Below are positions 1 to 51,343 of a stretch of DNA of 51,343 bases, piece by piece; the first letter of the stretch is position 1; every line of letters starts with the position of its first letter. The stretch lies in contig NZ_BONC01000058.1 in assembly GCF_016862515.1 (NCBI RefSeq), forward strand, positions 1 to 51,343. Reading direction: 5' to 3'. The notes under the pieces are model-generated. The model had not been told where the DNA came from, searched no databases, and was given only the letters and a program-made list of their open reading frames with translations. This DNA comes from Asanoa iriomotensis. Its GTDB lineage: Bacteria > Actinomycetota > Actinomycetes > Mycobacteriales > Micromonosporaceae. The position numbers were made by a program, and so were the translations under genes.

Positions 1-337
1 TGCGGTGTCGGTGTTCGCGCAGCACCGCCAGGTTGGCCACCACGAGCGCCGCGCCGCCGAGCACGAGCATCGCCGCCATCTGCAGGGTCACCAGGTCGGC
101 GTGCAGCACCGGGTAGTGGTCGGCGCCGGGCTTGACCCGCTGCCATACCCACGGCCCGAGGTAGAGGAGCACCGCGGCCACCATCACCGGGTGGCGCACC
201 ATCCGGACCGCCTCGAAGCGGGCCAACGCCAGCGCGGCCCGCCGCCGCGAGACGCCGGCGGCGACTGGCGGCGCAGTGGAGGGCGCGTCGACGTCGGCGG
301 TCACCACCGGCCCTCCGAGGTCGGCGGGCGCGGTCAT
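1..337 (-). CDS. ABC-2 type transporter permease, 5' part only
   Basis: This is the N-terminal 112 codons of a membrane protein that runs off the left edge. After a hydrophilic leader of about 45 residues there are two hydrophobic segments (about residues 50-66 and 83-105), with the motif ALARFEAVRMVRHP just before the first. This is the usual layout of ABC-2 export permeases. Its ATG overlaps the TGA of the upstream ABC ATPase gene (ATGA at 337-334), so it should be the membrane partner of that ATPase. Substrate unknown; the call rests mainly on context. Confidence 0.72.
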   Translation of the reverse strand, partial: MTAPADLGGPVVTADVDAPSTAPPVAAGVSRRRAALALARFEAVRMVRHPVMVAAVLLYLGPWVWQRVKPGADHYPVLHADLVTLQMAAMLVLGGAALVVANLAVLREHRHR

Positions 338-1212
338 CGCTGCCCCTCCGTCGATCGCAGGTCGACCAGGGTCAGATAGCCGTCCTCGATGGTCGGCGAC
401 AGCAGAGACGCACCGGCCGGCGGATCGCCGACGTTCCGGTAGGCCCCCGTGCCCGTCCGCCACGACGCCAGCGCGCCGGGCGCCCGGGTGTCGCTGGTCC
501 AGACCCGGCCAGCCGCCAAGCCGGCCAACTCGAGCGGCGCGCCGCTGAACCGGACCCGCCCCTGGTCGAGGACGACCACGACGCGGCACAGCGACATGAC
601 GTCCTCGGTCTGGTGCGTAGACAAGAGCACGGCCCGGTCCTCGGCGAGCTCCGCGAACAGCTCACGGAACCGCATCCGCTGCTCCGGGTCGAGGCCCACG
701 GTCGGCTCGTCGAGGATCAGCAGGGCCGGGTCACCGACCAGCGCCGCCGCCAACGCGACCCGCTGGCGCATGCCACCGGACAGCGCGCGGATCCGTTTGC
801 CCCGCTGCGCGTCGAGACCGACCAGGTCGAGCACCCGGCGCACCTCGGCGTGCCGGGCCGACCGGGACGTCAGCTCCTTGAGGATCGCCACGTAGTCGAC
901 GAACTCGAACGCCGTGAACGACGGATGGAACCCCGGATCCTGCGGCAGGTAGCCAAGCCTGCGCCGAACGGCAAGCCGGCCGGGCCCGCTCAGCGCGTCG
1001 TGCCCGAACGCCGAGACCGCGCCCGAGTCGGGCCGGATGGCGGTCGCGACCACCCGCAACAACGTCGTCTTGCCGGCGCCGTTGGGCCCGAGCAGCCCCG
1101 TCACGCCGGCGCCAAGTGTCACTGACACCCCGTCAAGAGCGGTCGTGCGCCCGTAGCGCAGCACCAATCCGTCGACGCGAACCGCGACGTCGGTCGCGGA
1201 AGTCAGGGTCAT
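334..1212 (-). CDS. ABC transporter ATP-binding protein (module 1)
   Basis: A 292-residue ATPase subunit of an export-type ABC transporter, expected on the inner face of the membrane. Visible motifs: Walker A GPNGAGKT (42-49), Q-loop Gln91 in YLPQDPGF, signature LSGGMRQR (144-151), Walker B LLILDEP (165-171) and switch His200 in STHQTED. The start is the ATG at 1212: it follows GGAGG, and its ATGA overlaps the stop of the preceding small repeat ORF. A longer frame runs upstream to 1260 but would overlap that ORF. It belongs to a minus-strand operon: ECF sigma, anti-sigma, repeat ORF, ATPase, permease. It resembles the ATPase at 8077-8955 of the second module, so the two loci look paralogous. 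Exported substrate unknown. Confidence 0.93.
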   Translation of the reverse strand: MTLTSATDVAVRVDGLVLRYGRTTALDGVSVTLGAGVTGLLGPNGAGKTTLLRVVATAIRPDSGAVSAFGHDALSGPGRLAVRRRLGYLPQDPGFHPSFTAFEFVDYVAILKELTSRSARHAEVRRVLDLVGLDAQRGKRIRALSGGMRQRVALAAALVGDPALLILDEPTVGLDPEQRMRFRELFAELAEDRAVLLSTHQTEDVMSLCRVVVVLDQGRVRFSGAPLELAGLAAGRVWTSDTRAPGALASWRTGTGAYRNVGDPPAGASLLSPTIEDGYLTLVDLRSTEGQR

Positions 1213-1790
1213 CGGAGCCTCCGGCTCGGTAGCACGAACAGGGCGGTGTGGGCGCTCCACGACACCAGGGCCAATGGCACGGCCCGGACCACGACGTCGC
1301 GGTCACAGGAGGTCACCGGCGCCTGTGGCAGGACGGCGACGTCGGTCGCGGACGACAGCGTCACTGGAACCCCCATGTTGGAAGCGGGTAGGACAACGCG
1401 AAGGCCACGAGCCAAGACGCCGCCACCGTCGGAACCATTTCGGACCGCGCGGGGCGGCGAGCCAACGACGGCGCCGCCGCCGTCGGAACCATTTCGGGAA
1501 GCGCGGGGCAGCGAGCCAACGACGGCGTCGCCGCCGTTGAAACCAGGTCGGGCAGCGCGGGGCGGCGAGCCAACGACGGCGTCGCCGCCGTTGAAACCAG
1601 GTCGGGCAGCGCGGGGCGGCGAGCCGACGACGGCGCCGCCGCCGTTGAAACCAGGTCGGGCAGCGCGGGGCGGCGAGCCGACGACGGCGCCGCCGCCGCC
1701 GTCGGAACCAGGTCGGGCAGCGCGGGGCGGCGAGCCAACGACGCCGAGACCAGCTGGGACCGCGCGGTCGCTCACAGGCGGCAAGCTCAT
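1209..1790 (-). CDS. Repeat-built ORF between anti-sigma factor and ABC ATPase
   Basis: A 193-codon open frame, function unknown and possibly not a functional protein. It starts at an ATG whose ATGA overlaps the anti-sigma stop, and its TGA in turn overlaps the ATPase ATG, so both junctions look translationally coupled. The middle consists of 18-residue units with the core GSPPRAARPGFNGG. The last residues (VLPSRRLR) copy the end of the anti-sigma factor (VLPTRRLR), and an internal stretch (VTLSSATDVAV) copies the start of the ATPase (MTLTSATDVAV). It therefore looks like an anti-sigma/ATPase junction that was duplicated and then filled by a 54-bp minisatellite, with the frame kept open. No known domain is visible. 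Confidence 0.4.
   Translation of the reverse strand: MSLPPVSDRAVPAGLGVVGSPPRAARPGSDGGGGAVVGSPPRAARPGFNGGGAVVGSPPRAARPGFNGGDAVVGSPPRAARPGFNGGDAVVGSLPRASRNGSDGGGAVVGSPPRAVRNGSDGGGVLARGLRVVLPASNMGVPVTLSSATDVAVLPQAPVTSCDRDVVVRAVPLALVSWSAHTALFVLPSRRLR
1419..1745. repeat. 54-bp tandem repeat, six copies
   Basis: Units start at 1419, 1473, 1527, 1581, 1635 and 1689. The first five are exactly 54 bp; the last is 57 bp, with one extra GCC. Units 3 and 4 are nearly identical, and the outer ones carry variants (for example GAACCATTTC versus GAAACCAGGTC). A half unit lies just left of the array, at about 1400-1418. All lengths are multiples of three, so the minus-strand frame stays open. Confidence 0.93.
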
Positions 1791-2581
1791 CGGAGCCTCC
1801 GGGTCGGTAGGACGTCGAACACGGCGGCCCGGCGCACCAGCAGCACCGAGAGGGCCGCCGCCGCCGCGAGCAGGGACAGCTGGCCGGCGGTGGAGAACGG
1901 CAGCATGCCGGCCCAGACGACCGCCAGCACCCAGAGCGCGCCCACCAGGACCGCCGCCCACGAGGCGCCCAGGCGTGGCGAGAGCAGCAGCGTCGCCACC
2001 GTCAGGGCCAGCGACGGCAGGAACCAGCCCGCGATCGTCAGCCCGTGGCCAGGCATGAACAGCGTCGCGGCCGCGGACAGGAGTGTGTTGGCGGACAGCA
2101 CCGCCACGCAGCGCAGCAGCAGGAGCCGGAACGCGTGGACCGGTGAGGTCACCGTGATCTCGTGGGTCGGGTCGACGCCCGGCCCGAACGAGACCGCCAC
2201 CCCCGCCAGGGTCACCAGCGGCGCCGCGCCGAGGAACACCACCGGGGTCACGGCCTGTGCCAGCAGCGCGGTCAGCACGAGCGTGACACCGACCGCCGCC
2301 AGCCACGACAGCCGCAGTGCCGGTGTCGCGGTCAGCAGTCGGGCCGTGTGGTCGGGCACCCGGAGACCGACCAGCAGCCGTTCGACCGGGCCGGGCCGGG
2401 GTGCGTCCAGCGCCGCGTCCAGCTGGGTCCAGCCGGTGTCGACTGGGACGAGCGACGCCAGCCGCTCGCGGCACGAGTCGCACGAGAACAGATGGGTCTC
2501 CGTCGACCAGAGCAGAGGGGGGCCAAGGCCACGGCCGGCATAGGCGCGTAGGTCGTCGTCAGGAACATGCCAAGTGGTCAT
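1787..2581 (-). CDS. Anti-sigma factor-like membrane protein with zf-HC2 motif
   Basis: 264 residues. The N-terminus has a zinc-binding HxxxCxxC pattern (His30, Cys34, Cys37) typical of ZAS-type anti-sigma factors. About six hydrophobic segments follow from residue 90 to 250. It is expected to hold the neighbouring ECF sigma factor at the membrane until a signal arrives. Its ATG overlaps the sigma factor stop (2578-2581), so the two are co-translated. The multi-span C-terminus is larger than in single-span anti-sigma factors. It shares this design, though little obvious sequence, with the protein at 10516-11403. The signal sensed is unknown. Confidence 0.8.
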   Translation of the reverse strand: MTTWHVPDDDLRAYAGRGLGPPLLWSTETHLFSCDSCRERLASLVPVDTGWTQLDAALDAPRPGPVERLLVGLRVPDHTARLLTATPALRLSWLAAVGVTLVLTALLAQAVTPVVFLGAAPLVTLAGVAVSFGPGVDPTHEITVTSPVHAFRLLLLRCVAVLSANTLLSAAATLFMPGHGLTIAGWFLPSLALTVATLLLSPRLGASWAAVLVGALWVLAVVWAGMLPFSTAGQLSLLAAAAALSVLLVRRAAVFDVLPTRRLR

Positions 2582-3123
2582 GTCAGCTCCGCACGCAACT
2601 GTTGGCGGGCCCGCATCGCCCGGGACTTGACGGTGCCGGGTGGAATGCCGAGCAGGACCGCGGCCTCCGCGGTGGACAGGCCGTCGATCACGGTGGCCTG
2701 GATGACGGCCCGCAGCTCGGGCGACAGCCGCGCGAGCGCGCCCGACAGATCGCCGTGCTCGACGCCGAGGAGCACCTGCTCCTCGGCCGAGGGCTCGTCG
2801 CGGCGCCGGAGCCGCGCCAGCAGCCGGCCCAGCCGATCGCGCGAGTGCCGCCGCCGCAGCGCGTCGACCAGCCGCCGCGACCCCACCCGCCAGAGCCAGC
2901 CGGCGACGTCAGCGGAGTGCGACGCGTGGAACCGTGCCGCACCTCGCCACACGTCGAGGAACGTCTCCTGGACGACCTCGTCGACCAGCCCGTCGTCGGG
3001 GCACCGGTGGCGCAGTCGCAGCACCAGCCAGGCCGCGTGCCGACGGTAGAACGTCTCGAACGCGACCCGGTCGCCGGCCGCGACATGGGCCAGCAGGTCG
3101 GCGTCGGTCGGTGGTGGTCTCAC
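2578..3123 (-). CDS. ECF RNA polymerase sigma factor (module 1)
   Basis: A 181-residue ECF sigma factor. Region 2 (DADLLAHVAAGD through VVQETFLDVWRG) binds the -10 element. Region 4 (LSTAEAAVLLGIPPGTVKSR) is a helix-turn-helix for the -35 element. The start chosen is the GTG at 3123, preceded by GAAGAGG. The frame is open to 3225, but that would overlap the end of the thymidine kinase gene, and the family usually starts near DADLLA. It is the first gene of a sigma, anti-sigma, ABC exporter operon. No copy of the promoter motif seen in module 2 was found in front of it. Confidence 0.88.
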   Translation of the reverse strand: MRPPPTDADLLAHVAAGDRVAFETFYRRHAAWLVLRLRHRCPDDGLVDEVVQETFLDVWRGAARFHASHSADVAGWLWRVGSRRLVDALRRRHSRDRLGRLLARLRRRDEPSAEEQVLLGVEHGDLSGALARLSPELRAVIQATVIDGLSTAEAAVLLGIPPGTVKSRAMRARQQLRAELT

Positions 3124-3178
3124 ACCCTCTTCATCGGAATGAGCACGTGATTTGGTTCGCGCTCGGAAGAAAAACTTC

Positions 3179-3868
3179 TCACATGCCCGGCAACGCCGGT
3201 TGCGGCAACGCCGCGCCCAGGTCACCAGCCATGAAGTGCCGCCGGCACAACACCTGGTAGCGGACGTCCGCGTCGGCCGCGGTGTCGCCGATCACCACCT
3301 GTTCACCCGACCGCGCCACCACCCCGTTGAGCACCCGCGCGTTCAACGCGCCAGGCCGCCCGCACCAGCACAGCACCTCGACCTGGATCCGCTCCACGGA
3401 GTCGGCCAGCTCGAACAGCCGCCGCGCCGCCGGGAACAGCACCGACCGGAAGTCGCTGGCCAGCCCGAACGCGAACACGTCCACGTCGTAGCAGTCGACC
3501 AGCTCCACCAACTGCTCGATGTGGTGCTCGCCGTAGAAGCAGGCCTCGTCGCAGATCAGATAGTCGACACCGATCCCCGCCGCCCACTTGGACCGGACGA
3601 GCTCGACCAGGTCCAGCTCGTCGGTCACCTCGATCGCGTCGTGCGCCAGCCCGATCCGCGTCGTGACCTGCGGCCCGAGCGAACGGTCGATCCGGGTCAA
3701 CACCAGACCGCGCCGCCCCTGCCGGGCGTGGTTGTAGTTCATCTGCAGCGCCATCGTGGACTTGCCGCAGTCCATCGGCCCCCAGAAGAACTTGAGGGCC
3801 GCGCCGTGGCGCAACCGCCCGTCGCCGGCGGCGTGGCAGGTCGTGGACAGTGCGGAGTCGTCAGTCAC
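3179..3868 (-). CDS. tdk: Thymidine kinase (type II)
   Basis: Transfers the gamma phosphate of ATP to thymidine in the pyrimidine salvage pathway; cytosolic. The 229-residue protein has the P-loop GPMDCGKS (30-37), a DEACFYGEHHIEQL segment that fits the family's Mg-binding and catalytic region, and a C-terminal zinc site (CWCGRPG followed by LCRRHF). The ATG at 3868 gives about 20 residues more than usual before the P-loop strand, so a later start is possible. It lies just upstream of the sigma factor gene on the same strand, with about 55 bp between them, and may be transcribed separately. Confidence 0.95.
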   Translation of the reverse strand: MTDDSALSTTCHAAGDGRLRHGAALKFFWGPMDCGKSTMALQMNYNHARQGRRGLVLTRIDRSLGPQVTTRIGLAHDAIEVTDELDLVELVRSKWAAGIGVDYLICDEACFYGEHHIEQLVELVDCYDVDVFAFGLASDFRSVLFPAARRLFELADSVERIQVEVLCWCGRPGALNARVLNGVVARSGEQVVIGDTAADADVRYQVLCRRHFMAGDLGAALPQPALPGM

Positions 3869-3904
3869 GATCCGGCAGCCTAACCGCCGGTACGCGAGAT
3901 CAAC

Positions 3905-5302
3905 TCACAGTACGCGCGGCGGCGTGTTGCCGGCCGCAATGATCGCCCGCCGGACCGGCACCGCGAGCAGCAGGAAGAAGCCCACGACGAAGAAGAACAC
4001 CAACGACACGATCCCGACGCGGTACGAGTCAGTGAGCTGGAACACCAGACCGAACGCCAGTGGCCCGAGCCAACTCGTACCCTTGTCGCTGATTTCATAG
4101 AAGCCGTAGTATTCGCCCTCTTTGCCCTCCGGGATCATCTGGCTGAACAGCGACCGACTCAGCGCCTGGCTGCCGCCCAGCACGATGCCGATGCACGCGC
4201 CGAGGATCATGAACGGCACCGGCTCCCGGGCGGGCAGCCAGAACGCCGCGATGATCACTGCGGTCCACAGCACGAGGCTGAGCAGCACGGTCTTCCACGC
4301 GCCGATCCGCTCCGCGAGCCGCCCCAACGCCAGCGCGCCGCCGAACGCGAGGAACTGCACGATCAGGATCGTGATGATCAGCGTGTTCTGCTCGAGCTTG
4401 AGCTCCTCGGTGCCGTACTGGCTGGCCAGCGTGATCACGGTCTGGATGCCGTCGTTGAAGACCAGGAAGGCGAGCAGGAAGAACAGCGTCAGCGGGTACG
4501 CCTTCAAGTGCCGCAACGTGCCGCCGAGCTGCCGGAAACCGTCGGTGAGCACGTTGCCCCGGGGGCCGACCGGCTCGGCGGCGACCACGGGACGGTCGCG
4601 CAGCCACAGCAGCGGCAGCACCGTGAACGCCGCCCACCAGATGCCCGCGGAGACGATCGACCAGCGGGCCAGGTCGAGGGTCCGCTGGTCGTTGCCGTCC
4701 TCGCTGAGCAGCATCACCGCGACGAGGTTGAGCAGCAGCAACAGCCCGCCGCCGAGGTAGCCCAGCGCCCAGCCGCGACTCGACACCCGGTCACGGTCGT
4801 CGGGCGCGGCCAACTGCGGCAGGAACGAGTTGTTGACCACGAACGCGGCGCCGAACGAGATGTTGGCGATCAGGAAGAGCAGCCCGCCGAGCAGGTAACG
4901 CTCGCCCGTGACGAACGCGAACAGGATCGTCGCCAGCGAGCCGAGGAACGCGAAGCCGGCCAGCAGCCACTTCTTGCGCGGCGTGCGGTCGGCGATCGCG
5001 CCCACGACGGGCAGCACGAACACCTGGAGCAGGACCGACAGCGAGATCAGGTAGGGATAGAACGAGCCGGCCGCGATCCCGATGCCGAACGGGTGCACCC
5101 GGCCGGAGCACTCGTCGGCGCCGAGGGCACAGCCGGCGGCGAGCTCGGTGACCGTCGTCAGGAACGGGCCGAGGAAGACCGTGATGACGGTGGTCTGGAA
5201 GGCCGAGTTGGCCCAGTCGTACATGTACCAGCCGGTGCGCTCGCGCTTGGTGCTCGGCGGCGGCGCGGCGTCGACAGTCGTCGCGGCGGTGACCTCGGCC
5301 AT
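3905..5302 (-). CDS. MFS transporter, UMF1 / Atg22-like family
   Basis: A 465-residue integral membrane protein with about 12 hydrophobic segments. The N-terminal signature GWYMYDWANSAFQTTV is diagnostic of the UMF1 (Atg22-like) branch of the major facilitator superfamily. A typical MFS loop, GAIADRTPRKKW, follows the second or third segment. In bacteria the substrate of this branch is not established; the yeast relative exports amino acids from the vacuole. The ATG at 5302 is the only sensible start. The glycerophosphodiesterase gene lies immediately upstream on the same strand (21 bp), so the two may be co-transcribed. Confidence 0.9.
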   Translation of the reverse strand: MAEVTAATTVDAAPPPSTKRERTGWYMYDWANSAFQTTVITVFLGPFLTTVTELAAGCALGADECSGRVHPFGIGIAAGSFYPYLISLSVLLQVFVLPVVGAIADRTPRKKWLLAGFAFLGSLATILFAFVTGERYLLGGLLFLIANISFGAAFVVNNSFLPQLAAPDDRDRVSSRGWALGYLGGGLLLLLNLVAVMLLSEDGNDQRTLDLARWSIVSAGIWWAAFTVLPLLWLRDRPVVAAEPVGPRGNVLTDGFRQLGGTLRHLKAYPLTLFFLLAFLVFNDGIQTVITLASQYGTEELKLEQNTLIITILIVQFLAFGGALALGRLAERIGAWKTVLLSLVLWTAVIIAAFWLPAREPVPFMILGACIGIVLGGSQALSRSLFSQMIPEGKEGEYYGFYEISDKGTSWLGPLAFGLVFQLTDSYRVGIVSLVFFFVVGFFLLLAVPVRRAIIAAGNTPPRVL

Positions 5303-5323
5303 CGGGTTGTCCTCGGGGATAGC

Positions 5324-6079
5324 TCAGGGCCAGAGGCCGCGGGCGATGTAGACGTCGCGCAACACGTCGACGCGATCGGTCATGATGCCATCCACGCCGA
5401 GATCAAGTAAGTGGTGCATCGGCTCGGGTTCGTCGATCGTCCAGACATGGACCTGCAAACCCAACCGATGCGCGTACGCGACGAAACGCGCATCGACGAC
5501 GGTGAGCCGCCCGTAGCGGGGCGGGACCTGGGCGGCGACCACCGACGGGTGCATCCGGACCGGCCTGTATCCCCGCGAGGCCAGCCATAGTCGGGTGACG
5601 CCGCGCATGCCGAGGCTCGTCGCGATCCGCGGCCCGGCGAGGCGGCGGATGCGGGCCAGGCGGCTGTCGCTGAAGCTGGCCAGCAACACCCGGTCGGCCG
5701 CCTTGGCGTCGTGAACCGCCTGCAGGGTCGGCGCGATGCCCGGCGAGGCCTTGACGTCGATGTTGAACCGCACCTCGGGCCACGCGGCCAGCACGTCGTC
5801 GAGCCGGGGCACGGCGGCCGAGCCCGCGACGCGTACCGTGTCGAGATCTTTGATCGTCAGGTCTTTGATTCGGCCGGGATGACCCGTCAGACGGCGTAGG
5901 TTCTCGTCGTGGAAAACGACCGAAACGCCGTCGCGCGTGCCGTGCACGTCGGTCTCGACGTAGCGGTAGCCCAGCGCGACCGCGCGGGCGAATGCCTCGG
6001 CGGTGTTCTCGTCACCGTCGGCGGCGCCGCCGCGGTGGGCGAACGCGAGCGGCGCGGGTGCGTCAAGGTACGGGTGCAC
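5324..6079 (-). CDS. Glycerophosphodiester phosphodiesterase family protein
   Basis: Predicted to hydrolyse glycerophosphodiesters to glycerol-3-phosphate and an alcohol. The 251-residue protein has the family HRGG motif near residue 15, then ENTAEAF, the metal-binding pair in YVETDVHGTRDGV, and the FHDENLRRLTG segment, in the right order for a TIM-barrel GDPD. No signal peptide is visible, so it is probably cytosolic. The start is the GTG at 6079 (HPYLDAPAPLAFAHRGG); the open frame extends to 6160 but would run into the divergent Hsp70-like gene. It shares a 43-bp divergent promoter region with that gene. Confidence 0.92.
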   Translation of the reverse strand: MHPYLDAPAPLAFAHRGGAADGDENTAEAFARAVALGYRYVETDVHGTRDGVSVVFHDENLRRLTGHPGRIKDLTIKDLDTVRVAGSAAVPRLDDVLAAWPEVRFNIDVKASPGIAPTLQAVHDAKAADRVLLASFSDSRLARIRRLAGPRIATSLGMRGVTRLWLASRGYRPVRMHPSVVAAQVPPRYGRLTVVDARFVAYAHRLGLQVHVWTIDEPEPMHHLLDLGVDGIMTDRVDVLRDVYIARGLWP

Positions 6080-6122
6080 GGGACGGAGTATGCCGGGCCG
6101 GTACGACGATAGGGTGACGGCC

Positions 6123-7472
6123 ATGCGGGCGGTGGGCATCGATTTTGGCACGTCGCACACGGTCGCGGTGGTCGCCGTCGATGGCGGGCCGGGTCGGCCG
6201 CTGCTGTTCGACGGCTCGCCGCTGCTGCCCTCGGCGGTTTATCTCGACCCCGGCGGGCGGCTGGTCGCGGGCGCCGACGCGGTGCGCGCGGCCCGGTTGA
6301 ACCCGGCGCGGTTCGAGCCCAACCCGAAGCGCCGCGTCGACGAGGGCGACGTGCTGCTGGGCGAGCAGTCGGTGCCGGTGTCCGCGCTGGTCGGTGCGGT
6401 GCTGTCGCGGGTAGCGGCGGAGGCACGGCGGTGGGCGGGCGAGGACTACTCGGTGGTGCTGACCCACCCGGCGGGCTGGTCGTCGCTGCGCCGCGAGGTC
6501 CTGGTCGCCGCGGCGACGGCGGCCGGGCTGCCGGGGACGCCCACGCTGCTGCCGGAGCCGGTGGCCGCGGCCCGCTACTTCACCTCGGTGCTGCGCGGGT
6601 CGGTGCCGCCGGGCGGAGCGTTGGCCGTGTACGACCTGGGTGCGGGCACGTTCGACGCCGCGGTGGTGCGCCGGTCCCCCGCCGGGTTCGAGGTGCTCTC
6701 GGCACACGGCCTGCCCGACGTGGGCGGTCTCGACCTGGACCAGGCGCTGGTCGACCACCTGGGTGCGGCCTACTCGTCGTCGCGGACGTCGCTGTGGAAC
6801 GCGATGCTGACGCCGGCGGACATGGAGCACAGGCGGCAGCGGGCGCTGCTCTACGACGACGTCCGGGGTACGAAGGAGGCACTGTCCCGAACCGCGTCAG
6901 CCGACGTCCACCTGCCGGCGCTGGACGTCGCGGCGCACGTGACCCGCGACGAGCTTGAGCGTTTGGCCCGGCCGATGCTGTCGAGGACGGTGGACTGCCT
7001 GGCCCGGACGATCGCCGACGCGCGCCTTGACGAGGACGACCTGGTCGGCGTGTTCCTGGTGGGTGGGTCGAGCCGCATGCCGCTGGTGGCCCGCTTGATC
7101 CATCAGGAGCTCGGCATCGCCCCGACGGCGCTGGAACAGCCGGAGACCGTGGTGGCACAGGGCGCGGTGAGCCTGGAGGCGGCGCGGGCGGTGCCGCGGG
7201 TCCCGACCCAGCGGTTGCCGGTGGATCCGGACCGGCCGGTGTCGCCGCCGCTGGGAGCGCCGGTCGGCGCACCCGGGTATCCGTCGCCGGCGAGTCCCGG
7301 CTACGCCGCACCCGGCTATCCACCGCCGGCGAGCCCCGCGGCAGGCTACGGCCCGGACATACCACGCCCGACTCCCACCACGAACCGCACCGGCCAGGCC
7401 TGGGTGGCAATCCTCAGCATCCTCGTCGCGACCGCCGCGGTCGTGCTGGTCGTCATGCTCGTCAACGGCTGA
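6123..7472 (+). CDS. Hsp70-family ATPase with Pro-rich tail and C-terminal membrane anchor
   Basis: 449 residues. An actin/Hsp70-type nucleotide-binding domain fills residues 1-355: phosphate-1 DFGTSHT (7-13), phosphate-2 YDLGAGTFDAAVV (170-182) and adenosine motif LVGGSSRMP (312-320). There is no peptide-binding domain as in DnaK. A Pro/Gly/Ala/Tyr-rich linker (365-415, with GYPSPASPGYAAPGY) leads to one membrane helix (427-447) and only two or three residues beyond it. It should therefore be tail-anchored with the ATPase in the cytosol. The ATG at 6123 is preceded by GGGTGA. A GTG at 6114 is an alternative start. A small chaperone or signalling ATPase is plausible; its client is unknown. 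Confidence 0.87.
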   Translation: MRAVGIDFGTSHTVAVVAVDGGPGRPLLFDGSPLLPSAVYLDPGGRLVAGADAVRAARLNPARFEPNPKRRVDEGDVLLGEQSVPVSALVGAVLSRVAAEARRWAGEDYSVVLTHPAGWSSLRREVLVAAATAAGLPGTPTLLPEPVAAARYFTSVLRGSVPPGGALAVYDLGAGTFDAAVVRRSPAGFEVLSAHGLPDVGGLDLDQALVDHLGAAYSSSRTSLWNAMLTPADMEHRRQRALLYDDVRGTKEALSRTASADVHLPALDVAAHVTRDELERLARPMLSRTVDCLARTIADARLDEDDLVGVFLVGGSSRMPLVARLIHQELGIAPTALEQPETVVAQGAVSLEAARAVPRVPTQRLPVDPDRPVSPPLGAPVGAPGYPSPASPGYAAPGYPPPASPAAGYGPDIPRPTPTTNRTGQAWVAILSILVATAAVVLVVMLVNG

Positions 7473-7514
7473 CGACCCGCAGCGGACCGGGCGCGACCGC
7501 GCCCAGGACGGCTG

Positions 7515-7541
7515 GGCGTCAGCGCGAGATTCGCTGACGCC
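7515..7541 (+). terminator. Hairpin downstream of the Hsp70-like gene
   Basis: GGCGTCAGCG and CGCTGACGCC form a perfect 10-bp stem with a 7-nt loop. There is no U-tract, as is common in actinobacteria. Confidence 0.5.
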
Positions 7542-7828
7542 GCTCCTGGCGAAGCGGCACAGACCGCGCTCGTCGCGGTCGCTGCAGCGGCAGGCCCGCC
7601 CGCGCATTCGTTCGCCGGCGCAAGAACGCGGTGGGTCGAGTCTGGTTCGTCCGGGTCCGTGCCGTGTCCCGCGACGAAGAGCGAAGACGCGCCGGCAGAT
7701 CAGCCGACGGGCGGCGGTGTGTGGCTTGGGCTAGCCGCGTCGTGCCCCGCCACGCCGTGTGGCCCGAGGCGACCGCCAGCCGGCGAGCCGACCAGGCCGC
7801 AACGCCGCGGTTGGCAGAGCCGCCTCGG

Positions 7829-8020
7829 CGCGAACGCCGCAGCCGACACCCGCCGCCCAACCGACCCCGCGCGATGGTGCGGTTGGCCTGAGCCCCTCGA
7901 GCCCGCCGCGAACGCCGCAGCCGAGACTCGCCGCTCAACCGACCGCGCGCGATGGTGCGGTTGGCCTGAGCCGCCTCGCGCCCGCCGCCCAACCGACCGC
8001 CCGCCATGCCGCGGTCAGTC
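7829..8020. repeat. 78-bp direct repeat, two copies plus partial copies
   Basis: Copy A (7829-7906) and copy B (7907-7984) both start with CGCGAACGCCGCAGCCGA and share GATGGTGCGGTTGGCCTGAG. A shortened third copy starts at 7985 with GCCCAACCGACC. A more decayed copy lies at about 7763-7828. The unit length is a multiple of three, but no gene is supported here. Confidence 0.8.
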
Positions 8021-8076
8021 CAACCACCCCGCGCCCGTCACAACCCGCCGCAAAGGGCCAAGCCGGCAGCCGCCGT

Positions 8077-8955
8077 TCAGCCGACCGGCAGCGGTGTCGC
8101 GGAGCGCATCAATGCGACATAGCCCTCCTCCAGCGACGGGCTGACCGGTATGGCGTCGGGCGACGGTGGGCGGGGGCTGACAACCCGGTAGTGGGTGCCG
8201 TCCGTGCGGGCGATCGCCGACACCACGACGCCGTCCGTGGGAGGTGAGCCGGCGGTGACGATCTCCCAGGTGACGCCTTCGGCGCGGGCGGTCAGGTCGG
8301 TGACCTGGCCCGTGAAGAGGACGCGACCGGCGGCGAGGACCGCGGTCTGGCGGCACGTCTGTGCCACGTCTTCGACGATGTGGGTGCTGAGCAGGACCGT
8401 GCGGGCGCCGGCCAGGCTGGACAGGAGCGTGCGGAAGCGGATGCGTTCCTCCGGGTCGAGGCCGACCGTGGGCTCGTCGACGATCAGCAGCGTCGGGTCG
8501 CCGAGGAGCGCCTGTGCGATGCCGACCCGGCGGCGCATGCCGCCGGAGAAGCCTTTGAGCTTGCGGCCCGCGACGTCGGACAGGCCGACCAGGTCGAGCA
8601 GGTCGCCGACCTGGCCGCGGCGGGCGGCCCGGTCGTCGAGGCCCTTGAGCAGGCCCACGTAGTCGAGGAACTCCGTCGGCGTCAGGTCGGGATAGAGGCC
8701 CAGCTCCTGTGGCAGGTAGCCGAGGCGCCGCTGCACCGCGACCCGGCCCCCGCGGGTCGACAGGTCGTTGCCCCCCACGACGACCCGGCCCGACGTGGCA
8801 GGCAGGACGCCGGCGAGGATCCGCATCAGGGTCGTCTTGCCGGCTCCGTTGGTGCCGAGCAGACCGAACATCCCACCCGACACCGTCAGGTCGACCCCGT
8901 CGAGGGCGGTCACCCGGCCGAAGCGGCGCCGCAGGTCTGCGATTTCGATGTGCAC
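8077..8955 (-). CDS. ABC transporter ATP-binding protein (module 2)
   Basis: A 292-residue export-type ATPase. Motifs: Walker A GTNGAGKT (34-41), Q-loop in YLPQELGLYP, signature FSGGMRRR, Walker B LLIVDEP, switch His in LSTHIVED. It is the third gene of a minus-strand operon after two membrane subunits (12 bp after the second). It is clearly related to the module 1 ATPase (334-1212), including the YLPQ and EPTVGLDPE segments. Its C-terminal 90 residues are a variable domain with no recognised motif. Expression is probably driven by the ECF-type promoter at 10466-10494. Confidence 0.93.
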   Translation of the reverse strand: MHIEIADLRRRFGRVTALDGVDLTVSGGMFGLLGTNGAGKTTLMRILAGVLPATSGRVVVGGNDLSTRGGRVAVQRRLGYLPQELGLYPDLTPTEFLDYVGLLKGLDDRAARRGQVGDLLDLVGLSDVAGRKLKGFSGGMRRRVGIAQALLGDPTLLIVDEPTVGLDPEERIRFRTLLSSLAGARTVLLSTHIVEDVAQTCRQTAVLAAGRVLFTGQVTDLTARAEGVTWEIVTAGSPPTDGVVVSAIARTDGTHYRVVSPRPPSPDAIPVSPSLEEGYVALMRSATPLPVG

Positions 8956-8967
8956 GATGTGGTCCTC

Positions 8968-9780
8968 TCAGGCCTTGGCGGGCCAGGTCTGGCGGGTGGC
9001 GCGGTGTGCCGCGAGGGCGGCGGCGGTCATCGGGATCAGGCCACATAGGACGATCACGGCGACGCTGAGCGCCGCCGAGGCACCGCTCGGGTCGGGGCGC
9101 AGGAACGGCAGGAGGCCCGGTGTGCCGGCGAACAAGGCTGTCTGGCCGCTGCCGAGCAGCCACGTCGCGGCGTAGTCGCCGATCGGGGTGAGGACCGTGC
9201 CGGTCAGCGAGGGCAGGAACGCGGGGGCGAGCATGTTGCCCCAGAACCAGTAGCCGACGAACAGCACTCGGAACAGCGGCACCGACAGGAACGTCGGGCA
9301 GACCAGCGCGAAGCCGGCCACCATCGCGATCCCAGGCAGGGTGACCACCGCGAACGCGACCAGGGCCCAGCCGAGCAGCGCCGGGTCGTGCCGCTTCGGT
9401 AGCTCGGTGACGGCGGCGACCAGCAGGGCCGCCAGGCCGGGCAGGCCGCACGCGGCGACGCCCCCCAGGTATTTCCCGCCCAGCCGGGCGACCGGCCCAA
9501 CGGGCAGGCTTTCCAGGAGCGGCTCGACCCGCAGCCGCCGGTCGCGGACCAGCCGATCGGCCAGGAGCATGCCGTAGGCGAGCGGCATCAGGATGGAGAA
9601 GAGCAGCGCCCAGGTGGCCATCACCTCGCGGGCCGGGGTGCCCACCGGCAGGCTGCGTGGGCCGCGGTCGCCCTGCAGGACGACCAAGGTGCCGCCGAGC
9701 AGCACCGCGGCGATCCACAGCGATCGTTTGCGGGCCTGCATCCGGAACTCGTAGCGGGCCACGGCGAGCAGCGCGGTCAC
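8968..9780 (-). CDS. ABC-2 type exporter permease subunit
   Basis: 270 residues with about six hydrophobic segments. The N-terminus ARYEFRMQARKRSLWI is the amphipathic elbow helix typical of ABC-2 permeases. The ATG at 9780 overlaps the TGA of the upstream membrane gene (9777-9780), and the ATPase follows 12 bp downstream, so it is the second subunit of the module 2 exporter. Substrate unknown. Confidence 0.85.
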   Translation of the reverse strand: MTALLAVARYEFRMQARKRSLWIAAVLLGGTLVVLQGDRGPRSLPVGTPAREVMATWALLFSILMPLAYGMLLADRLVRDRRLRVEPLLESLPVGPVARLGGKYLGGVAACGLPGLAALLVAAVTELPKRHDPALLGWALVAFAVVTLPGIAMVAGFALVCPTFLSVPLFRVLFVGYWFWGNMLAPAFLPSLTGTVLTPIGDYAATWLLGSGQTALFAGTPGLLPFLRPDPSGASAALSVAVIVLCGLIPMTAAALAAHRATRQTWPAKA

Positions 9781-10460
9781 GCGTCCTCCTCGGTCAGCAG
9801 GCGCTCGGGCCTGTGCAGAACGGCGGCGGTGGCAGCCAGGAGAACCAAGCCGCCGGCGAGCAGCCCGATCCGGTTGGCGGCCCAGCCCGGACCGTCGCCG
9901 ACCCGGCTGGTGAAGAACAGGAACAGCGGCCGCAGCGCCGGGGTGACGAACACCGTGGCCCAGATCTGCTCGGCCAGCCAGATCAGGGCGACCAGGCTGC
10001 TGGTCAGCACGGCGCTGCGCGTGACCGCCGCGACCAGTGCCGCGAAGGCGGCCAGCCAGAGTGCCGGCGCGGCCCAGACCAGCAGCGTGGCGGCCCCGCC
10101 GGGACCGAGCCGGTAGCCCGCCAGCCAGGCGCCCGCGGCGTAGATCAGGCAGCAGGCGGCGGTGCTCGCGCCCAGGACGCCGAGCCGCCGCCCGATGGTG
10201 GCCAGATGGAGGGTGGGCAAGGACAGGTGCAGCTCGCGGCAGGTCTCGCGGACGACGATCGTCAGCGCCACCATCGCGACCGACAGCGGGGCGACCGCCT
10301 CGAGCCCGGCGAGCAGGAGGCGCTCGGCCCGCTCGTGCCCGGCTCCGGAGAGCTGGATGAACATGGCGATCGCGGCGGTCAAGAGCAACGCGGCCGGTGG
10401 GGCGAGCAGCGCCGCGGGCCCCGCCCGCCGCGCCTCGTGGAGCCAGATGGTCAGTCTCAC
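9777..10460 (-). CDS. Membrane subunit of module 2 ABC exporter
   Basis: A 227-residue hydrophobic protein with about six membrane segments; the N-terminus RLTIWLHEARRAGPAALLAPP again looks like an ABC-2 permease elbow. The start is the GTG at 10460. No Shine-Dalgarno sequence is visible. Instead, a -10-like GGTACCCA ends 5 nt before the GTG, so the mRNA is probably leaderless. It is the first gene of the exporter operon, located 55 bp downstream of the anti-sigma gene. The family is not recognised beyond the ABC-2 resemblance. Confidence 0.78.
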   Translation of the reverse strand: MRLTIWLHEARRAGPAALLAPPAALLLTAAIAMFIQLSGAGHERAERLLLAGLEAVAPLSVAMVALTIVVRETCRELHLSLPTLHLATIGRRLGVLGASTAACCLIYAAGAWLAGYRLGPGGAATLLVWAAPALWLAAFAALVAAVTRSAVLTSSLVALIWLAEQIWATVFVTPALRPLFLFFTSRVGDGPGWAANRIGLLAGGLVLLAATAAVLHRPERLLTEEDA

Positions 10461-10465
10461 GGTGA

Positions 10466-10494
10466 TGGGTACCGCGCGGGCGGGCGAAGGTTCA
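10466..10494 (-). promoter_or_regulatory. ECF-type promoter of the module 2 exporter operon
   Basis: Read on the minus strand: TGAACCTTC, 12 bp, GGTACCCA, then 5 bp to the GTG start. Both boxes and the spacing are identical to the element in front of the sigma factor gene (11967-11995). The match is seen directly; that this sigma factor reads both sites is inferred. Confidence 0.75.
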
Positions 10495-10515
10495 GGACAA
10501 AGTTGAAAACCCGGC

Positions 10516-11403
10516 TCACGACGACGCCACCCGGACAGGGCGACGACCCGCCAGCGGCGCCAGCACGACCGCCGCGAACGTCACGGCCACCGCACCCAGC
10601 AGCAGCGCCGGGCCCGGCCGCCACAGGGCGTCGAGGACCGGTGCGAGGCCGCGGTCGAGGAGCGCCGTCGGCGCCAGCAGGCGCAGCATCCAGCAGACCA
10701 GGACGGTGGCGGCGCCGATCTCCGGGCGCCAGAGCACGGCCAGCGCGAAACTCAGGGCCGACAGCGGCACGAGCGGGCCGAACCAGGTCACGAACAGCTC
10801 CGCGAGCGCCAGGTCACCCCGCGGCCACGCCATCGCCGCCGAGGCCAGGGTGCCGACGCCGACGGTCACCGCCAACACCAAGGTGAGGCGGGCCAGGACC
10901 AGCACCCGGGTCGAGGTCGGAGTGGCCCGCACGAGCTCGGCCGCCTCCCCGTCGGCACCGCAAGCGGCGGCGACGGCGAGGGCCGCCACCAACGGCACCA
11001 CCAGGGACAGCAGGTCTCCGGCGCGGTTGGCGGGCGCCGACGCGGCATATCCGGCTCCCGCGGCGATCACCACGACGGCGACCGCCCAGACCCGCCAGCC
11101 GACCAGCCGGAGCTGCCGGGTCAGCAGCCCCCAGGCGATCCGCGCTGCACCGAACGGGCGACCGGCCGGCACGTAACGCGGCGGCACATGGGTCAGCCGG
11201 GCACGCACGACCGCGAACGGCGGCGGGTCCTGCGGGGTTGCGGCCAGGGTGGCCGTGCGTACACCCGAAGCCAACGTGGACCACGACGCGGCGTCCGCGC
11301 GGCACGGCGCGCAACCTTGCAGGTGGCCGGCGATCTCCGCCGCCGCGGGCGGCGGCAACGTGCCAGCCGCGTACGCCGGGAGCGCATCGGTCGGATGGGT
11401 CAT
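10516..11403 (-). CDS. Anti-sigma factor-like membrane protein with zf-HC2 motif (module 2)
   Basis: 295 residues. HxxxCxxC zinc motif (His27, Cys31, Cys34) in GHLQGCAPC, then a cytosolic stretch to about residue 85. Roughly six membrane segments follow, including VWAVAVVVIAAGAGYA and LLLGAVAVTFAAVVLAPLAG. The ATG at 11403 overlaps the stop of the ECF sigma gene (ATGA, 11400-11403). The role inferred is to bind and restrain that sigma factor at the membrane. Same architecture as 1787-2581. Confidence 0.83.
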   Translation of the reverse strand: MTHPTDALPAYAAGTLPPPAAAEIAGHLQGCAPCRADAASWSTLASGVRTATLAATPQDPPPFAVVRARLTHVPPRYVPAGRPFGAARIAWGLLTRQLRLVGWRVWAVAVVVIAAGAGYAASAPANRAGDLLSLVVPLVAALAVAAACGADGEAAELVRATPTSTRVLVLARLTLVLAVTVGVGTLASAAMAWPRGDLALAELFVTWFGPLVPLSALSFALAVLWRPEIGAATVLVCWMLRLLAPTALLDRGLAPVLDALWRPGPALLLGAVAVTFAAVVLAPLAGRRPVRVASS

Positions 11404-11960
11404 CGGCCGGCCTCCTTCGCGGTGAGTTGGGGTAGGGCCCGGGCCAGGGCGGCGCGGGCGTTGAACAGGCGGCTCTTCACGGTGCCGAGCGGGATGTCGA
11501 GCACGGTGGCGATCTCGGCCAGGGGCAGCTCGGCCGCGAACACCAGGTGCAGCACCTCGCGGTGGCCCGCCGGCAGCCGGGCCATGGCGGCGCCGACAGC
11601 GGTGACGTCGGCGCGCGCCAGGGCGACCTCGTCCGGCGTGGCAAGGGCGCTCGGCACGGAGGCCGCCGCGTCGAGCGGCAGGGCGGGCGGCGGTGACGAA
11701 CGAATCCGCTTCGCGGCCTGACGGCGGCAGATGCCGAACAGCCACGTGCGGACGGTCGACCCGCCGGCGAACCGGGCCGCCGCGCCCTGCCAGACGGCGA
11801 CGAACGTGTCCTGAAGCGCCTCCTCCGCCAGCCCGCGGTCACGGGTCAGTTGCACCGCGTAGCGCAGCAGCACCGCCGCGTGGCGGGCGTAGAGCAGCTC
11901 CAGAGCCTGCTCGTCACCGCCCACCACGCGGCGCAACAACGCCTCGTCGGACTCGTCCAT
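11400..11960 (-). CDS. ECF RNA polymerase sigma factor (module 2)
   Basis: A 186-residue ECF sigma factor. Region 2 includes ALELLYARHAAVLLRYA and EEALQDTFVAVWQG; region 4 includes LPLAEIATVLDIPLGTVKSR. I choose the ATG at 11960 (MDESDEALLRRVVGGD). It matches the family N-terminus and lies 6 nt after a conserved GGTACCCA box, consistent with a leaderless transcript. The frame is open back to 11996, but that would include the promoter itself. The same promoter motif in front of this gene and of the exporter operon suggests autoregulation plus one adjacent target. Confidence 0.92.
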   Translation of the reverse strand: MDESDEALLRRVVGGDEQALELLYARHAAVLLRYAVQLTRDRGLAEEALQDTFVAVWQGAAARFAGGSTVRTWLFGICRRQAAKRIRSSPPPALPLDAAASVPSALATPDEVALARADVTAVGAAMARLPAGHREVLHLVFAAELPLAEIATVLDIPLGTVKSRLFNARAALARALPQLTAKEAGR

Positions 11961-11966
11961 CGCTTG

Positions 11967-11995
11967 TGGGTACCACCCGGAGGCGAGAAGGTTCA
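11967..11995 (-). promoter_or_regulatory. Autoregulatory ECF-type promoter of the module 2 sigma gene
   Basis: On the minus strand: TGAACCTTC, 12 bp, GGTACCCA, then 6 bp to the ATG. Identical in both boxes and spacing to 10466-10494, while the spacer bases differ. This argues for selected function rather than simple duplication. Confidence 0.75.
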
Positions 11996-12011
11996 CCCCC
12001 GGTTCGGGAAA

Positions 12012-13253
12012 TCACGGGACAGGTTGTTCGGCAACCCGCGGCGAGTCGGCGGGCGCCGCCGGCCGCACGTCGAGCTCCCGCCACACCGGCCGGAAGAGCG
12101 GCACCAGCGTGACCGCCAGATAGAGGACACCCAGGACGAGCAGAGCCGCGTGTACGCCCACCACGCCGGCCAGCGAACCGCCGAGCAGACCACCGAGCGG
12201 GATGCCGGCCCAGCTCACCGCGGTCGCCACGCCCTGCACGCGGGCCATCATGTGCGGCGGCACCCGCTCGTAGCTGACCGCGCCGAGGATCGGGTTGATC
12301 GCGGCGACGCCCAGGCCCGCGACGAACGACACCGCGTACAGCAGCCAGAACTCGTCGGACAGCCCGGTGACGAGGAACCGCGGCGCCCCGCCGACCAGGA
12401 AGCCGAACGTGAACAAGGCCCAGCGCGGTGCCCGCGGCGCGTACGCGGTGAAAACGATGTTGCCCAGCACCGCGCCGAGGCCGAGGGACGCACTGGCCAG
12501 GCCGAGGACGACGGGTGAGCCGATCAGGGTCGCCCACAACGGCAACAACACCGAGTTGTACGCGGCGTCGAACAGGTTGGTCGCGAACAGCATCACCACG
12601 ATCGCCATGACCAACGGGTTGCCGCGCACGAAGGCCAACCCGGCTCGCAGCGCCGGCAGGTAAGGCTCGTCCGCGGCCTCCGCCGGCGGTGGCACCCGGA
12701 CCAGCAGGAGCACGAGCAGCGCCGACACCGCGAAGGTGGCCGCGTCGAACAGCAGCACCGTCGGCGCGTCGAGGACCGCGATCAGCGCGCCGCCGGCCGG
12801 CGCGCCGAGCAGGGTGGCCATGCGGTGCAGGCCGTCCTGCAACCCCGCCGCGCGGGTCATCTCCACCTGGGACCGTTCGGCGACCCGCGGGAACATCGCT
12901 TCCTTGGCGGTGTCGCTGAACCCGCGCAGGCCGCCCGCGACGCCGACCAGGACGAGGAGGCCGCCGAAGCCGATCCGGTCGTGCAGCAACGGCACGGCGG
13001 CGATCGCGAGCGCGCTGACCGCGTCGGCGCCGACACTGAACCGGCGCCCCCCGATGCGGTCGATCAGCGGGCCGCCGGCGGCCGCCGCCAGCACGTACGG
13101 CAGCATCTCGACGAACGCCACGATGCCGGCCCTGGTCGGCGACCCGGTGGTGGCCAGCACGAACCAGGGCAGCGCGAGCGCGCTCATCCGCGTGCCGACG
13201 GCGGAGATCGTGTCGGCGGTGAGCAGGGCGACGAAGGCGGTCCGGTGCTTCAC
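12012..13253 (-). CDS. MFS transporter
   Basis: A 413-residue major facilitator, about 12 membrane segments, with the loop GGPLIDRIGGRRFSVGAD after the second segment. It resembles the drug-efflux-like MFS proteins often paired with ArsR regulators. The start is the GTG at 13253, whose GTGA overlaps the stop of the ArsR-type gene, so the pair forms an operon. The cargo cannot be read from the sequence. It is probably repressed by the neighbour until an inducer binds. Confidence 0.9.
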   Translation of the reverse strand: MKHRTAFVALLTADTISAVGTRMSALALPWFVLATTGSPTRAGIVAFVEMLPYVLAAAAGGPLIDRIGGRRFSVGADAVSALAIAAVPLLHDRIGFGGLLVLVGVAGGLRGFSDTAKEAMFPRVAERSQVEMTRAAGLQDGLHRMATLLGAPAGGALIAVLDAPTVLLFDAATFAVSALLVLLLVRVPPPAEAADEPYLPALRAGLAFVRGNPLVMAIVVMLFATNLFDAAYNSVLLPLWATLIGSPVVLGLASASLGLGAVLGNIVFTAYAPRAPRWALFTFGFLVGGAPRFLVTGLSDEFWLLYAVSFVAGLGVAAINPILGAVSYERVPPHMMARVQGVATAVSWAGIPLGGLLGGSLAGVVGVHAALLVLGVLYLAVTLVPLFRPVWRELDVRPAAPADSPRVAEQPVP

Positions 13254-13825
13254 CGTTCTTCCTCGCCCGCTGCCGGGAACGGCAGGATCTGGACCTGCAG
13301 GCCGACCCGTTCCGCGCCGTCGGGGTAGGGCACGTCGTCGTCCTCGCGGCGGTAGCGCTCGGCCAGCTCGAAGATCGCCTCGTTGAGCTCGTTCGCCTCT
13401 TCGACCGTGAGCCGCAGCCGCCAGTCGGAAATGGTGGCCGGGTCTCGCCACTCCCGCGGCAGCGACGCCATCTCGTCGAGGTAGCGGTCCACGCGGTCGG
13501 CATATTGTGCGGCGACCGCGCGCAGGTAGCCCTCGGCCTCGGCCGGCGGCAGGTCGTCGTCGGACTCGATGCGGGTCGACTTGTGCGCGGCCTTCCACCA
13601 GCGCTCGCGGCCGACGTTGCGCTCCGGGTCGTCGACCACGAAGCCGTAGTTGGCCAGGATCCGCAGGTGGTAGCTGGTGGCGCCGGTCGACTGGCCGAGC
13701 CGCTCGGCGAGGGTGGTCGCGGTCGCGGGGCCGTCCTCGCGCAGCATGCCGAGGATCCGCACTCGCAGGGGGTGGGCCAGGCCGCGCAGCGTCGTCGCGT
13801 CGAGTTTGACTTCACGCTCCGTCAT
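13250..13825 (-). CDS. ArsR-family winged-helix regulator
   Basis: 191 residues. The N-terminal 85 form a winged helix (TTLRGLAHPLRVRILGMLR, then AERLGQSTGATSYHLRILANYGFV); the C-terminal half is acidic and helical, as in the HTH_20 group. No ArsR metal-binding CxC is seen, so the ligand is probably organic. The ATG at 13825 is the first sensible start, and the frame upstream crosses the operator. It probably represses its own operon through the GCAAAGA/TCTTTGC array at 13828-13875. Confidence 0.9.
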   Translation of the reverse strand: MTEREVKLDATTLRGLAHPLRVRILGMLREDGPATATTLAERLGQSTGATSYHLRILANYGFVVDDPERNVGRERWWKAAHKSTRIESDDDLPPAEAEGYLRAVAAQYADRVDRYLDEMASLPREWRDPATISDWRLRLTVEEANELNEAIFELAERYRREDDDVPYPDGAERVGLQVQILPFPAAGEEER

Positions 13826-13827
13826 GC

Positions 13828-13875
13828 ATGCAAAGATATCTTTGCCAAGGTGTCTTTGCAAGGGAGTCTTTGCAT
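13828..13875. promoter_or_regulatory. Operator array between ArsR gene and HTH_42 gene
   Basis: GCAAAGA at 13830-13836 is followed by TCTTTGC at 13839-13845, 13853-13859 and 13867-13873, the last three at an exact 14-bp period. The first pair forms the palindrome CAAAGATATCTTTG, and the outer ends (ATGCAAAGA, TCTTTGCAT) are also inverted. It begins 2 bp from the ArsR start codon. Confidence 0.75.
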
Positions 13876-13915
13876 TGTGTGTTTCTTGTCGGTGGGGCGT
13901 GCGACTATCCCTCTC

Positions 13916-15097
13916 GTGACGCGACGACGCATCGACGTGACCGAGCGAAGGGCCCGCCTGGGCCTCCGGCACCGCCTGGCCGGCCCATCCGCACACGACC
14001 CGGTCGAGGTCACCCGCGACCTCGTGGTGCTGCACGCCACCGACGCGGCCACCGTCTTCCTGTCGGCCGCGGCGCGACTACATGCGCCGGTCATCAAGGA
14101 CATCGAGCACGCGTTGTACGCCGACCGCACGCTCATCCGCATGCTCGGCATGCGCCGCACCATGTTCATCGCGCCGGTGGAGGACGCACCCGTCGTGCAG
14201 GCGGCCTGCACCGACGCGATCGCCGTGGTGCAGCGCAAGCTGCTGCTCAAGCACCTGGCTGAGGCGGGCCACGACTACGGCGATCCATGGCTACGCGACG
14301 TCGAGCGCGGCACCCTCGACGCGCTGCACGCCCGCGGCACCGCGACCGCGGCGCAGTTGTCGGCCGACGAGCCGCGGCTCAAGACGCAGCTCGCGATCGA
14401 CCCGGACAAGAGTTATGGCCAGACGCCGGCGATCACCTCGCGGGTGCTCAACCTGCTGTCGATGCAGGGTTTGATCGTGCGTGGGCGGCCGCGGGGGTCG
14501 TGGCTGTCGACGCAGTACGAGTGGGCGCCGGCCGACACCTGGGTCCCGGGCGGGTTGCACCGGCACGATGCGGCCACGGCCCGGGCGGCGCTGGCGCGTT
14601 TGTGGTTGGCGCGCTTCGGCCCGGGCACGGCGGCCGACCTGAAGTGGTGGGCGGGCTGGACGGGGGCGCAGGTGACGGCCGCGTTGGCGGCGCTCGACGT
14701 CGAAGAGGTGGCGCTCGACGGCTCCGAGATCGGCTATGTGCTGGCCGACGACGTCGCGCCGGTGGCGTCGCCGGAGCCGTGGGTGGCGCTGCTGCCGGCC
14801 CTCGACCCGACGATCATGGGTTGGGTGGGCCGCGACTGGTACCTCGGTCCGCACGCACCGGCCCTGTTCGACCGCTCGGGCAACCCGGGGCCGACGGTCT
14901 GGGTCGACGGCCGGGTGGTCGGCGGCTGGAGCCAACACCCGGACGGGCGGGTGGTTCACCGCCTACTAGAAGAGGTGCCGGCGCGCACGCAGAAGCGGAT
15001 CGCGACGGCCGCCGCGGAGTTGGCCGACTGGCTCGGCGACGTGCGCGTCAAGCCGAAGTTCCGGACGCCGCTGGAGAAGGAGCTCTCCGCTTCCTAG
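13916..15097 (+). CDS. HTH_42 (AlkZ/YcaQ-like) winged-helix protein
   Basis: 393 residues with the hallmarks of the HTH_42 family: IRMLGMRRTMF in the first third, TPAITSRVLNLLSMQGLIVRG in the middle winged helix, and PTVWVDGRVVGGW near the end. Characterised members are DNA glycosylases that need a Gln motif (QxQ or QxD) near the N-terminus. Here the likely equivalent reads LHATD (His40-Ala-Thr), so glycosylase activity is doubtful. The GTG at 13916 is preferred; earlier GTG codons overlap the operator. Divergent from the ArsR/MFS operon and possibly under the same operator. Confidence 0.82.
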   Translation: MTRRRIDVTERRARLGLRHRLAGPSAHDPVEVTRDLVVLHATDAATVFLSAAARLHAPVIKDIEHALYADRTLIRMLGMRRTMFIAPVEDAPVVQAACTDAIAVVQRKLLLKHLAEAGHDYGDPWLRDVERGTLDALHARGTATAAQLSADEPRLKTQLAIDPDKSYGQTPAITSRVLNLLSMQGLIVRGRPRGSWLSTQYEWAPADTWVPGGLHRHDAATARAALARLWLARFGPGTAADLKWWAGWTGAQVTAALAALDVEEVALDGSEIGYVLADDVAPVASPEPWVALLPALDPTIMGWVGRDWYLGPHAPALFDRSGNPGPTVWVDGRVVGGWSQHPDGRVVHRLLEEVPARTQKRIATAAAELADWLGDVRVKPKFRTPLEKELSAS

Positions 15098-15117
15098 GGA
15101 GGGCAGCCAGCGCGGTG

Positions 15118-15180
15118 GTCGCCGCGCCGGTCCGCGCGGCCCGTCGCGTCCGGCAGCGCCACGACCTCCGCGCGGTCAGC
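15118..15180 (-). pseudogene. Relic of a tyrosine recombinase C-terminal segment
   Basis: This short stretch just beyond the integrase stop matches an internal part of the integrase gene (about 15275-15345). Both share GGTCCGCG, GGCCC, TCGCGTCC and CAGCGCCACG in order, with a deletion of about 9 bp and many substitutions. Translated, it recalls EGVALEDVQDAMGHADPRTT as EVVALPDATGRADRRG. It is not expressed as a gene. Confidence 0.5.
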
Positions 15181-15186
15181 CGCGGG

Positions 15187-16176
15187 CTAGGTCCGGCGGG
15201 CGCGGGCCGACCAGATCGCGTAGGCCGGGTCGCGGTCGAGGTTGTGGCGGTCGCGGTCGTAGCGGCGCGTCGTGCGTGGGTCCGCGTGGCCCATCGCGTC
15301 CTGGACGTCCTCCAGCGCCACGCCCTCCGCACGGGCGGTCGTGGCGAACGCGTGCCGCAGGGAGTGTGGCGAGAGGCGGTCCGCGGCGGGGATGCCGGCG
15401 TCGCGGGCGACCTTGCGCACCAGGCGGAAGATCGCGTGCCGGTCGAGTCGCCCGCCGGACGCCGTGGCCAGCAGCGGGCCGGTCAGCTCGGCCGCTGTCT
15501 TGCCGGCGATGGCCGCGCGCTCGGTCAGGTAGGCGTCTACCGCGGCGGCGGTGCCTGGTGTCAGGGCCCGCCGGCGGTGCTTGCCGCCCTTGCCGGTGAA
15601 GCGGATGCTGCGGTGACCCCGCTCCTCCCCCAGGTCGGCGACGTCGAGCGAGACGAGTTCGCCGACCCGCAGCCCGAGGTCGGCGAGCAGGGCGAGGGCG
15701 GCCCGGGTGCGGGCGGCGGTCGGGCCGGTCGCCTCGGCGGCCGTGCGCAGCAGGGCGTCCACCTCCTCGGGTGCGAGGCCGACGGTCGCGGAGTGGTCGC
15801 GGTCGACCCGGGGGCGGTCGGCGCCGGAGACCGGGTTGGCGTCGAGGGCGCGCAGCTTGACGAGGAATTCGTACCAGCTCGACAGCGCCGACATCTTGCG
15901 CGCGACGGTGGTCGGGGCCGCGGACTCCTCGACCTGGCGGGCGTAGGCGTTGACGTCCAGGAAGCTGGCGGCGAGCGGGTCGACGCCGCGGGCGCCGCAC
16001 CAGGCGAGCCAGGCGCCGACGTCGCGCTTGTAGGCGGCGCGGGTGTGCGGCGAGAGGCGGCGGTTGGCCAGCCAGGCGTCGGTGAACTCGCTCGCACCCG
16101 ACACGGCCGCGATGGCGGCGCGGTCGGCGCCGCCGAGCGCCGGCACGCCGCGGGCGTCCGGCACGAGCGAGGTCAC
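15187..16176 (-). CDS. Tyrosine recombinase / integrase
   Basis: 329 residues. N-terminal SAM-like core-binding domain (about 30-110: LSPHTRAAYKRDVGAWLAWC), catalytic domain 130-315. All catalytic residues are visible: Arg170 (GLRVGEL), Lys in KGGKH (196-200), His271 and Arg274 (HSLRHAF), His297 (GHADP), Tyr306 (RRYDRDR). It should cut and rejoin DNA. It stands alone with no excisionase, phage genes, tRNA target or recognised att sites nearby. It is longer and more divergent at the N-terminus than typical XerC/XerD, and I cannot tell whether it is a Xer relative or an orphan integrase. Confidence 0.9.
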   Translation of the reverse strand: MTSLVPDARGVPALGGADRAAIAAVSGASEFTDAWLANRRLSPHTRAAYKRDVGAWLAWCGARGVDPLAASFLDVNAYARQVEESAAPTTVARKMSALSSWYEFLVKLRALDANPVSGADRPRVDRDHSATVGLAPEEVDALLRTAAEATGPTAARTRAALALLADLGLRVGELVSLDVADLGEERGHRSIRFTGKGGKHRRRALTPGTAAAVDAYLTERAAIAGKTAAELTGPLLATASGGRLDRHAIFRLVRKVARDAGIPAADRLSPHSLRHAFATTARAEGVALEDVQDAMGHADPRTTRRYDRDRHNLDRDPAYAIWSARARRT

Positions 16177-16185
16177 GCGGAGACG

Positions 16186-17007
16186 CTAGAGGGCGGGCGG
16201 CGGCGTGTCGGTGCGGCGCGCCGCGCCCGCGCCGAACTTCGCCGGTGTCGTGCCGAGGTAGCGACGGAACGTGCGGGTCAGGTGCGCCTGGTCGTAGAAG
16301 CCCGCCTCCGCGGCGACGCCGGCCGCCGGCTGGCCGGCCAGCAGCAGCGCGCGGGCCCGGTCGACGCGGCGGCCGATCAGATAGGCGTGCGGCGGCAGCC
16401 CGAACTGCGCCGTGAAGGCGCGCACCAGGTGGGTGGGGTGTGCGCCGAGCCGCGCGGCGGCGTCGTCCAGGGTCAGTCCGCTGGTCACGTGGGCGTCGAG
16501 CAGGTCGCGCAAATCCCGCGCGAGCTTGCCGGGCGGCGCCGGGTCACGCTGCGCCGGTGCGCCGAGGTGGCCACGGATCCGGTCCACCACCAGGGCAAGG
16601 CGGCTCTCCGCGTGCAGTTCGTCGCCGGGCCCGTCGAGCACCTGATGCAGCTGCGCGACCCGCCGGCGCAGCAGTGGGTCGGCCAGGGCCGGGTGGTCGA
16701 CGGCGGCGCCGGTCAGCTCGGGGCCGACCACGTCGCGGTCGAGGTAGAGGACCCGCTTGACGAAGCCGCCCGGGGTGGCGGCGCGGCCGTCGTGCGGCAC
16801 GTCGGGTGGCAACAGGGTGACCTGGTCGGTGACGGCGCCGTGGCCGTGCCGGTCCAGGTCGTAGCGGATCGCGCCGTCGTCGACGACCAGCAGCGTCCAC
16901 GCGTCGTGGGTGTGCAGCGGGTACGCGTGCGTGACGAACCGCGCGTGCAGCACCTCGGCGATCCCCGGCACCGGGGGCCGCCAGGCGCGCAGGCGCTGGC
17001 CGTCCAT
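16186..17007 (-). CDS. AraC-family transcriptional regulator
   Basis: 273 residues. N-terminal cupin-like sensing domain (HARFVTHAYPLHTHDAWTLL) and two C-terminal helix-turn-helix motifs (LTLDDAAARLGAHPTHLVRAF; GVAAEAGFYDQAHLTRTFRR) followed by the family end signature YLGTTPAKF. The ATG at 17007 fits the family; the frame is open to 17202 but overlaps the divergent DUF2000 gene. It lies 49 bp from that gene and probably regulates it. Confidence 0.92.
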   Translation of the reverse strand: MDGQRLRAWRPPVPGIAEVLHARFVTHAYPLHTHDAWTLLVVDDGAIRYDLDRHGHGAVTDQVTLLPPDVPHDGRAATPGGFVKRVLYLDRDVVGPELTGAAVDHPALADPLLRRRVAQLHQVLDGPGDELHAESRLALVVDRIRGHLGAPAQRDPAPPGKLARDLRDLLDAHVTSGLTLDDAAARLGAHPTHLVRAFTAQFGLPPHAYLIGRRVDRARALLLAGQPAAGVAAEAGFYDQAHLTRTFRRYLGTTPAKFGAGAARRTDTPPPAL

Positions 17008-17056
17008 GTCAGGAACGTACAAGACGGGCGCGCGGGCGCGGCGGCACGCTGGCGGC

Positions 17057-17467
17057 ATGAGGTTCAACACGAAGATCGCCGTGCTGCTCCGCGACGACCT
17101 GGCCGCGTGGCAACGGCTCAACGTGACCGCGTTCCTGGTCAGCGGCATCGCCGGCACACGGCCGGAGACGATCGGCCAGCCGTACGCGGACGCGGACGGC
17201 ACCCCGTACCTGCCGATGTTCCGCCAGCCGGTGATGGTCTACGCCGGCGACGCCGCGCTGCTCACGGCGGCCCGCGAGCGGACGCTGCGCCGCGGCCTGA
17301 CACCGGCGGTGTTCACCGCGGACCTGTTCGCCACCGGCAACGACGCCGACAACCGCGCCGCCGTCGCCGCGGTCCACGCCGACAAGCTCGACCTGGTCGG
17401 GATCGCGGTCTACGGCCCTCGGGCCGACATCGACAAGATCTTCAAAGGAGCGACCCTGCACCCTTAG
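17057..17467 (+). CDS. DUF2000 family protein
   Basis: 136 residues, starting MRFNTKIAVLLRDDLAAWQRLNV and containing YLPMFRQPVMVYAG and DLVGIAVYGPRADIDKIFKG, which match the DUF2000 family (peptidyl-tRNA hydrolase-like fold). Function is not known. Small, soluble and full length. Divergently transcribed from the AraC regulator. The ATG at 17057 comes without a strong ribosome site. Confidence 0.85.
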   Translation: MRFNTKIAVLLRDDLAAWQRLNVTAFLVSGIAGTRPETIGQPYADADGTPYLPMFRQPVMVYAGDAALLTAARERTLRRGLTPAVFTADLFATGNDADNRAAVAAVHADKLDLVGIAVYGPRADIDKIFKGATLHP

Positions 17468-17485
17468 AAAACCAGCGACCGGGGC

Positions 17486-18040
17486 CTATTTAGGTCGTGC
17501 GCGTACGTGCATCCGTTCTCCTTGCGGGCCGAACAGGCTCAGCACCTCGGCCGGCTGGTCGTAGGGGTTGCTGATCGCGTGCGGTGTGCGGGTGTCGAAC
17601 TCGGCGACCTCGCCCTCCAGCAGCGTGAGGTCGTGCTCGCCGAGTTGCAGCCGGACCCGGCCGGACAGCACGTACAGCCACTCGTAGCCCTCGTGGGTCT
17701 GCAGCTCGTAGTCCCATGACGGGTACCGGGCCGGGATGATCTGCTTGAACGCCTGCAGGCCACCGGGGCGGCGGCTCAGCGGCAGCCAGGTCACGTCGCC
17801 ACGCCGGATCGGGCGGGCGTGCACCCGCGGGTCGCCGGTCTCGGGCGCGCCGACCAGCTCGTCCAGCGGCACCTGGTGCGCCCGGGCCAGCGGCAGCAAC
17901 AGCTCCAGCGTGGGCTTCCGGCGGCCCGCCTCGAGGCGCGACAGCGTGCTGATCGAGATGCCGGTCGCCTCGGACAGCTCCGCCAGCGTGGCGCCGCGCT
18001 GGCGGCGGAGGGCCCGGAGCCGCTCTCCTACGTTCTCCAC
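17486..18040 (-). CDS. XRE-family regulator with C-terminal cupin domain
   Basis: 184 residues: an HTH_3 domain (residues 5-60, TLAELSEATGISISTLSRLEAGRRKP), then a cupin beta-barrel (about 105-180, HEGYEWLYVLSGRVRLQLG and FDTRTPHAISNP). These regulators usually bind a small ligand in the cupin. The start is the GTG at 18040; extension upstream would cross the operator and the divergent gene. It probably represses both itself and the flavoprotein gene through the TTTGCC sites at 18050-18076. Confidence 0.9.
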   Translation of the reverse strand: MENVGERLRALRRQRGATLAELSEATGISISTLSRLEAGRRKPTLELLLPLARAHQVPLDELVGAPETGDPRVHARPIRRGDVTWLPLSRRPGGLQAFKQIIPARYPSWDYELQTHEGYEWLYVLSGRVRLQLGEHDLTLLEGEVAEFDTRTPHAISNPYDQPAEVLSLFGPQGERMHVRARPK

Positions 18041-18049
18041 GGATTCAAA

Positions 18050-18076
18050 TTTGCCAGAACGGCAAGGAAGTTTGCC
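18050..18076. promoter_or_regulatory. Operator between XRE-cupin gene and flavoprotein gene
   Basis: TTGCC-AGAAC-GGCAA (18051-18065) is a perfect inverted repeat. TTTGCC at 18050-18055 recurs at 18071-18076, 21 bp away or two helical turns. Likely site of the XRE regulator. Confidence 0.65.
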
Positions 18077-18107
18077 ACCCAACCGAGGGCGAGGCAACGT
18101 GGGCGGC

Positions 18108-19034
18108 ATGGAAACGTTTGACGTCATCGTGGTCGGCGGCGGCCCCGCCGGGCTGGCCGGCGCACTCACTCTGGCCCGGGCCCGCCGCTCGGTGCTGGTC
18201 GTCGACAACGGCACGCCGCGCAACGCGGCCGCCGGGCACGTGCACAACTTCCTCACCCGGGACGGCACGCCGCCCGCGGAGCTGCTCGCCGCCGGCCGCG
18301 CCGAGGTCACCGGTTACGGCGGCGCGTTCGTGACGGGTACGGCGACCGGTGCCAAGCCGACCGCCGGCGGCGGCTTCACCGTGACCCTCGACGACGGCCG
18401 CACCTTCGGCGCGCGGCGGCTGCTGGTCACCACGGGCCTGGCCGACGAGCTGCCCGACATTCCCGGCCTGGCGGGGCGGCTCGGCAGCGACGTGCTGCAC
18501 TGCCCGTACTGCCACGGCTGGGAGGTCCGCGACCAGGCGATCGGCATCATCGCCGCCAACCCGGCGGTCGCCCACCCGGGCCTGCTCTGGCGCCAGTGGA
18601 GCGCCGACGTGACGATCGTCCTCAACGGACAGCCGGCCCCGACCGGCGACGACGCGAAGCTGCTGGCCGCCCGCGGCGTCACGCTCGTCGACGACCGGGC
18701 CACCGCCCTCGACGAGGACCGCACCCTCCACCTGGCCGGCGGCGACACCCTGACCCGCGACGTGTGGGTGGTCCCGACCCGCATGACGGCGCGTTCGGAG
18801 CTGCTCACGGACCTGGGCGTCGAGACGGAGCCGGTCCGCATGGGCGACGTCGAGCTCGGCGTGGCCGTCAAGGCGGACGCCACCGGCGCGACCTCGGTGC
18901 CGGGCGTCTGGGTGGCTGGCAACGTCACCGACGTACGCGCCCAGGTCATCGTCAGCGCGGCCGCGGGCCTGAACGCCGGAGCAATGATCAACGCGGACCT
19001 GGTCATGGACGACGCCCACCGCGCGGCCGGCTGA
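18108..19034 (+). CDS. FAD-dependent pyridine nucleotide-disulfide oxidoreductase-like protein (CPYC type)
   Basis: 308 residues. FAD-binding GGGPAG (10-15), redox pair Cys132/Cys135 in HCPYCHGWEV, and a closing FAD motif GVWVAGNVTDVRAQV. In thioredoxin reductase the pair is CATC and a second GxGxxA Rossmann motif binds NADPH. Here the corresponding region reads IGIIAANPAVAHPGLL, with no such motif. The layout recalls the GliT/HlmI type of dithiol oxidases, which use oxygen instead of NADPH. The substrate is not known, and no biosynthetic cluster is nearby. ATG at 18108, divergent from the XRE-cupin regulator. Confidence 0.88.
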   Translation: METFDVIVVGGGPAGLAGALTLARARRSVLVVDNGTPRNAAAGHVHNFLTRDGTPPAELLAAGRAEVTGYGGAFVTGTATGAKPTAGGGFTVTLDDGRTFGARRLLVTTGLADELPDIPGLAGRLGSDVLHCPYCHGWEVRDQAIGIIAANPAVAHPGLLWRQWSADVTIVLNGQPAPTGDDAKLLAARGVTLVDDRATALDEDRTLHLAGGDTLTRDVWVVPTRMTARSELLTDLGVETEPVRMGDVELGVAVKADATGATSVPGVWVAGNVTDVRAQVIVSAAAGLNAGAMINADLVMDDAHRAAG

Positions 19035-19075
19035 CCAACCAGATCACTCGACCACACGGGCAAGAACGTCCACGG

Positions 19076-19109
19076 TCGTGCCCGCGGGGACCAGCCCCCG
19101 CGGGCACGA
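19076..19109. terminator. Bidirectional hairpin between convergent genes
   Basis: TCGTGCCCGCGGGG and CCCCGCGGGCACGA form a perfect 14-bp stem with a 6-nt loop, between the flavoprotein stop (19034) and the MFS stop (19146). No U-tract. Confidence 0.7.
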
Positions 19110-19145
19110 TCAACGCCACCCGGCGGTGCCCCGCGACCCCGCGAG

Positions 19146-20327
19146 CTAGCCAACCCGATCGCGCGGTCGGGCGAATGGCAACAGGGCAGCGGCGAGCGGG
19201 CCTGCGGCGACCACGGTCAGGCTTGCCGTGAGCAGCGCCGGCGCCAACCCCGCCGCCGCGACCAGGGCCGGTGCCAGCAGAGCGCCCGTGACCGAGGCCA
19301 GCGCATCCGTCAGGTGGAACGCCGCCGCGATCCGGCCCAGGATCGCGTCCGGTGCGGACAGTTGGAGGCGGTGGACCGTCGCGATCTGGGTGATCGCGCC
19401 CGGTACGCCGCTCAACCCGATCGCGACCAGCGCCCGCGGCACCGACGTCGCGGTGAACGCCACGACGAAACACAGGCCGACCAGCGCGTAGCCGGCGGTC
19501 AGCACCGTGCGGGTCGCGTACCGCAGAATGATCAAGCGGGACAACGCCGACCCGACCAGGTAACCCACCCCGAGCGCGGCGATGAGCCAGCCGATCACCC
19601 GGCCCGAGGCGCCCAGGCGGTCGGCCGCGAACGGGAACAGCAACGCCGTCAGGGCCGCGTTCGCCGTCCAGTACAGGCAGCTCGCGACGGCCAGGCCGCG
19701 CAGCAGCGGGGTCCGGGCGAGCGCGCGCAGGCCGTCACGGACCCGGACCCGCGTCCCGGCGCGAGCGGCGGCACCACGGCCGGCGCGCAGGCGGACGACG
19801 AGCGCCGCCGCGACCAGATAGGAAGCGAGGTCGGCCAGGACCACGGCAGGGAACCAACCCGCGACCACCAGGGCCGTGCCGAGCGGCGGTCCGAGCATCC
19901 GGAACGCGCCGTCGGTGAACGACGTCAGCGCGTTCGCGGTCGCGAGGTCGCCGTCGTCCGGCACCACCGTCGGGGTCAACGCGCGTAGCGCCGGCCGCAG
20001 GAAGCACCCGGCCGCCGACTCCACGAACAGACCGCCGAAGACGCCGCCCGGCGCCAGCATCAACCCGACACCGAGCGCGCTGGCGAGGTTGGCCACCACC
20101 ACGATCCGGGTCCGTGGCCAGCGGTCCAGCGCCACCCCGGCCCATGGCGTGAGCAGCACCGCGGGCAGTGCCTGCACCGCCAGCGCGAGGCCGGTCGACG
20201 CAGCGGAGCCGGTCACCGCGAACACGTGCAACGGCGCGGCGAAGACCAGCAGCCACGAGCCGAAGCCGTCGACCACGGCGGCGGCGTACAGGCGCCGGAA
20301 GTCGCGGTTGCGCCGCAACAGGTTCAT
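19146..20327 (-). CDS. MFS transporter
   Basis: 393 residues, about 12 membrane segments; N-terminus NLLRRNRDFRRLYAAAVVDGFGSWL and loop WAGVALDRWPRTRIVV are typical of the MFS_3-like efflux group. The ATG at 20327 is near the edge of a 47-bp divergent promoter region shared with an XRE regulator, whose probable operator is at 20341-20360. Cargo unknown. Confidence 0.9.
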   Translation of the reverse strand: MNLLRRNRDFRRLYAAAVVDGFGSWLLVFAAPLHVFAVTGSAASTGLALAVQALPAVLLTPWAGVALDRWPRTRIVVVANLASALGVGLMLAPGGVFGGLFVESAAGCFLRPALRALTPTVVPDDGDLATANALTSFTDGAFRMLGPPLGTALVVAGWFPAVVLADLASYLVAAALVVRLRAGRGAAARAGTRVRVRDGLRALARTPLLRGLAVASCLYWTANAALTALLFPFAADRLGASGRVIGWLIAALGVGYLVGSALSRLIILRYATRTVLTAGYALVGLCFVVAFTATSVPRALVAIGLSGVPGAITQIATVHRLQLSAPDAILGRIAAAFHLTDALASVTGALLAPALVAAAGLAPALLTASLTVVAAGPLAAALLPFARPRDRVG

Positions 20328-20340
20328 GGGAGCGGAGGCT

Positions 20341-20360
20341 ATTCTCTGGAGACAAAGAAT
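20341..20360. promoter_or_regulatory. Palindromic operator between MFS and XRE genes
   Basis: ATTCTCTGGAGACAAAGAAT has matching arms ATTCT-N-TG and CA-N-AGAAT around a 4-bp centre. It sits 13 bp from the MFS start codon and 14 bp from the XRE start codon. Confidence 0.65.
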
Positions 20361-20374
20361 GGCAAGATGTTCCC

Positions 20375-20776
20375 GTGGAGATAGTCGAGCTGGGCAGGCG
20401 GCTGCGGGCGCGGCGCACCGCCGAGGGGCGCACGATCGCGTCGGTCGCCGCCGCCGCGGGCCTGTCGGTGCCCTACATCGCCAACCTGGAGAACGGCCGC
20501 GGCAACCCGACCCTGGCGGCGATCACCGGGCTGGCCGCCGCCCTCGGCGCCGAGTTGCGGGTCGAGTTGCGCGAGGATGGCGAGCCGTCCGCACCGGCGA
20601 CGCTGCCGGACTCGCTCGTCCGCTTCGCCCGCTCACCGCGCTTCACCAACGAGCGCCTGCCCGACCGCGAGCGGGTGCTGACCGCGATGGCGGCCATGGG
20701 GGCGCTGGCCGACCGCCCGTTGACGGACCTCGACTGGCACCGCATCCTCGACACGGTCGTCCTGCTCACCCGCTGA
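20375..20776 (+). CDS. XRE-family transcriptional regulator
   Basis: 133 residues: HTH_3 domain (residues 5-60: RTIASVAAAAGLSVPYIANLENGRGNPTL in pieces) followed by a short helical tail with no ligand domain recognised. The GTG at 20375 is the start; the longer frame would enter the divergent MFS gene. It probably regulates that gene and itself. Its 3' end overlaps the convergent nucleotidyltransferase gene by 11 bp. Confidence 0.88.
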   Translation: MEIVELGRRLRARRTAEGRTIASVAAAAGLSVPYIANLENGRGNPTLAAITGLAAALGAELRVELREDGEPSAPATLPDSLVRFARSPRFTNERLPDRERVLTAMAAMGALADRPLTDLDWHRILDTVVLLTR

Positions 20777-21431
20777 CGGCGTACGACCGGATCAGGTCCA
20801 AATTGGGCCAAGCGTCGAGCACGTCACCGAAGCCACCGGCGCGGGCCACGACCTCGAGGTCGGGAAACAAGGAAGACGGACGATCGGCCATCGCGACGAC
20901 CAACCTGTCGGCAGTCCACGGCGACGGCAGCGGATAACGTGAAAGCTCCCACCGCAGATACTTGTTGTAGGGCCGCACCCGCCCGTACAAGGCGAACAAC
21001 GTCCACAGAAACCACGACGCCGCTTCGATCTCTTCGAGCCGCGCCAGGTCGTCATGCCCATCCCGCCGGCTCTTCGCCGCCCGGTAGACGAAGTTGACAT
21101 AGCCGTCGAGGTACTCGCGCACAAAGGCGTCCACTTCGGACGGTGACAGACTCGCCTGCGCCGCAACCAACGCGGCGATCCGACCATCGAGCCGGTCGAG
21201 GAGCACGACCGCGCCACGGTACGCGTACCGCTGCCAACGATCCGACACGTCCGCGAGCTCGTCGACGGTGAGCACGGCCAGGTCCAGCGACCCGGACGCC
21301 GGATGTCCGCCGCCCGCACGCACCACCGCGATCACGTCGTGGTCGGAGAACGCACCCGCCGTCCCCCGCGCCTGCGACCCGGACAGGATCAGCCCCACCA
21401 CATCAGGTGAGGCCAGCAAGTCGTCCAGCAC
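20766..21431 (-). CDS. Nucleotidyltransferase-fold protein
   Basis: 221 residues. The motif GSQARGTAGAFSDHDVIAVV (from residue 17) is the GS...DxD active site of the DNA polymerase beta-like nucleotidyltransferases, as in aminoglycoside or DUF4111-like enzymes. The C-terminal half is helical (EEIEAASWFLWTLFALYGR and VRPYNKYLRWEL). Acceptor unknown. It could be a toxin, a resistance enzyme or a tRNA-modifying enzyme; no antitoxin partner is obvious. Confidence 0.8.
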   Translation of the reverse strand: MLDDLLASPDVVGLILSGSQARGTAGAFSDHDVIAVVRAGGGHPASGSLDLAVLTVDELADVSDRWQRYAYRGAVVLLDRLDGRIAALVAAQASLSPSEVDAFVREYLDGYVNFVYRAAKSRRDGHDDLARLEEIEAASWFLWTLFALYGRVRPYNKYLRWELSRYPLPSPWTADRLVVAMADRPSSLFPDLEVVARAGGFGDVLDAWPNLDLIRSYAVSG

Positions 21432-21464
21432 GGCTTTTTTCTACCGCACCGCACAATCGGTTTC

Positions 21465-22124
21465 ATGTACGAAGCAATCCTGCTCGACGTCTACGGCACG
21501 CTCGTGCACGACACCGAACCCCGGGCCACCGAAGTCATCGAACTCATCGCGGGCAGCGCCGGCATGGAATACGACACCGTCGCGCGAGGGTGGACCGACC
21601 GCATCTGGCCGATGGCCGACGACGCACACGGCCAAGCCTTCCGCACCCTCGAAGACCTCGACATCAACAGCCTCGAGGCAACGGCGACCCATTTCGGCGT
21701 ACGCGTGAACGCTCGCGAGATCTACCACCGCCCACGACCGCACCCACCGTTGTTCCAAGACGCCCGCCCGTTCCTGGAAGCGGTCGACGTCCCGGTATGC
21801 CTCGTCTCGGACGCCGACCACGACACCCTCCACGCCCTCCTCGACCACCACGGCATCTCCGTGGCCGCCGTGGTGACCAGCGAGGACGCCCGCGCCTACA
21901 AACCCCGCCCCGAGCCGTTCGAACTCGCGCTGAGGCACCTGGGTCGCGCGGCGAAGAACGTCATCCACGTCGGCGACTCACCAACGTCCGACATCGCCGG
22001 CGCGACCGCCCTCGGCATCGCCACGGCCTTCCTCAGCCGCGACGGCCGCCGTCTCCCCACGAACCTCACGGCCAGCTACACGATCAGCACGCTCCTGGCG
22101 CTCCCGCACGGTCGTACAACATAA
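21465..22124 (+). CDS. HAD-superfamily hydrolase
   Basis: 219 residues. Motif I DVYGTL with nucleophile Asp8, motif II VCLVSDAD, motif III Lys in AYKPRPEPF, motif IV HVGDSPTSDIAGA. This order and size match phosphoglycolate phosphatase-like or haloacid dehalogenase-like HAD enzymes; the substrate cannot be told. It is transcribed away from the nucleotidyltransferase gene, 33 bp between starts. Confidence 0.9.
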   Translation: MYEAILLDVYGTLVHDTEPRATEVIELIAGSAGMEYDTVARGWTDRIWPMADDAHGQAFRTLEDLDINSLEATATHFGVRVNAREIYHRPRPHPPLFQDARPFLEAVDVPVCLVSDADHDTLHALLDHHGISVAAVVTSEDARAYKPRPEPFELALRHLGRAAKNVIHVGDSPTSDIAGATALGIATAFLSRDGRRLPTNLTASYTISTLLALPHGRTT

Positions 22125-22208
22125 CAGTCATTATGGTGTAGTCAGAATTTACGGTCAGACACCCGTACAAGGATTATTGAATTACTGATAACAGCAATCC
22201 AGTAAACA

Positions 22209-22236
22209 TGTCACAGCCGGCCCAGCCTGATTCGTC
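22209..22236 (+). promoter_or_regulatory. ECF41-type promoter of the epimerase-sigma operon
   Basis: TGTCACA (22209-22215), a 17-bp spacer, then CGTC (22233-22236). This matches the published ECF41 consensus (TGTCACA, about 16 bp, CGTC) and lies 45 bp before the first gene of an operon that encodes an ECF41 sigma factor. The 80 bp upstream are unusually AT-rich for this window. Confidence 0.75.
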
Positions 22237-22280
22237 TCGGGTAGCGACTACCGGACACAGACTCGGGAAGGTGATCTGAC

Positions 22281-23210
22281 ATGCGGGTATTCGTGGCAGG
22301 CGGCAGCGGCGTCCTCGGCCGCCGGCTCGTGCCCCAGCTCGTCGCGCGCGGCCATCAGGTGACGGCGACCACGACGACCACGGCCAAGCTCGACCTGCTC
22401 GCCCGAATCGGCGCGCAGGGCACCGTGCTGGACGGCCTCGACGCCGCGGCGGTCGGTGAGGCGGTCGCCGCGGCCCGGCCCGACGTGGTCGTGCACCAGA
22501 TGACCGCGATCTCGCCGGCCCACGCCGGCAAGCCGGACATCAAGCACCCGGACCGCTGGTTCGCCAAGACCAACCGCCTACGCACCGAGGGCACCGACCA
22601 CCTGCTGGCCGCGGCCGAGGCGGCCGGCGTGCCCGTCGTCGCGCAGGGCTACGCGTCCTGGAACGGCATCCGCCAGGGCGGGTGGGTGAAGACCGAGGAG
22701 GACCCGCTCGACCTGCTGCCGGGCACAGCCGCCAACGTCGGGCTCAAGGCGATGGCGCACGTCGAGGACGTCGTCGGGCGGCACGGCGGTGCGGTCATGC
22801 GGTACGGCGCCTTCTACGGACCCGGTGCCACCGACGACCAGGTCGAGTTGGTACGCCGCCGCCAGTACCCGCTGATCGGCCGCGGCCAGGGTTACAGCTC
22901 GTGGATCCACCTCGACGACGCGGCGTCCGCCACCGTCATCGCGATCGAGCAGAAGGCGCGCGGCGTGTTCAACATCGTCGACGACGACCCGGCACCGGCC
23001 AACCAGTGGCTGCCGCACCTCGCCGCCAGCGCGGGCGCCAAGCCGCCGATGCGGATCCCGGTCTGGCTGGGCCGGCTGCTCGCCGGCGACCAGGCGGTGG
23101 TGATGATGACCGAGGGCCGCGGGTTCTCCAACGACAAGGCGAAACGCGAGCTGGGCTGGGAGCCGCGTTACCCGTCCTGGCGGCAGGGCTTCGAGGAAGG
23201 GCTGGCATGA
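22281..23210 (+). CDS. NAD(P)-dependent epimerase/dehydratase family protein (ECF41 partner)
   Basis: 309 residues, extended SDR fold: Rossmann motif GGSGVLGR (8-15), then RYGAFYGPGA and SSWIHLDDAASA, typical of atypical extended SDRs such as NmrA/epimerase-like enzymes. The usual YxxxK pair is not clear, so catalysis may be altered. Its stop overlaps the ATG of an ECF41 sigma factor gene. Genes for oxidoreductases, epimerases or carboxymuconolactone decarboxylases are the known neighbours and targets of ECF41 factors. Preceded by the TGTCACA/CGTC promoter. ATG at 22281 with GGAAGGTGA upstream. Confidence 0.88.
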   Translation: MRVFVAGGSGVLGRRLVPQLVARGHQVTATTTTTAKLDLLARIGAQGTVLDGLDAAAVGEAVAAARPDVVVHQMTAISPAHAGKPDIKHPDRWFAKTNRLRTEGTDHLLAAAEAAGVPVVAQGYASWNGIRQGGWVKTEEDPLDLLPGTAANVGLKAMAHVEDVVGRHGGAVMRYGAFYGPGATDDQVELVRRRQYPLIGRGQGYSSWIHLDDAASATVIAIEQKARGVFNIVDDDPAPANQWLPHLAASAGAKPPMRIPVWLGRLLAGDQAVVMMTEGRGFSNDKAKRELGWEPRYPSWRQGFEEGLA

Positions 23211-24133
23211 CGCGTACGGAGGAGTTCGAGCAGCTCCGCCCGCTGCTGTTCGCGATCGCCTACCGGATCCTGGGCAGCGTCAGCGAGGCCGAGGACGCGG
23301 TGCAGGAGAGCTGGCTGCGGTACGCGTCCTACCCGACCGAACCCGCGTCGGCGAAGTCGTTCCTCGCGGCCGTCGTTACCCGCATCTCGATCGACGTGCT
23401 GCGCTCGGCCCGGGTGCGCCGCGAGGCGTACGTCGGTCCCTGGTTCCCGGAACCGCTGCTGACCGACCCCTACGAGGACCCGGAACGCTCCGCGGAACTG
23501 GCCGACTCGGTGTCGATGGCGGCGCTGGTCCTGCTGGAACGGCTGACCCCGCTCGAGCGGGCGGTGTTCGTGCTCCGCGAGGTGTTCGCGTTCGACTTCC
23601 CGGAGATCGCGCGGGCGGTGGGCCGTTCGGAGGCGGCCTGCCGCCAGCTCGCGGTGCGGGCGCGCCGGCACATGGACGCGGGCCGCCCCCGCTTCGAGGC
23701 GGACCAACGTTCCCGCGCCGCGCTGGCGGACCGTTTCTTCGGCGCGTTCCGCGACGGCGACGTCGACGGCCTGCGCGCGCTGCTGGCCGCCGACGTGCAC
23801 ATGGTCGGCGACGCGGGCGGCAAGGCACCGCTGTGGCGGCCGTCATTCGTCGGCGCGGAGTCGGTGTCCCGGGTGCTGGCGAACCTGGTCGAGCCGTTCC
23901 TGCGCATCGGCGGCGCCGTCGACCCGCACGAGGTCAACGGCCAGCCGGGCGCGATCCTGCACGACCGCGCGGGCCAGGTCCTGGCCACGATGGCGCTGGA
24001 CATCCTCGACGGCCAGGTGCAGGCGATCCGGATGGTGACCAACCCGGACAAGCTCGGCCACCTGGGCCCGGTAGGCGACAATTTCGCTACCCTTCGCGAG
24101 ACCAACGAGGCCCGCGGAGGGAAAGCCGGATGA
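23207..24133 (+). CDS. ECF41-type sigma factor with SnoaL-like C-terminal domain
   Basis: 308 residues. Sigma regions 2 and 4 occupy about 1-160 (ILGSVSEAEDAVQESWLRY; LTPLERAVFVLREVF; YPEIA-like FPEIARAVG). A SnoaL-like extension follows from 165 with the ECF41 hallmarks DAGGKA (202-207) and NPDK (279-282). In this group the extension takes the place of an anti-sigma factor and tunes activity. It overlaps the epimerase gene upstream (ATGA at 23207-23210) and the nucleotidyltransferase gene downstream. It is probably autoregulated from 22209-22236. Confidence 0.93.
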   Translation: MTRTEEFEQLRPLLFAIAYRILGSVSEAEDAVQESWLRYASYPTEPASAKSFLAAVVTRISIDVLRSARVRREAYVGPWFPEPLLTDPYEDPERSAELADSVSMAALVLLERLTPLERAVFVLREVFAFDFPEIARAVGRSEAACRQLAVRARRHMDAGRPRFEADQRSRAALADRFFGAFRDGDVDGLRALLAADVHMVGDAGGKAPLWRPSFVGAESVSRVLANLVEPFLRIGGAVDPHEVNGQPGAILHDRAGQVLATMALDILDGQVQAIRMVTNPDKLGHLGPVGDNFATLRETNEARGGKAG

Positions 24134-24882
24134 CGTTCCTGGACGACGCGGCGGACCGGTTGGCGGCGCTGCCCGGCGTGGAGGCCGTCACGCTGGGCGG
24201 TTCACGCGCGGAGGGCACGCACAGGCCGGACAGCGACTGGGACGTCGCGGTCTACTACCGCGACCACTTCGACCCGGCCGACCTGCGCGCGATCGGCTGG
24301 CCGGGCGAGGTCGCCGAGCTGGGCGGCTGGGGCGGCGGCGTCTTCAACGGCGGCGCGTGGCTGACCATCGACGGCAACCGGGTGGACGTCCACTACCGCG
24401 ACCTGGCGGTCGTCGAACACGAACTGGCCGAGTCACGGGAGGGCCGCTTCCACTTCGAGCCGCTGTTGTTCCACCTGGCGGGCATCCCGAGCTACCTGGT
24501 GGTGGCCGAACTGGCCGTCAACGAGGTGCTGCGCGGGACCCTGCCGCGGCCGGACTACCCGCCGGCACTGCGCGCGGCGGCACCACGGGCGTGGCGACAG
24601 AGAGCGGACCTGACCATCGGGTACGCGCGCGGCGCGCACGCCTCCCGCGGCCACGCCACGGAGGTCGCGGGCCTGCTGGCAACCGCGGCGCTGCAGACGG
24701 CGCACGCGGTCCTCGCGGCCCGCGGCGAATGGGTGACGAACGAAAAACGCCTCCTGGACCGCGTGGGCCTACGCGCCATCGACCAGGTCATCACAGGCCT
24801 ACGCCCGGACCCGACCACACTGACGCAAGCTGTCGCCGACGCGGAATCCCTGTTCGCCGCGGCAACCGACAGGAAACCCTAG
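24130..24882 (+). CDS. Nucleotidyltransferase domain protein
   Basis: 250 residues. GGSRAEGTHRPDSDWDVAVY (residues 22-41) is the GS...DxD motif of the polymerase beta-like nucleotidyltransferase fold. The C-terminal domain is helical and resembles DUF4037-like partners. The ATG at 24130 overlaps the sigma factor stop (ATGA), so it is the third gene of the ECF41 operon, which is not a usual partner for this sigma group. Acceptor unknown. Confidence 0.85.
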   Translation: MTFLDDAADRLAALPGVEAVTLGGSRAEGTHRPDSDWDVAVYYRDHFDPADLRAIGWPGEVAELGGWGGGVFNGGAWLTIDGNRVDVHYRDLAVVEHELAESREGRFHFEPLLFHLAGIPSYLVVAELAVNEVLRGTLPRPDYPPALRAAAPRAWRQRADLTIGYARGAHASRGHATEVAGLLATAALQTAHAVLAARGEWVTNEKRLLDRVGLRAIDQVITGLRPDPTTLTQAVADAESLFAAATDRKP

Positions 24883-25208
24883 ATGGATCTATTCCGAGGG
24901 GATGGCAGGAGATGCCGGCTGCGCCTCGGACCGTTCCGCTTCGGGTTGTCCCGGGCTGATCAGGTGTGGCTGGTCAACCCCTGAATCGTGCGCGTCGAAT
25001 GATCCGGTGCGGTAGGCCTGCGCGACGCGCCGCCGGGTTACCTGATCCCGCACACCCGATCAGGCGGCTGGGTCGTCCTGATCCGGTGAGGTTCACCCGA
25101 TCATGGCCGGGCCCGGTTGCTCGGCGCCTGCCGCGAGTCGGTGATCAGGCGATCGTGGCCCTGAGGGTCGCCGAGGCGAACGCTCCTCGGCGACCCTCAG
25201 GGGCATCG
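24883..25208. other. 326-bp gene-free region with GATCAGG motifs
   Basis: No gene seen between the convergent nucleotidyltransferase and hydrolase genes. The motif GATCAGG or its complement CCTGATC recurs near 24956, 25040, 25057, 25079 and 25143, with further GATC sites near 25098 and 25151. The region ends with a strong hairpin at 25159-25202. Confidence 0.65.
25159..25202. terminator. Perfect 18-bp hairpin between convergent genes
   Basis: CCCTGAGGGTCGCCGAGG and its exact complement are separated by an 8-nt loop, 7 bp from the hydrolase stop. Probably a terminator for both strands. Confidence 0.75.
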
Positions 25209-25889
25209 CTAAGGGTGGCGTAGGTGCCGGGCGAGGAATCGTTCGGCGCTGTCGTGTTCCCACGGTGGTAGCTCGGCGTGGCGGCCCGGGTTCGCGTGCA
25301 AGGTCTTCTCGGTCGAGGAGAACGCGTCGTAGACCGCGAGCCCGGCCGCTCGTGGGACGAGTTCGTCGTCCCATTGCAGCAGGAAACGGACCGGGATCGT
25401 CACCTTGGCCGCTGCCGCGGCCAGGGCTTCGGTGCCGACCAGGCCGAGCACCGCGGCGGTGATGCGCGGCTCGGCCGCGGCCAGCGGGATGCCCAGGGCG
25501 CTGCCGAGGGAGACACCCCAGTAGCCGACCGGGCCGTGGCCGGGGTGAGCGTCGAGGACCGCCTGCCACTCCGGGACCGCGCGGGTGGCGAGCGCCGCGT
25601 TGTAGTCGGCTACGAGCGGGCCGAGCGGCTCTGTCCGGGCGCGGATGGCCGCCACGAAGCGTTCGTCTTCGGGGTCGCGGGGGCGGTCGCCGTGCCCAGG
25701 TGCGTCGATGGCGATGGCGGTGAAGCCGAGGTTGGTGACGACGCGCTGCGCGCGGGCGACGACGCTCGGGGCCAGCTTGTGCTGGCCACCGCCGTGGCCG
25801 AGGAGCACTAGAGGGGCGTCGTCTCCGCCGGCGCACCAGCGGACGCCAGGAACGTCGCCGACGCGGAAGTGTTGTGCGGTGATGTGCAT
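25209..25889 (-). CDS. Alpha/beta hydrolase (dienelactone hydrolase-like)
   Basis: 226 residues. Oxyanion segment LLGHGGGQHK near residue 30, nucleophile Ser127 in GVSLG, acid Asp174 or 175 in QWDDELVP, and His204 in NPGRHAELP: a complete catalytic triad in the right order. No signal peptide, so cytosolic. ATG at 25889 preceded by AAAGGCACC-like sequence. Monocistronic, as the next gene upstream is 126 bp away. Substrate unknown. Confidence 0.88.
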   Translation of the reverse strand: MHITAQHFRVGDVPGVRWCAGGDDAPLVLLGHGGGQHKLAPSVVARAQRVVTNLGFTAIAIDAPGHGDRPRDPEDERFVAAIRARTEPLGPLVADYNAALATRAVPEWQAVLDAHPGHGPVGYWGVSLGSALGIPLAAAEPRITAAVLGLVGTEALAAAAAKVTIPVRFLLQWDDELVPRAAGLAVYDAFSSTEKTLHANPGRHAELPPWEHDSAERFLARHLRHP

Positions 25890-26015
25890 CGAGGTGCCTT
25901 TCGGGAGTGCCGTGGGCGCTCCCGGGTCACCTCAGACCCTGTGCGAGGAGAGCACCCGACCTGTCACAGCGTTGATGGGTCTCACCTCCTCCAGTCGTCA
26001 CGTACCTGGTGAAAC

Positions 26016-26696
26016 CTACCAGGCCGGGCTCAGCGCCAGCCGCCGAATTTCGTGCCGCTTCAGCACCTCGCGCGCGTGGGGTGGCAGCGGGGCGCGGCCG
26101 GTCGCCACGCGGACCAAGGTCACCTGGTCCCAGCCGAGCTCGTCCAGCGCCGCGCCGGCGGTGGGCAGCAGCAGGTCGGTCAGGACCGCCGCGGCCGGCG
26201 GGGTCAGCCAGGCCGGCAGGTCCAGCGCCGCCGCCAGGTCCAGGCCGTGTACCCCGACCTCGACCACCCGCGTCACGAGGAACTCGGTCAGCAGCATCGC
26301 GTCGCCGTGCCGGGTACGGACGATCCGCCCCTCGGGCGCGGCCGCGCACCGCGCGACCACGGACCGCCAGGTGCGCTCGAACTCGGCGGCCAGCGCGGCG
26401 CCGGACCCGGCCAGAGCCGCGCGCTCCTGGCCACCCTCGACGCGGGCACGGTCTACCACGGGCGCGAACCGCTCGTCCGGGCGGTAGTAGCCGACCGCGT
26501 CCACGTCGGCTGCCGCCGGTGCCACGCCGTCGAGCATCCCCGGCACCCGGGCGATCGTGGTGACCACGTGGCCGACCAGCCCGGCGACGTCCCACGGCGG
26601 GCACGCCGTCGCCCGTGACCAGTCCGAAGAAGACAGACCACCCAGCACCTCGCCGAGCCGGGCCGCCTCAGCGCAGAAGGCGTCAAGCACGCTCAT
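26016..26696 (-). CDS. Maleylpyruvate isomerase-like (mycothiol-dependent, DinB fold) protein
   Basis: 226 residues. The N-terminal MDMPI domain has LSSSDWSRATACPPWDVAGLVGHV in pieces, with the metal-ligand-type His in LVGHV and a second in GVHGLDLAAAL. Such proteins use mycothiol, or are relatives that have lost activity. The start chosen is the ATG at 26696. The frame is open to another ATG at 26903 that begins with the same residues (MSVLDA), but the intervening DNA consists of duplicated 5' ends, so that long form is doubtful. Confidence 0.82.
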   Translation of the reverse strand: MSVLDAFCAEAARLGEVLGGLSSSDWSRATACPPWDVAGLVGHVVTTIARVPGMLDGVAPAAADVDAVGYYRPDERFAPVVDRARVEGGQERAALAGSGAALAAEFERTWRSVVARCAAAPEGRIVRTRHGDAMLLTEFLVTRVVEVGVHGLDLAAALDLPAWLTPPAAAVLTDLLLPTAGAALDELGWDQVTLVRVATGRAPLPPHAREVLKRHEIRRLALSPAW

Positions 26697-26818
26697 CCCA
26701 ACACCTTCCGCAACCAGGCCGTAGAGACGCCGCCACCGGGCGGGTCCAACGAAGACAACCCGCCCACCACCCGATCGAGCGGGGCCGCCTCGGCGGCGAA
26801 AGCGTCGAGCACGCTCAT
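26693..26818 (-). pseudogene. Duplicated 5' end of the MDMPI gene (41-codon ORF)
   Basis: An ATG at 26818 opens a 41-codon frame whose first 25 residues (MSVLDAFAAEAAPLDRVVGG then LSSLD) copy the N-terminus of the neighbouring gene. It ends VLG with a TGA overlapping the true ATG at 26696. Most likely a broken duplicate; a coupled leader peptide is possible but unproven. Confidence 0.5.
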
Positions 26819-26948
26819 CCCAGCACCCGCAAAACCCGCCGTGGAGATGCCGCCGCCGGGCGAGGCCGGCCGCCTCGGCGGCTAAAGCGTCGAGCACGCT
26901 CATCCGAGGGACCTCGGCAAAAACGCGCCGTCGAGATGTCGGGGGTGG
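26697..26948. repeat. Imperfect repeats of the MDMPI gene start
   Basis: On the minus strand ATGAGCGTGCTCGACGC recurs with starts at 26903 and 26818, and with one change at 26696. Each copy is preceded by related DNA (CATCTC or GTCTCT, ACGGCG, then G/T-rich). Copy spacings are 85 and 122 bp. No other gene is seen here. Confidence 0.8.
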
Positions 26949-27895
26949 TCAGGCCAGCACCTGCGCGAACCGGGCTGTGTCGATGTTGCCGCCCGAGAGG
27001 ATCACGCCGACGTTTCCGTTGAACTGGCCTGTTAGGACCGCCGCGAGGCCCGTTGCGCCGCTTGGTTCCAGCACCAGTTTGAGACGGTCGAAGGCGAAGC
27101 GCATCGCGGCGCGGATTTCGTCGTCTGTGACCAGGACGATCTCGTCGACCAGGCGGCGGTTGATCGAGAATGTCAGTTCGCCTGGGATGTCGGCGGCCTG
27201 GCCGTCCGCGATCGTTCGTGGCACCGGGATGCGCACCCGCTGCCCGGCGGCCAGCGATCGTCGGGTGTCGTCGCCGTCGGTCGGCTCGACGCCGACCACT
27301 CGTACACCCGGATGCAGGCCCTTCGCCGCCGTCGCGGTGCCGGCGATCAGGCCGCCGCCGCCGACCGGCGCCACCACCACGTCCAGCGGTCCCACCGTCT
27401 CGAACAGCTCCAGCGCCGCCGTTCCCTGGCCGGCGATCACGTCCGGATGCTCGTACGGCGGAATCAGCGCCAGACCCCGCGACGCCGCGAGTGCCTCACC
27501 CAGCGCGACCCGGTCCCGGTGTAGCGGTCGTAGGTCTGGATCTCCGCGCCGTAACCGGCCACCGCCGCCCGTTTCGACGACGGGGTGTCCTCCGGCATCA
27601 GGATCACCGCGGTGCTGCCCAACTCCCGCGCCGCGAGGGCGACGGCCTGGGCGTGGTTGCCGGACGAGTAGGCCGCGATCCCCCGCCGCAACTGCTCGGG
27701 CGACAGCCGGGACACCGCGTTGTACGCGCCCCGGAACTTGAACGCGCCGATTCGCTGCAGGTTCTCGCACTTGAGGTGCACCCGCGCGCCGGCGTGGGCG
27801 TCGAGGGTGCGGGAGCGGATGACGGGCGTGCGGTGCGCGACGCCGGCGATCCGGTCGGCGGCGGCGCGGACGTCCGCGAGGGTCGGGGCGGTCAC
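26949..27895 (-). pseudogene. Threonine/serine dehydratase, frameshifted
   Basis: A PLP enzyme (threonine ammonia-lyase, catabolic TdcB-like size of about 315 codons) split by one missing base. The first part (27895-27517) has the PLP lysine in KFRGAYN (Lys53) and YSSGNHAQ, and reaches AEIQTYDRYT. The frame then breaks in the run ACCGGGACC near 27517. The next frame resumes as DRVALGEALAASRG, with the glycine loop VGGGGLIAG and the end GGNIDTARFAQVLA. Both halves are otherwise intact. The GTG start overlaps the stop of the M16-like gene. This is either a recent inactivation or a sequencing error in a G run. Confidence 0.85.
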
Positions 27896-29574
27896 GCGGA
27901 CGATTCTCCCCGCCGCGCCGACCAGGCCCGCAGGAAGGACCGCCCGAACCAGCCGGCGATCAGCCAGCCGCCGATCAGGCCGATGACGCGGGCGTCGGCG
28001 AAACCGACGATCATGCCGATCGTGTACGTAAGCGCGGCGCCACCCACCACGGCGGTGAGCAGCCCGAGCGCGGCCAGCCGCAGCCAACCCGGCCCCAGCC
28101 GTCGCCGGGACAGCCACCGTCGGGCCGCCGCAACGGAACCCGGCGCGGGCGAGGCAGAGGGCTGGCCCGGCATCCGCACCACCACCTCCGGCGGCACCCG
28201 CCGGTCGATCGCCTCGACGTTCAGGGCCGCGTAGACAGCGGGGTCGGCGACCACGACCATGCCGTCGTGGCCGATCAGCACCCGCCGCCCGTCGGGGTGG
28301 GCGAGCATGACCGTGCACTCCGCGTACCGCACGGTGGCGGCCTCGTCGTCGGTGCCGACCACGCTGACGCCGTCGTCGCCGACGTGGAGGTGGGGCCCGT
28401 CGCCGCTGGTCCGGGCGTGGTCGCGGCCGCGGATCCTGGTCTCGGAGGTGGTCGGCGCGGGCGCGTAGCCGGCCCAGGCCGCCCCGCGCGGCGGCGCCAT
28501 CAGCAGGGCCGCCTTGTGTGCCTCCTGGGCGACCGCGTGTGCCGCCTCGGCGGTGACCTCCCCCAGCGCCGCCACCTCGGTGTCGACGTCGCCGAGCGGA
28601 CGGCCGGTGAGCAGCCGGAACGACTGGGTCGGCAGCAGGCCCGCGGCCGCGTCGACACCGCCGGCGTCGCGGACGGCGCCGGACACCGCGACGGCCAGGT
28701 CCGCCGGCTGGGCCGGTGCGGCGCGCAGCGCGGCCAGGACGTCGATCACGCCGCCGAGGACGGCGTCCTGCTTCTCGTCGAGCGCGTCCACGTACGCGGC
28801 GATCACCGCGTTGCCGTCGCCGCGTTCGGCGTACTCGACCGCCGTGGTGTACGACAGGCCGGTGTCGAGGCGCAGCGCCTTGTAGAGCCGCCGCTGCAGC
28901 AGGTGGGCGTAGACGATCGCGGCCGCCGACTCCGGCACGACGGTGTCGGTCGCGGTCGAGGGTCCGCCGGCGAAAAACGCGGGAGTGGCGGGCAGCGCCG
29001 AGGTGGGTGCGGGCACCGGCTGCCGGTGGCCGCTGGGCAGGTCGAGCCGCAAGCCGGCGGGCACGCCGTCGCCGGCGACCCACAGCACGGCGTTCTCGCG
29101 GGTGAAGTGGGCGGCCACCCAGGCGAGCAGGTCGTCGGCGGTCAGCGCGTGCAGCCCCCACTCGGGATAGCTGACCAGGCCGTAGCCGCGGGAGCCGTAC
29201 CGCCACAGCGGCAGGTCCCTGGTCGGCCCGGACCCTCGGCCGTGCTCCTCGGTGCGCAGCACGTCGCGTTCCATCGCCAGGCGGCCGGTGTCCAGGGCGG
29301 CCAGCGACCCGCAGAGGCGGGTGAAGAAGTCGACGAGGTCGTCGGGCTCACCCTGCGCGTAGAAGGTGGTGGTGGTCAGGCCGGTGTTGCCGTTGTGGTG
29401 GTACGCGCTGCCGCCGATCGGGTGCAGCGCGAGGTGCTCGACGAGGTGGGTGATGCCGCGCCGCGCCAGGGTCTCGTCGGCCTGCCCGACCCGGAACACG
29501 AGCCCGGCGCGGGGCGGCCCGACGGTGGGCGCGACCAGCGTCGGCACGCCGTCGACCTCGGTGCGGGTCACCAC
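27892..29574 (-). CDS. M16-family (insulinase-like) peptidase domain with C-terminal membrane segments
   Basis: 560 residues. The inverted zinc motif HxxEH is present (His43, Glu46, His47 in HLVEH), followed by an M16-like domain to about 380. A linker leads to two or so hydrophobic segments at about 490-535 (LAALGLLTAVVGGAALTYTIGM; VIGLIGGWLIAGWF), so it appears membrane-anchored. A single M16 domain pair with a membrane tail is unlike secreted pitrilysins. Start GTG at 29574 or 29571; the latter overlaps the upstream stop (GTGA). It overlaps the dehydratase gene downstream. Confidence 0.8.
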   Translation of the reverse strand: MVTRTEVDGVPTLVAPTVGPPRAGLVFRVGQADETLARRGITHLVEHLALHPIGGSAYHHNGNTGLTTTTFYAQGEPDDLVDFFTRLCGSLAALDTGRLAMERDVLRTEEHGRGSGPTRDLPLWRYGSRGYGLVSYPEWGLHALTADDLLAWVAAHFTRENAVLWVAGDGVPAGLRLDLPSGHRQPVPAPTSALPATPAFFAGGPSTATDTVVPESAAAIVYAHLLQRRLYKALRLDTGLSYTTAVEYAERGDGNAVIAAYVDALDEKQDAVLGGVIDVLAALRAAPAQPADLAVAVSGAVRDAGGVDAAAGLLPTQSFRLLTGRPLGDVDTEVAALGEVTAEAAHAVAQEAHKAALLMAPPRGAAWAGYAPAPTTSETRIRGRDHARTSGDGPHLHVGDDGVSVVGTDDEAATVRYAECTVMLAHPDGRRVLIGHDGMVVVADPAVYAALNVEAIDRRVPPEVVVRMPGQPSASPAPGSVAAARRWLSRRRLGPGWLRLAALGLLTAVVGGAALTYTIGMIVGFADARVIGLIGGWLIAGWFGRSFLRAWSARRGESSA

Positions 29575-30029
29575 GGCAGGAACCGGCGAGGGCCGGCGGC
29601 ACGGGCCCGGAACTCCCGAAACCGGGCTTCAGGGTCGCCGCTGAACATGGACCACGGCGCGTGTGCGCCGTCGGACAGCCGGCTGGTCGCCTCGGTGGCG
29701 AACGCGTGCATGTCCTCGAGCGACCAGCCCCACTTCGCGCACAGTTGCTGCAGCAGTTGGCGCTGGCCGGGGAGATGGTGGGGGTCGAGGGCGGCGAGGC
29801 GGTCGTACCGGCGGCGCGCTTCGGCCTGGCCCATCTCGAGACCGCGTGCGGTGGTCAGCCGGGCCGTCCAGTCCGCGTTGTCGCCGACCATGTCGATCAT
29901 CGTTGTCCGGGTGTGGCCGTCCAGGCCGGCGATGACCTTCGATGCGGCCGGCCAGTCGCGGGCTGCGAGCGCCTGCCGGACCGCCGCGACGTCGGGGTCG
30001 GCGGCGGTCGGGTCGAGGGACAGCTGCAT
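29568..30029 (-). CDS. Conserved hypothetical protein
   Basis: 153 residues, soluble, acidic and helical, rich in Trp and His (ARDWPAASKVIAGLDGH; LAALDPHHLPGQ; LCAKWGWSLEDMHAFA). I do not recognise a characterised family; the DPHHLPGQ and helical-repeat look recalls small DUF4034-type proteins. Its stop overlaps the start of the M16-like gene, so the two, and the dehydratase after them, form one operon. Confidence 0.75.
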   Translation of the reverse strand: MQLSLDPTAADPDVAAVRQALAARDWPAASKVIAGLDGHTRTTMIDMVGDNADWTARLTTARGLEMGQAEARRRYDRLAALDPHHLPGQRQLLQQLCAKWGWSLEDMHAFATEATSRLSDGAHAPWSMFSGDPEARFREFRARAAGPRRFLPW

Positions 30030-30084
30030 GCCGCGGATCGTAAATGATCTTCACGTGTACGGGTGCCCCGGCCGGACAAGGCGG

Positions 30085-30849
30085 CTATTTGAGCAGTTCC
30101 ACCGCCCGCGCGACGGCCGCGTGGATGGCCTGCCGGGACTGGTCGGTGTCGTCGAGGACGTCGAAGGCGTGCTGCCCGTCGGGCAGGTCGATGATCTCCA
30201 CCGATGACGCGGCGGCGACGAACTGCTCGACGAAGCCGGCCAGAAGCGGCCGTTCCCGCCCGACGCGGGTGAGCACGATCGGCGGTGCGGCGGCACCGGC
30301 CTCGGCGACCGCGTCGATCGGCGCGAACCGCGGATCCAGGTGCAGCCGGTCCGCGACCGGCAGGTGCGGGGCGGGCGTGGCGAGCAGCGGGTAGCTCAGC
30401 AGGATCGCCCGCAGCCAACCCGGCCGCTCGCGCAGCCAGTCGGCGGCGAGCAGCCCTCCCCCGGAGAAGACCCAGTAGGCCACCCGCGTGCCGTCGACCG
30501 AGGGATGGGCGCGCAGCAAAGCGCTGGCGGAGGCGACGTCGGCGGCGGACGTGACGGCGTCGACGGTGGGACCGTCGGGCCCGTCGACGACCCGCAGACG
30601 GTGGTCGACGACCCCGACCGCGAGACCGGCGGCGTGCAGCAGGGCCGCGTATCCGATGTGGACCGGCCAGCCGCGCGGGGTGACACCGAGGTCGTCGGGG
30701 ATCGGCCCGCCGTGCACGAGCAGCACGAGCGGGTGCGGGCCGGGGCCGTCGGGCAGGTACAGGTCGAGGTTGGGGGCGACCTGGACGGGCGGCGCCGGGT
30801 CGGGGTGGTCGGCGACGAACGGGCGCAGGAACCGCGGTGTCTCGTTCAC
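30085..30849 (-). CDS. Alpha/beta hydrolase
   Basis: 254 residues. LVLLVHGGPIPD near residue 45 gives the HG oxyanion segment; the nucleophile is Ser129 in VFSGGGLL; His227 in PDGQHAFDV completes the triad. It resembles dienelactone hydrolase or esterase-lipase proteins. Start is the GTG at 30849, 51 bp from the divergent ECF42 sigma gene; the frame upstream (to 30966) would overlap that gene. Substrate unknown. Confidence 0.87.
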   Translation of the reverse strand: MNETPRFLRPFVADHPDPAPPVQVAPNLDLYLPDGPGPHPLVLLVHGGPIPDDLGVTPRGWPVHIGYAALLHAAGLAVGVVDHRLRVVDGPDGPTVDAVTSAADVASASALLRAHPSVDGTRVAYWVFSGGGLLAADWLRERPGWLRAILLSYPLLATPAPHLPVADRLHLDPRFAPIDAVAEAGAAAPPIVLTRVGRERPLLAGFVEQFVAAASSVEIIDLPDGQHAFDVLDDTDQSRQAIHAAVARAVELLK

Positions 30850-30900
30850 GCCCGGCAGTCTGCTCGCACGCCGGCCGCCGCGCGAGCGAGAATCGGTCGG

Positions 30901-32106
30901 GTGAGCGACCTGGAACCGCTGCTGCGCGACCTCGCGCCGCAGGTCCTGGCCGCGTTGGTGCGCCACTACGGCGACTTCGACGCGGCCGAGGACGCGGTGC
31001 AGGAGGCGCTGCTGGCCGCGGCGACCCAGTGGCCGGCCGAGGGAGTGCCCGACAACCCGCGCGGCTGGTTGATCACGGTGGCGTCCCGAGCGCGGATCGC
31101 GGCCTGGCGCAAGGACACCGCCCGGGAGCGGCGGGAACAGACCGCGGCGCGCCTCTCAGCCCCGGCGGCCGAGGAGGGACCGGCGCGCGACGACACCCTG
31201 ACCCTGCTCCTGCTCTGCTGCCATCCCGCGCTGACACCGGCCTCGCAGGTCGCGCTGACGCTGCGGGCGGTCGGTGGGCTGACCACGGCCGAGATCGCGC
31301 GGGCGCTGCTGGTGCCGGAGGCGACGGTCGCGCAGCGGATCAGCCGTGCGAAGCAGAAGATCAGAGCGGCCGGGGCGCGGTTCACGCTGCCGCCGCCGGA
31401 GGAGCTGCCGGTGCGGCTGGCCGCCGTACTCCACGTGCTGTATCTGATCTTCAACGAGGGCTACACGGCCAGTTCCGGGCAGCGGCTGCATCGGGTCGAG
31501 CTGACGGCGGAGGCGATCCGGCTGGCGCGGCAGCTGCAACCGCGGCTGCCCGGCGAGGGCGAGGTGGCGGGGCTGCTCGCGTTGATGCTGCTCACCGACG
31601 CCCGCCGCCCGGCCCGCACCCGCGCCGACGGTGCGCTGGTGCCGTTGGCGGAGCAGGACCGTACGCGCTGGGACCGGGCCGCGATCGCCGAAGGCGTCGA
31701 CCTGGTCAGTGCGGCGTTGACGACGACGGCGGTCGGCCCCTACCAGCTGCAGGCGGCGATCGCCGCGGTGCACGACGAGGCGCCGACCGCCGCGGACACC
31801 GACTGGCCGCAGATCCTCGGCCTGTACGACGCCCTGGACCGGGTCGCGCCGGGGCCGATGGTGACGCTCAACCGGGTGGTGGCGGTCGCGATGGTGCACG
31901 GCGCGCCGGCGGGCCTGGACGCCCTCGCGGCGGCCGACGAGGCGCTGGCGGGGCATCACCGGGTGGCGGCGGTGCGGGCGCACCTGCTGGAGATGGCCGG
32001 CGACGCGGCCGGGGCGCGGGCCGCCTACGAGCAGGCCGCCCGGCAGACGCTCAGCGAGCCCGAGCGGGCCTATCTGGTGGCGCGGGCGGCTCAGGTCTCG
32101 ACGTAG
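30901..32106 (+). CDS. ECF42-type sigma factor with C-terminal helical (TPR-like) domain
   Basis: 401 residues. Sigma region 2 (DAAEDAVQEALLAAATQWP) and region 4 (LTTAEIARALLVPEATVAQRISRAK) fill the first 160 residues. A long extension (TRWDRAAIAEG, GPYQLQAAIAAVHDEAP, LNRVVAVAM) is the DUF6596/SnoaL-unrelated domain that defines ECF42. Known ECF42 genes sit next to a YCII/DGPF-domain gene, and none is seen here. Start is the GTG at 30901. Its 3' end overlaps the convergent DUF2087 gene by 16 bp. Confidence 0.92.
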   Translation: MSDLEPLLRDLAPQVLAALVRHYGDFDAAEDAVQEALLAAATQWPAEGVPDNPRGWLITVASRARIAAWRKDTARERREQTAARLSAPAAEEGPARDDTLTLLLLCCHPALTPASQVALTLRAVGGLTTAEIARALLVPEATVAQRISRAKQKIRAAGARFTLPPPEELPVRLAAVLHVLYLIFNEGYTASSGQRLHRVELTAEAIRLARQLQPRLPGEGEVAGLLALMLLTDARRPARTRADGALVPLAEQDRTRWDRAAIAEGVDLVSAALTTTAVGPYQLQAAIAAVHDEAPTAADTDWPQILGLYDALDRVAPGPMVTLNRVVAVAMVHGAPAGLDALAAADEALAGHHRVAAVRAHLLEMAGDAAGARAAYEQAARQTLSEPERAYLVARAAQVST

Positions 32107-32372
32107 CCGCCGGTGCGCCAGTAGAGGCCGTCCTCCCGGGCCATCAGGCCGGTGTCGATCAGGTAGCGGCGCAGGGACACCCAGTCGCGCTCGTAGAAGG
32201 CGCGCAGGGCGGCGTCGACCTCTTTCTCGGCGAACTTCACGCCGGGCTCGAAGACCGTGACGATGTGCTCGAGCACCACCTGGCGCTTGGCGGCGCGCGC
32301 GGGGATCGAGGTGAGCCGGCCGTCGCGGAGGAACGCGCCGAGGATGCGTTCGCGGCGCTGGTCGAGGTCCAT
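32091..32372 (-). CDS. DUF2087 domain protein
   Basis: 93 residues. GRLTSIPARAAKRQVVLEHI and EKEVDAALRAFYERDWVSLRRYLIDTGLM (in parts) are the DUF2087 domain, a winged-helix-like domain often attached to ArsR-type regulators. Here it stands alone with no DNA-binding partner. Ends by overlapping the ECF42 gene on the other strand. ATG at 32372. Confidence 0.85.
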   Translation of the reverse strand: MDLDQRRERILGAFLRDGRLTSIPARAAKRQVVLEHIVTVFEPGVKFAEKEVDAALRAFYERDWVSLRRYLIDTGLMAREDGLYWRTGGYVET

Positions 32373-32407
32373 CGGGCCACCGTATCCGCGGGCGGTCGCC
32401 ACCGGCA

Positions 32408-33163
32408 TCAGGGTTTCGACGCGATGAACGCCGCGATGCCGTCCAGCAGCCGCTGCAGGCCGAACTCGAAGGCGTGGTCGGCGTCGATCAGCCCGTACGT
32501 CTCGCCGGCCGCGGCACCGACCCGGGCGGCCAGGGGGTAGCGCTCGGGGTCGAACACCTTCTCCAGGAGCGGCGCCTGCACCGCCCACCAGGCCTCGTCG
32601 GTCATGCCGCTGCGGTCGGGCGCCTGTGCCGCCTCGACGGCCGCCTGCCCGGCGCCGGTGACGTACGCGAGCACGGAGGTCAGCGCGGTGTCGATCTCGA
32701 CGTCGGACAGGCCGGTGCCGTCGAGGGCGCGCAGTTCGTAGTCGTACTTGGCGATCAGGTTGGGCCCCATCGGCGGGCGGGCGGTGCCGACCTGGAGCAG
32801 CCACGGGTGGCTCCGGTAGAGGGCCAGGTTGGACCGGGCGACGTGGGCGAGCCGGGCCCGCCAGTCGTCGGGCATCTCGGCCCGGTCGGTCTCGCCGAGC
32901 ACCTGGTCGATCATCAGGTCGACGAGCTCGCCCTTGCCGGGCACGTACGTGTAGAGCGACATCGCGCCGACGCCGAGCCGTTCGGCGACGCGGCGCATGG
33001 ACAGCGCGGCGATCCCGTCGCCGTCGGCGATCTCGACCGCCGTCGCGACGATCCTGTCGACGGACAGGCCGCTGCGGCCCTCCTTGTCGGCGGCGCGCCA
33101 GAGCAGCGCCATGCTGCGCGCCGGGTCGCCTGTTCCGCTGTGTTCGACCGCCATGGTTGGCAC
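32408..33163 (-). CDS. TetR-family regulator
   Basis: 251 residues. N-terminal helix-turn-helix (LSMRRVAERLGVGAMSLYTYVPGKGEL) and a TetR_C-type ligand domain (SHPWLLQVGTARPPMGPN; FEFGLQRLLDGI). This subgroup usually controls drug exporters. Divergent from a DrrAB-like ABC exporter with a 71-bp shared region packed with GTAC palindromes, so it probably represses both. Start ATG at 33163; a second ATG at 33154 is possible. Confidence 0.93.
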   Translation of the reverse strand: MPTMAVEHSGTGDPARSMALLWRAADKEGRSGLSVDRIVATAVEIADGDGIAALSMRRVAERLGVGAMSLYTYVPGKGELVDLMIDQVLGETDRAEMPDDWRARLAHVARSNLALYRSHPWLLQVGTARPPMGPNLIAKYDYELRALDGTGLSDVEIDTALTSVLAYVTGAGQAAVEAAQAPDRSGMTDEAWWAVQAPLLEKVFDPERYPLAARVGAAAGETYGLIDADHAFEFGLQRLLDGIAAFIASKP

Positions 33164-33169
33164 CTCGTT

Positions 33170-33217
33170 CCGTACGGTGTACCGTACGCCGTACGGAGTG
33201 TTCCGTACAGCGTACCG
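33170..33217. promoter_or_regulatory. TetR operator array
   Basis: Overlapping palindromes: TACGGT-GT-ACCGTA (33173-33186), CCGTACG-C-CGTACGG (33182-33196), and CCGTACAGCGTACCG (33203-33217). Lies between the TetR and exporter start codons. Confidence 0.75.
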
Positions 33218-33234
33218 ATCATAAGGGGTGACCC

Positions 33235-34185
33235 ATGGAAGCGGTGACGGCGCATGCCCTGCACCGCCGGTTCGGTCAGGTCTCGGCGCTCGCGGGCGTC
33301 GACCTGACCGTGCCGGCCGGCTCGGTGCACGGCCTGCTCGGCCCGAACGGCGCGGGCAAGACCACGCTGGTCCGGATCCTGACCACGCTGCTGCGCCCGA
33401 CCTCGGGCACGGCGACGGTGGCGGGTTTCGACGTGCGTCGCGACCCCGATCGGGTACGCGCGAGCATCGGCCTAGTCGGCCAGCACGCGGCGGTCGACGA
33501 GATCCTGTCGGGCCGGCAGAACCTGGAGATGTTCGGCCGGCTGCACCACCTGGGCGGGGCGACGGCCCGGCGGCTCGCGGTGGAACTGCTGGAGCGGTTC
33601 GGCCTGGCCGACACCGGGTCGCGCGCGGTCAGCACGTACTCCGGTGGGATGCGTCGCCGGCTCGACCTGGCCGCGAGCCTGATCACCGCGCCGCCGGTGC
33701 TGTTCCTCGACGAGCCGACCACGGGACTGGACCCGCGCAGCCGCGGCGAGGTCTGGGACGCGGTCCGCACGCTGGTCGCGGGCGGCACGACGGTGCTGCT
33801 GACGACGCAGTACCTGGAGGAGGTCGACCGGCTCGCCGACCACGTCACGGTGATCGACCACGGCACGGTGATCGCGTCGGGCACGCCGTCGGCGCTCAAG
33901 TCGCGCCTGGGTGGCGACCGCATCGACCTGGTCGTCTCGTCCGGCGACGACCTGCCGGCCGCCGCGGCGCTGCTGGCGTCGCTGACGGGCAACACCCCGG
34001 ACGTCGACGAGGACAACCGCCGCGTGGGCGTCGCGGTCACGGACCGGATGGCGGCGTTGACGGCGACGGTGCGGGGGCTCGCGGACGCCGGCATCGGCGT
34101 CGAGGACGTGACGTTGCGCCGGCCGACCCTCGACGAGGTCTTCCTGCACCTGACCACCGACGACACGAAGCTGGTGACCGCGTGA
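33235..34185 (+). CDS. DrrA-like ABC exporter ATP-binding protein
   Basis: 316 residues, the usual length of the daunorubicin-resistance ATPase family. Walker A GPNGAGKT (37-44), Q-loop [11 protein letters not shown], signature YSGGMRRR, Walker [16 protein letters not shown], and the family C-terminal ending [13 protein letters not shown]. Energises drug or lipid export with the membrane partner that follows (GTGA overlap). ATG at 33235, after AAGGGGTGA. Likely repressed by the divergent TetR protein. Confidence 0.95.
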
Positions 34186-34982
34186 ACCGACTGCGTTGGG
34201 CGCTCGCCGACGGCGCGACCCTGACCCGCCGCGACCTGGACCACTGGGCCCGCCAGCCGGCACAGGTGGTGGTCGGCCTGCTGTTCCCGGTGATGATCGT
34301 GCTGATGTTCGGCTACCTGCTCGGTGGCGGCATGACGGTGCCGGGCGCCGCCGGCGGGTCCGCGTACCGCGAGTTCCTGATTCCGGGCACGCTGGCGCTG
34401 ACGATGGTGTTCGGCCTGGAGGGCACGTTCCAGGCGATCAAGACCGACGTCGCCAAGGGGGTCACGGACCGGTTCCGTTCGATGCCGATGGCGTCGTCGG
34501 CGGTGGTGGTCGGCCGCAGCGTCGCGGACCTGCTCAACGCGGTGGTCTCGCTCGCGGTGCTGGTGCTGTGCGGCCTGGCGATCGGCTGGCGCTGGCATTC
34601 GGGCCTGGGAGCCGCGCTGGCCGCGTTCGGCCTGTTGCTGCTGCTGCGCTTCGCGATGCTCTGGATCGGGATCTACCTCGGCCTGGTCGTCCGCGGCGAG
34701 GGCGCGCTGGTCGCGGTCCAGATCCTGGTGTGGCCGCTGGGCTTCCTGTCGAACACGTTCGCGGCGCCGTCGTCGATGCCGGGTTGGCTGGGCGCGATCG
34801 CGGAGTGGAACCCGCTGTCGTCGACGGTGAGCGCGGCCCGGGAGCTGTTCGGCAACCCGGGCTGGGGCGGCGACTCGTGGGTGGCCCAGCACGCGATCCT
34901 GATGGCGGTCGTGTGGCCGCTGCTGCTGGTCGCGATCTTCTTCCCGCTCTCGGTGCACCGCTACCGCAACCTGGACCGCTGA
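34182..34982 (+). CDS. DrrB-like ABC-2 exporter permease
   Basis: 266 residues with six predicted membrane segments. N-terminal elbow [21 protein letters not shown], then [30 protein letters not shown] is the conserved ABC-2 segment of the DrrB group; ends HRYRNLDR. Start GTG at 34182 overlaps the ATPase stop. The pair forms a complete exporter; cargo unknown. Confidence 0.93.
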
Positions 34983-35063
34983 AAGCTCGGCGAAAAGCTG
35001 TCGATCCGGGGGCTCCTCGTTCGACGCGTGGGGACAGGAACCATCACGAGGCAGGAGCACGCG

Positions 35064-35525
35064 ATGCAGAAGATCACCCCGTACCTCTGGTTCGACGGCC
35101 AGGCCGAGCAGGCCGCCGACCACTACGTCTCCATCTTCAAGGACGCGCGGGTCGTCGACGTGGCACGGATGGGCCCCGACGGCCCGGCGATCACCGTCAC
35201 GTTCGAGATCGGCGGGCAGCGGTTCGTCGCGCTCAACGGCGGCCCGCAGTTCACCTTCACCGAAGCGGTCTCGCTCTACGTCAGTTGCGCCGACCAGGAC
35301 GAGGTCGACGAGCTGTGGGAGCGGCTGTCCGAGGGCGGCGAGAAGGGCCGGTGCGGCTGGCTCAAGGACCGCTACGGCGTGTCGTGGCAGGTCATCCCGG
35401 ACGCGCTCGGCGAGCTGATGAGCGACCCCGACCCCCGCAAGGCCGCCCGGGTGGGTGAGGCGATGATGACCATGAGCAAGATCGACATTCAGGCCCTGCG
35501 GGACGCGTACGACCGAACCGAGTGA
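35064..35525 (+). CDS. VOC-superfamily PhnB-like protein
   Basis: 153 residues. MQKITPYLWFDGQAEQAADHY, GGPQFTFTEAVSLYV and KDRYGVSWQVIPDAL match the PhnB / 3-dmu-9_3-mt group of the vicinal oxygen chelate superfamily. Members are small soluble enzymes or binding proteins of mostly unknown substrate. The ATG at 35064 follows AGGCAGGAG, a good ribosome site. Followed by a hairpin terminator. Confidence 0.9.
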   Translation: MQKITPYLWFDGQAEQAADHYVSIFKDARVVDVARMGPDGPAITVTFEIGGQRFVALNGGPQFTFTEAVSLYVSCADQDEVDELWERLSEGGEKGRCGWLKDRYGVSWQVIPDALGELMSDPDPRKAARVGEAMMTMSKIDIQALRDAYDRTE

Positions 35526-35535
35526 TCGGGCCGGA

Positions 35536-35570
35536 CCGCGCCGCGGGCACGAGGGGTGCTCGCGGCGCGG
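35536..35570 (+). terminator. Hairpin after the PhnB-like gene
   Basis: CCGCGCCGCGGGCAC pairs with GTGCTCGCGGCGCGG (15 bp, one G:T), 5-nt loop, 11 bp after the stop codon. Confidence 0.65.
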
Positions 35571-35617
35571 CGCGGCGGGTCGGTGTTCGGGCTGTTCGTC
35601 GGTAGCGTGCGTTCACC

Positions 35618-36712
35618 GTGGACACCGTTGACGTCGAGACCCGGCCCTGCGCCCACTGCGGCCGTCCCGTGCCGCAGAACGTCGGGGCCGGGCGGCCTTT
35701 CCGGTACTGCCGTGACAACGACGGTGAGTGCCAGAAGGCGTCCCGCAACGCGCGGATGCGGCAGCGGGGCGCGCCCGGGCTGACCGGCCAGATCGCCCGG
35801 ACCTGGGAGGTCGTCGACCGGCTCGACCAGGTCGTGGAGACGCTCTCCGACGCCCTGCACGCCGAGCTGTCCCCCGCCGGCGTCGAGCGGCAGGTCGCCC
35901 AGGTGCGGGCCGAGGCCGCTGCGGCCGTCGCGGCCGCGCAGACCGAGCGCGACGACGCCCGCCGGGCCGCCGAGGGGGCCGCCGCCGACGCGCACGCCGC
36001 CCGGCAGGAGCGCGACAGCGCGCGCCGCGAGGCCGCCGCCGCCAACGACGTCGCCGAGGCCGCGGGCCGGGCCGCCGCCGACGCCGCCGGGCGGGCCCGG
36101 GACGCCGAGCGGCTCCGCGACACCGCACAGCAGGCGGCGTCGGCCGCGGCCGCGCTGCGGGCCCAGGCCGAGGTCGACCGGGACGCCGCCCGGCGCGACG
36201 TGCGGGCGCTGCGCGGCGAGCTCGACGCGACCGGGCGCCAGGTCGCGGACCTGACCCGGGAACGCGACACCGCGTTCACCGACGCCCGCCGCGCCACCGA
36301 CTCCGCCGCCGCCGCGGTCGATCAGGCGGCCCGTTTCAGGGCCGAAGCCGCCTCCGCTCTTGACGCGGCGTCGGCCGCCAACAGCGCCGCGGACCAGGCC
36401 CGCCGGGCCGCCGACGAGGCCCGCGCCGCGGCGGGCACGGCGCAGCGGGACCTGGCCGCCGAACGTGACCGGGCGCAGCACCGTGAGCAGGCTCTCGCCG
36501 CCGAGCTGCGGCAGGCCCGCGCGGCGGCGGAGGGAGCACTGGCCAGGCTCGCCGACGCGGCCGGTGAACGCGACGCCGCCCGCGACCGCGTCGCCCAGCT
36601 CGCGGGTCAGGTCGGCGACCTCGCGGCCGCGCTGGCCGCCTTGGGGACGAGGACAGCCCCGGTTGGTACCGGCGGGTCCACAGCTCCCGCACAGGTCGGG
36701 CCCGCCCGGTGA
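35618..36712 (+). CDS. Zinc-finger plus coiled-coil protein
   Basis: 364 residues, function unknown. Residues 11-38 hold four cysteines (Cys11, Cys14, Cys31, Cys38: CAHCGRP then YCRDNDGEC), a likely zinc site. From about 60 to 345 the protein is an almost uninterrupted Ala/Arg/Asp/Glu-rich coiled coil, with more than a third alanine. The last 20 residues are Gly/Pro/Thr-rich. No membrane segment. The layout, a DNA- or protein-binding knuckle on a long rod, resembles KfrA-like plasmid or nucleoid proteins only in outline. Start GTG at 35618. Separated from rbpA by 251 bp. Confidence 0.75.
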   Translation: MDTVDVETRPCAHCGRPVPQNVGAGRPFRYCRDNDGECQKASRNARMRQRGAPGLTGQIARTWEVVDRLDQVVETLSDALHAELSPAGVERQVAQVRAEAAAAVAAAQTERDDARRAAEGAAADAHAARQERDSARREAAAANDVAEAAGRAAADAAGRARDAERLRDTAQQAASAAAALRAQAEVDRDAARRDVRALRGELDATGRQVADLTRERDTAFTDARRATDSAAAAVDQAARFRAEAASALDAASAANSAADQARRAADEARAAAGTAQRDLAAERDRAQHREQALAAELRQARAAAEGALARLADAAGERDAARDRVAQLAGQVGDLAAALAALGTRTAPVGTGGSTAPAQVGPAR

Positions 36713-36893
36713 CCTAGATCGCATCGGCTGAACGGCCGCTTAGGCGGGGTCAAAATTCACATACTGGACACCTGGTCGTAAAACACCAGCAGGCGGCTCC
36801 GGCAGAACCGCTCATGAACGGGCGTCTGCCGCTACGCTCTGACCGTTTACGACGACGTACCTTTGTAAGGAGCGGGACGCGCGTGAGTGCCGG

Positions 36894-36919
36894 GGAATCC
36901 CCCGGCTGCTCCCGTCGTT
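36894..36919 (+). promoter_or_regulatory. SigR-type promoter upstream of rbpA
   Basis: GGAAT (36894-36898), exactly 18 bp, GTT (36917-36919). This equals the consensus of the thiol-stress sigma factor SigR of Streptomyces, whose known targets include rbpA. It lies 44 bp before the rbpA start codon. Confidence 0.75.
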
Positions 36920-36963
36920 GTTCCGTGTGGAGAAAAGCAAGACGACCGAGGGGAAAGCCGATC

Positions 36964-37305
36964 ATGGGCGAGCGCATGCTGCGCGGCAGCCGGCTAGGCG
37001 CAGTCAGCTACGAATCCGACCGCAACACCGAGCTCGCCCCACGCCAGACCCGCGAGTACCTGTGCGCGAAGGGGCACCAGTTCGAGGTGCCGTTCGCCGT
37101 CGACGCCGAGGTTCCGATGACCTGGGAGTGCAAGTTCGACGGCAGCGTGGCTCGGCTCGTGGACGGCAGCGAGCCCGAGCAGAAGAAGGTCAAGCCCCCG
37201 CGTACGCACTGGGACATGCTCCTGGAGCGGCGGTCGATCGCCGAGCTCGAGGACATCCTGGCCGAGCGGCTGGAAGAGGTCCGGGCCCGGCGCGGCGGCA
37301 AGTAG
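36964..37305 (+). CDS. rbpA: RNA polymerase-binding protein RbpA
   Basis: 113 residues, the usual length. The N-terminus MGERMLRGSRLGAVSYESD and the closing ELEDILAERLEEVRARRG are nearly invariant in RbpA. The protein binds RNA polymerase and the principal sigma factor and stabilises open complexes; found only in actinobacteria. The central zinc-binding-type fold has CAKGHQFEVPFA and WECKFDG. The ATG at 36964 follows GAGGGGAAAGCC. A SigR-type promoter and a strong terminator flank the gene. Confidence 0.97.
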   Translation: MGERMLRGSRLGAVSYESDRNTELAPRQTREYLCAKGHQFEVPFAVDAEVPMTWECKFDGSVARLVDGSEPEQKKVKPPRTHWDMLLERRSIAELEDILAERLEEVRARRGGK

Positions 37306-37318
37306 GCCGCAGGCAGCG

Positions 37319-37348
37319 AAAAGCCCCCGCGAACAGCGGGGGCTTTTT
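37319..37348. terminator. Bidirectional intrinsic terminator between rbpA and fxsA
   Basis: AAAAGCCCCCGC, loop GAACA, GCGGGGGCTTTT plus a further T; A-tract on the left and T-tract on the right serve both convergent genes. Confidence 0.92.
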
Positions 37349-37358
37349 CATGCAGTGC

Positions 37359-38039
37359 TCAGCGGCGCGGGCCGGGCTCGACGATCTCGCCTTCGACGAC
37401 CTCGCCCTCGATCACCGGCGGCGGACCACCACCGTGGTCGCCGTCACGCGGCGGCGTCGTCGCGTGGATCCGCGGACCCTGCTCGGCCGGCCCGGTCACG
37501 GTCGGACCCGTGCCCGCGGGCCCGGACGGCCCCGGACCACCGGTCGGTCCCGTCGGCGGACGGGCCGACCCGCCGCCACCGCCGCCGTCGGGCGGACGCG
37601 GGGCGCCGCGCCGGACCCGCACGCGCCGGGGCCCGAAGAGGTCGCCGGCCGCGGCCGACGAGATCCGCCGCTCGGTCGCCCGCCGCGCGACGAGGCGGGC
37701 GATCTGCCGACCGGGCGGCAGCGCCAGCAGGATTCCCAGCACGGCGCTGACCAGGCCGGGGATGGCCAGCAGGAGCCCGGCACCGAGCCCGACGAGCCCG
37801 TCGGTGACCTGGTTGCCGGGTGGCTGCCCGGCGTCGGCGGCGGCCCGGAAGCCGCGCCACGCCCGCATCCCCTCGCGGCGCAGCAGCAACACGCCGGCCG
37901 CGGACGCGGCCAGCACCAGCAGCACCGTGAAACCGAAGCCGATCAGGTGTGCGACCAGGATGAACACGGCGATCTCGACCGCTGCGGTGAGCAGGATCGC
38001 CAGCGGCATCCAGCGGACCAGTCCTTGACGTCGCATCAA
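37359..38039 (-). CDS. fxsA: FxsA-family membrane protein
   Basis: 226 residues. N-terminal half with membrane segments (WMPLAILLTAAVEIAVFILVA; FGFTVLLVLAASAAGVLLL; LLLAIPGLVSAVLGILLAL) and the basic loop LRREGMRAWRGF is the FxsA domain, known in E. coli as a suppressor of phage F exclusion. The C-terminal 90 residues are Gly/Pro-rich and disordered, ending EGEVVEGEIVEPGPRR. Start ATG at 38039 (or 38036). Third gene of the lnt operon, 42 bp after the mannosyltransferase. Confidence 0.88.
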   Translation of the reverse strand: MMRRQGLVRWMPLAILLTAAVEIAVFILVAHLIGFGFTVLLVLAASAAGVLLLRREGMRAWRGFRAAADAGQPPGNQVTDGLVGLGAGLLLAIPGLVSAVLGILLALPPGRQIARLVARRATERRISSAAAGDLFGPRRVRVRRGAPRPPDGGGGGGSARPPTGPTGGPGPSGPAGTGPTVTGPAEQGPRIHATTPPRDGDHGGGPPPVIEGEVVEGEIVEPGPRR

Positions 38040-38081
38040 TCCAGCATGACACGTGGTCGCACGGGCGGCGTCAGGGTCGCG

Positions 38082-38879
38082 TCAGGGTTTGCCACCCGTA
38101 TCGCGCCGGCCGAACAACGCGTCCCGCCGCGAACGCAGGCCCCACACGGTGACCCGCATCAGCGCCTCGCGCACGATCGACGAGCTCATCTTGCTCGCGC
38201 CCCGCTCACGCTCGGCGAACGTGATCGGCACCTCGACGATCTTGAATCCGTTCTTGTGCGTACGCCAGGTCAGCTCGACCTGGAACGAGTAGCCCTGCGA
38301 CGCCACCGACTCGAAGTCGATCTTCTCCAGGACGGGGATCTTGTAGACGCGGTAGCCGCCGGTCGCGTCGCCGTGCGGCATGCCCAGCGCCAGCTTCACG
38401 TACGTGTTGCCGATCCGGGAGATCGCGAACCGGTGCCAGGGCCAGTTGACGACCTTGCCGCCGGGCGTCCACCGCGACCCGATGACGGCGTCGGCGGACC
38501 GGGCGGCGTCCAGCAGGTGCGGCAGCTGCTCGGGCGCGTGGGAGCCGTCGGCGTCCATCTCGACGACGGCGTCGTAGCCGTGGTCGATCGCCCACCGGAA
38601 GCCCTGCACGTAGGCGGCGCCGAGGCCCGCCTTGCCGGGCCGGTGCAGCACGTGGACGTGGCTGTCGTTCTCGGCGAGCCGGTCGGCGATCTCGCCGGTG
38701 CCGTCGGGGCTGTTGTCGTCGGCGACAAGGATGTCGGCGGACGGGACGGCCCGGCGGATCCGGTCGGTGATGACCTCGATGTTGTCGGCCTCGTTGTAGG
38801 TGGGCACCACGACGAGCACCCGCCCGACACCGGGGTAGCCCTCCGTCACGTCGCCAACCGGCGTGTTGCCCTCGCTCAC
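38082..38879 (-). CDS. ppm1: Polyprenol monophosphomannose synthase (GT2)
   Basis: 265 residues. Transfers mannose from GDP-mannose to polyprenyl phosphate, the donor for mannosylated lipoglycans and proteins. GT2 motifs: VVVPTYNEADNIE, DDNSPDGT and EMDADGSHAPEQLP (metal-binding DAD), and ATGGYRVYKI. No membrane domain of its own. In mycobacteria this catalytic domain is fused to the Lnt domain; here the genes are separate but overlap (GTGA at 38876-38879), so the pairing is kept. Start GTG at 38879. Confidence 0.94.
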   Translation of the reverse strand: MSEGNTPVGDVTEGYPGVGRVLVVVPTYNEADNIEVITDRIRRAVPSADILVADDNSPDGTGEIADRLAENDSHVHVLHRPGKAGLGAAYVQGFRWAIDHGYDAVVEMDADGSHAPEQLPHLLDAARSADAVIGSRWTPGGKVVNWPWHRFAISRIGNTYVKLALGMPHGDATGGYRVYKIPVLEKIDFESVASQGYSFQVELTWRTHKNGFKIVEVPITFAERERGASKMSSSIVREALMRVTVWGLRSRRDALFGRRDTGGKP

Positions 38880-40522
38880 CGTGCCTCCGCGGTCGATGTC
38901 GTCGGTGCTCCTGCTGCCGATGGTGCGGCGTCCACGGAGCCCTGGGGGCTTCCGGGCCGCCGGCGCCGGATCACGGCCGCGGCGACCAGGGCGGCCACCG
39001 CGAACCCGGACAGCACCATCTCGGGCCAATAGCCCAACTGCGTAGCAAGCGTACGCGTTGCGCGCGGCGTCATCTCGGTGAGCAGCACACCTGGGGTGTT
39101 GAAGCCCGTCTCCTGGTGGACCGACCCGTCGGGATCGACGAACGCGGACACACCGACGGTAGACGCCATCAGCGCGTCCCGCCCGTGTTCGACGGCCCGC
39201 AGCCGGACCATCGCGAGCTGCTGGCGGGCCTCGGACTCGTCGAATGTCGCGTTGTTGGTCTGGACGGCGAGGATACCGGCGCCGCCGGTCACGGTCTCGC
39301 GGACGATGCCGTCGTAGGCGACCTCGAAGCAGATCACGTCGCCGATCGTGGCCGCTCCCATGTCGAGCACGCCGGGCGTGTCGCCGGCGACGAAGTCGGA
39401 CCGGACCCGGTCGACCTGCTTGCTGACCATGCGGGCGACCTTGCGCAGCGGGATGTACTCGGCGAACGGCACCGGGTGCTGCTTGATGTACATGCGGGAC
39501 TCGTCGGGGCCCTGGCCGGGCAGCCAGACGACGCCGGCGTTGCGGACCTGGTTCTCGCCGGGGCCGCGCAGCACCGCGCCGATCAGGATCGGCGCCTTGA
39601 TCGAGTCGGCGGCGCGGGAGATCGCGGCGGCCGCCTGCGGGTCGAGGAACGGGTCGACGTCGCTGGAGTTCTCGGGCCAGATCACGATGTCGGGCTGCTG
39701 CGCCTGCCCGGCGGTGACGCGGCCGGCCAGCTCGACGGTGCCGGTCACGTGGTTCTCCAGCACGGCACGGCGCTGTGCGTTGAAGTCGAGGCCGAGGCGG
39801 GGCACGTTGCCCTGGATGACGGCGACGCGCACGGGCTGCTGCCCGTCGCCGCCGCCGACCGGGACGAGCAGCCCGACGGCGGCCAGCGCGACCGCGCCGG
39901 CGGCCAGCAGCATGGTCGGTGCGCCCCAGCGGCGCCACGCCGCGGTGACGAGCAGGCCACCGACGACGGCGACCACGAAGGTGACCAGTGGGGCGCCGCC
40001 GACGGCGGCGAACCGCAGCGCCGGCGAGTCACCCTGGCTGAACGCGAGCCGCCCCCAGGGGAAGCCGCCGAACGGGAGCCGGTCGCGGGCGGCTTCCTGG
40101 CCGACCCAGAGGACGCCGGTCAGCAGCGGCCACGTCCAGCGGTGCCGGTCCACCAGCGGGCTCGCGTACGCGGCCGCGGCGCCCAGCAGGGCGATGAACA
40201 GGGACTCGGCGACGAACAGCAGCACCCACGGCAGGGAGCCGGTGTGCAGGTTGGTCCACTCGAGCAGCGGGCCGAAGAAGACGAGCCCGGCGACCAGGCC
40301 CAGCACGGCGCCGGTGCGGGCGCGGCGGCGGTGGACGGCGGCGGCCAGCAGGGCCACCGAGACCGGGGCGAGCCACCACAGGTCGTAGCGCGGGAACGCG
40401 AGGAGCTGGGTGAGGCCGGCGGCGACGGCCATCGGCACCGCGACCCGGGCGGGCAGCGGCCGCGGCGCGGGCTGCGCCGGCACGGCGGGCACAGCGGGCA
40501 CGGCCTCGGTCATGGTCACCAT
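38876..40522 (-). CDS. lnt: Apolipoprotein N-acyltransferase
   Basis: 548 residues. N-terminal membrane domain with about six segments, then a nitrilase-like domain with the Glu-Lys-Cys triad: Glu in WPENSSD, Lys in IKQHPVPF, Cys in VICFEVAY. A final membrane helix near residue 515 (MVLSGFAVAALVAAAVI). Adds the third acyl chain to lipoproteins on the outer face of the membrane. Start ATG at 40522, after GGGAG; ATG at 40513 is an alternative. First gene of an operon with the mannosyltransferase and fxsA. Confidence 0.95.
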   Translation of the reverse strand: MVTMTEAVPAVPAVPAQPAPRPLPARVAVPMAVAAGLTQLLAFPRYDLWWLAPVSVALLAAAVHRRRARTGAVLGLVAGLVFFGPLLEWTNLHTGSLPWVLLFVAESLFIALLGAAAAYASPLVDRHRWTWPLLTGVLWVGQEAARDRLPFGGFPWGRLAFSQGDSPALRFAAVGGAPLVTFVVAVVGGLLVTAAWRRWGAPTMLLAAGAVALAAVGLLVPVGGGDGQQPVRVAVIQGNVPRLGLDFNAQRRAVLENHVTGTVELAGRVTAGQAQQPDIVIWPENSSDVDPFLDPQAAAAISRAADSIKAPILIGAVLRGPGENQVRNAGVVWLPGQGPDESRMYIKQHPVPFAEYIPLRKVARMVSKQVDRVRSDFVAGDTPGVLDMGAATIGDVICFEVAYDGIVRETVTGGAGILAVQTNNATFDESEARQQLAMVRLRAVEHGRDALMASTVGVSAFVDPDGSVHQETGFNTPGVLLTEMTPRATRTLATQLGYWPEMVLSGFAVAALVAAAVIRRRRPGSPQGSVDAAPSAAGAPTTSTAEAR

Positions 40523-40588
40523 CGCACTCCCATTCCGGGAAGGGTACGGCAGCGCCGGCCCAAGATCGCGAGGAGTGCCGGGACGGAA

Positions 40589-40620
40589 ATCGGGGCGTGA
40601 CCGTGAGGTCACGCCCCGAT
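40589..40620 (-). promoter_or_regulatory. Perfect hairpin in the lnt leader
   Basis: ATCGGGGCGTGACC and GGTCACGCCCCGAT form a 14-bp stem with a 4-nt loop, 67 bp before the lnt start. Could be a terminator, an attenuator or the end of a small RNA. Confidence 0.55.
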
Positions 40621-40924
40621 GCTCCCAGGCCCATCCCCGGCCGGTGTGGCAAGGCCGTCCGCGTGACCTTCGTTCCGACCGGACGACGGTTGGCTACCCC
40701 CGCCGGGCCGTTGTCTACTGGCCGCGCCTACCCCCTTGCCCGTACACCGGAATCGGCGACCCCTCATTCGTGGCGGCCCGGTGCGCCGCCCCGCGCCGGC
40801 CGTCCCCACACCCGCTGGACCTGGCCGCCGCAGCGGCCGGATGGTCGCGGACCACCGGCCCCGCTCGGCCAGCGGGTGAAGGGAATGAGCGAACGACGGA
40901 TCGCTTCCCGTGTAGGACTCAACG

Positions 40925-40955
40925 ACGGTACGCGGCGGACCCCTAGGCGTGTCAA
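40925..40955 (-). promoter_or_regulatory. Candidate promoter of the lnt operon or of a leader RNA
   Basis: On the minus strand TTGACA (40955-40950), 19 bp, TACCGT (40930-40925). Good -35, acceptable -10 for an actinobacterial housekeeping promoter. It lies about 400 bp upstream of lnt. Confidence 0.45.
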
Positions 40956-41063
40956 CCGTTGTAGCGCCTCGGATCGTGCGGCCCGGCGTGTCGCGTCGGC
41001 GTGTTCGCGACCGTGTGCGATCGGCGCGCACGGATGCCCGATCATGCACCCGGCATCTGCCGT

Positions 41064-42431
41064 TCAGCCGCCGTACAAGTGGCGTTCCAGCAAGGCCCGT
41101 GCAGCCGAAAGGTGTTCCCCGGCAAGCAATCCGGCGGCGGCGAGCACGTAGGACACGTCGACCACCGGCTGCGCGGCCCGCGGCACCGGCCACCCGCCGG
41201 CGTGGTCGGTGAGCACCGCGTCGAGGACCTCCTTGGCCTCACCGGCGGCGGCGTGCCGCAGCACCCCGCCGGAGCCCACCAGAAGCCGCACGTCGCGCAG
41301 ATCCCGGGCCACCCTGCCCGCAGGACCCCGGGCGTGCCGCCGGACCGCCACCGTGGCCGCCAGGGCCGCGATCCGCCGGTCCAGCGCCCGCTCGACATCG
41401 CTGCCGGGCACGAACCCCGGGGTAGCGGCGCGCCTGGCGGCCGCGGCCTCGAGCTCCGCCACGGCGCCGAGCTGCGCCCCGGCGTTAGGAACGGACCGTT
41501 CCTCTGCGGAAAGCGTTAACAACGGACCGTTGCTTAACATCCGCTCGGCCTCGGCCGCGCGGATGACGTCGGGGGCGGTCCAGCGCATGCCCAGGTCGCC
41601 CTCGACCGTGCGGGCCCGCCACAGGGTGCCGGCGACGTCGTCGGCGTGGCCGTCGGGGGTCAGCACCGAGTAGACGTCGGTGGTGGCGCCGCCGACGTCG
41701 ACGACCAGCAGGTCACCGCCGGTGTGGTCCGCGAGCGTCTCGACACCGGTCAGCACCGCGTCGGGCGTCGCGGCCCGGACCAGCGACGGGAACCGCCGCC
41801 CCTTCGACAGCCGCTTCCCGCCGATCACGTGGGACAGGAACACGTCGCGGATCGCCGCCCGCGCCGGCCCCGGCTCCAGGACCCCGATGCGGGGCAGCAC
41901 GTTCGCGGTCGCGGTGACCGGCACCCCGGCCCCGGCCAGCAGCGCGGTCAGCGAGTCGCGGGCGTCGGCGTTGCCGGCCAGCACCACCGGCACCCGCCAC
42001 CGGGCCCGGGCCAGCCGCGCCGCGTTGTGGGCCAGCACGGCCGCGTCGCCGCCGTCGGTGCCGCCGACCAGCAGCACCACGTCGGGCCGGGCCGCCCGCA
42101 GCTCCGCCAGCGACCCCAAGGGTCCCGCGGACACGTGCACGACCCGGGCGCCCGCGGACAGGCCCACCCGGTGCCCGGCCTGCGCGGTCACCAACTCCTC
42201 GTAGCCGACCACGGCCAGCCGCAGCCCACCACCGGCCGACGAGCACACGTACCAGCGGTCGGCCGGGACCGACCGGCCGGTCGCGGCCGCCGCGGCGTCC
42301 AGGCCGTGCAGGACGTCGGTCGACACGGTGGTCGGGTGGTCGGCCGCCGCGACGACCGCACCGCCGTCGAGGTCGACGACCACCACCTTCGTGTACGTCG
42401 ACCCGACGTCGGCGCACAGCGCCAGGTTCAC
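41064..42431 (-). CDS. MutL/GlmL-like ASKHA ATPase, probable aminomutase reactivation factor
   Basis: 455 residues. Actin-like ATPase motifs: [13 protein letters not shown] (8-20), [15 protein letters not shown] in the middle, [11 protein letters not shown] near the end. Related GlmL/MutL proteins accompany adenosylcobalamin-dependent mutases and are thought to reactivate them by exchanging damaged cofactor. It is the last gene of the lysine operon and overlaps kal by 4 bp (42428-42431), so its client is most likely the lysine 5,6-aminomutase encoded just upstream. Full length. ATG at 42431. Confidence 0.87.
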
Positions 42432-42802
42432 GGCTTCGGCGGGACGACCACCGTGCCGGTCGCGGTCGTCGCCACGATCGGGGGGTCGAGCACCTCCGCC
42501 GCCGACTCCGAGTGGTGCGGCTTGGCCCGGCAGACGACCCGGGCCTCGAACTCGATCCGCCGGCTGCGGTTGCCGACCTCGACCACGGTCGCCGAAATCT
42601 CGATCACGTCGCCGGCCCGCACCGGCGCCCGGAACTGGATGTCCTGGTAGGAGGCGAACAGCCCCTCGTCGCCGTCCATCCGGATGCAGACCTCGGTGGC
42701 CACGTCGCCGAAGAGCCCCAGCACGTACGCCCCGTCGACGAGGTTGCCGCCGTAGTGCGCGTGCGAGTACGGCACGTACCGCCGGTGCGTCACGGTGATC
42801 AT
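42428..42802 (-). CDS. kal: 3-aminobutyryl-CoA ammonia-lyase (hotdog fold)
   Basis: 124 residues, the usual size. [25 protein letters not shown] (in parts) and [13 protein letters not shown] are hotdog-fold signatures. In lysine fermentation the enzyme removes ammonia from L-3-aminobutyryl-CoA to give crotonyl-CoA. It overlaps kamE upstream and the MutL-like gene downstream by 4 bp each. Assignment rests on fold plus operon context; a generic thioesterase is the alternative. Confidence 0.87.
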
Positions 42803-43530
42803 GCGGTCACCAGCGCGTGCACGAGATAGGACGCCACCTCGCCCGGTGTCGTACCCCGCCCGAAGATCCGGTCCACGCCCAGCTCACCCGCCATCGTCTC
42901 GTCGAACCTCGGCCCGCCCACCACGAGCAGGGGCCGCTTGTCGGCCGGCAGCGCCTCCCGGAACGCCGCCGACATCTCCCGGGTGTTGTGCAGGTGCGCG
43001 TCCCGCTGCGTGACGACCTGCGACACCAGCACGGCGTCGGCCCGCTCGCGCTGCGCCGCCGCGACCAGCTCCGGCACCGTCACCTGGGCACCCAGGTTGG
43101 TCACCTTCAACTCCCGGTAGTACTCGAGGCCTTTCTCGCCCGCGATGCCCTTCACGTTGAGGATCGCGTCGATGCCGACCGTGTGCGCGTCGGTGCCGAT
43201 GCAGGCGCCGACCACCGACAGCTTGCGCCGCAGCCCACGCTTGACCGCGGCGTTGACCTCCTTGGCCGACAGCAGCGGGAAGTCCCGCTCCACGACCTCG
43301 ACCTTGGACACGTCGACGAGGTGGTTGACGCGCCCGTACACGACGAAGAACGTGAACCCGTCACCCATCTGCTTGGCGTGCACGAGCATCGCCGGTTCCA
43401 TGCCCATCTTCGCCGCGAGCTGCAGCGCCGCGCCCTCGGCCCGCTTGTCGTGCGGGATCGGCAGCGTGAACGACAGCTGCACCATCCCGTCACCGGTGGT
43501 GTCACCGTAGGGCCGCACGATGTCGCTCAC
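42799..43530 (-). CDS. kamE: Lysine 5,6-aminomutase beta subunit (cobalamin-binding)
   Basis: 243 residues. The B12-binding signature DxHxxG is present (Asp114, His116, Gly119 in [13 protein letters not shown]); His116 is the expected lower ligand of cobalt. Lys127 in LNVKG fits the lysine that holds PLP in the resting enzyme. The C-terminal Rossmann-like domain ends [23 protein letters not shown]. With KamD it moves the epsilon-amino group of L-beta-lysine to carbon 5. Overlaps kamD by 4 bp. Confidence 0.95.
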
Positions 43531-45086
43531 GACGCCTCCAGCAGCGCGGTCGCCGGGTTGAAGTAGTCGTCCGCGTGCTTCGCCACCCCGGCCAGGCCCT
43601 TGCCGCGGTCCGCGGGCCGCTTCATGATCCCGAACGTGCCGTCCGCGATCGCCTTCAGCAGCGTGTCGCCCTCGATCTTCTCCAGCAGGGTGACCGCTTC
43701 GGCGAGCACGCGGTTGGCGCGCTGCTGGATGAACCCGCCCGGTGCCGGCACGAAGTCCTCGTGCAGCCCGCCGGCCGCGCCCAGCACGTACCGGACGTTC
43801 TGCAGGGCGATGTCACGGTCCGACAGCCACGGCGTGACCACGGCCTCGGTCATCATCCCGACCAGCAGGATCCCCTGCCCGGTCATCGTCCCGGCCAGGT
43901 TGAAGAAGCCGTCGAGGAGGTTGCCGCGGAACACGTCGCCGGTCATGTGCTTCGTCGGCGGCATCCACTTCAACGGCGCGTCCGGGAACAGCTCCCGGGC
44001 CAGCAGCGCGTGCGCGAGCTCCAGCCGGAACGACTCCGGCACGTCCGGGTTGATCTCGAACGCGTGCCCGAGACCCAACTGCCAGTCGGCGAGGCCCGCC
44101 TCGTGGGCGAAGAACTCGTTGAGCAGCTGCGACACCGTCACCGTGTGCGCCTCGTCGACCGCGTCGGCGGTCGTCAGGTAGTTGTCCTCACCGGTGTTGA
44201 TGATGATCCCGGCCCGGGCGTGGACCTGCCGCGAGAACCGCTGGTCGACGAACGTGCGGATCGGGTTGATGTCGCGGAACAGGATCCCGTACATCGAGTC
44301 GTTGAGCATCATGTCGAGCCGCTCGAGCCCGGCCAGGGTCGCCATCTCCGGCATGCACAGCCCGGACGCGTAGTTCGTCAGCCGGACATACCGCTTGAGC
44401 TCCCGCGACGACTCGTCGAGGGCCGCCCGCATCAGGCGGAAGTTCTCCTGCGTCGCGTACGTGCCGGCGAAACCCTCCCGGGTCGGACCCTCCGGCACGT
44501 AGTCCAGCAGCGACTGCCCCGTCGACCGGATCACCGCGATCACGTCCGCGCCGGCCCGGGCCGCCGCCTGCGCCTGCGGGATGTCCTCGTAGATGTCACC
44601 GGTCGCCACGATCAGGTAGATCCACGGCCGCTGCTCCGGGTCACCGAACCGCTTGACCAGCCGGTCCCGCTCGGCCCGCCGCCGGTCGATCGTCCTGATG
44701 CCCGCGGTGGTCGCCCGCGTCGCCAGCTTGCGCGCCGCCGTCGCCTCCTTGCCACGGGGCGCGCCGAACCGCACGCTGCCCGCCGCCGCCTTCTGCGCCA
44801 GCAACGTCAGGTCCGCCGGCGTCAGCCCCTCCTGCTGCAGGGCCGCGAAGACCGGCAGCGCCACACCGTGCTCGAGCCCCACCTCGTCGACGACCGCGTC
44901 CACCAGCCGGTTGACCCACGGAATGCCGTCCGGGTCCGCACCGCTCACCCCGGCCAGCCGCAGCACCGCCCGCTCCACCGACACCGTCGTGTGGCTGCGG
45001 GCCAGGTCGACGACCGGCTGCCCCGCCCGGCGAGCCAGCTCCCGGGCCCGGGCAACGAGCGCCGGATCGAGATCCAGCTTCGCCAT
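43527..45086 (-). CDS. kamD: Lysine 5,6-aminomutase alpha subunit
   Basis: 519 residues, the expected size. TIM-barrel subunit that binds adenosylcobalamin and PLP with KamE; motifs RPWIYLIVATGDIYEDIPQA, YVRLTNYASGLCMPEMA and INTGEDNYLTTADAVDE (all in parts) are characteristic of the D-lysine/L-beta-lysine 5,6-aminomutase alpha chain. Start ATG at 45086 after GAGTGAGCGG, 8 bp from the amidohydrolase stop. The frame is open further upstream but would enter that gene. Confidence 0.95.
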   Translation of the reverse strand: MAKLDLDPALVARARELARRAGQPVVDLARSHTTVSVERAVLRLAGVSGADPDGIPWVNRLVDAVVDEVGLEHGVALPVFAALQQEGLTPADLTLLAQKAAAGSVRFGAPRGKEATAARKLATRATTAGIRTIDRRRAERDRLVKRFGDPEQRPWIYLIVATGDIYEDIPQAQAAARAGADVIAVIRSTGQSLLDYVPEGPTREGFAGTYATQENFRLMRAALDESSRELKRYVRLTNYASGLCMPEMATLAGLERLDMMLNDSMYGILFRDINPIRTFVDQRFSRQVHARAGIIINTGEDNYLTTADAVDEAHTVTVSQLLNEFFAHEAGLADWQLGLGHAFEINPDVPESFRLELAHALLARELFPDAPLKWMPPTKHMTGDVFRGNLLDGFFNLAGTMTGQGILLVGMMTEAVVTPWLSDRDIALQNVRYVLGAAGGLHEDFVPAPGGFIQQRANRVLAEAVTLLEKIEGDTLLKAIADGTFGIMKRPADRGKGLAGVAKHADDYFNPATALLEAS

Positions 45087-45094
45087 CCGCTCAC

Positions 45095-46651
45095 TCACTC
45101 CTCGAAAATCGTCACTCCGCGCACGACGGTGCGCAGGCACCGCGGCAGCGGCGTCGGGTCGTCCGGCCCCCGCTCCTCGGGGTTGGGGGACACCAGGTTC
45201 GGCATCCCGCCGGTGACCCCGGCCGGGGTCTGCCACACCGCGAACGTGGCCGGCGCGCCCTTGGCCAGCACGCCCTCACCGTCCCGGTGGATCGACCGCC
45301 ACGCACCCTTCGTGTGCGCCGCGAACGCCGACCGGACCGCCATCCGGTGCGCCGGGTTGAAATGCGACACCGCGGCCCGCACCGAACCCCACGGGTCCAG
45401 CGGCGTCACCGGCGAGTCCGAACCGAACGCCAGGGTCACACCGACGCCGTGCATCGCACCCATCGGGTTCGACTCCATCGACCGGGCCACGCCCAGGCGC
45501 TGCGCGTACATCTGCCGCGGTCCGCCCCACAGCCGGTCGAAGGCCGGCTGCATGCTCGCCGTCAGGTTCAGCTCGACGAACGCCGCGATCATCGCCTTGT
45601 CGACGAGCTCCGCGTGCTCGACCCGGTGCCGGGCCTGCCGGACCACGTCGAGGCCCAGCAGCTTCGCCGCGCCCGCGAAGCCCTCCAGCACGTCGTGCAG
45701 GGCCGCGTCACCGATCGCGTGGAACCCGCCCTGCGTGCCGTGCTCGTGACAGTCGACGATGTGGTCGCGGGCCTGCTCCGCCGACACGTACGAGAAACCG
45801 CACCCGCCGCCGCCGAGGAACGGCTCTCGCAGGTACGCCGTCCGCGAACCCAACGCACCGTCGGCGTACAGGTCGCCGCCCGCACCGACCGCGCCCAGCT
45901 CCTTGGCCTTCGCGGCGGCCATCAGCTCACCCCACCAGCCGTACACCTCCGGCAGGCCGTGCTCCGGGCCCGCCAGGGCCAGCAGGCCGGTGAAGTCCGC
46001 CTCGTTCGAGGTGCCCGGGCCGCCGCACTCGTGCAGGGCGCCGATGCCGAGCCGGGCGGCATGCCTCAACGCGGTCCGCTGCGCCCGCTCCCGCTGCGCC
46101 GTCGACAGGGAGCCGAGCGCGACCTCGCGTACCGCGTGATGGGCTTCCTCCCGCACCCACCCCGTCTCCGCGAAGCCGGGCTCGCCCGCGGCACGGGGCG
46201 CGGCGGCCAGCAGCGCGCTCGACGCCAGCGCGCTGTGCACCGACGCCTGGGTCAGGTAGACGCGACGGCCGCCGGCGACCCGGGCCAGGTCCTGCGCCGT
46301 CGGCGGGGTCTGGTCAGGCCACTTCGACTCGTCCCAGCCGTGGCCCATCACGATCGCGTCGGCCGGCTGCGTGGTCGCGTAGAGCGCCACCGCGTCGAGC
46401 AGCTCACCCGCGGACGCGGCCGCGCTCAGGTCCAGGCCACCGAGCACCAGCCCGGTGTCGGTGGCGTGCACGTGCGCGTCCACGAACGCCGGCGTGACCA
46501 GGGCACCGCCCAGGTCGACGGTGACGTCCGCGGCCGGCGCGTCAGCGGTCGGGCCCAGCCAGGCGATCCGCCCGTCCTGGACCAACAACGCGGTCGCCTG
46601 GGGTTCGGCCGGCGCGTAGAGGGCGCCGCCCGCGTAGAGCGTCGATTCCAT
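45095..46651 (-). CDS. Amidohydrolase family 3 (YtcJ-like) protein in the lysine operon
   Basis: 518 residues. Metal-binding motifs of the amidohydrolase superfamily: DAHVHATDTG (first His pair), HAIGDAALHDV, RHRVEHAEL, and GSDSPVTPLDPW (metal Asp). YtcJ-like enzymes deacylate or hydrolyse diverse amides or formamides. It sits tightly between kdd (5 bp) and kamD (8 bp), so it is co-transcribed with lysine catabolism, yet no such step belongs to the classical pathway. Role unknown; opening of a cyclised or acylated intermediate is a guess. ATG at 46651. Confidence 0.88.
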   Translation of the reverse strand: MESTLYAGGALYAPAEPQATALLVQDGRIAWLGPTADAPAADVTVDLGGALVTPAFVDAHVHATDTGLVLGGLDLSAAASAGELLDAVALYATTQPADAIVMGHGWDESKWPDQTPPTAQDLARVAGGRRVYLTQASVHSALASSALLAAAPRAAGEPGFAETGWVREEAHHAVREVALGSLSTAQRERAQRTALRHAARLGIGALHECGGPGTSNEADFTGLLALAGPEHGLPEVYGWWGELMAAAKAKELGAVGAGGDLYADGALGSRTAYLREPFLGGGGCGFSYVSAEQARDHIVDCHEHGTQGGFHAIGDAALHDVLEGFAGAAKLLGLDVVRQARHRVEHAELVDKAMIAAFVELNLTASMQPAFDRLWGGPRQMYAQRLGVARSMESNPMGAMHGVGVTLAFGSDSPVTPLDPWGSVRAAVSHFNPAHRMAVRSAFAAHTKGAWRSIHRDGEGVLAKGAPATFAVWQTPAGVTGGMPNLVSPNPEERGPDDPTPLPRCLRTVVRGVTIFEE

Positions 46652-46656
46652 GGGGT

Positions 46657-47682
46657 TCAGTCTGCCCGCAAGCGCTGCTCGAAGAGGCTCCGAACGGCCG
46701 GCTCCGCGCGCAGCAGGCCGAGCGCGAACTCCGCGTGCCCGGGCACGTAACCGTTGCCGACCAGCATCGTCACGTCCGCCGCGAGGCCCTCCGCGCCCAA
46801 CGCCGCCGCGGCGAAGCTCGTCGCCATCGAGAAGAAGATCACGGTGCCGCCGTCGTCGGTGGCCAGGATCGCGCCGTGCTCACAGCCCGGCACGTCGACA
46901 CAGACCACCGTGACGTCCGCCGGCTTGCCCAGCGCGCGGGTCACCGCCTCGGCCAGCGACACCGGGTCGCGGGCGTCCGCGATGGCCACCGCGTCGGCCA
47001 AGCCGGCCCGGCTGAGGCGGTCGGCCTCGTGCGTGCTCGGCACGATGCCGACCGTGCGACGCGCGCCGGCGCGCCGGGCGGCCGCGAGCGCGAGCGAACC
47101 GCTCTTGCCCGCACCGCCGAGCACCGCCACCGTGTCGCCGGCTTGGACCACCCTGCTCGTGAGCGCCGGCGCGCCGCATACGTCGAGCACCGCGAGAGCG
47201 AGCTCGGCGGGAAGGTCTTCGGGCAGCTTCGCCACGATCGAACGGGCGAACAGGATCGCGTGGCCCTCGGCCGGCACCTGCTCGCTGCCGCCGTCCCAGG
47301 CTTTGAGGCCGTCGGTGATCCGCAACGGCGTCAACGTCAGCGACACGAGCGTGGCCACCCGGTCACCGGGCGTGAGACCCAGCGGGGAACGGACGCCGAC
47401 CGCCTCGACGACACCGATCAGCATGCCGCCCGAACCCGTCACGGGGTTGTGCATCTTGCCACGCTGTTCGACGATCCCGAGCACCTCGGCGCGCACCGCG
47501 TCACCGTCGCCGGCGTGCTTCTCCCGCAACTGTCGGTAGCTGGCGGCGTCGAGATTGAGCCTTTCCACCCGAATCCGCACCTCATTCGGCCCGATTTCGG
47601 GACGATTGTCCACACGCCACGCTGCCTGCGGCAGGACGCCCGCCGGCTCGACGACGCGGTGCAGACCGACGGGTGAGGTCAC
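46657..47682 (-). CDS. kdd: L-erythro-3,5-diaminohexanoate dehydrogenase
   Basis: 341 residues, medium-chain dehydrogenase-like. Rossmann motif VLGGAGKSGSLALAA; a substrate-domain signature EVLGIVEQRGKMHNPVTGSGG (in parts) is typical of Kdd. It oxidises 3,5-diaminohexanoate, the product of KamDE, to 5-amino-3-oxohexanoate with release of ammonia. Start GTG at 47682, after AAGGAG. First gene of the minus-strand lysine operon, divergent from kamA across 129 bp. Confidence 0.93.
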   Translation of the reverse strand: MTSPVGLHRVVEPAGVLPQAAWRVDNRPEIGPNEVRIRVERLNLDAASYRQLREKHAGDGDAVRAEVLGIVEQRGKMHNPVTGSGGMLIGVVEAVGVRSPLGLTPGDRVATLVSLTLTPLRITDGLKAWDGGSEQVPAEGHAILFARSIVAKLPEDLPAELALAVLDVCGAPALTSRVVQAGDTVAVLGGAGKSGSLALAAARRAGARRTVGIVPSTHEADRLSRAGLADAVAIADARDPVSLAEAVTRALGKPADVTVVCVDVPGCEHGAILATDDGGTVIFFSMATSFAAAALGAEGLAADVTMLVGNGYVPGHAEFALGLLRAEPAVRSLFEQRLRAD

Positions 47683-47811
47683 GGAGGCTCCTTGATCAAA
47701 TCGGGCGAGGCAGGAAAACTTACGGCAGAATAGTTTGTGGACGAAAGATTTTCCAGTAGCCTTCGCTCGCTGCGGTACACCCCCCGCCGGCAGGACAGAG
47801 GAGGAAGCCAC
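47683..47811. promoter_or_regulatory. Divergent kdd / kamA control region
   Basis: 129 bp, AT-rich in the middle. GGAAAA (47713-47718) and TTTTCC (47749-47754) form an inverted repeat around the centre. A TATTCT-like -10 for kdd (minus strand) is visible. kamA has a strong ribosome site GAGGAGGAA. No known regulator gene lies in the cluster. Confidence 0.5.
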
Positions 47812-49188
47812 GTGACCGTCGACCTCGGCTCGCGGACCCCTGACGCGATATCGACCGGCCAGCCGTACGAATACCAGCGGCGCCCCCTCGTCGAACCCGA
47901 CTGGACCCGCTTCCCCGGCTGGCGGCACGTCACCCGCGACCAATGGGAATCCGCACAATGGCAGCGGGTCAACTGCGTCAAGAACGTCAAGCAGCTCCAG
48001 GCCGTCCTCGGTGACCTCGTCGGCGAGACCTTCTACAAGGACCTCATCGAGGACCAGAAGGCACTCGCCACCATGTCGATGCTGGTGACGCCGCAGATGC
48101 TCAACACCATGATGCCGACCGGCCCGATGAGCACCGAGGCGTTCTACCTCGACCCGGTCCGCCGCTACATGATCCCCGTGGCATCCGACCGCCGCACCGA
48201 CTGGCCGTCACACCCCTACGCCTCCCGGGACTCGCTGCACGAGCACGACATGTGGGTCGCCGAAGGGCTCACCCACCGCTACCCGACCAAGGTCCTCGCC
48301 GAGCTCCTGTCGACCTGCCCCCAGTACTGCGGCCACTGCACCCGCATGGACCTCGTCGGCAACTCCACGCCGGCCGTCGACAAGCTCAAGCTGACCCTCA
48401 AGCCGGTCGACCGCTACGCGGCCCACATCGACTACCTCAAGGCGCATCCTGGCGTACGCGACGTCGTGGTCTCCGGCGGTGACGTCGCCAACGTGCCGTG
48501 GCGCAACCTCGAGTCGTACCTCATGAGCTTGTTGTCCATCGAGACCGTCCGCGACATCCGCCTCGCGACCAAGGCGCTCATGGGGCTGCCGCAGCACTGG
48601 CTCCAGCCCGACGTCGTCGAGGGCTTGGAGCGGGTCGCCCGCACCGCCGCCCGGCGCGGCGTCAACCTGGCGATCCACACGCACGTCAACCACGCACAGT
48701 CGCTGACGCCGCTGGTCGCCCGGGCCGCACAGACCGCGCTGGAGGTCGGCGTCCGCGACGTGCGCAACCAGGGCGTGCTCATGCGCGGCGTCAACGCCAC
48801 CACCGCCGACCTGCTCGACCTCTGCTTCGCGCTGCAGGGCGAGGCCGGGATCCTGCCGTACTACTTCTACATGTGCGACATGATCCCCAACGCCGAGCAC
48901 TGGCGGGTCCCGGTCTGGCAGGCACACCAACTCCAGCACGACATGATGGGCTACCTCCCCGGCTACGCGACGCCGCGGATCGTCTGCGACGTGCCGTTCG
49001 TGGGGAAGCGGTGGGTGCACATGCTCACCGAGTACGACCGCGAGCGCGGGATCTCGTACTGGACCAAGAACTACCGCACCTCGATCGAGTCCGCGGACGG
49101 CGAGGCGCTCACGAAGCGGTTCCCGTACTACGACCCGATCGACACCCTGCCCAAGTCCGGCCAGGACTGGTGGGCCGCACAGGCGTAA
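47812..49188 (+). CDS. kamA: Lysine 2,3-aminomutase (radical SAM)
   Basis: 458 residues. Radical SAM cluster CxxxCxxC at Cys169, Cys173, Cys176 (STCPQYCGHCTRMD); the Arg two residues after the last Cys fits the carboxylate-binding residue. Asp in YMCDMIPN and Asp in VCDVPFVGK fit the two residues that hold the epsilon-amino group, and Lys399 (FVGK) is the likely PLP lysine. Converts L-lysine to L-beta-lysine, the first step for KamDE. The cluster motif differs from the clostridial CSMYCRHCTRRR form, so it is a divergent branch. Start GTG at 47812 after GAGGAGGAA. Confidence 0.92.
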   Translation: MTVDLGSRTPDAISTGQPYEYQRRPLVEPDWTRFPGWRHVTRDQWESAQWQRVNCVKNVKQLQAVLGDLVGETFYKDLIEDQKALATMSMLVTPQMLNTMMPTGPMSTEAFYLDPVRRYMIPVASDRRTDWPSHPYASRDSLHEHDMWVAEGLTHRYPTKVLAELLSTCPQYCGHCTRMDLVGNSTPAVDKLKLTLKPVDRYAAHIDYLKAHPGVRDVVVSGGDVANVPWRNLESYLMSLLSIETVRDIRLATKALMGLPQHWLQPDVVEGLERVARTAARRGVNLAIHTHVNHAQSLTPLVARAAQTALEVGVRDVRNQGVLMRGVNATTADLLDLCFALQGEAGILPYYFYMCDMIPNAEHWRVPVWQAHQLQHDMMGYLPGYATPRIVCDVPFVGKRWVHMLTEYDRERGISYWTKNYRTSIESADGEALTKRFPYYDPIDTLPKSGQDWWAAQA

Positions 49189-49195
49189 GCACACG

Positions 49196-49231
49196 AAAAG
49201 GGGGGCCCGCGACGCTGCGGGCCCCCCTTTT
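49196..49231. terminator. Bidirectional intrinsic terminator after kamA
   Basis: AAAAGGGGGGCCCGC, 6-nt loop, and its exact 15-base complement ending in TTTT. Serves kamA and the convergent csbD gene. Confidence 0.93.
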
Positions 49232-49242
49232 CTGCATGTCGC

Positions 49243-49434
49243 CTACTTGAAGGCGTCCTTGATGTCGCGGCCGGCGTCCTTGACGTGCTCACCGGCCTGC
49301 TTGGTCCGGGCCTGCGTCTGGTCCGCCTGACCCTCGGCCTGCAGCCGCTCGTCGTCGGTGGCGTCGCCGTACTTCTCCTTGGTGCCGCCCTTGATTTCCT
49401 CGATCTTGTTGCGCACCTTGTCGGTGAAGCTCAT
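49243..49434 (-). CDS. CsbD-family stress protein
   Basis: 63 residues, the whole CsbD-like domain: SFTDKVRNKIEEIKGGTKEKYG, then DDERLQAEGQADQTQART (both in parts). Small hydrophilic helical protein; in Bacillus the founding member is under the general stress sigma factor. The ATG at 49434 follows GGGAGTGACG. Function of the family is not known. Confidence 0.92.
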   Translation of the reverse strand: MSFTDKVRNKIEEIKGGTKEKYGDATDDERLQAEGQADQTQARTKQAGEHVKDAGRDIKDAFK

Positions 49435-49473
49435 CGTCACTCCCGGGTTTTGTTTCCCTCGGACAACGAATAG

Positions 49474-49499
49474 GTTCCCGACCCGGCGGGCGCGCAAAC
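49474..49499 (-). promoter_or_regulatory. Candidate stress-sigma promoter of the csbD-like gene
   Basis: On the minus strand GTTT (49499-49496), 16 bp, GGGAAC (49479-49474), similar to the SigB-type consensus GTTT, about 15 bp, GGGTA. Imperfect match; lies 40 bp before the ATG. Confidence 0.35.
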
Positions 49500-49500
49500 C

Positions 49501-49947
49501 CTAGCGCTGCGCCTGCACCGCCTCGACGAGCTTGGGCAGGAAGAACTCCCACCCCTCGCGGTGACTACGGGCCTCGTCGCGGTCGATCCGGCTTGCGTGG
49601 TCGTACTCGCCCTGCGCCAGCTGCAATACGGCACCGGGCTCGACGGTGATGTCGACCCGACGGCCGGGCAGCTCAGGCTCGTGGTCCCAGGACCAGGTGA
49701 ACGCGAACGTGCCGGCCGCGGGGTCGAGCGCGGTGATGGTGCCGCGCATGGTCTGGTCGAGCCGATCGAAGTAGGCGACGTAGCGCCCACCGACCTCTTC
49801 CTCAACGGTGAGCTGCGCGCCACCCCACCACCGCCGCACGGCAGCGGGATCCACGAAGGCGTTGACCACCTCGGCCGGCGACGCACCGGGCACATCGAGG
49901 GTGATCCGCAACCAGGGATCCGCCTGGCTGGGCATCGAAACGCGCAT
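49501..49947 (-). CDS. SRPBCC (AHSA1-like) domain protein
   Basis: 148 residues. DPAAVRRWWGGAQLTVEEEVGGRYVAYF (in parts) and FTWSWDHEP are typical of the AHSA1 branch of the SRPBCC ligand-binding fold. The segment EYDHASRIDRDEARSHREGWEFFLPKL closes the domain. These proteins bind hydrophobic ligands and are often beside an ArsR regulator, but none is here. Start ATG at 49947 after GGGGGAGAGG. Confidence 0.88.
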   Translation of the reverse strand: MRVSMPSQADPWLRITLDVPGASPAEVVNAFVDPAAVRRWWGGAQLTVEEEVGGRYVAYFDRLDQTMRGTITALDPAAGTFAFTWSWDHEPELPGRRVDITVEPGAVLQLAQGEYDHASRIDRDEARSHREGWEFFLPKLVEAVQAQR

Positions 49948-50012
49948 GGCCGTGCCTCTCCCCCGTCGGTGCCGTCCTCCTGAGTCTGTCAGCCGCCGCA
50001 CACTCCGTAGAG

Positions 50013-50062
50013 CATCCTAGGATGAATGGTCGCCGTCACCACCGCTGGCGCGTCCTAGGACG
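50013..50062. promoter_or_regulatory. Two CCTAGG-centred palindromes
   Basis: CATCCTAGGATG (50013-50024) and CGTCCTAGGACG (50051-50062) are perfect 12-bp palindromes sharing TCCTAGGA, centres 38 bp apart. They lie 66-115 bp upstream of the SRPBCC start. Possible operator pair; regulator unknown. Confidence 0.45.
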
Positions 50063-50548
50063 AAGCCGGCAGGCGGCGGATCGAGGCCGCCTCGCGGCTG
50101 CTGCCGGCCGCACCGCTGTTCGTGTGCGCCAGGTCCGGTCGACACGCCGTGCGCGCACACGATCATCGACGTCCGGCCGGGAACGGCGCGTGAGGCCCCG
50201 AGACGACCTCGCTCGTACCACGGGCGGACCACCTCGACGATCTATTCCATGAGATCGTCGAGGAGCCGAGCCGGCAGAAGTCCGAGCCGGTGCTTCACCC
50301 ACGACCTGTCCCTGGCCAGCGCGTTGACCAGGGAGCTCTTGCCGCGCTCGGCTCCGAGGTGCCGGTAGGCCAAGAACACGGTGCTGTCACGAGCTGTGCT
50401 GAAGCGTCCACGAATCGGGATGGTCCACCCTTTGGACGCGTGGTGCCGGGTGTGCCCGATCTAGGACGGCGGATCCGGGATTTCGATCCGCGATCCACCA
50501 GCTCCGCCGCCCCGGATCGGGAACGGAGCCTCCCCATTGTTCGCCGCC

Positions 50549-51111
50549 GGCGGGTCGTCAAGATCGACAGAGTCGGTCCTCGGACCGGACGAGTACAGCC
50601 CGACACCCGTGGGACGCGGACCTCGGCGGTGCGCCACCGTCGCGGGGCCACGATCCTGGACCATGATCATGTGTGGCCCATCTAGAAGATCGAGGGTCGC
50701 ACCGATGATCGTGTGCACCAGATCCGGTCGACACACCGTGCGGTCGCACGACCAGCCACACATGATCACGCCCCGGGCGTCCAACCGCCCCAACCAGCCG
50801 CACAGGATCACGCCCCGGGCGTCCAACCGCCCCGACCAGCCGCACAGGATCACGTTCTGGGATCACGGACCGCGGGCATCGTCGCTGTGGGCGGGTCGCT
50901 CAAGATCGACAGAGCCCGTCTTCCGGGCTGGACGAGCATGAGCCTGACACCCGTGGGACCGCGGAGCTAGGCGGTGCGCCACCGTCGCCGGCCGCGACCC
51001 GACAATGATCATGTGTGGCCCATTCGGAAGCTCAGGGGCCGCACGGCTGATCGTGTGCACCAGGTCCGGTCGACACACCGCGTGGGCACACGACCAGTCA
51101 CACAGGATCGC
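50549..51111. repeat. Direct repeat of about 220 bp, two copies
   Basis: Copy 1 (about 50549-50769) and copy 2 (about 50890-51111), offset 341 bp. Both run AAGATCGACAGAG, GACACCCGTGGGAC, GGTGCGCCACCGTCG, ATGATCATGTGTGGCCCAT, TCGTGTGCACCAG and CCGGTCGACACACCG in the same order. A partial third copy of the last section lies at 50117-50168. Confidence 0.88.
50762..50860. repeat. 42-bp tandem repeat
   Basis: GATCACGCCCCGGGCGTCCA occurs at 50764 and 50806, and a third GATCACG at 50848, a period of exactly 42 bp. It fills the gap between the two long direct repeats. Confidence 0.88.
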
Positions 51112-51343
51112 GCGCGGACGTGCCGGCGTCCTCTGTCGCCCGCATCCGATCACGAACCGGCCCTTGCGAGTCGCCCCTGGCAACACTACGAGTCCGTTGC
51201 CGGCAGTCTGTTCGCGGCGGCTGGGATTCATAGTTGATCGCTAGTGTCCGGCCCCACCGCAAAGCCGGCCCCTTGAGGGGCGGGTCCCGTTGTCGGCGTG
51301 GGCCGAAAACCAGGATCTCCGGGCGGTGACAAGGTGGAGCGCC

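Follow-up and report, generated by a model that had tools for sequence, protein, structure and literature searches.

Within a 51,343-nt stretch of Asanoa iriomotensis DNA (hereafter, the window), a gene for an ECF sigma factor lies next to the genes of an ABC exporter, and one and the same motif precedes both. Is this motif the promoter read by that sigma factor, is the exporter therefore under its control, and what might the intervening anti-sigma factor respond to? The five genes of this cassette are all on the minus strand. The sigma gene (11400..11960, minus strand) encodes a protein of 186 aa starting at an ATG, with Sigma70_r2, Sigma70_r4 and the sigma70-ECF superfamily model of NCBIfam all above their cut-offs, in keeping with a group 4 (ECF) sigma factor; its nearest solved sequence was M. 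tuberculosis SigL (E 8e-19). The list of open reading frames had this gene start at GTG 11996, upstream of the motif, and we rejected this start because conservation begins at ATG 11960 and the upstream frame varies between relatives, which makes ATG 11960 the likely start. Group ECF39 was also considered and dropped, since PMC8999054 assigns S. coelicolor SigE and SigQ to ECF39.

The anti-sigma gene (10516..11403, minus strand; 295 aa) starts inside the sigma gene, sharing its last 4 nt. It is followed by permease 1 (9777..10460, minus strand; 227 aa, GTG start, predicted to be leaderless) and, overlapping it by 4 nt, by a presumed permease 2 (8968..9780, minus strand; 270 aa), so called from its position and synteny only. 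The last gene encodes the ABC ATPase (8077..8955, minus strand; 292 aa; ABC_tran E 1e-29), whose closest NCBIfam models were GldA and DrrA, both below their cut-offs. Neither permease matched a Pfam family, and permease 2 had no NCBIfam match either. A search of the plasmid collection with P0002 gave no hit. A GC-rich stretch at 7860-7965, downstream of the ATPase gene, contains CGCGATGGTGCGGTTGGCCTGAGCC twice.

The motif TGAACCTTC-N12-GGTACCCA was found exactly as the sequence-only reading had described it, at 11967-11995 on the minus strand ahead of the sigma gene and at 10466-10494 on the same strand ahead of the exporter operon. The two sites share their boxes and their 12-bp spacing and differ in their spacers, as that reading had held, and also in their flanks. 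The first site (11967..11995, minus strand) is the predicted promoter of the sigma/anti-sigma operon, with a putative -35 box TGAACC at 11990-11995 and a -10-like box GGTACC at 11969-11974. The second (10466..10494, minus strand), also an exact match, is the predicted promoter of the exporter operon; it lies within the 55 nt between the anti-sigma gene and permease 1, which suggests that the exporter has an internal promoter of its own. When up to three mismatches were allowed, these two 29-nt sites were the sole matches in the window, and 100 shuffles gave a mean of 0.03 matches with none reaching two. In the 8.57-Mb assembly, they were the only exact matches, followed by one site with one mismatch and four sites with three. 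The same motif read backwards, used as a control, yielded four matches at the three-mismatch tolerance, so that only the assembly sites with zero or one mismatch stand out.

It had been claimed that neither box resembles the common ECF consensus, and this proved correct for one box only. The common ECF -35 box and TGAACC have GAAC in common, and both CTGAACC and GTGAACC appear among the S. coelicolor SigE targets listed in PMC6767563. The -10 box alone is unusual, with GGTACC in place of CGTC. A TGAACC site stands at fixed spacing before 38 of 45 sigma orthologs, which is the sequence feature expected of an autoregulated promoter, and the motif is very likely the promoter that this sigma factor itself recognizes.

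We further analyzed whether the motif is kept at orthologous loci. In all five other genomes analyzed from the genus it precedes both genes with at most two mismatches. Changes in the boxes are common to both sites of one genome in G002 (TGAACCTCC) and G005 (GGTACTCA), and they are mixed between the two sites in G003 and in the -10 box of G004. A model of the sigma ortholog built from 11 sequences and run over 250 genomes of the family returned 38 hits, spread over 36 genomes, at E <=4.5e-54, the next hits being paralogs at E >=2e-37. We examined 46 loci after removal of repeat copies: these 38, two of G048 (a genome from another family of the same order), and six of 80 from a named scan. A relaxed motif was present ahead of the sigma gene in 38 of the 45 loci with upstream sequence, and ahead of permease 1 in 25 of the 40 loci where permease 1 was found; the same relaxed pattern occurred in 426 of 18,400 random windows of the examined loci, a background rate that includes the real sites. 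The loci without the relaxed motif at the sigma gene were L056, L058, L183, L186, L187, L189 and L190. Those lacking it at the exporter were L046, L057, L060, L063, L162-L164, L169, L174, L175, L177, L179, L181, L183 and L189; they include all six g32 genus loci with an identified permease 1, as well as L060 and L063, where the permeases stand in a different order. From TGAACC to TAC, the distance was mostly 17 or 18, and it was equal at both promoters in 22 of the 24 loci that have both, although these 22 loci are not independent, since the examined loci are related. Several genera, as well as G048, retain both sites.

The motif also followed the presence of the sigma gene from genome to genome. 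Outside the genus, TGAACC-N15/16-GSTACYCA was found in 26 of the 31 ortholog-bearing genomes (30 from the family plus G048; 41 sites, 29 of them at the cassette), as opposed to 3 of 31 genomes without it, which we picked from 214 genomes of the family (three sites). Patterns read backwards gave three matches in the first set and two in the second. A wider regulon beyond the genus was only weakly indicated and was not retained, with 12 off-cassette sites in the 31 genomes with the ortholog and three in the 31 genomes without it. Random scatter of the motif, or its absence from orthologous loci, had been named beforehand as an outcome that would speak against a shared sigma/exporter motif, and we observed neither: the motif is kept at these loci, tracks the sigma gene and co-varies between the two promoters. 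Chance is ruled out by the counts in the window, in the assembly, in the genus and in the genomes with and without the sigma gene.

We next considered the position of the motif relative to the start codons. As the earlier reading had it, the box ends 5-6 nt before the start codon at both window sites, leaving 6 nt to the ATG of the sigma gene (11960) and 5 nt to the GTG of permease 1 (10460). For M. tuberculosis SigH, PMC6411747 places the -35 box at -34 to -29 and has the -10 element begin with G at -11. When the G of GTAC is set at -11 accordingly, +1 falls near 11962 for the sigma gene, 2 nt upstream of its start codon, and near 10461 for permease 1, 1 nt upstream. An ATG or GTG was found 5-6 nt past the box in all 25 exporter sites. 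At the sigma gene, an ATG or GTG lay 6 or 7 nt past the box in 26 of 38 sites and was absent in the remaining 12, several of which (e.g., L165, L167, L168, L170, L173 and L176) show instead a roughly 20-nt leader that carries a Shine-Dalgarno-like stretch. This spacing of box to start codon strongly suggests a leaderless start for the exporter, and for the sigma gene in this genus.

Could the boxes instead be an operator for another DNA-binding regulator? GGTACC is palindromic and the two boxes are exactly alike, as might be expected of such a site. However, the motif follows the sigma ortholog across the two sets of 31 genomes, the TGAACC box and its spacing fit the ECF register, and the distance from box to start codon is fixed in every exporter site. 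We therefore regard an operator as very unlikely. A sigma promoter shared by both operons, and with it the co-regulation of sigma factor and exporter, is on this comparison of sequences highly probable. An autoregulated ECF sigma module would thus control its own ABC-2-type exporter: the sigma factor would recognize TGAACC-N16-GTAC in this genus, and in several related clades a form with one extra base; one site would drive the sigma and anti-sigma genes while the internal copy would drive the permease-permease-ATPase operon, and both transcripts would start at the start codon or 1-2 nt before it.

We then considered how far this motif extends beyond the cassette within the genus. The pattern TGAACCT-N14-GGTACYCA occurred at 23 places in the six genomes of the genus, of which 12 belong to the cassette and 11 do not; the control gave no matches. 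At all 11 non-cassette sites the box is followed, at exactly 5 nt, by an ATG or GTG, though the pattern did not require a codon. When the codon was required and up to two mismatches were allowed, we found 34 places, comprising 12 at the cassette, five before MFS genes and 17 others, with two control matches; the codon-requiring pattern was found at no place in 12 genomes of the family without the sigma gene. The MFS gene encodes a DHA2-like efflux protein (L158:4652-6173, G000 C17) whose nearest NCBIfam models (QepA, LfrA and SmvA) were all below cut-off, and it presents the same promoter and a predicted leaderless start. The motif precedes this gene in five of the six genomes; the ortholog in G002 has no site. 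The description of the locus as a self-contained module is not supported, because the motif also precedes the MFS gene and stands at scattered sites, and the regulon in this genus would also take in the MFS efflux gene.

The scattered promoter copies, each with an ATG or GTG 5 nt downstream, are at L008:3934-3962 (G000:C10), L150-L153, L155-L157 and L259-L263. Several of them face the 3' end of a neighboring gene or precede short ORFs; read by eye, the gene faced is selD in G001, G003 and G004, and efeB in G004. G001 contains one tandem pair of promoter copies 147 bp apart. In G002, a site (L260:4201-5075; C1:322438) lies between an MFS-like ORF and a methyltransferase-like ORF, again read by eye. 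The site G003 C18:417439 (L259:5040) is a near-copy of the exporter promoter and first codons of the same genome with no exporter gene behind it and, judged from this resemblance, is a short promoter duplication.

Such copies lend some plausibility to the idea that the likeness of the two window sites merely reflects recent copying of one from the other, with no regulator in common. Yet the window sites differ in spacers and flanks while their boxes and spacing are kept, and both persist across several genera and in G048, which renders this explanation extremely improbable.

We also asked whether the extra sites belong to longer elements. No longer mobile repeat was found among the matches listed. 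A 206-bp query around the C10 site had its promoter part matched at at least four places in other genomes, and most of the matches listed corresponded to an unrelated short intergenic repeat beside that site. This adjoining repeat (L008:4025-4085) has at least dozens of matches in each of the six genomes of the genus. Remnants of whole exporter duplicates were likewise rejected, the hits being weak throughout, with a best E-value of 0.39, when the five window proteins were searched by tblastn against 18 loci.

The anti-sigma factor had been described simply as a membrane protein. It does contain a membrane domain, and it turned out to be a composite, with a zinc-finger anti-sigma domain at about residues 1-60 and an ABC-2-permease-like membrane domain at about residues 82-290. 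The zf-HC2 family was matched above cut-off, an N-terminal H-x3-C-x2-C was present in 40 of 44 ortholog ORFs, and matches to RslA and ChrR were obtained, features that agree with a zinc-finger anti-sigma factor of class I (ZAS). Three lines of evidence bear on the membrane domain. First, hhalign aligned it with permease 1 at P 2.1e-8; identity was 22% across 122 columns. Second, its HMM hit 18 distinct permease-1 ORFs of related genera down to E 8e-14, with no hits on permease 2 or on reversed ORFs; the window's own permease 1 was not a direct hit. Third, the predicted folds of permease 1 and of this domain both appear ABC-2-like. Judged by profile comparison and predicted fold, the anti-sigma factor joins its zinc-finger domain to a membrane part related to permease 1 of the exporter.

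In ABC-2 permeases, the coupling helix is the part that touches the ATPase. A first, strict pattern for this helix was found in nine of 44 anti-sigma orthologs, and a looser pattern, written after seeing the misses of the strict one, in 35 of 44 orthologs and in 108 of 2,500 shuffled ORFs. This resemblance to a permease suggests a route by which the exporter could regulate itself. The anti-sigma factor would hold the sigma factor, and its permease-like domain might dock on, or compete for, the exporter's ATPase or partner permease; substrate load or a shortage of exporter might then release the sigma factor, such that more exporter is made. That the anti-sigma factor senses the state of the exporter, with the exporter as receptor, is a proposal drawn from the likeness to permeases that we make tentatively and consider somewhat improbable. 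We are similarly doubtful of its fuller version, in which the anti-sigma factor may be a transport-dead permease subunit assembled with the ATPase and/or a permease, exporter occupancy may gate the sigma factor, and the unit of promoter and start codon may have been copied elsewhere, recruiting a second efflux pump and possibly giving small leaderless or antisense transcripts.

Alternatively, the promoter may be read correctly here while the permease-like domain is an independent sensor, i.e., a duplicated permease that serves as receptor for a compound or a membrane disturbance and makes no contact with the exporter. Membrane anti-sigma factors commonly sense on their own, and the membrane domain has drifted a long way from permease 1 in sequence, as the low identity given above attests. 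Against this, the coupling-helix-like segment is kept in most orthologs by the looser pattern, and a receptor without ATPase contact would not need it. Overall, we hold an independent sensor to be quite plausible, its chances falling just short of even.

An ECF sigma factor, a zinc-finger anti-sigma factor and a neighboring ABC exporter are each of an already known kind. The sigY-yxlCDEFG operon of B. subtilis likewise unites an ECF sigma gene, anti-sigma genes and an ABC transporter, the parallel being one of gene content; there, the anti-SigY factors are small proteins, unlike the zinc-finger/permease fusion found here. BceAB, with the BceRS two-component system, is a transporter that acts as sensor, and the mechanism proposed above would resemble it in that exporter state sets exporter expression, whereas it would act through an anti-sigma factor on an ECF sigma factor, and not through a histidine kinase. 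What most membrane anti-sigma factors respond to is, to our knowledge, not known. One made from a relative of the permease in the exporter that it targets points directly to the signal and to the way of sensing it, and offers a design, open to testing, with the transporter as receptor. According to PMC3498285, the SigY regulon includes sigY itself. Relative to SigL/RslA of M. tuberculosis, the present system probably differs in its permease-like membrane part, and its predicted target operon is an ABC exporter.

With its ATPase near the GldA and DrrA models and its ABC-2-like predicted folds, the exporter resembles ABC-2-type exporters (DrrAB-, NosFY- and ABCG-like); it differs from them in that a permease relative appears to serve as anti-sigma factor and that neither permease falls into a Pfam family. 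A targeted literature search, with subscription papers mostly outside its reach, showed no anti-sigma factor built from a relative of an exporter permease among the entries listed, and a wider search likewise listed no closer system. The short promoter, which is tied to genomes bearing the sigma gene and has its predicted start on the start codon, makes the module easy to trace. Finally, contigs of Chloroflexota (Longilinea L060 and UBA2395 L063) carry a related sigma gene, an anti-sigma gene, two permeases and an ATPase, with TGAACCTT...GGTACA before the sigma gene, which suggests that this arrangement is old or has been widely transferred.
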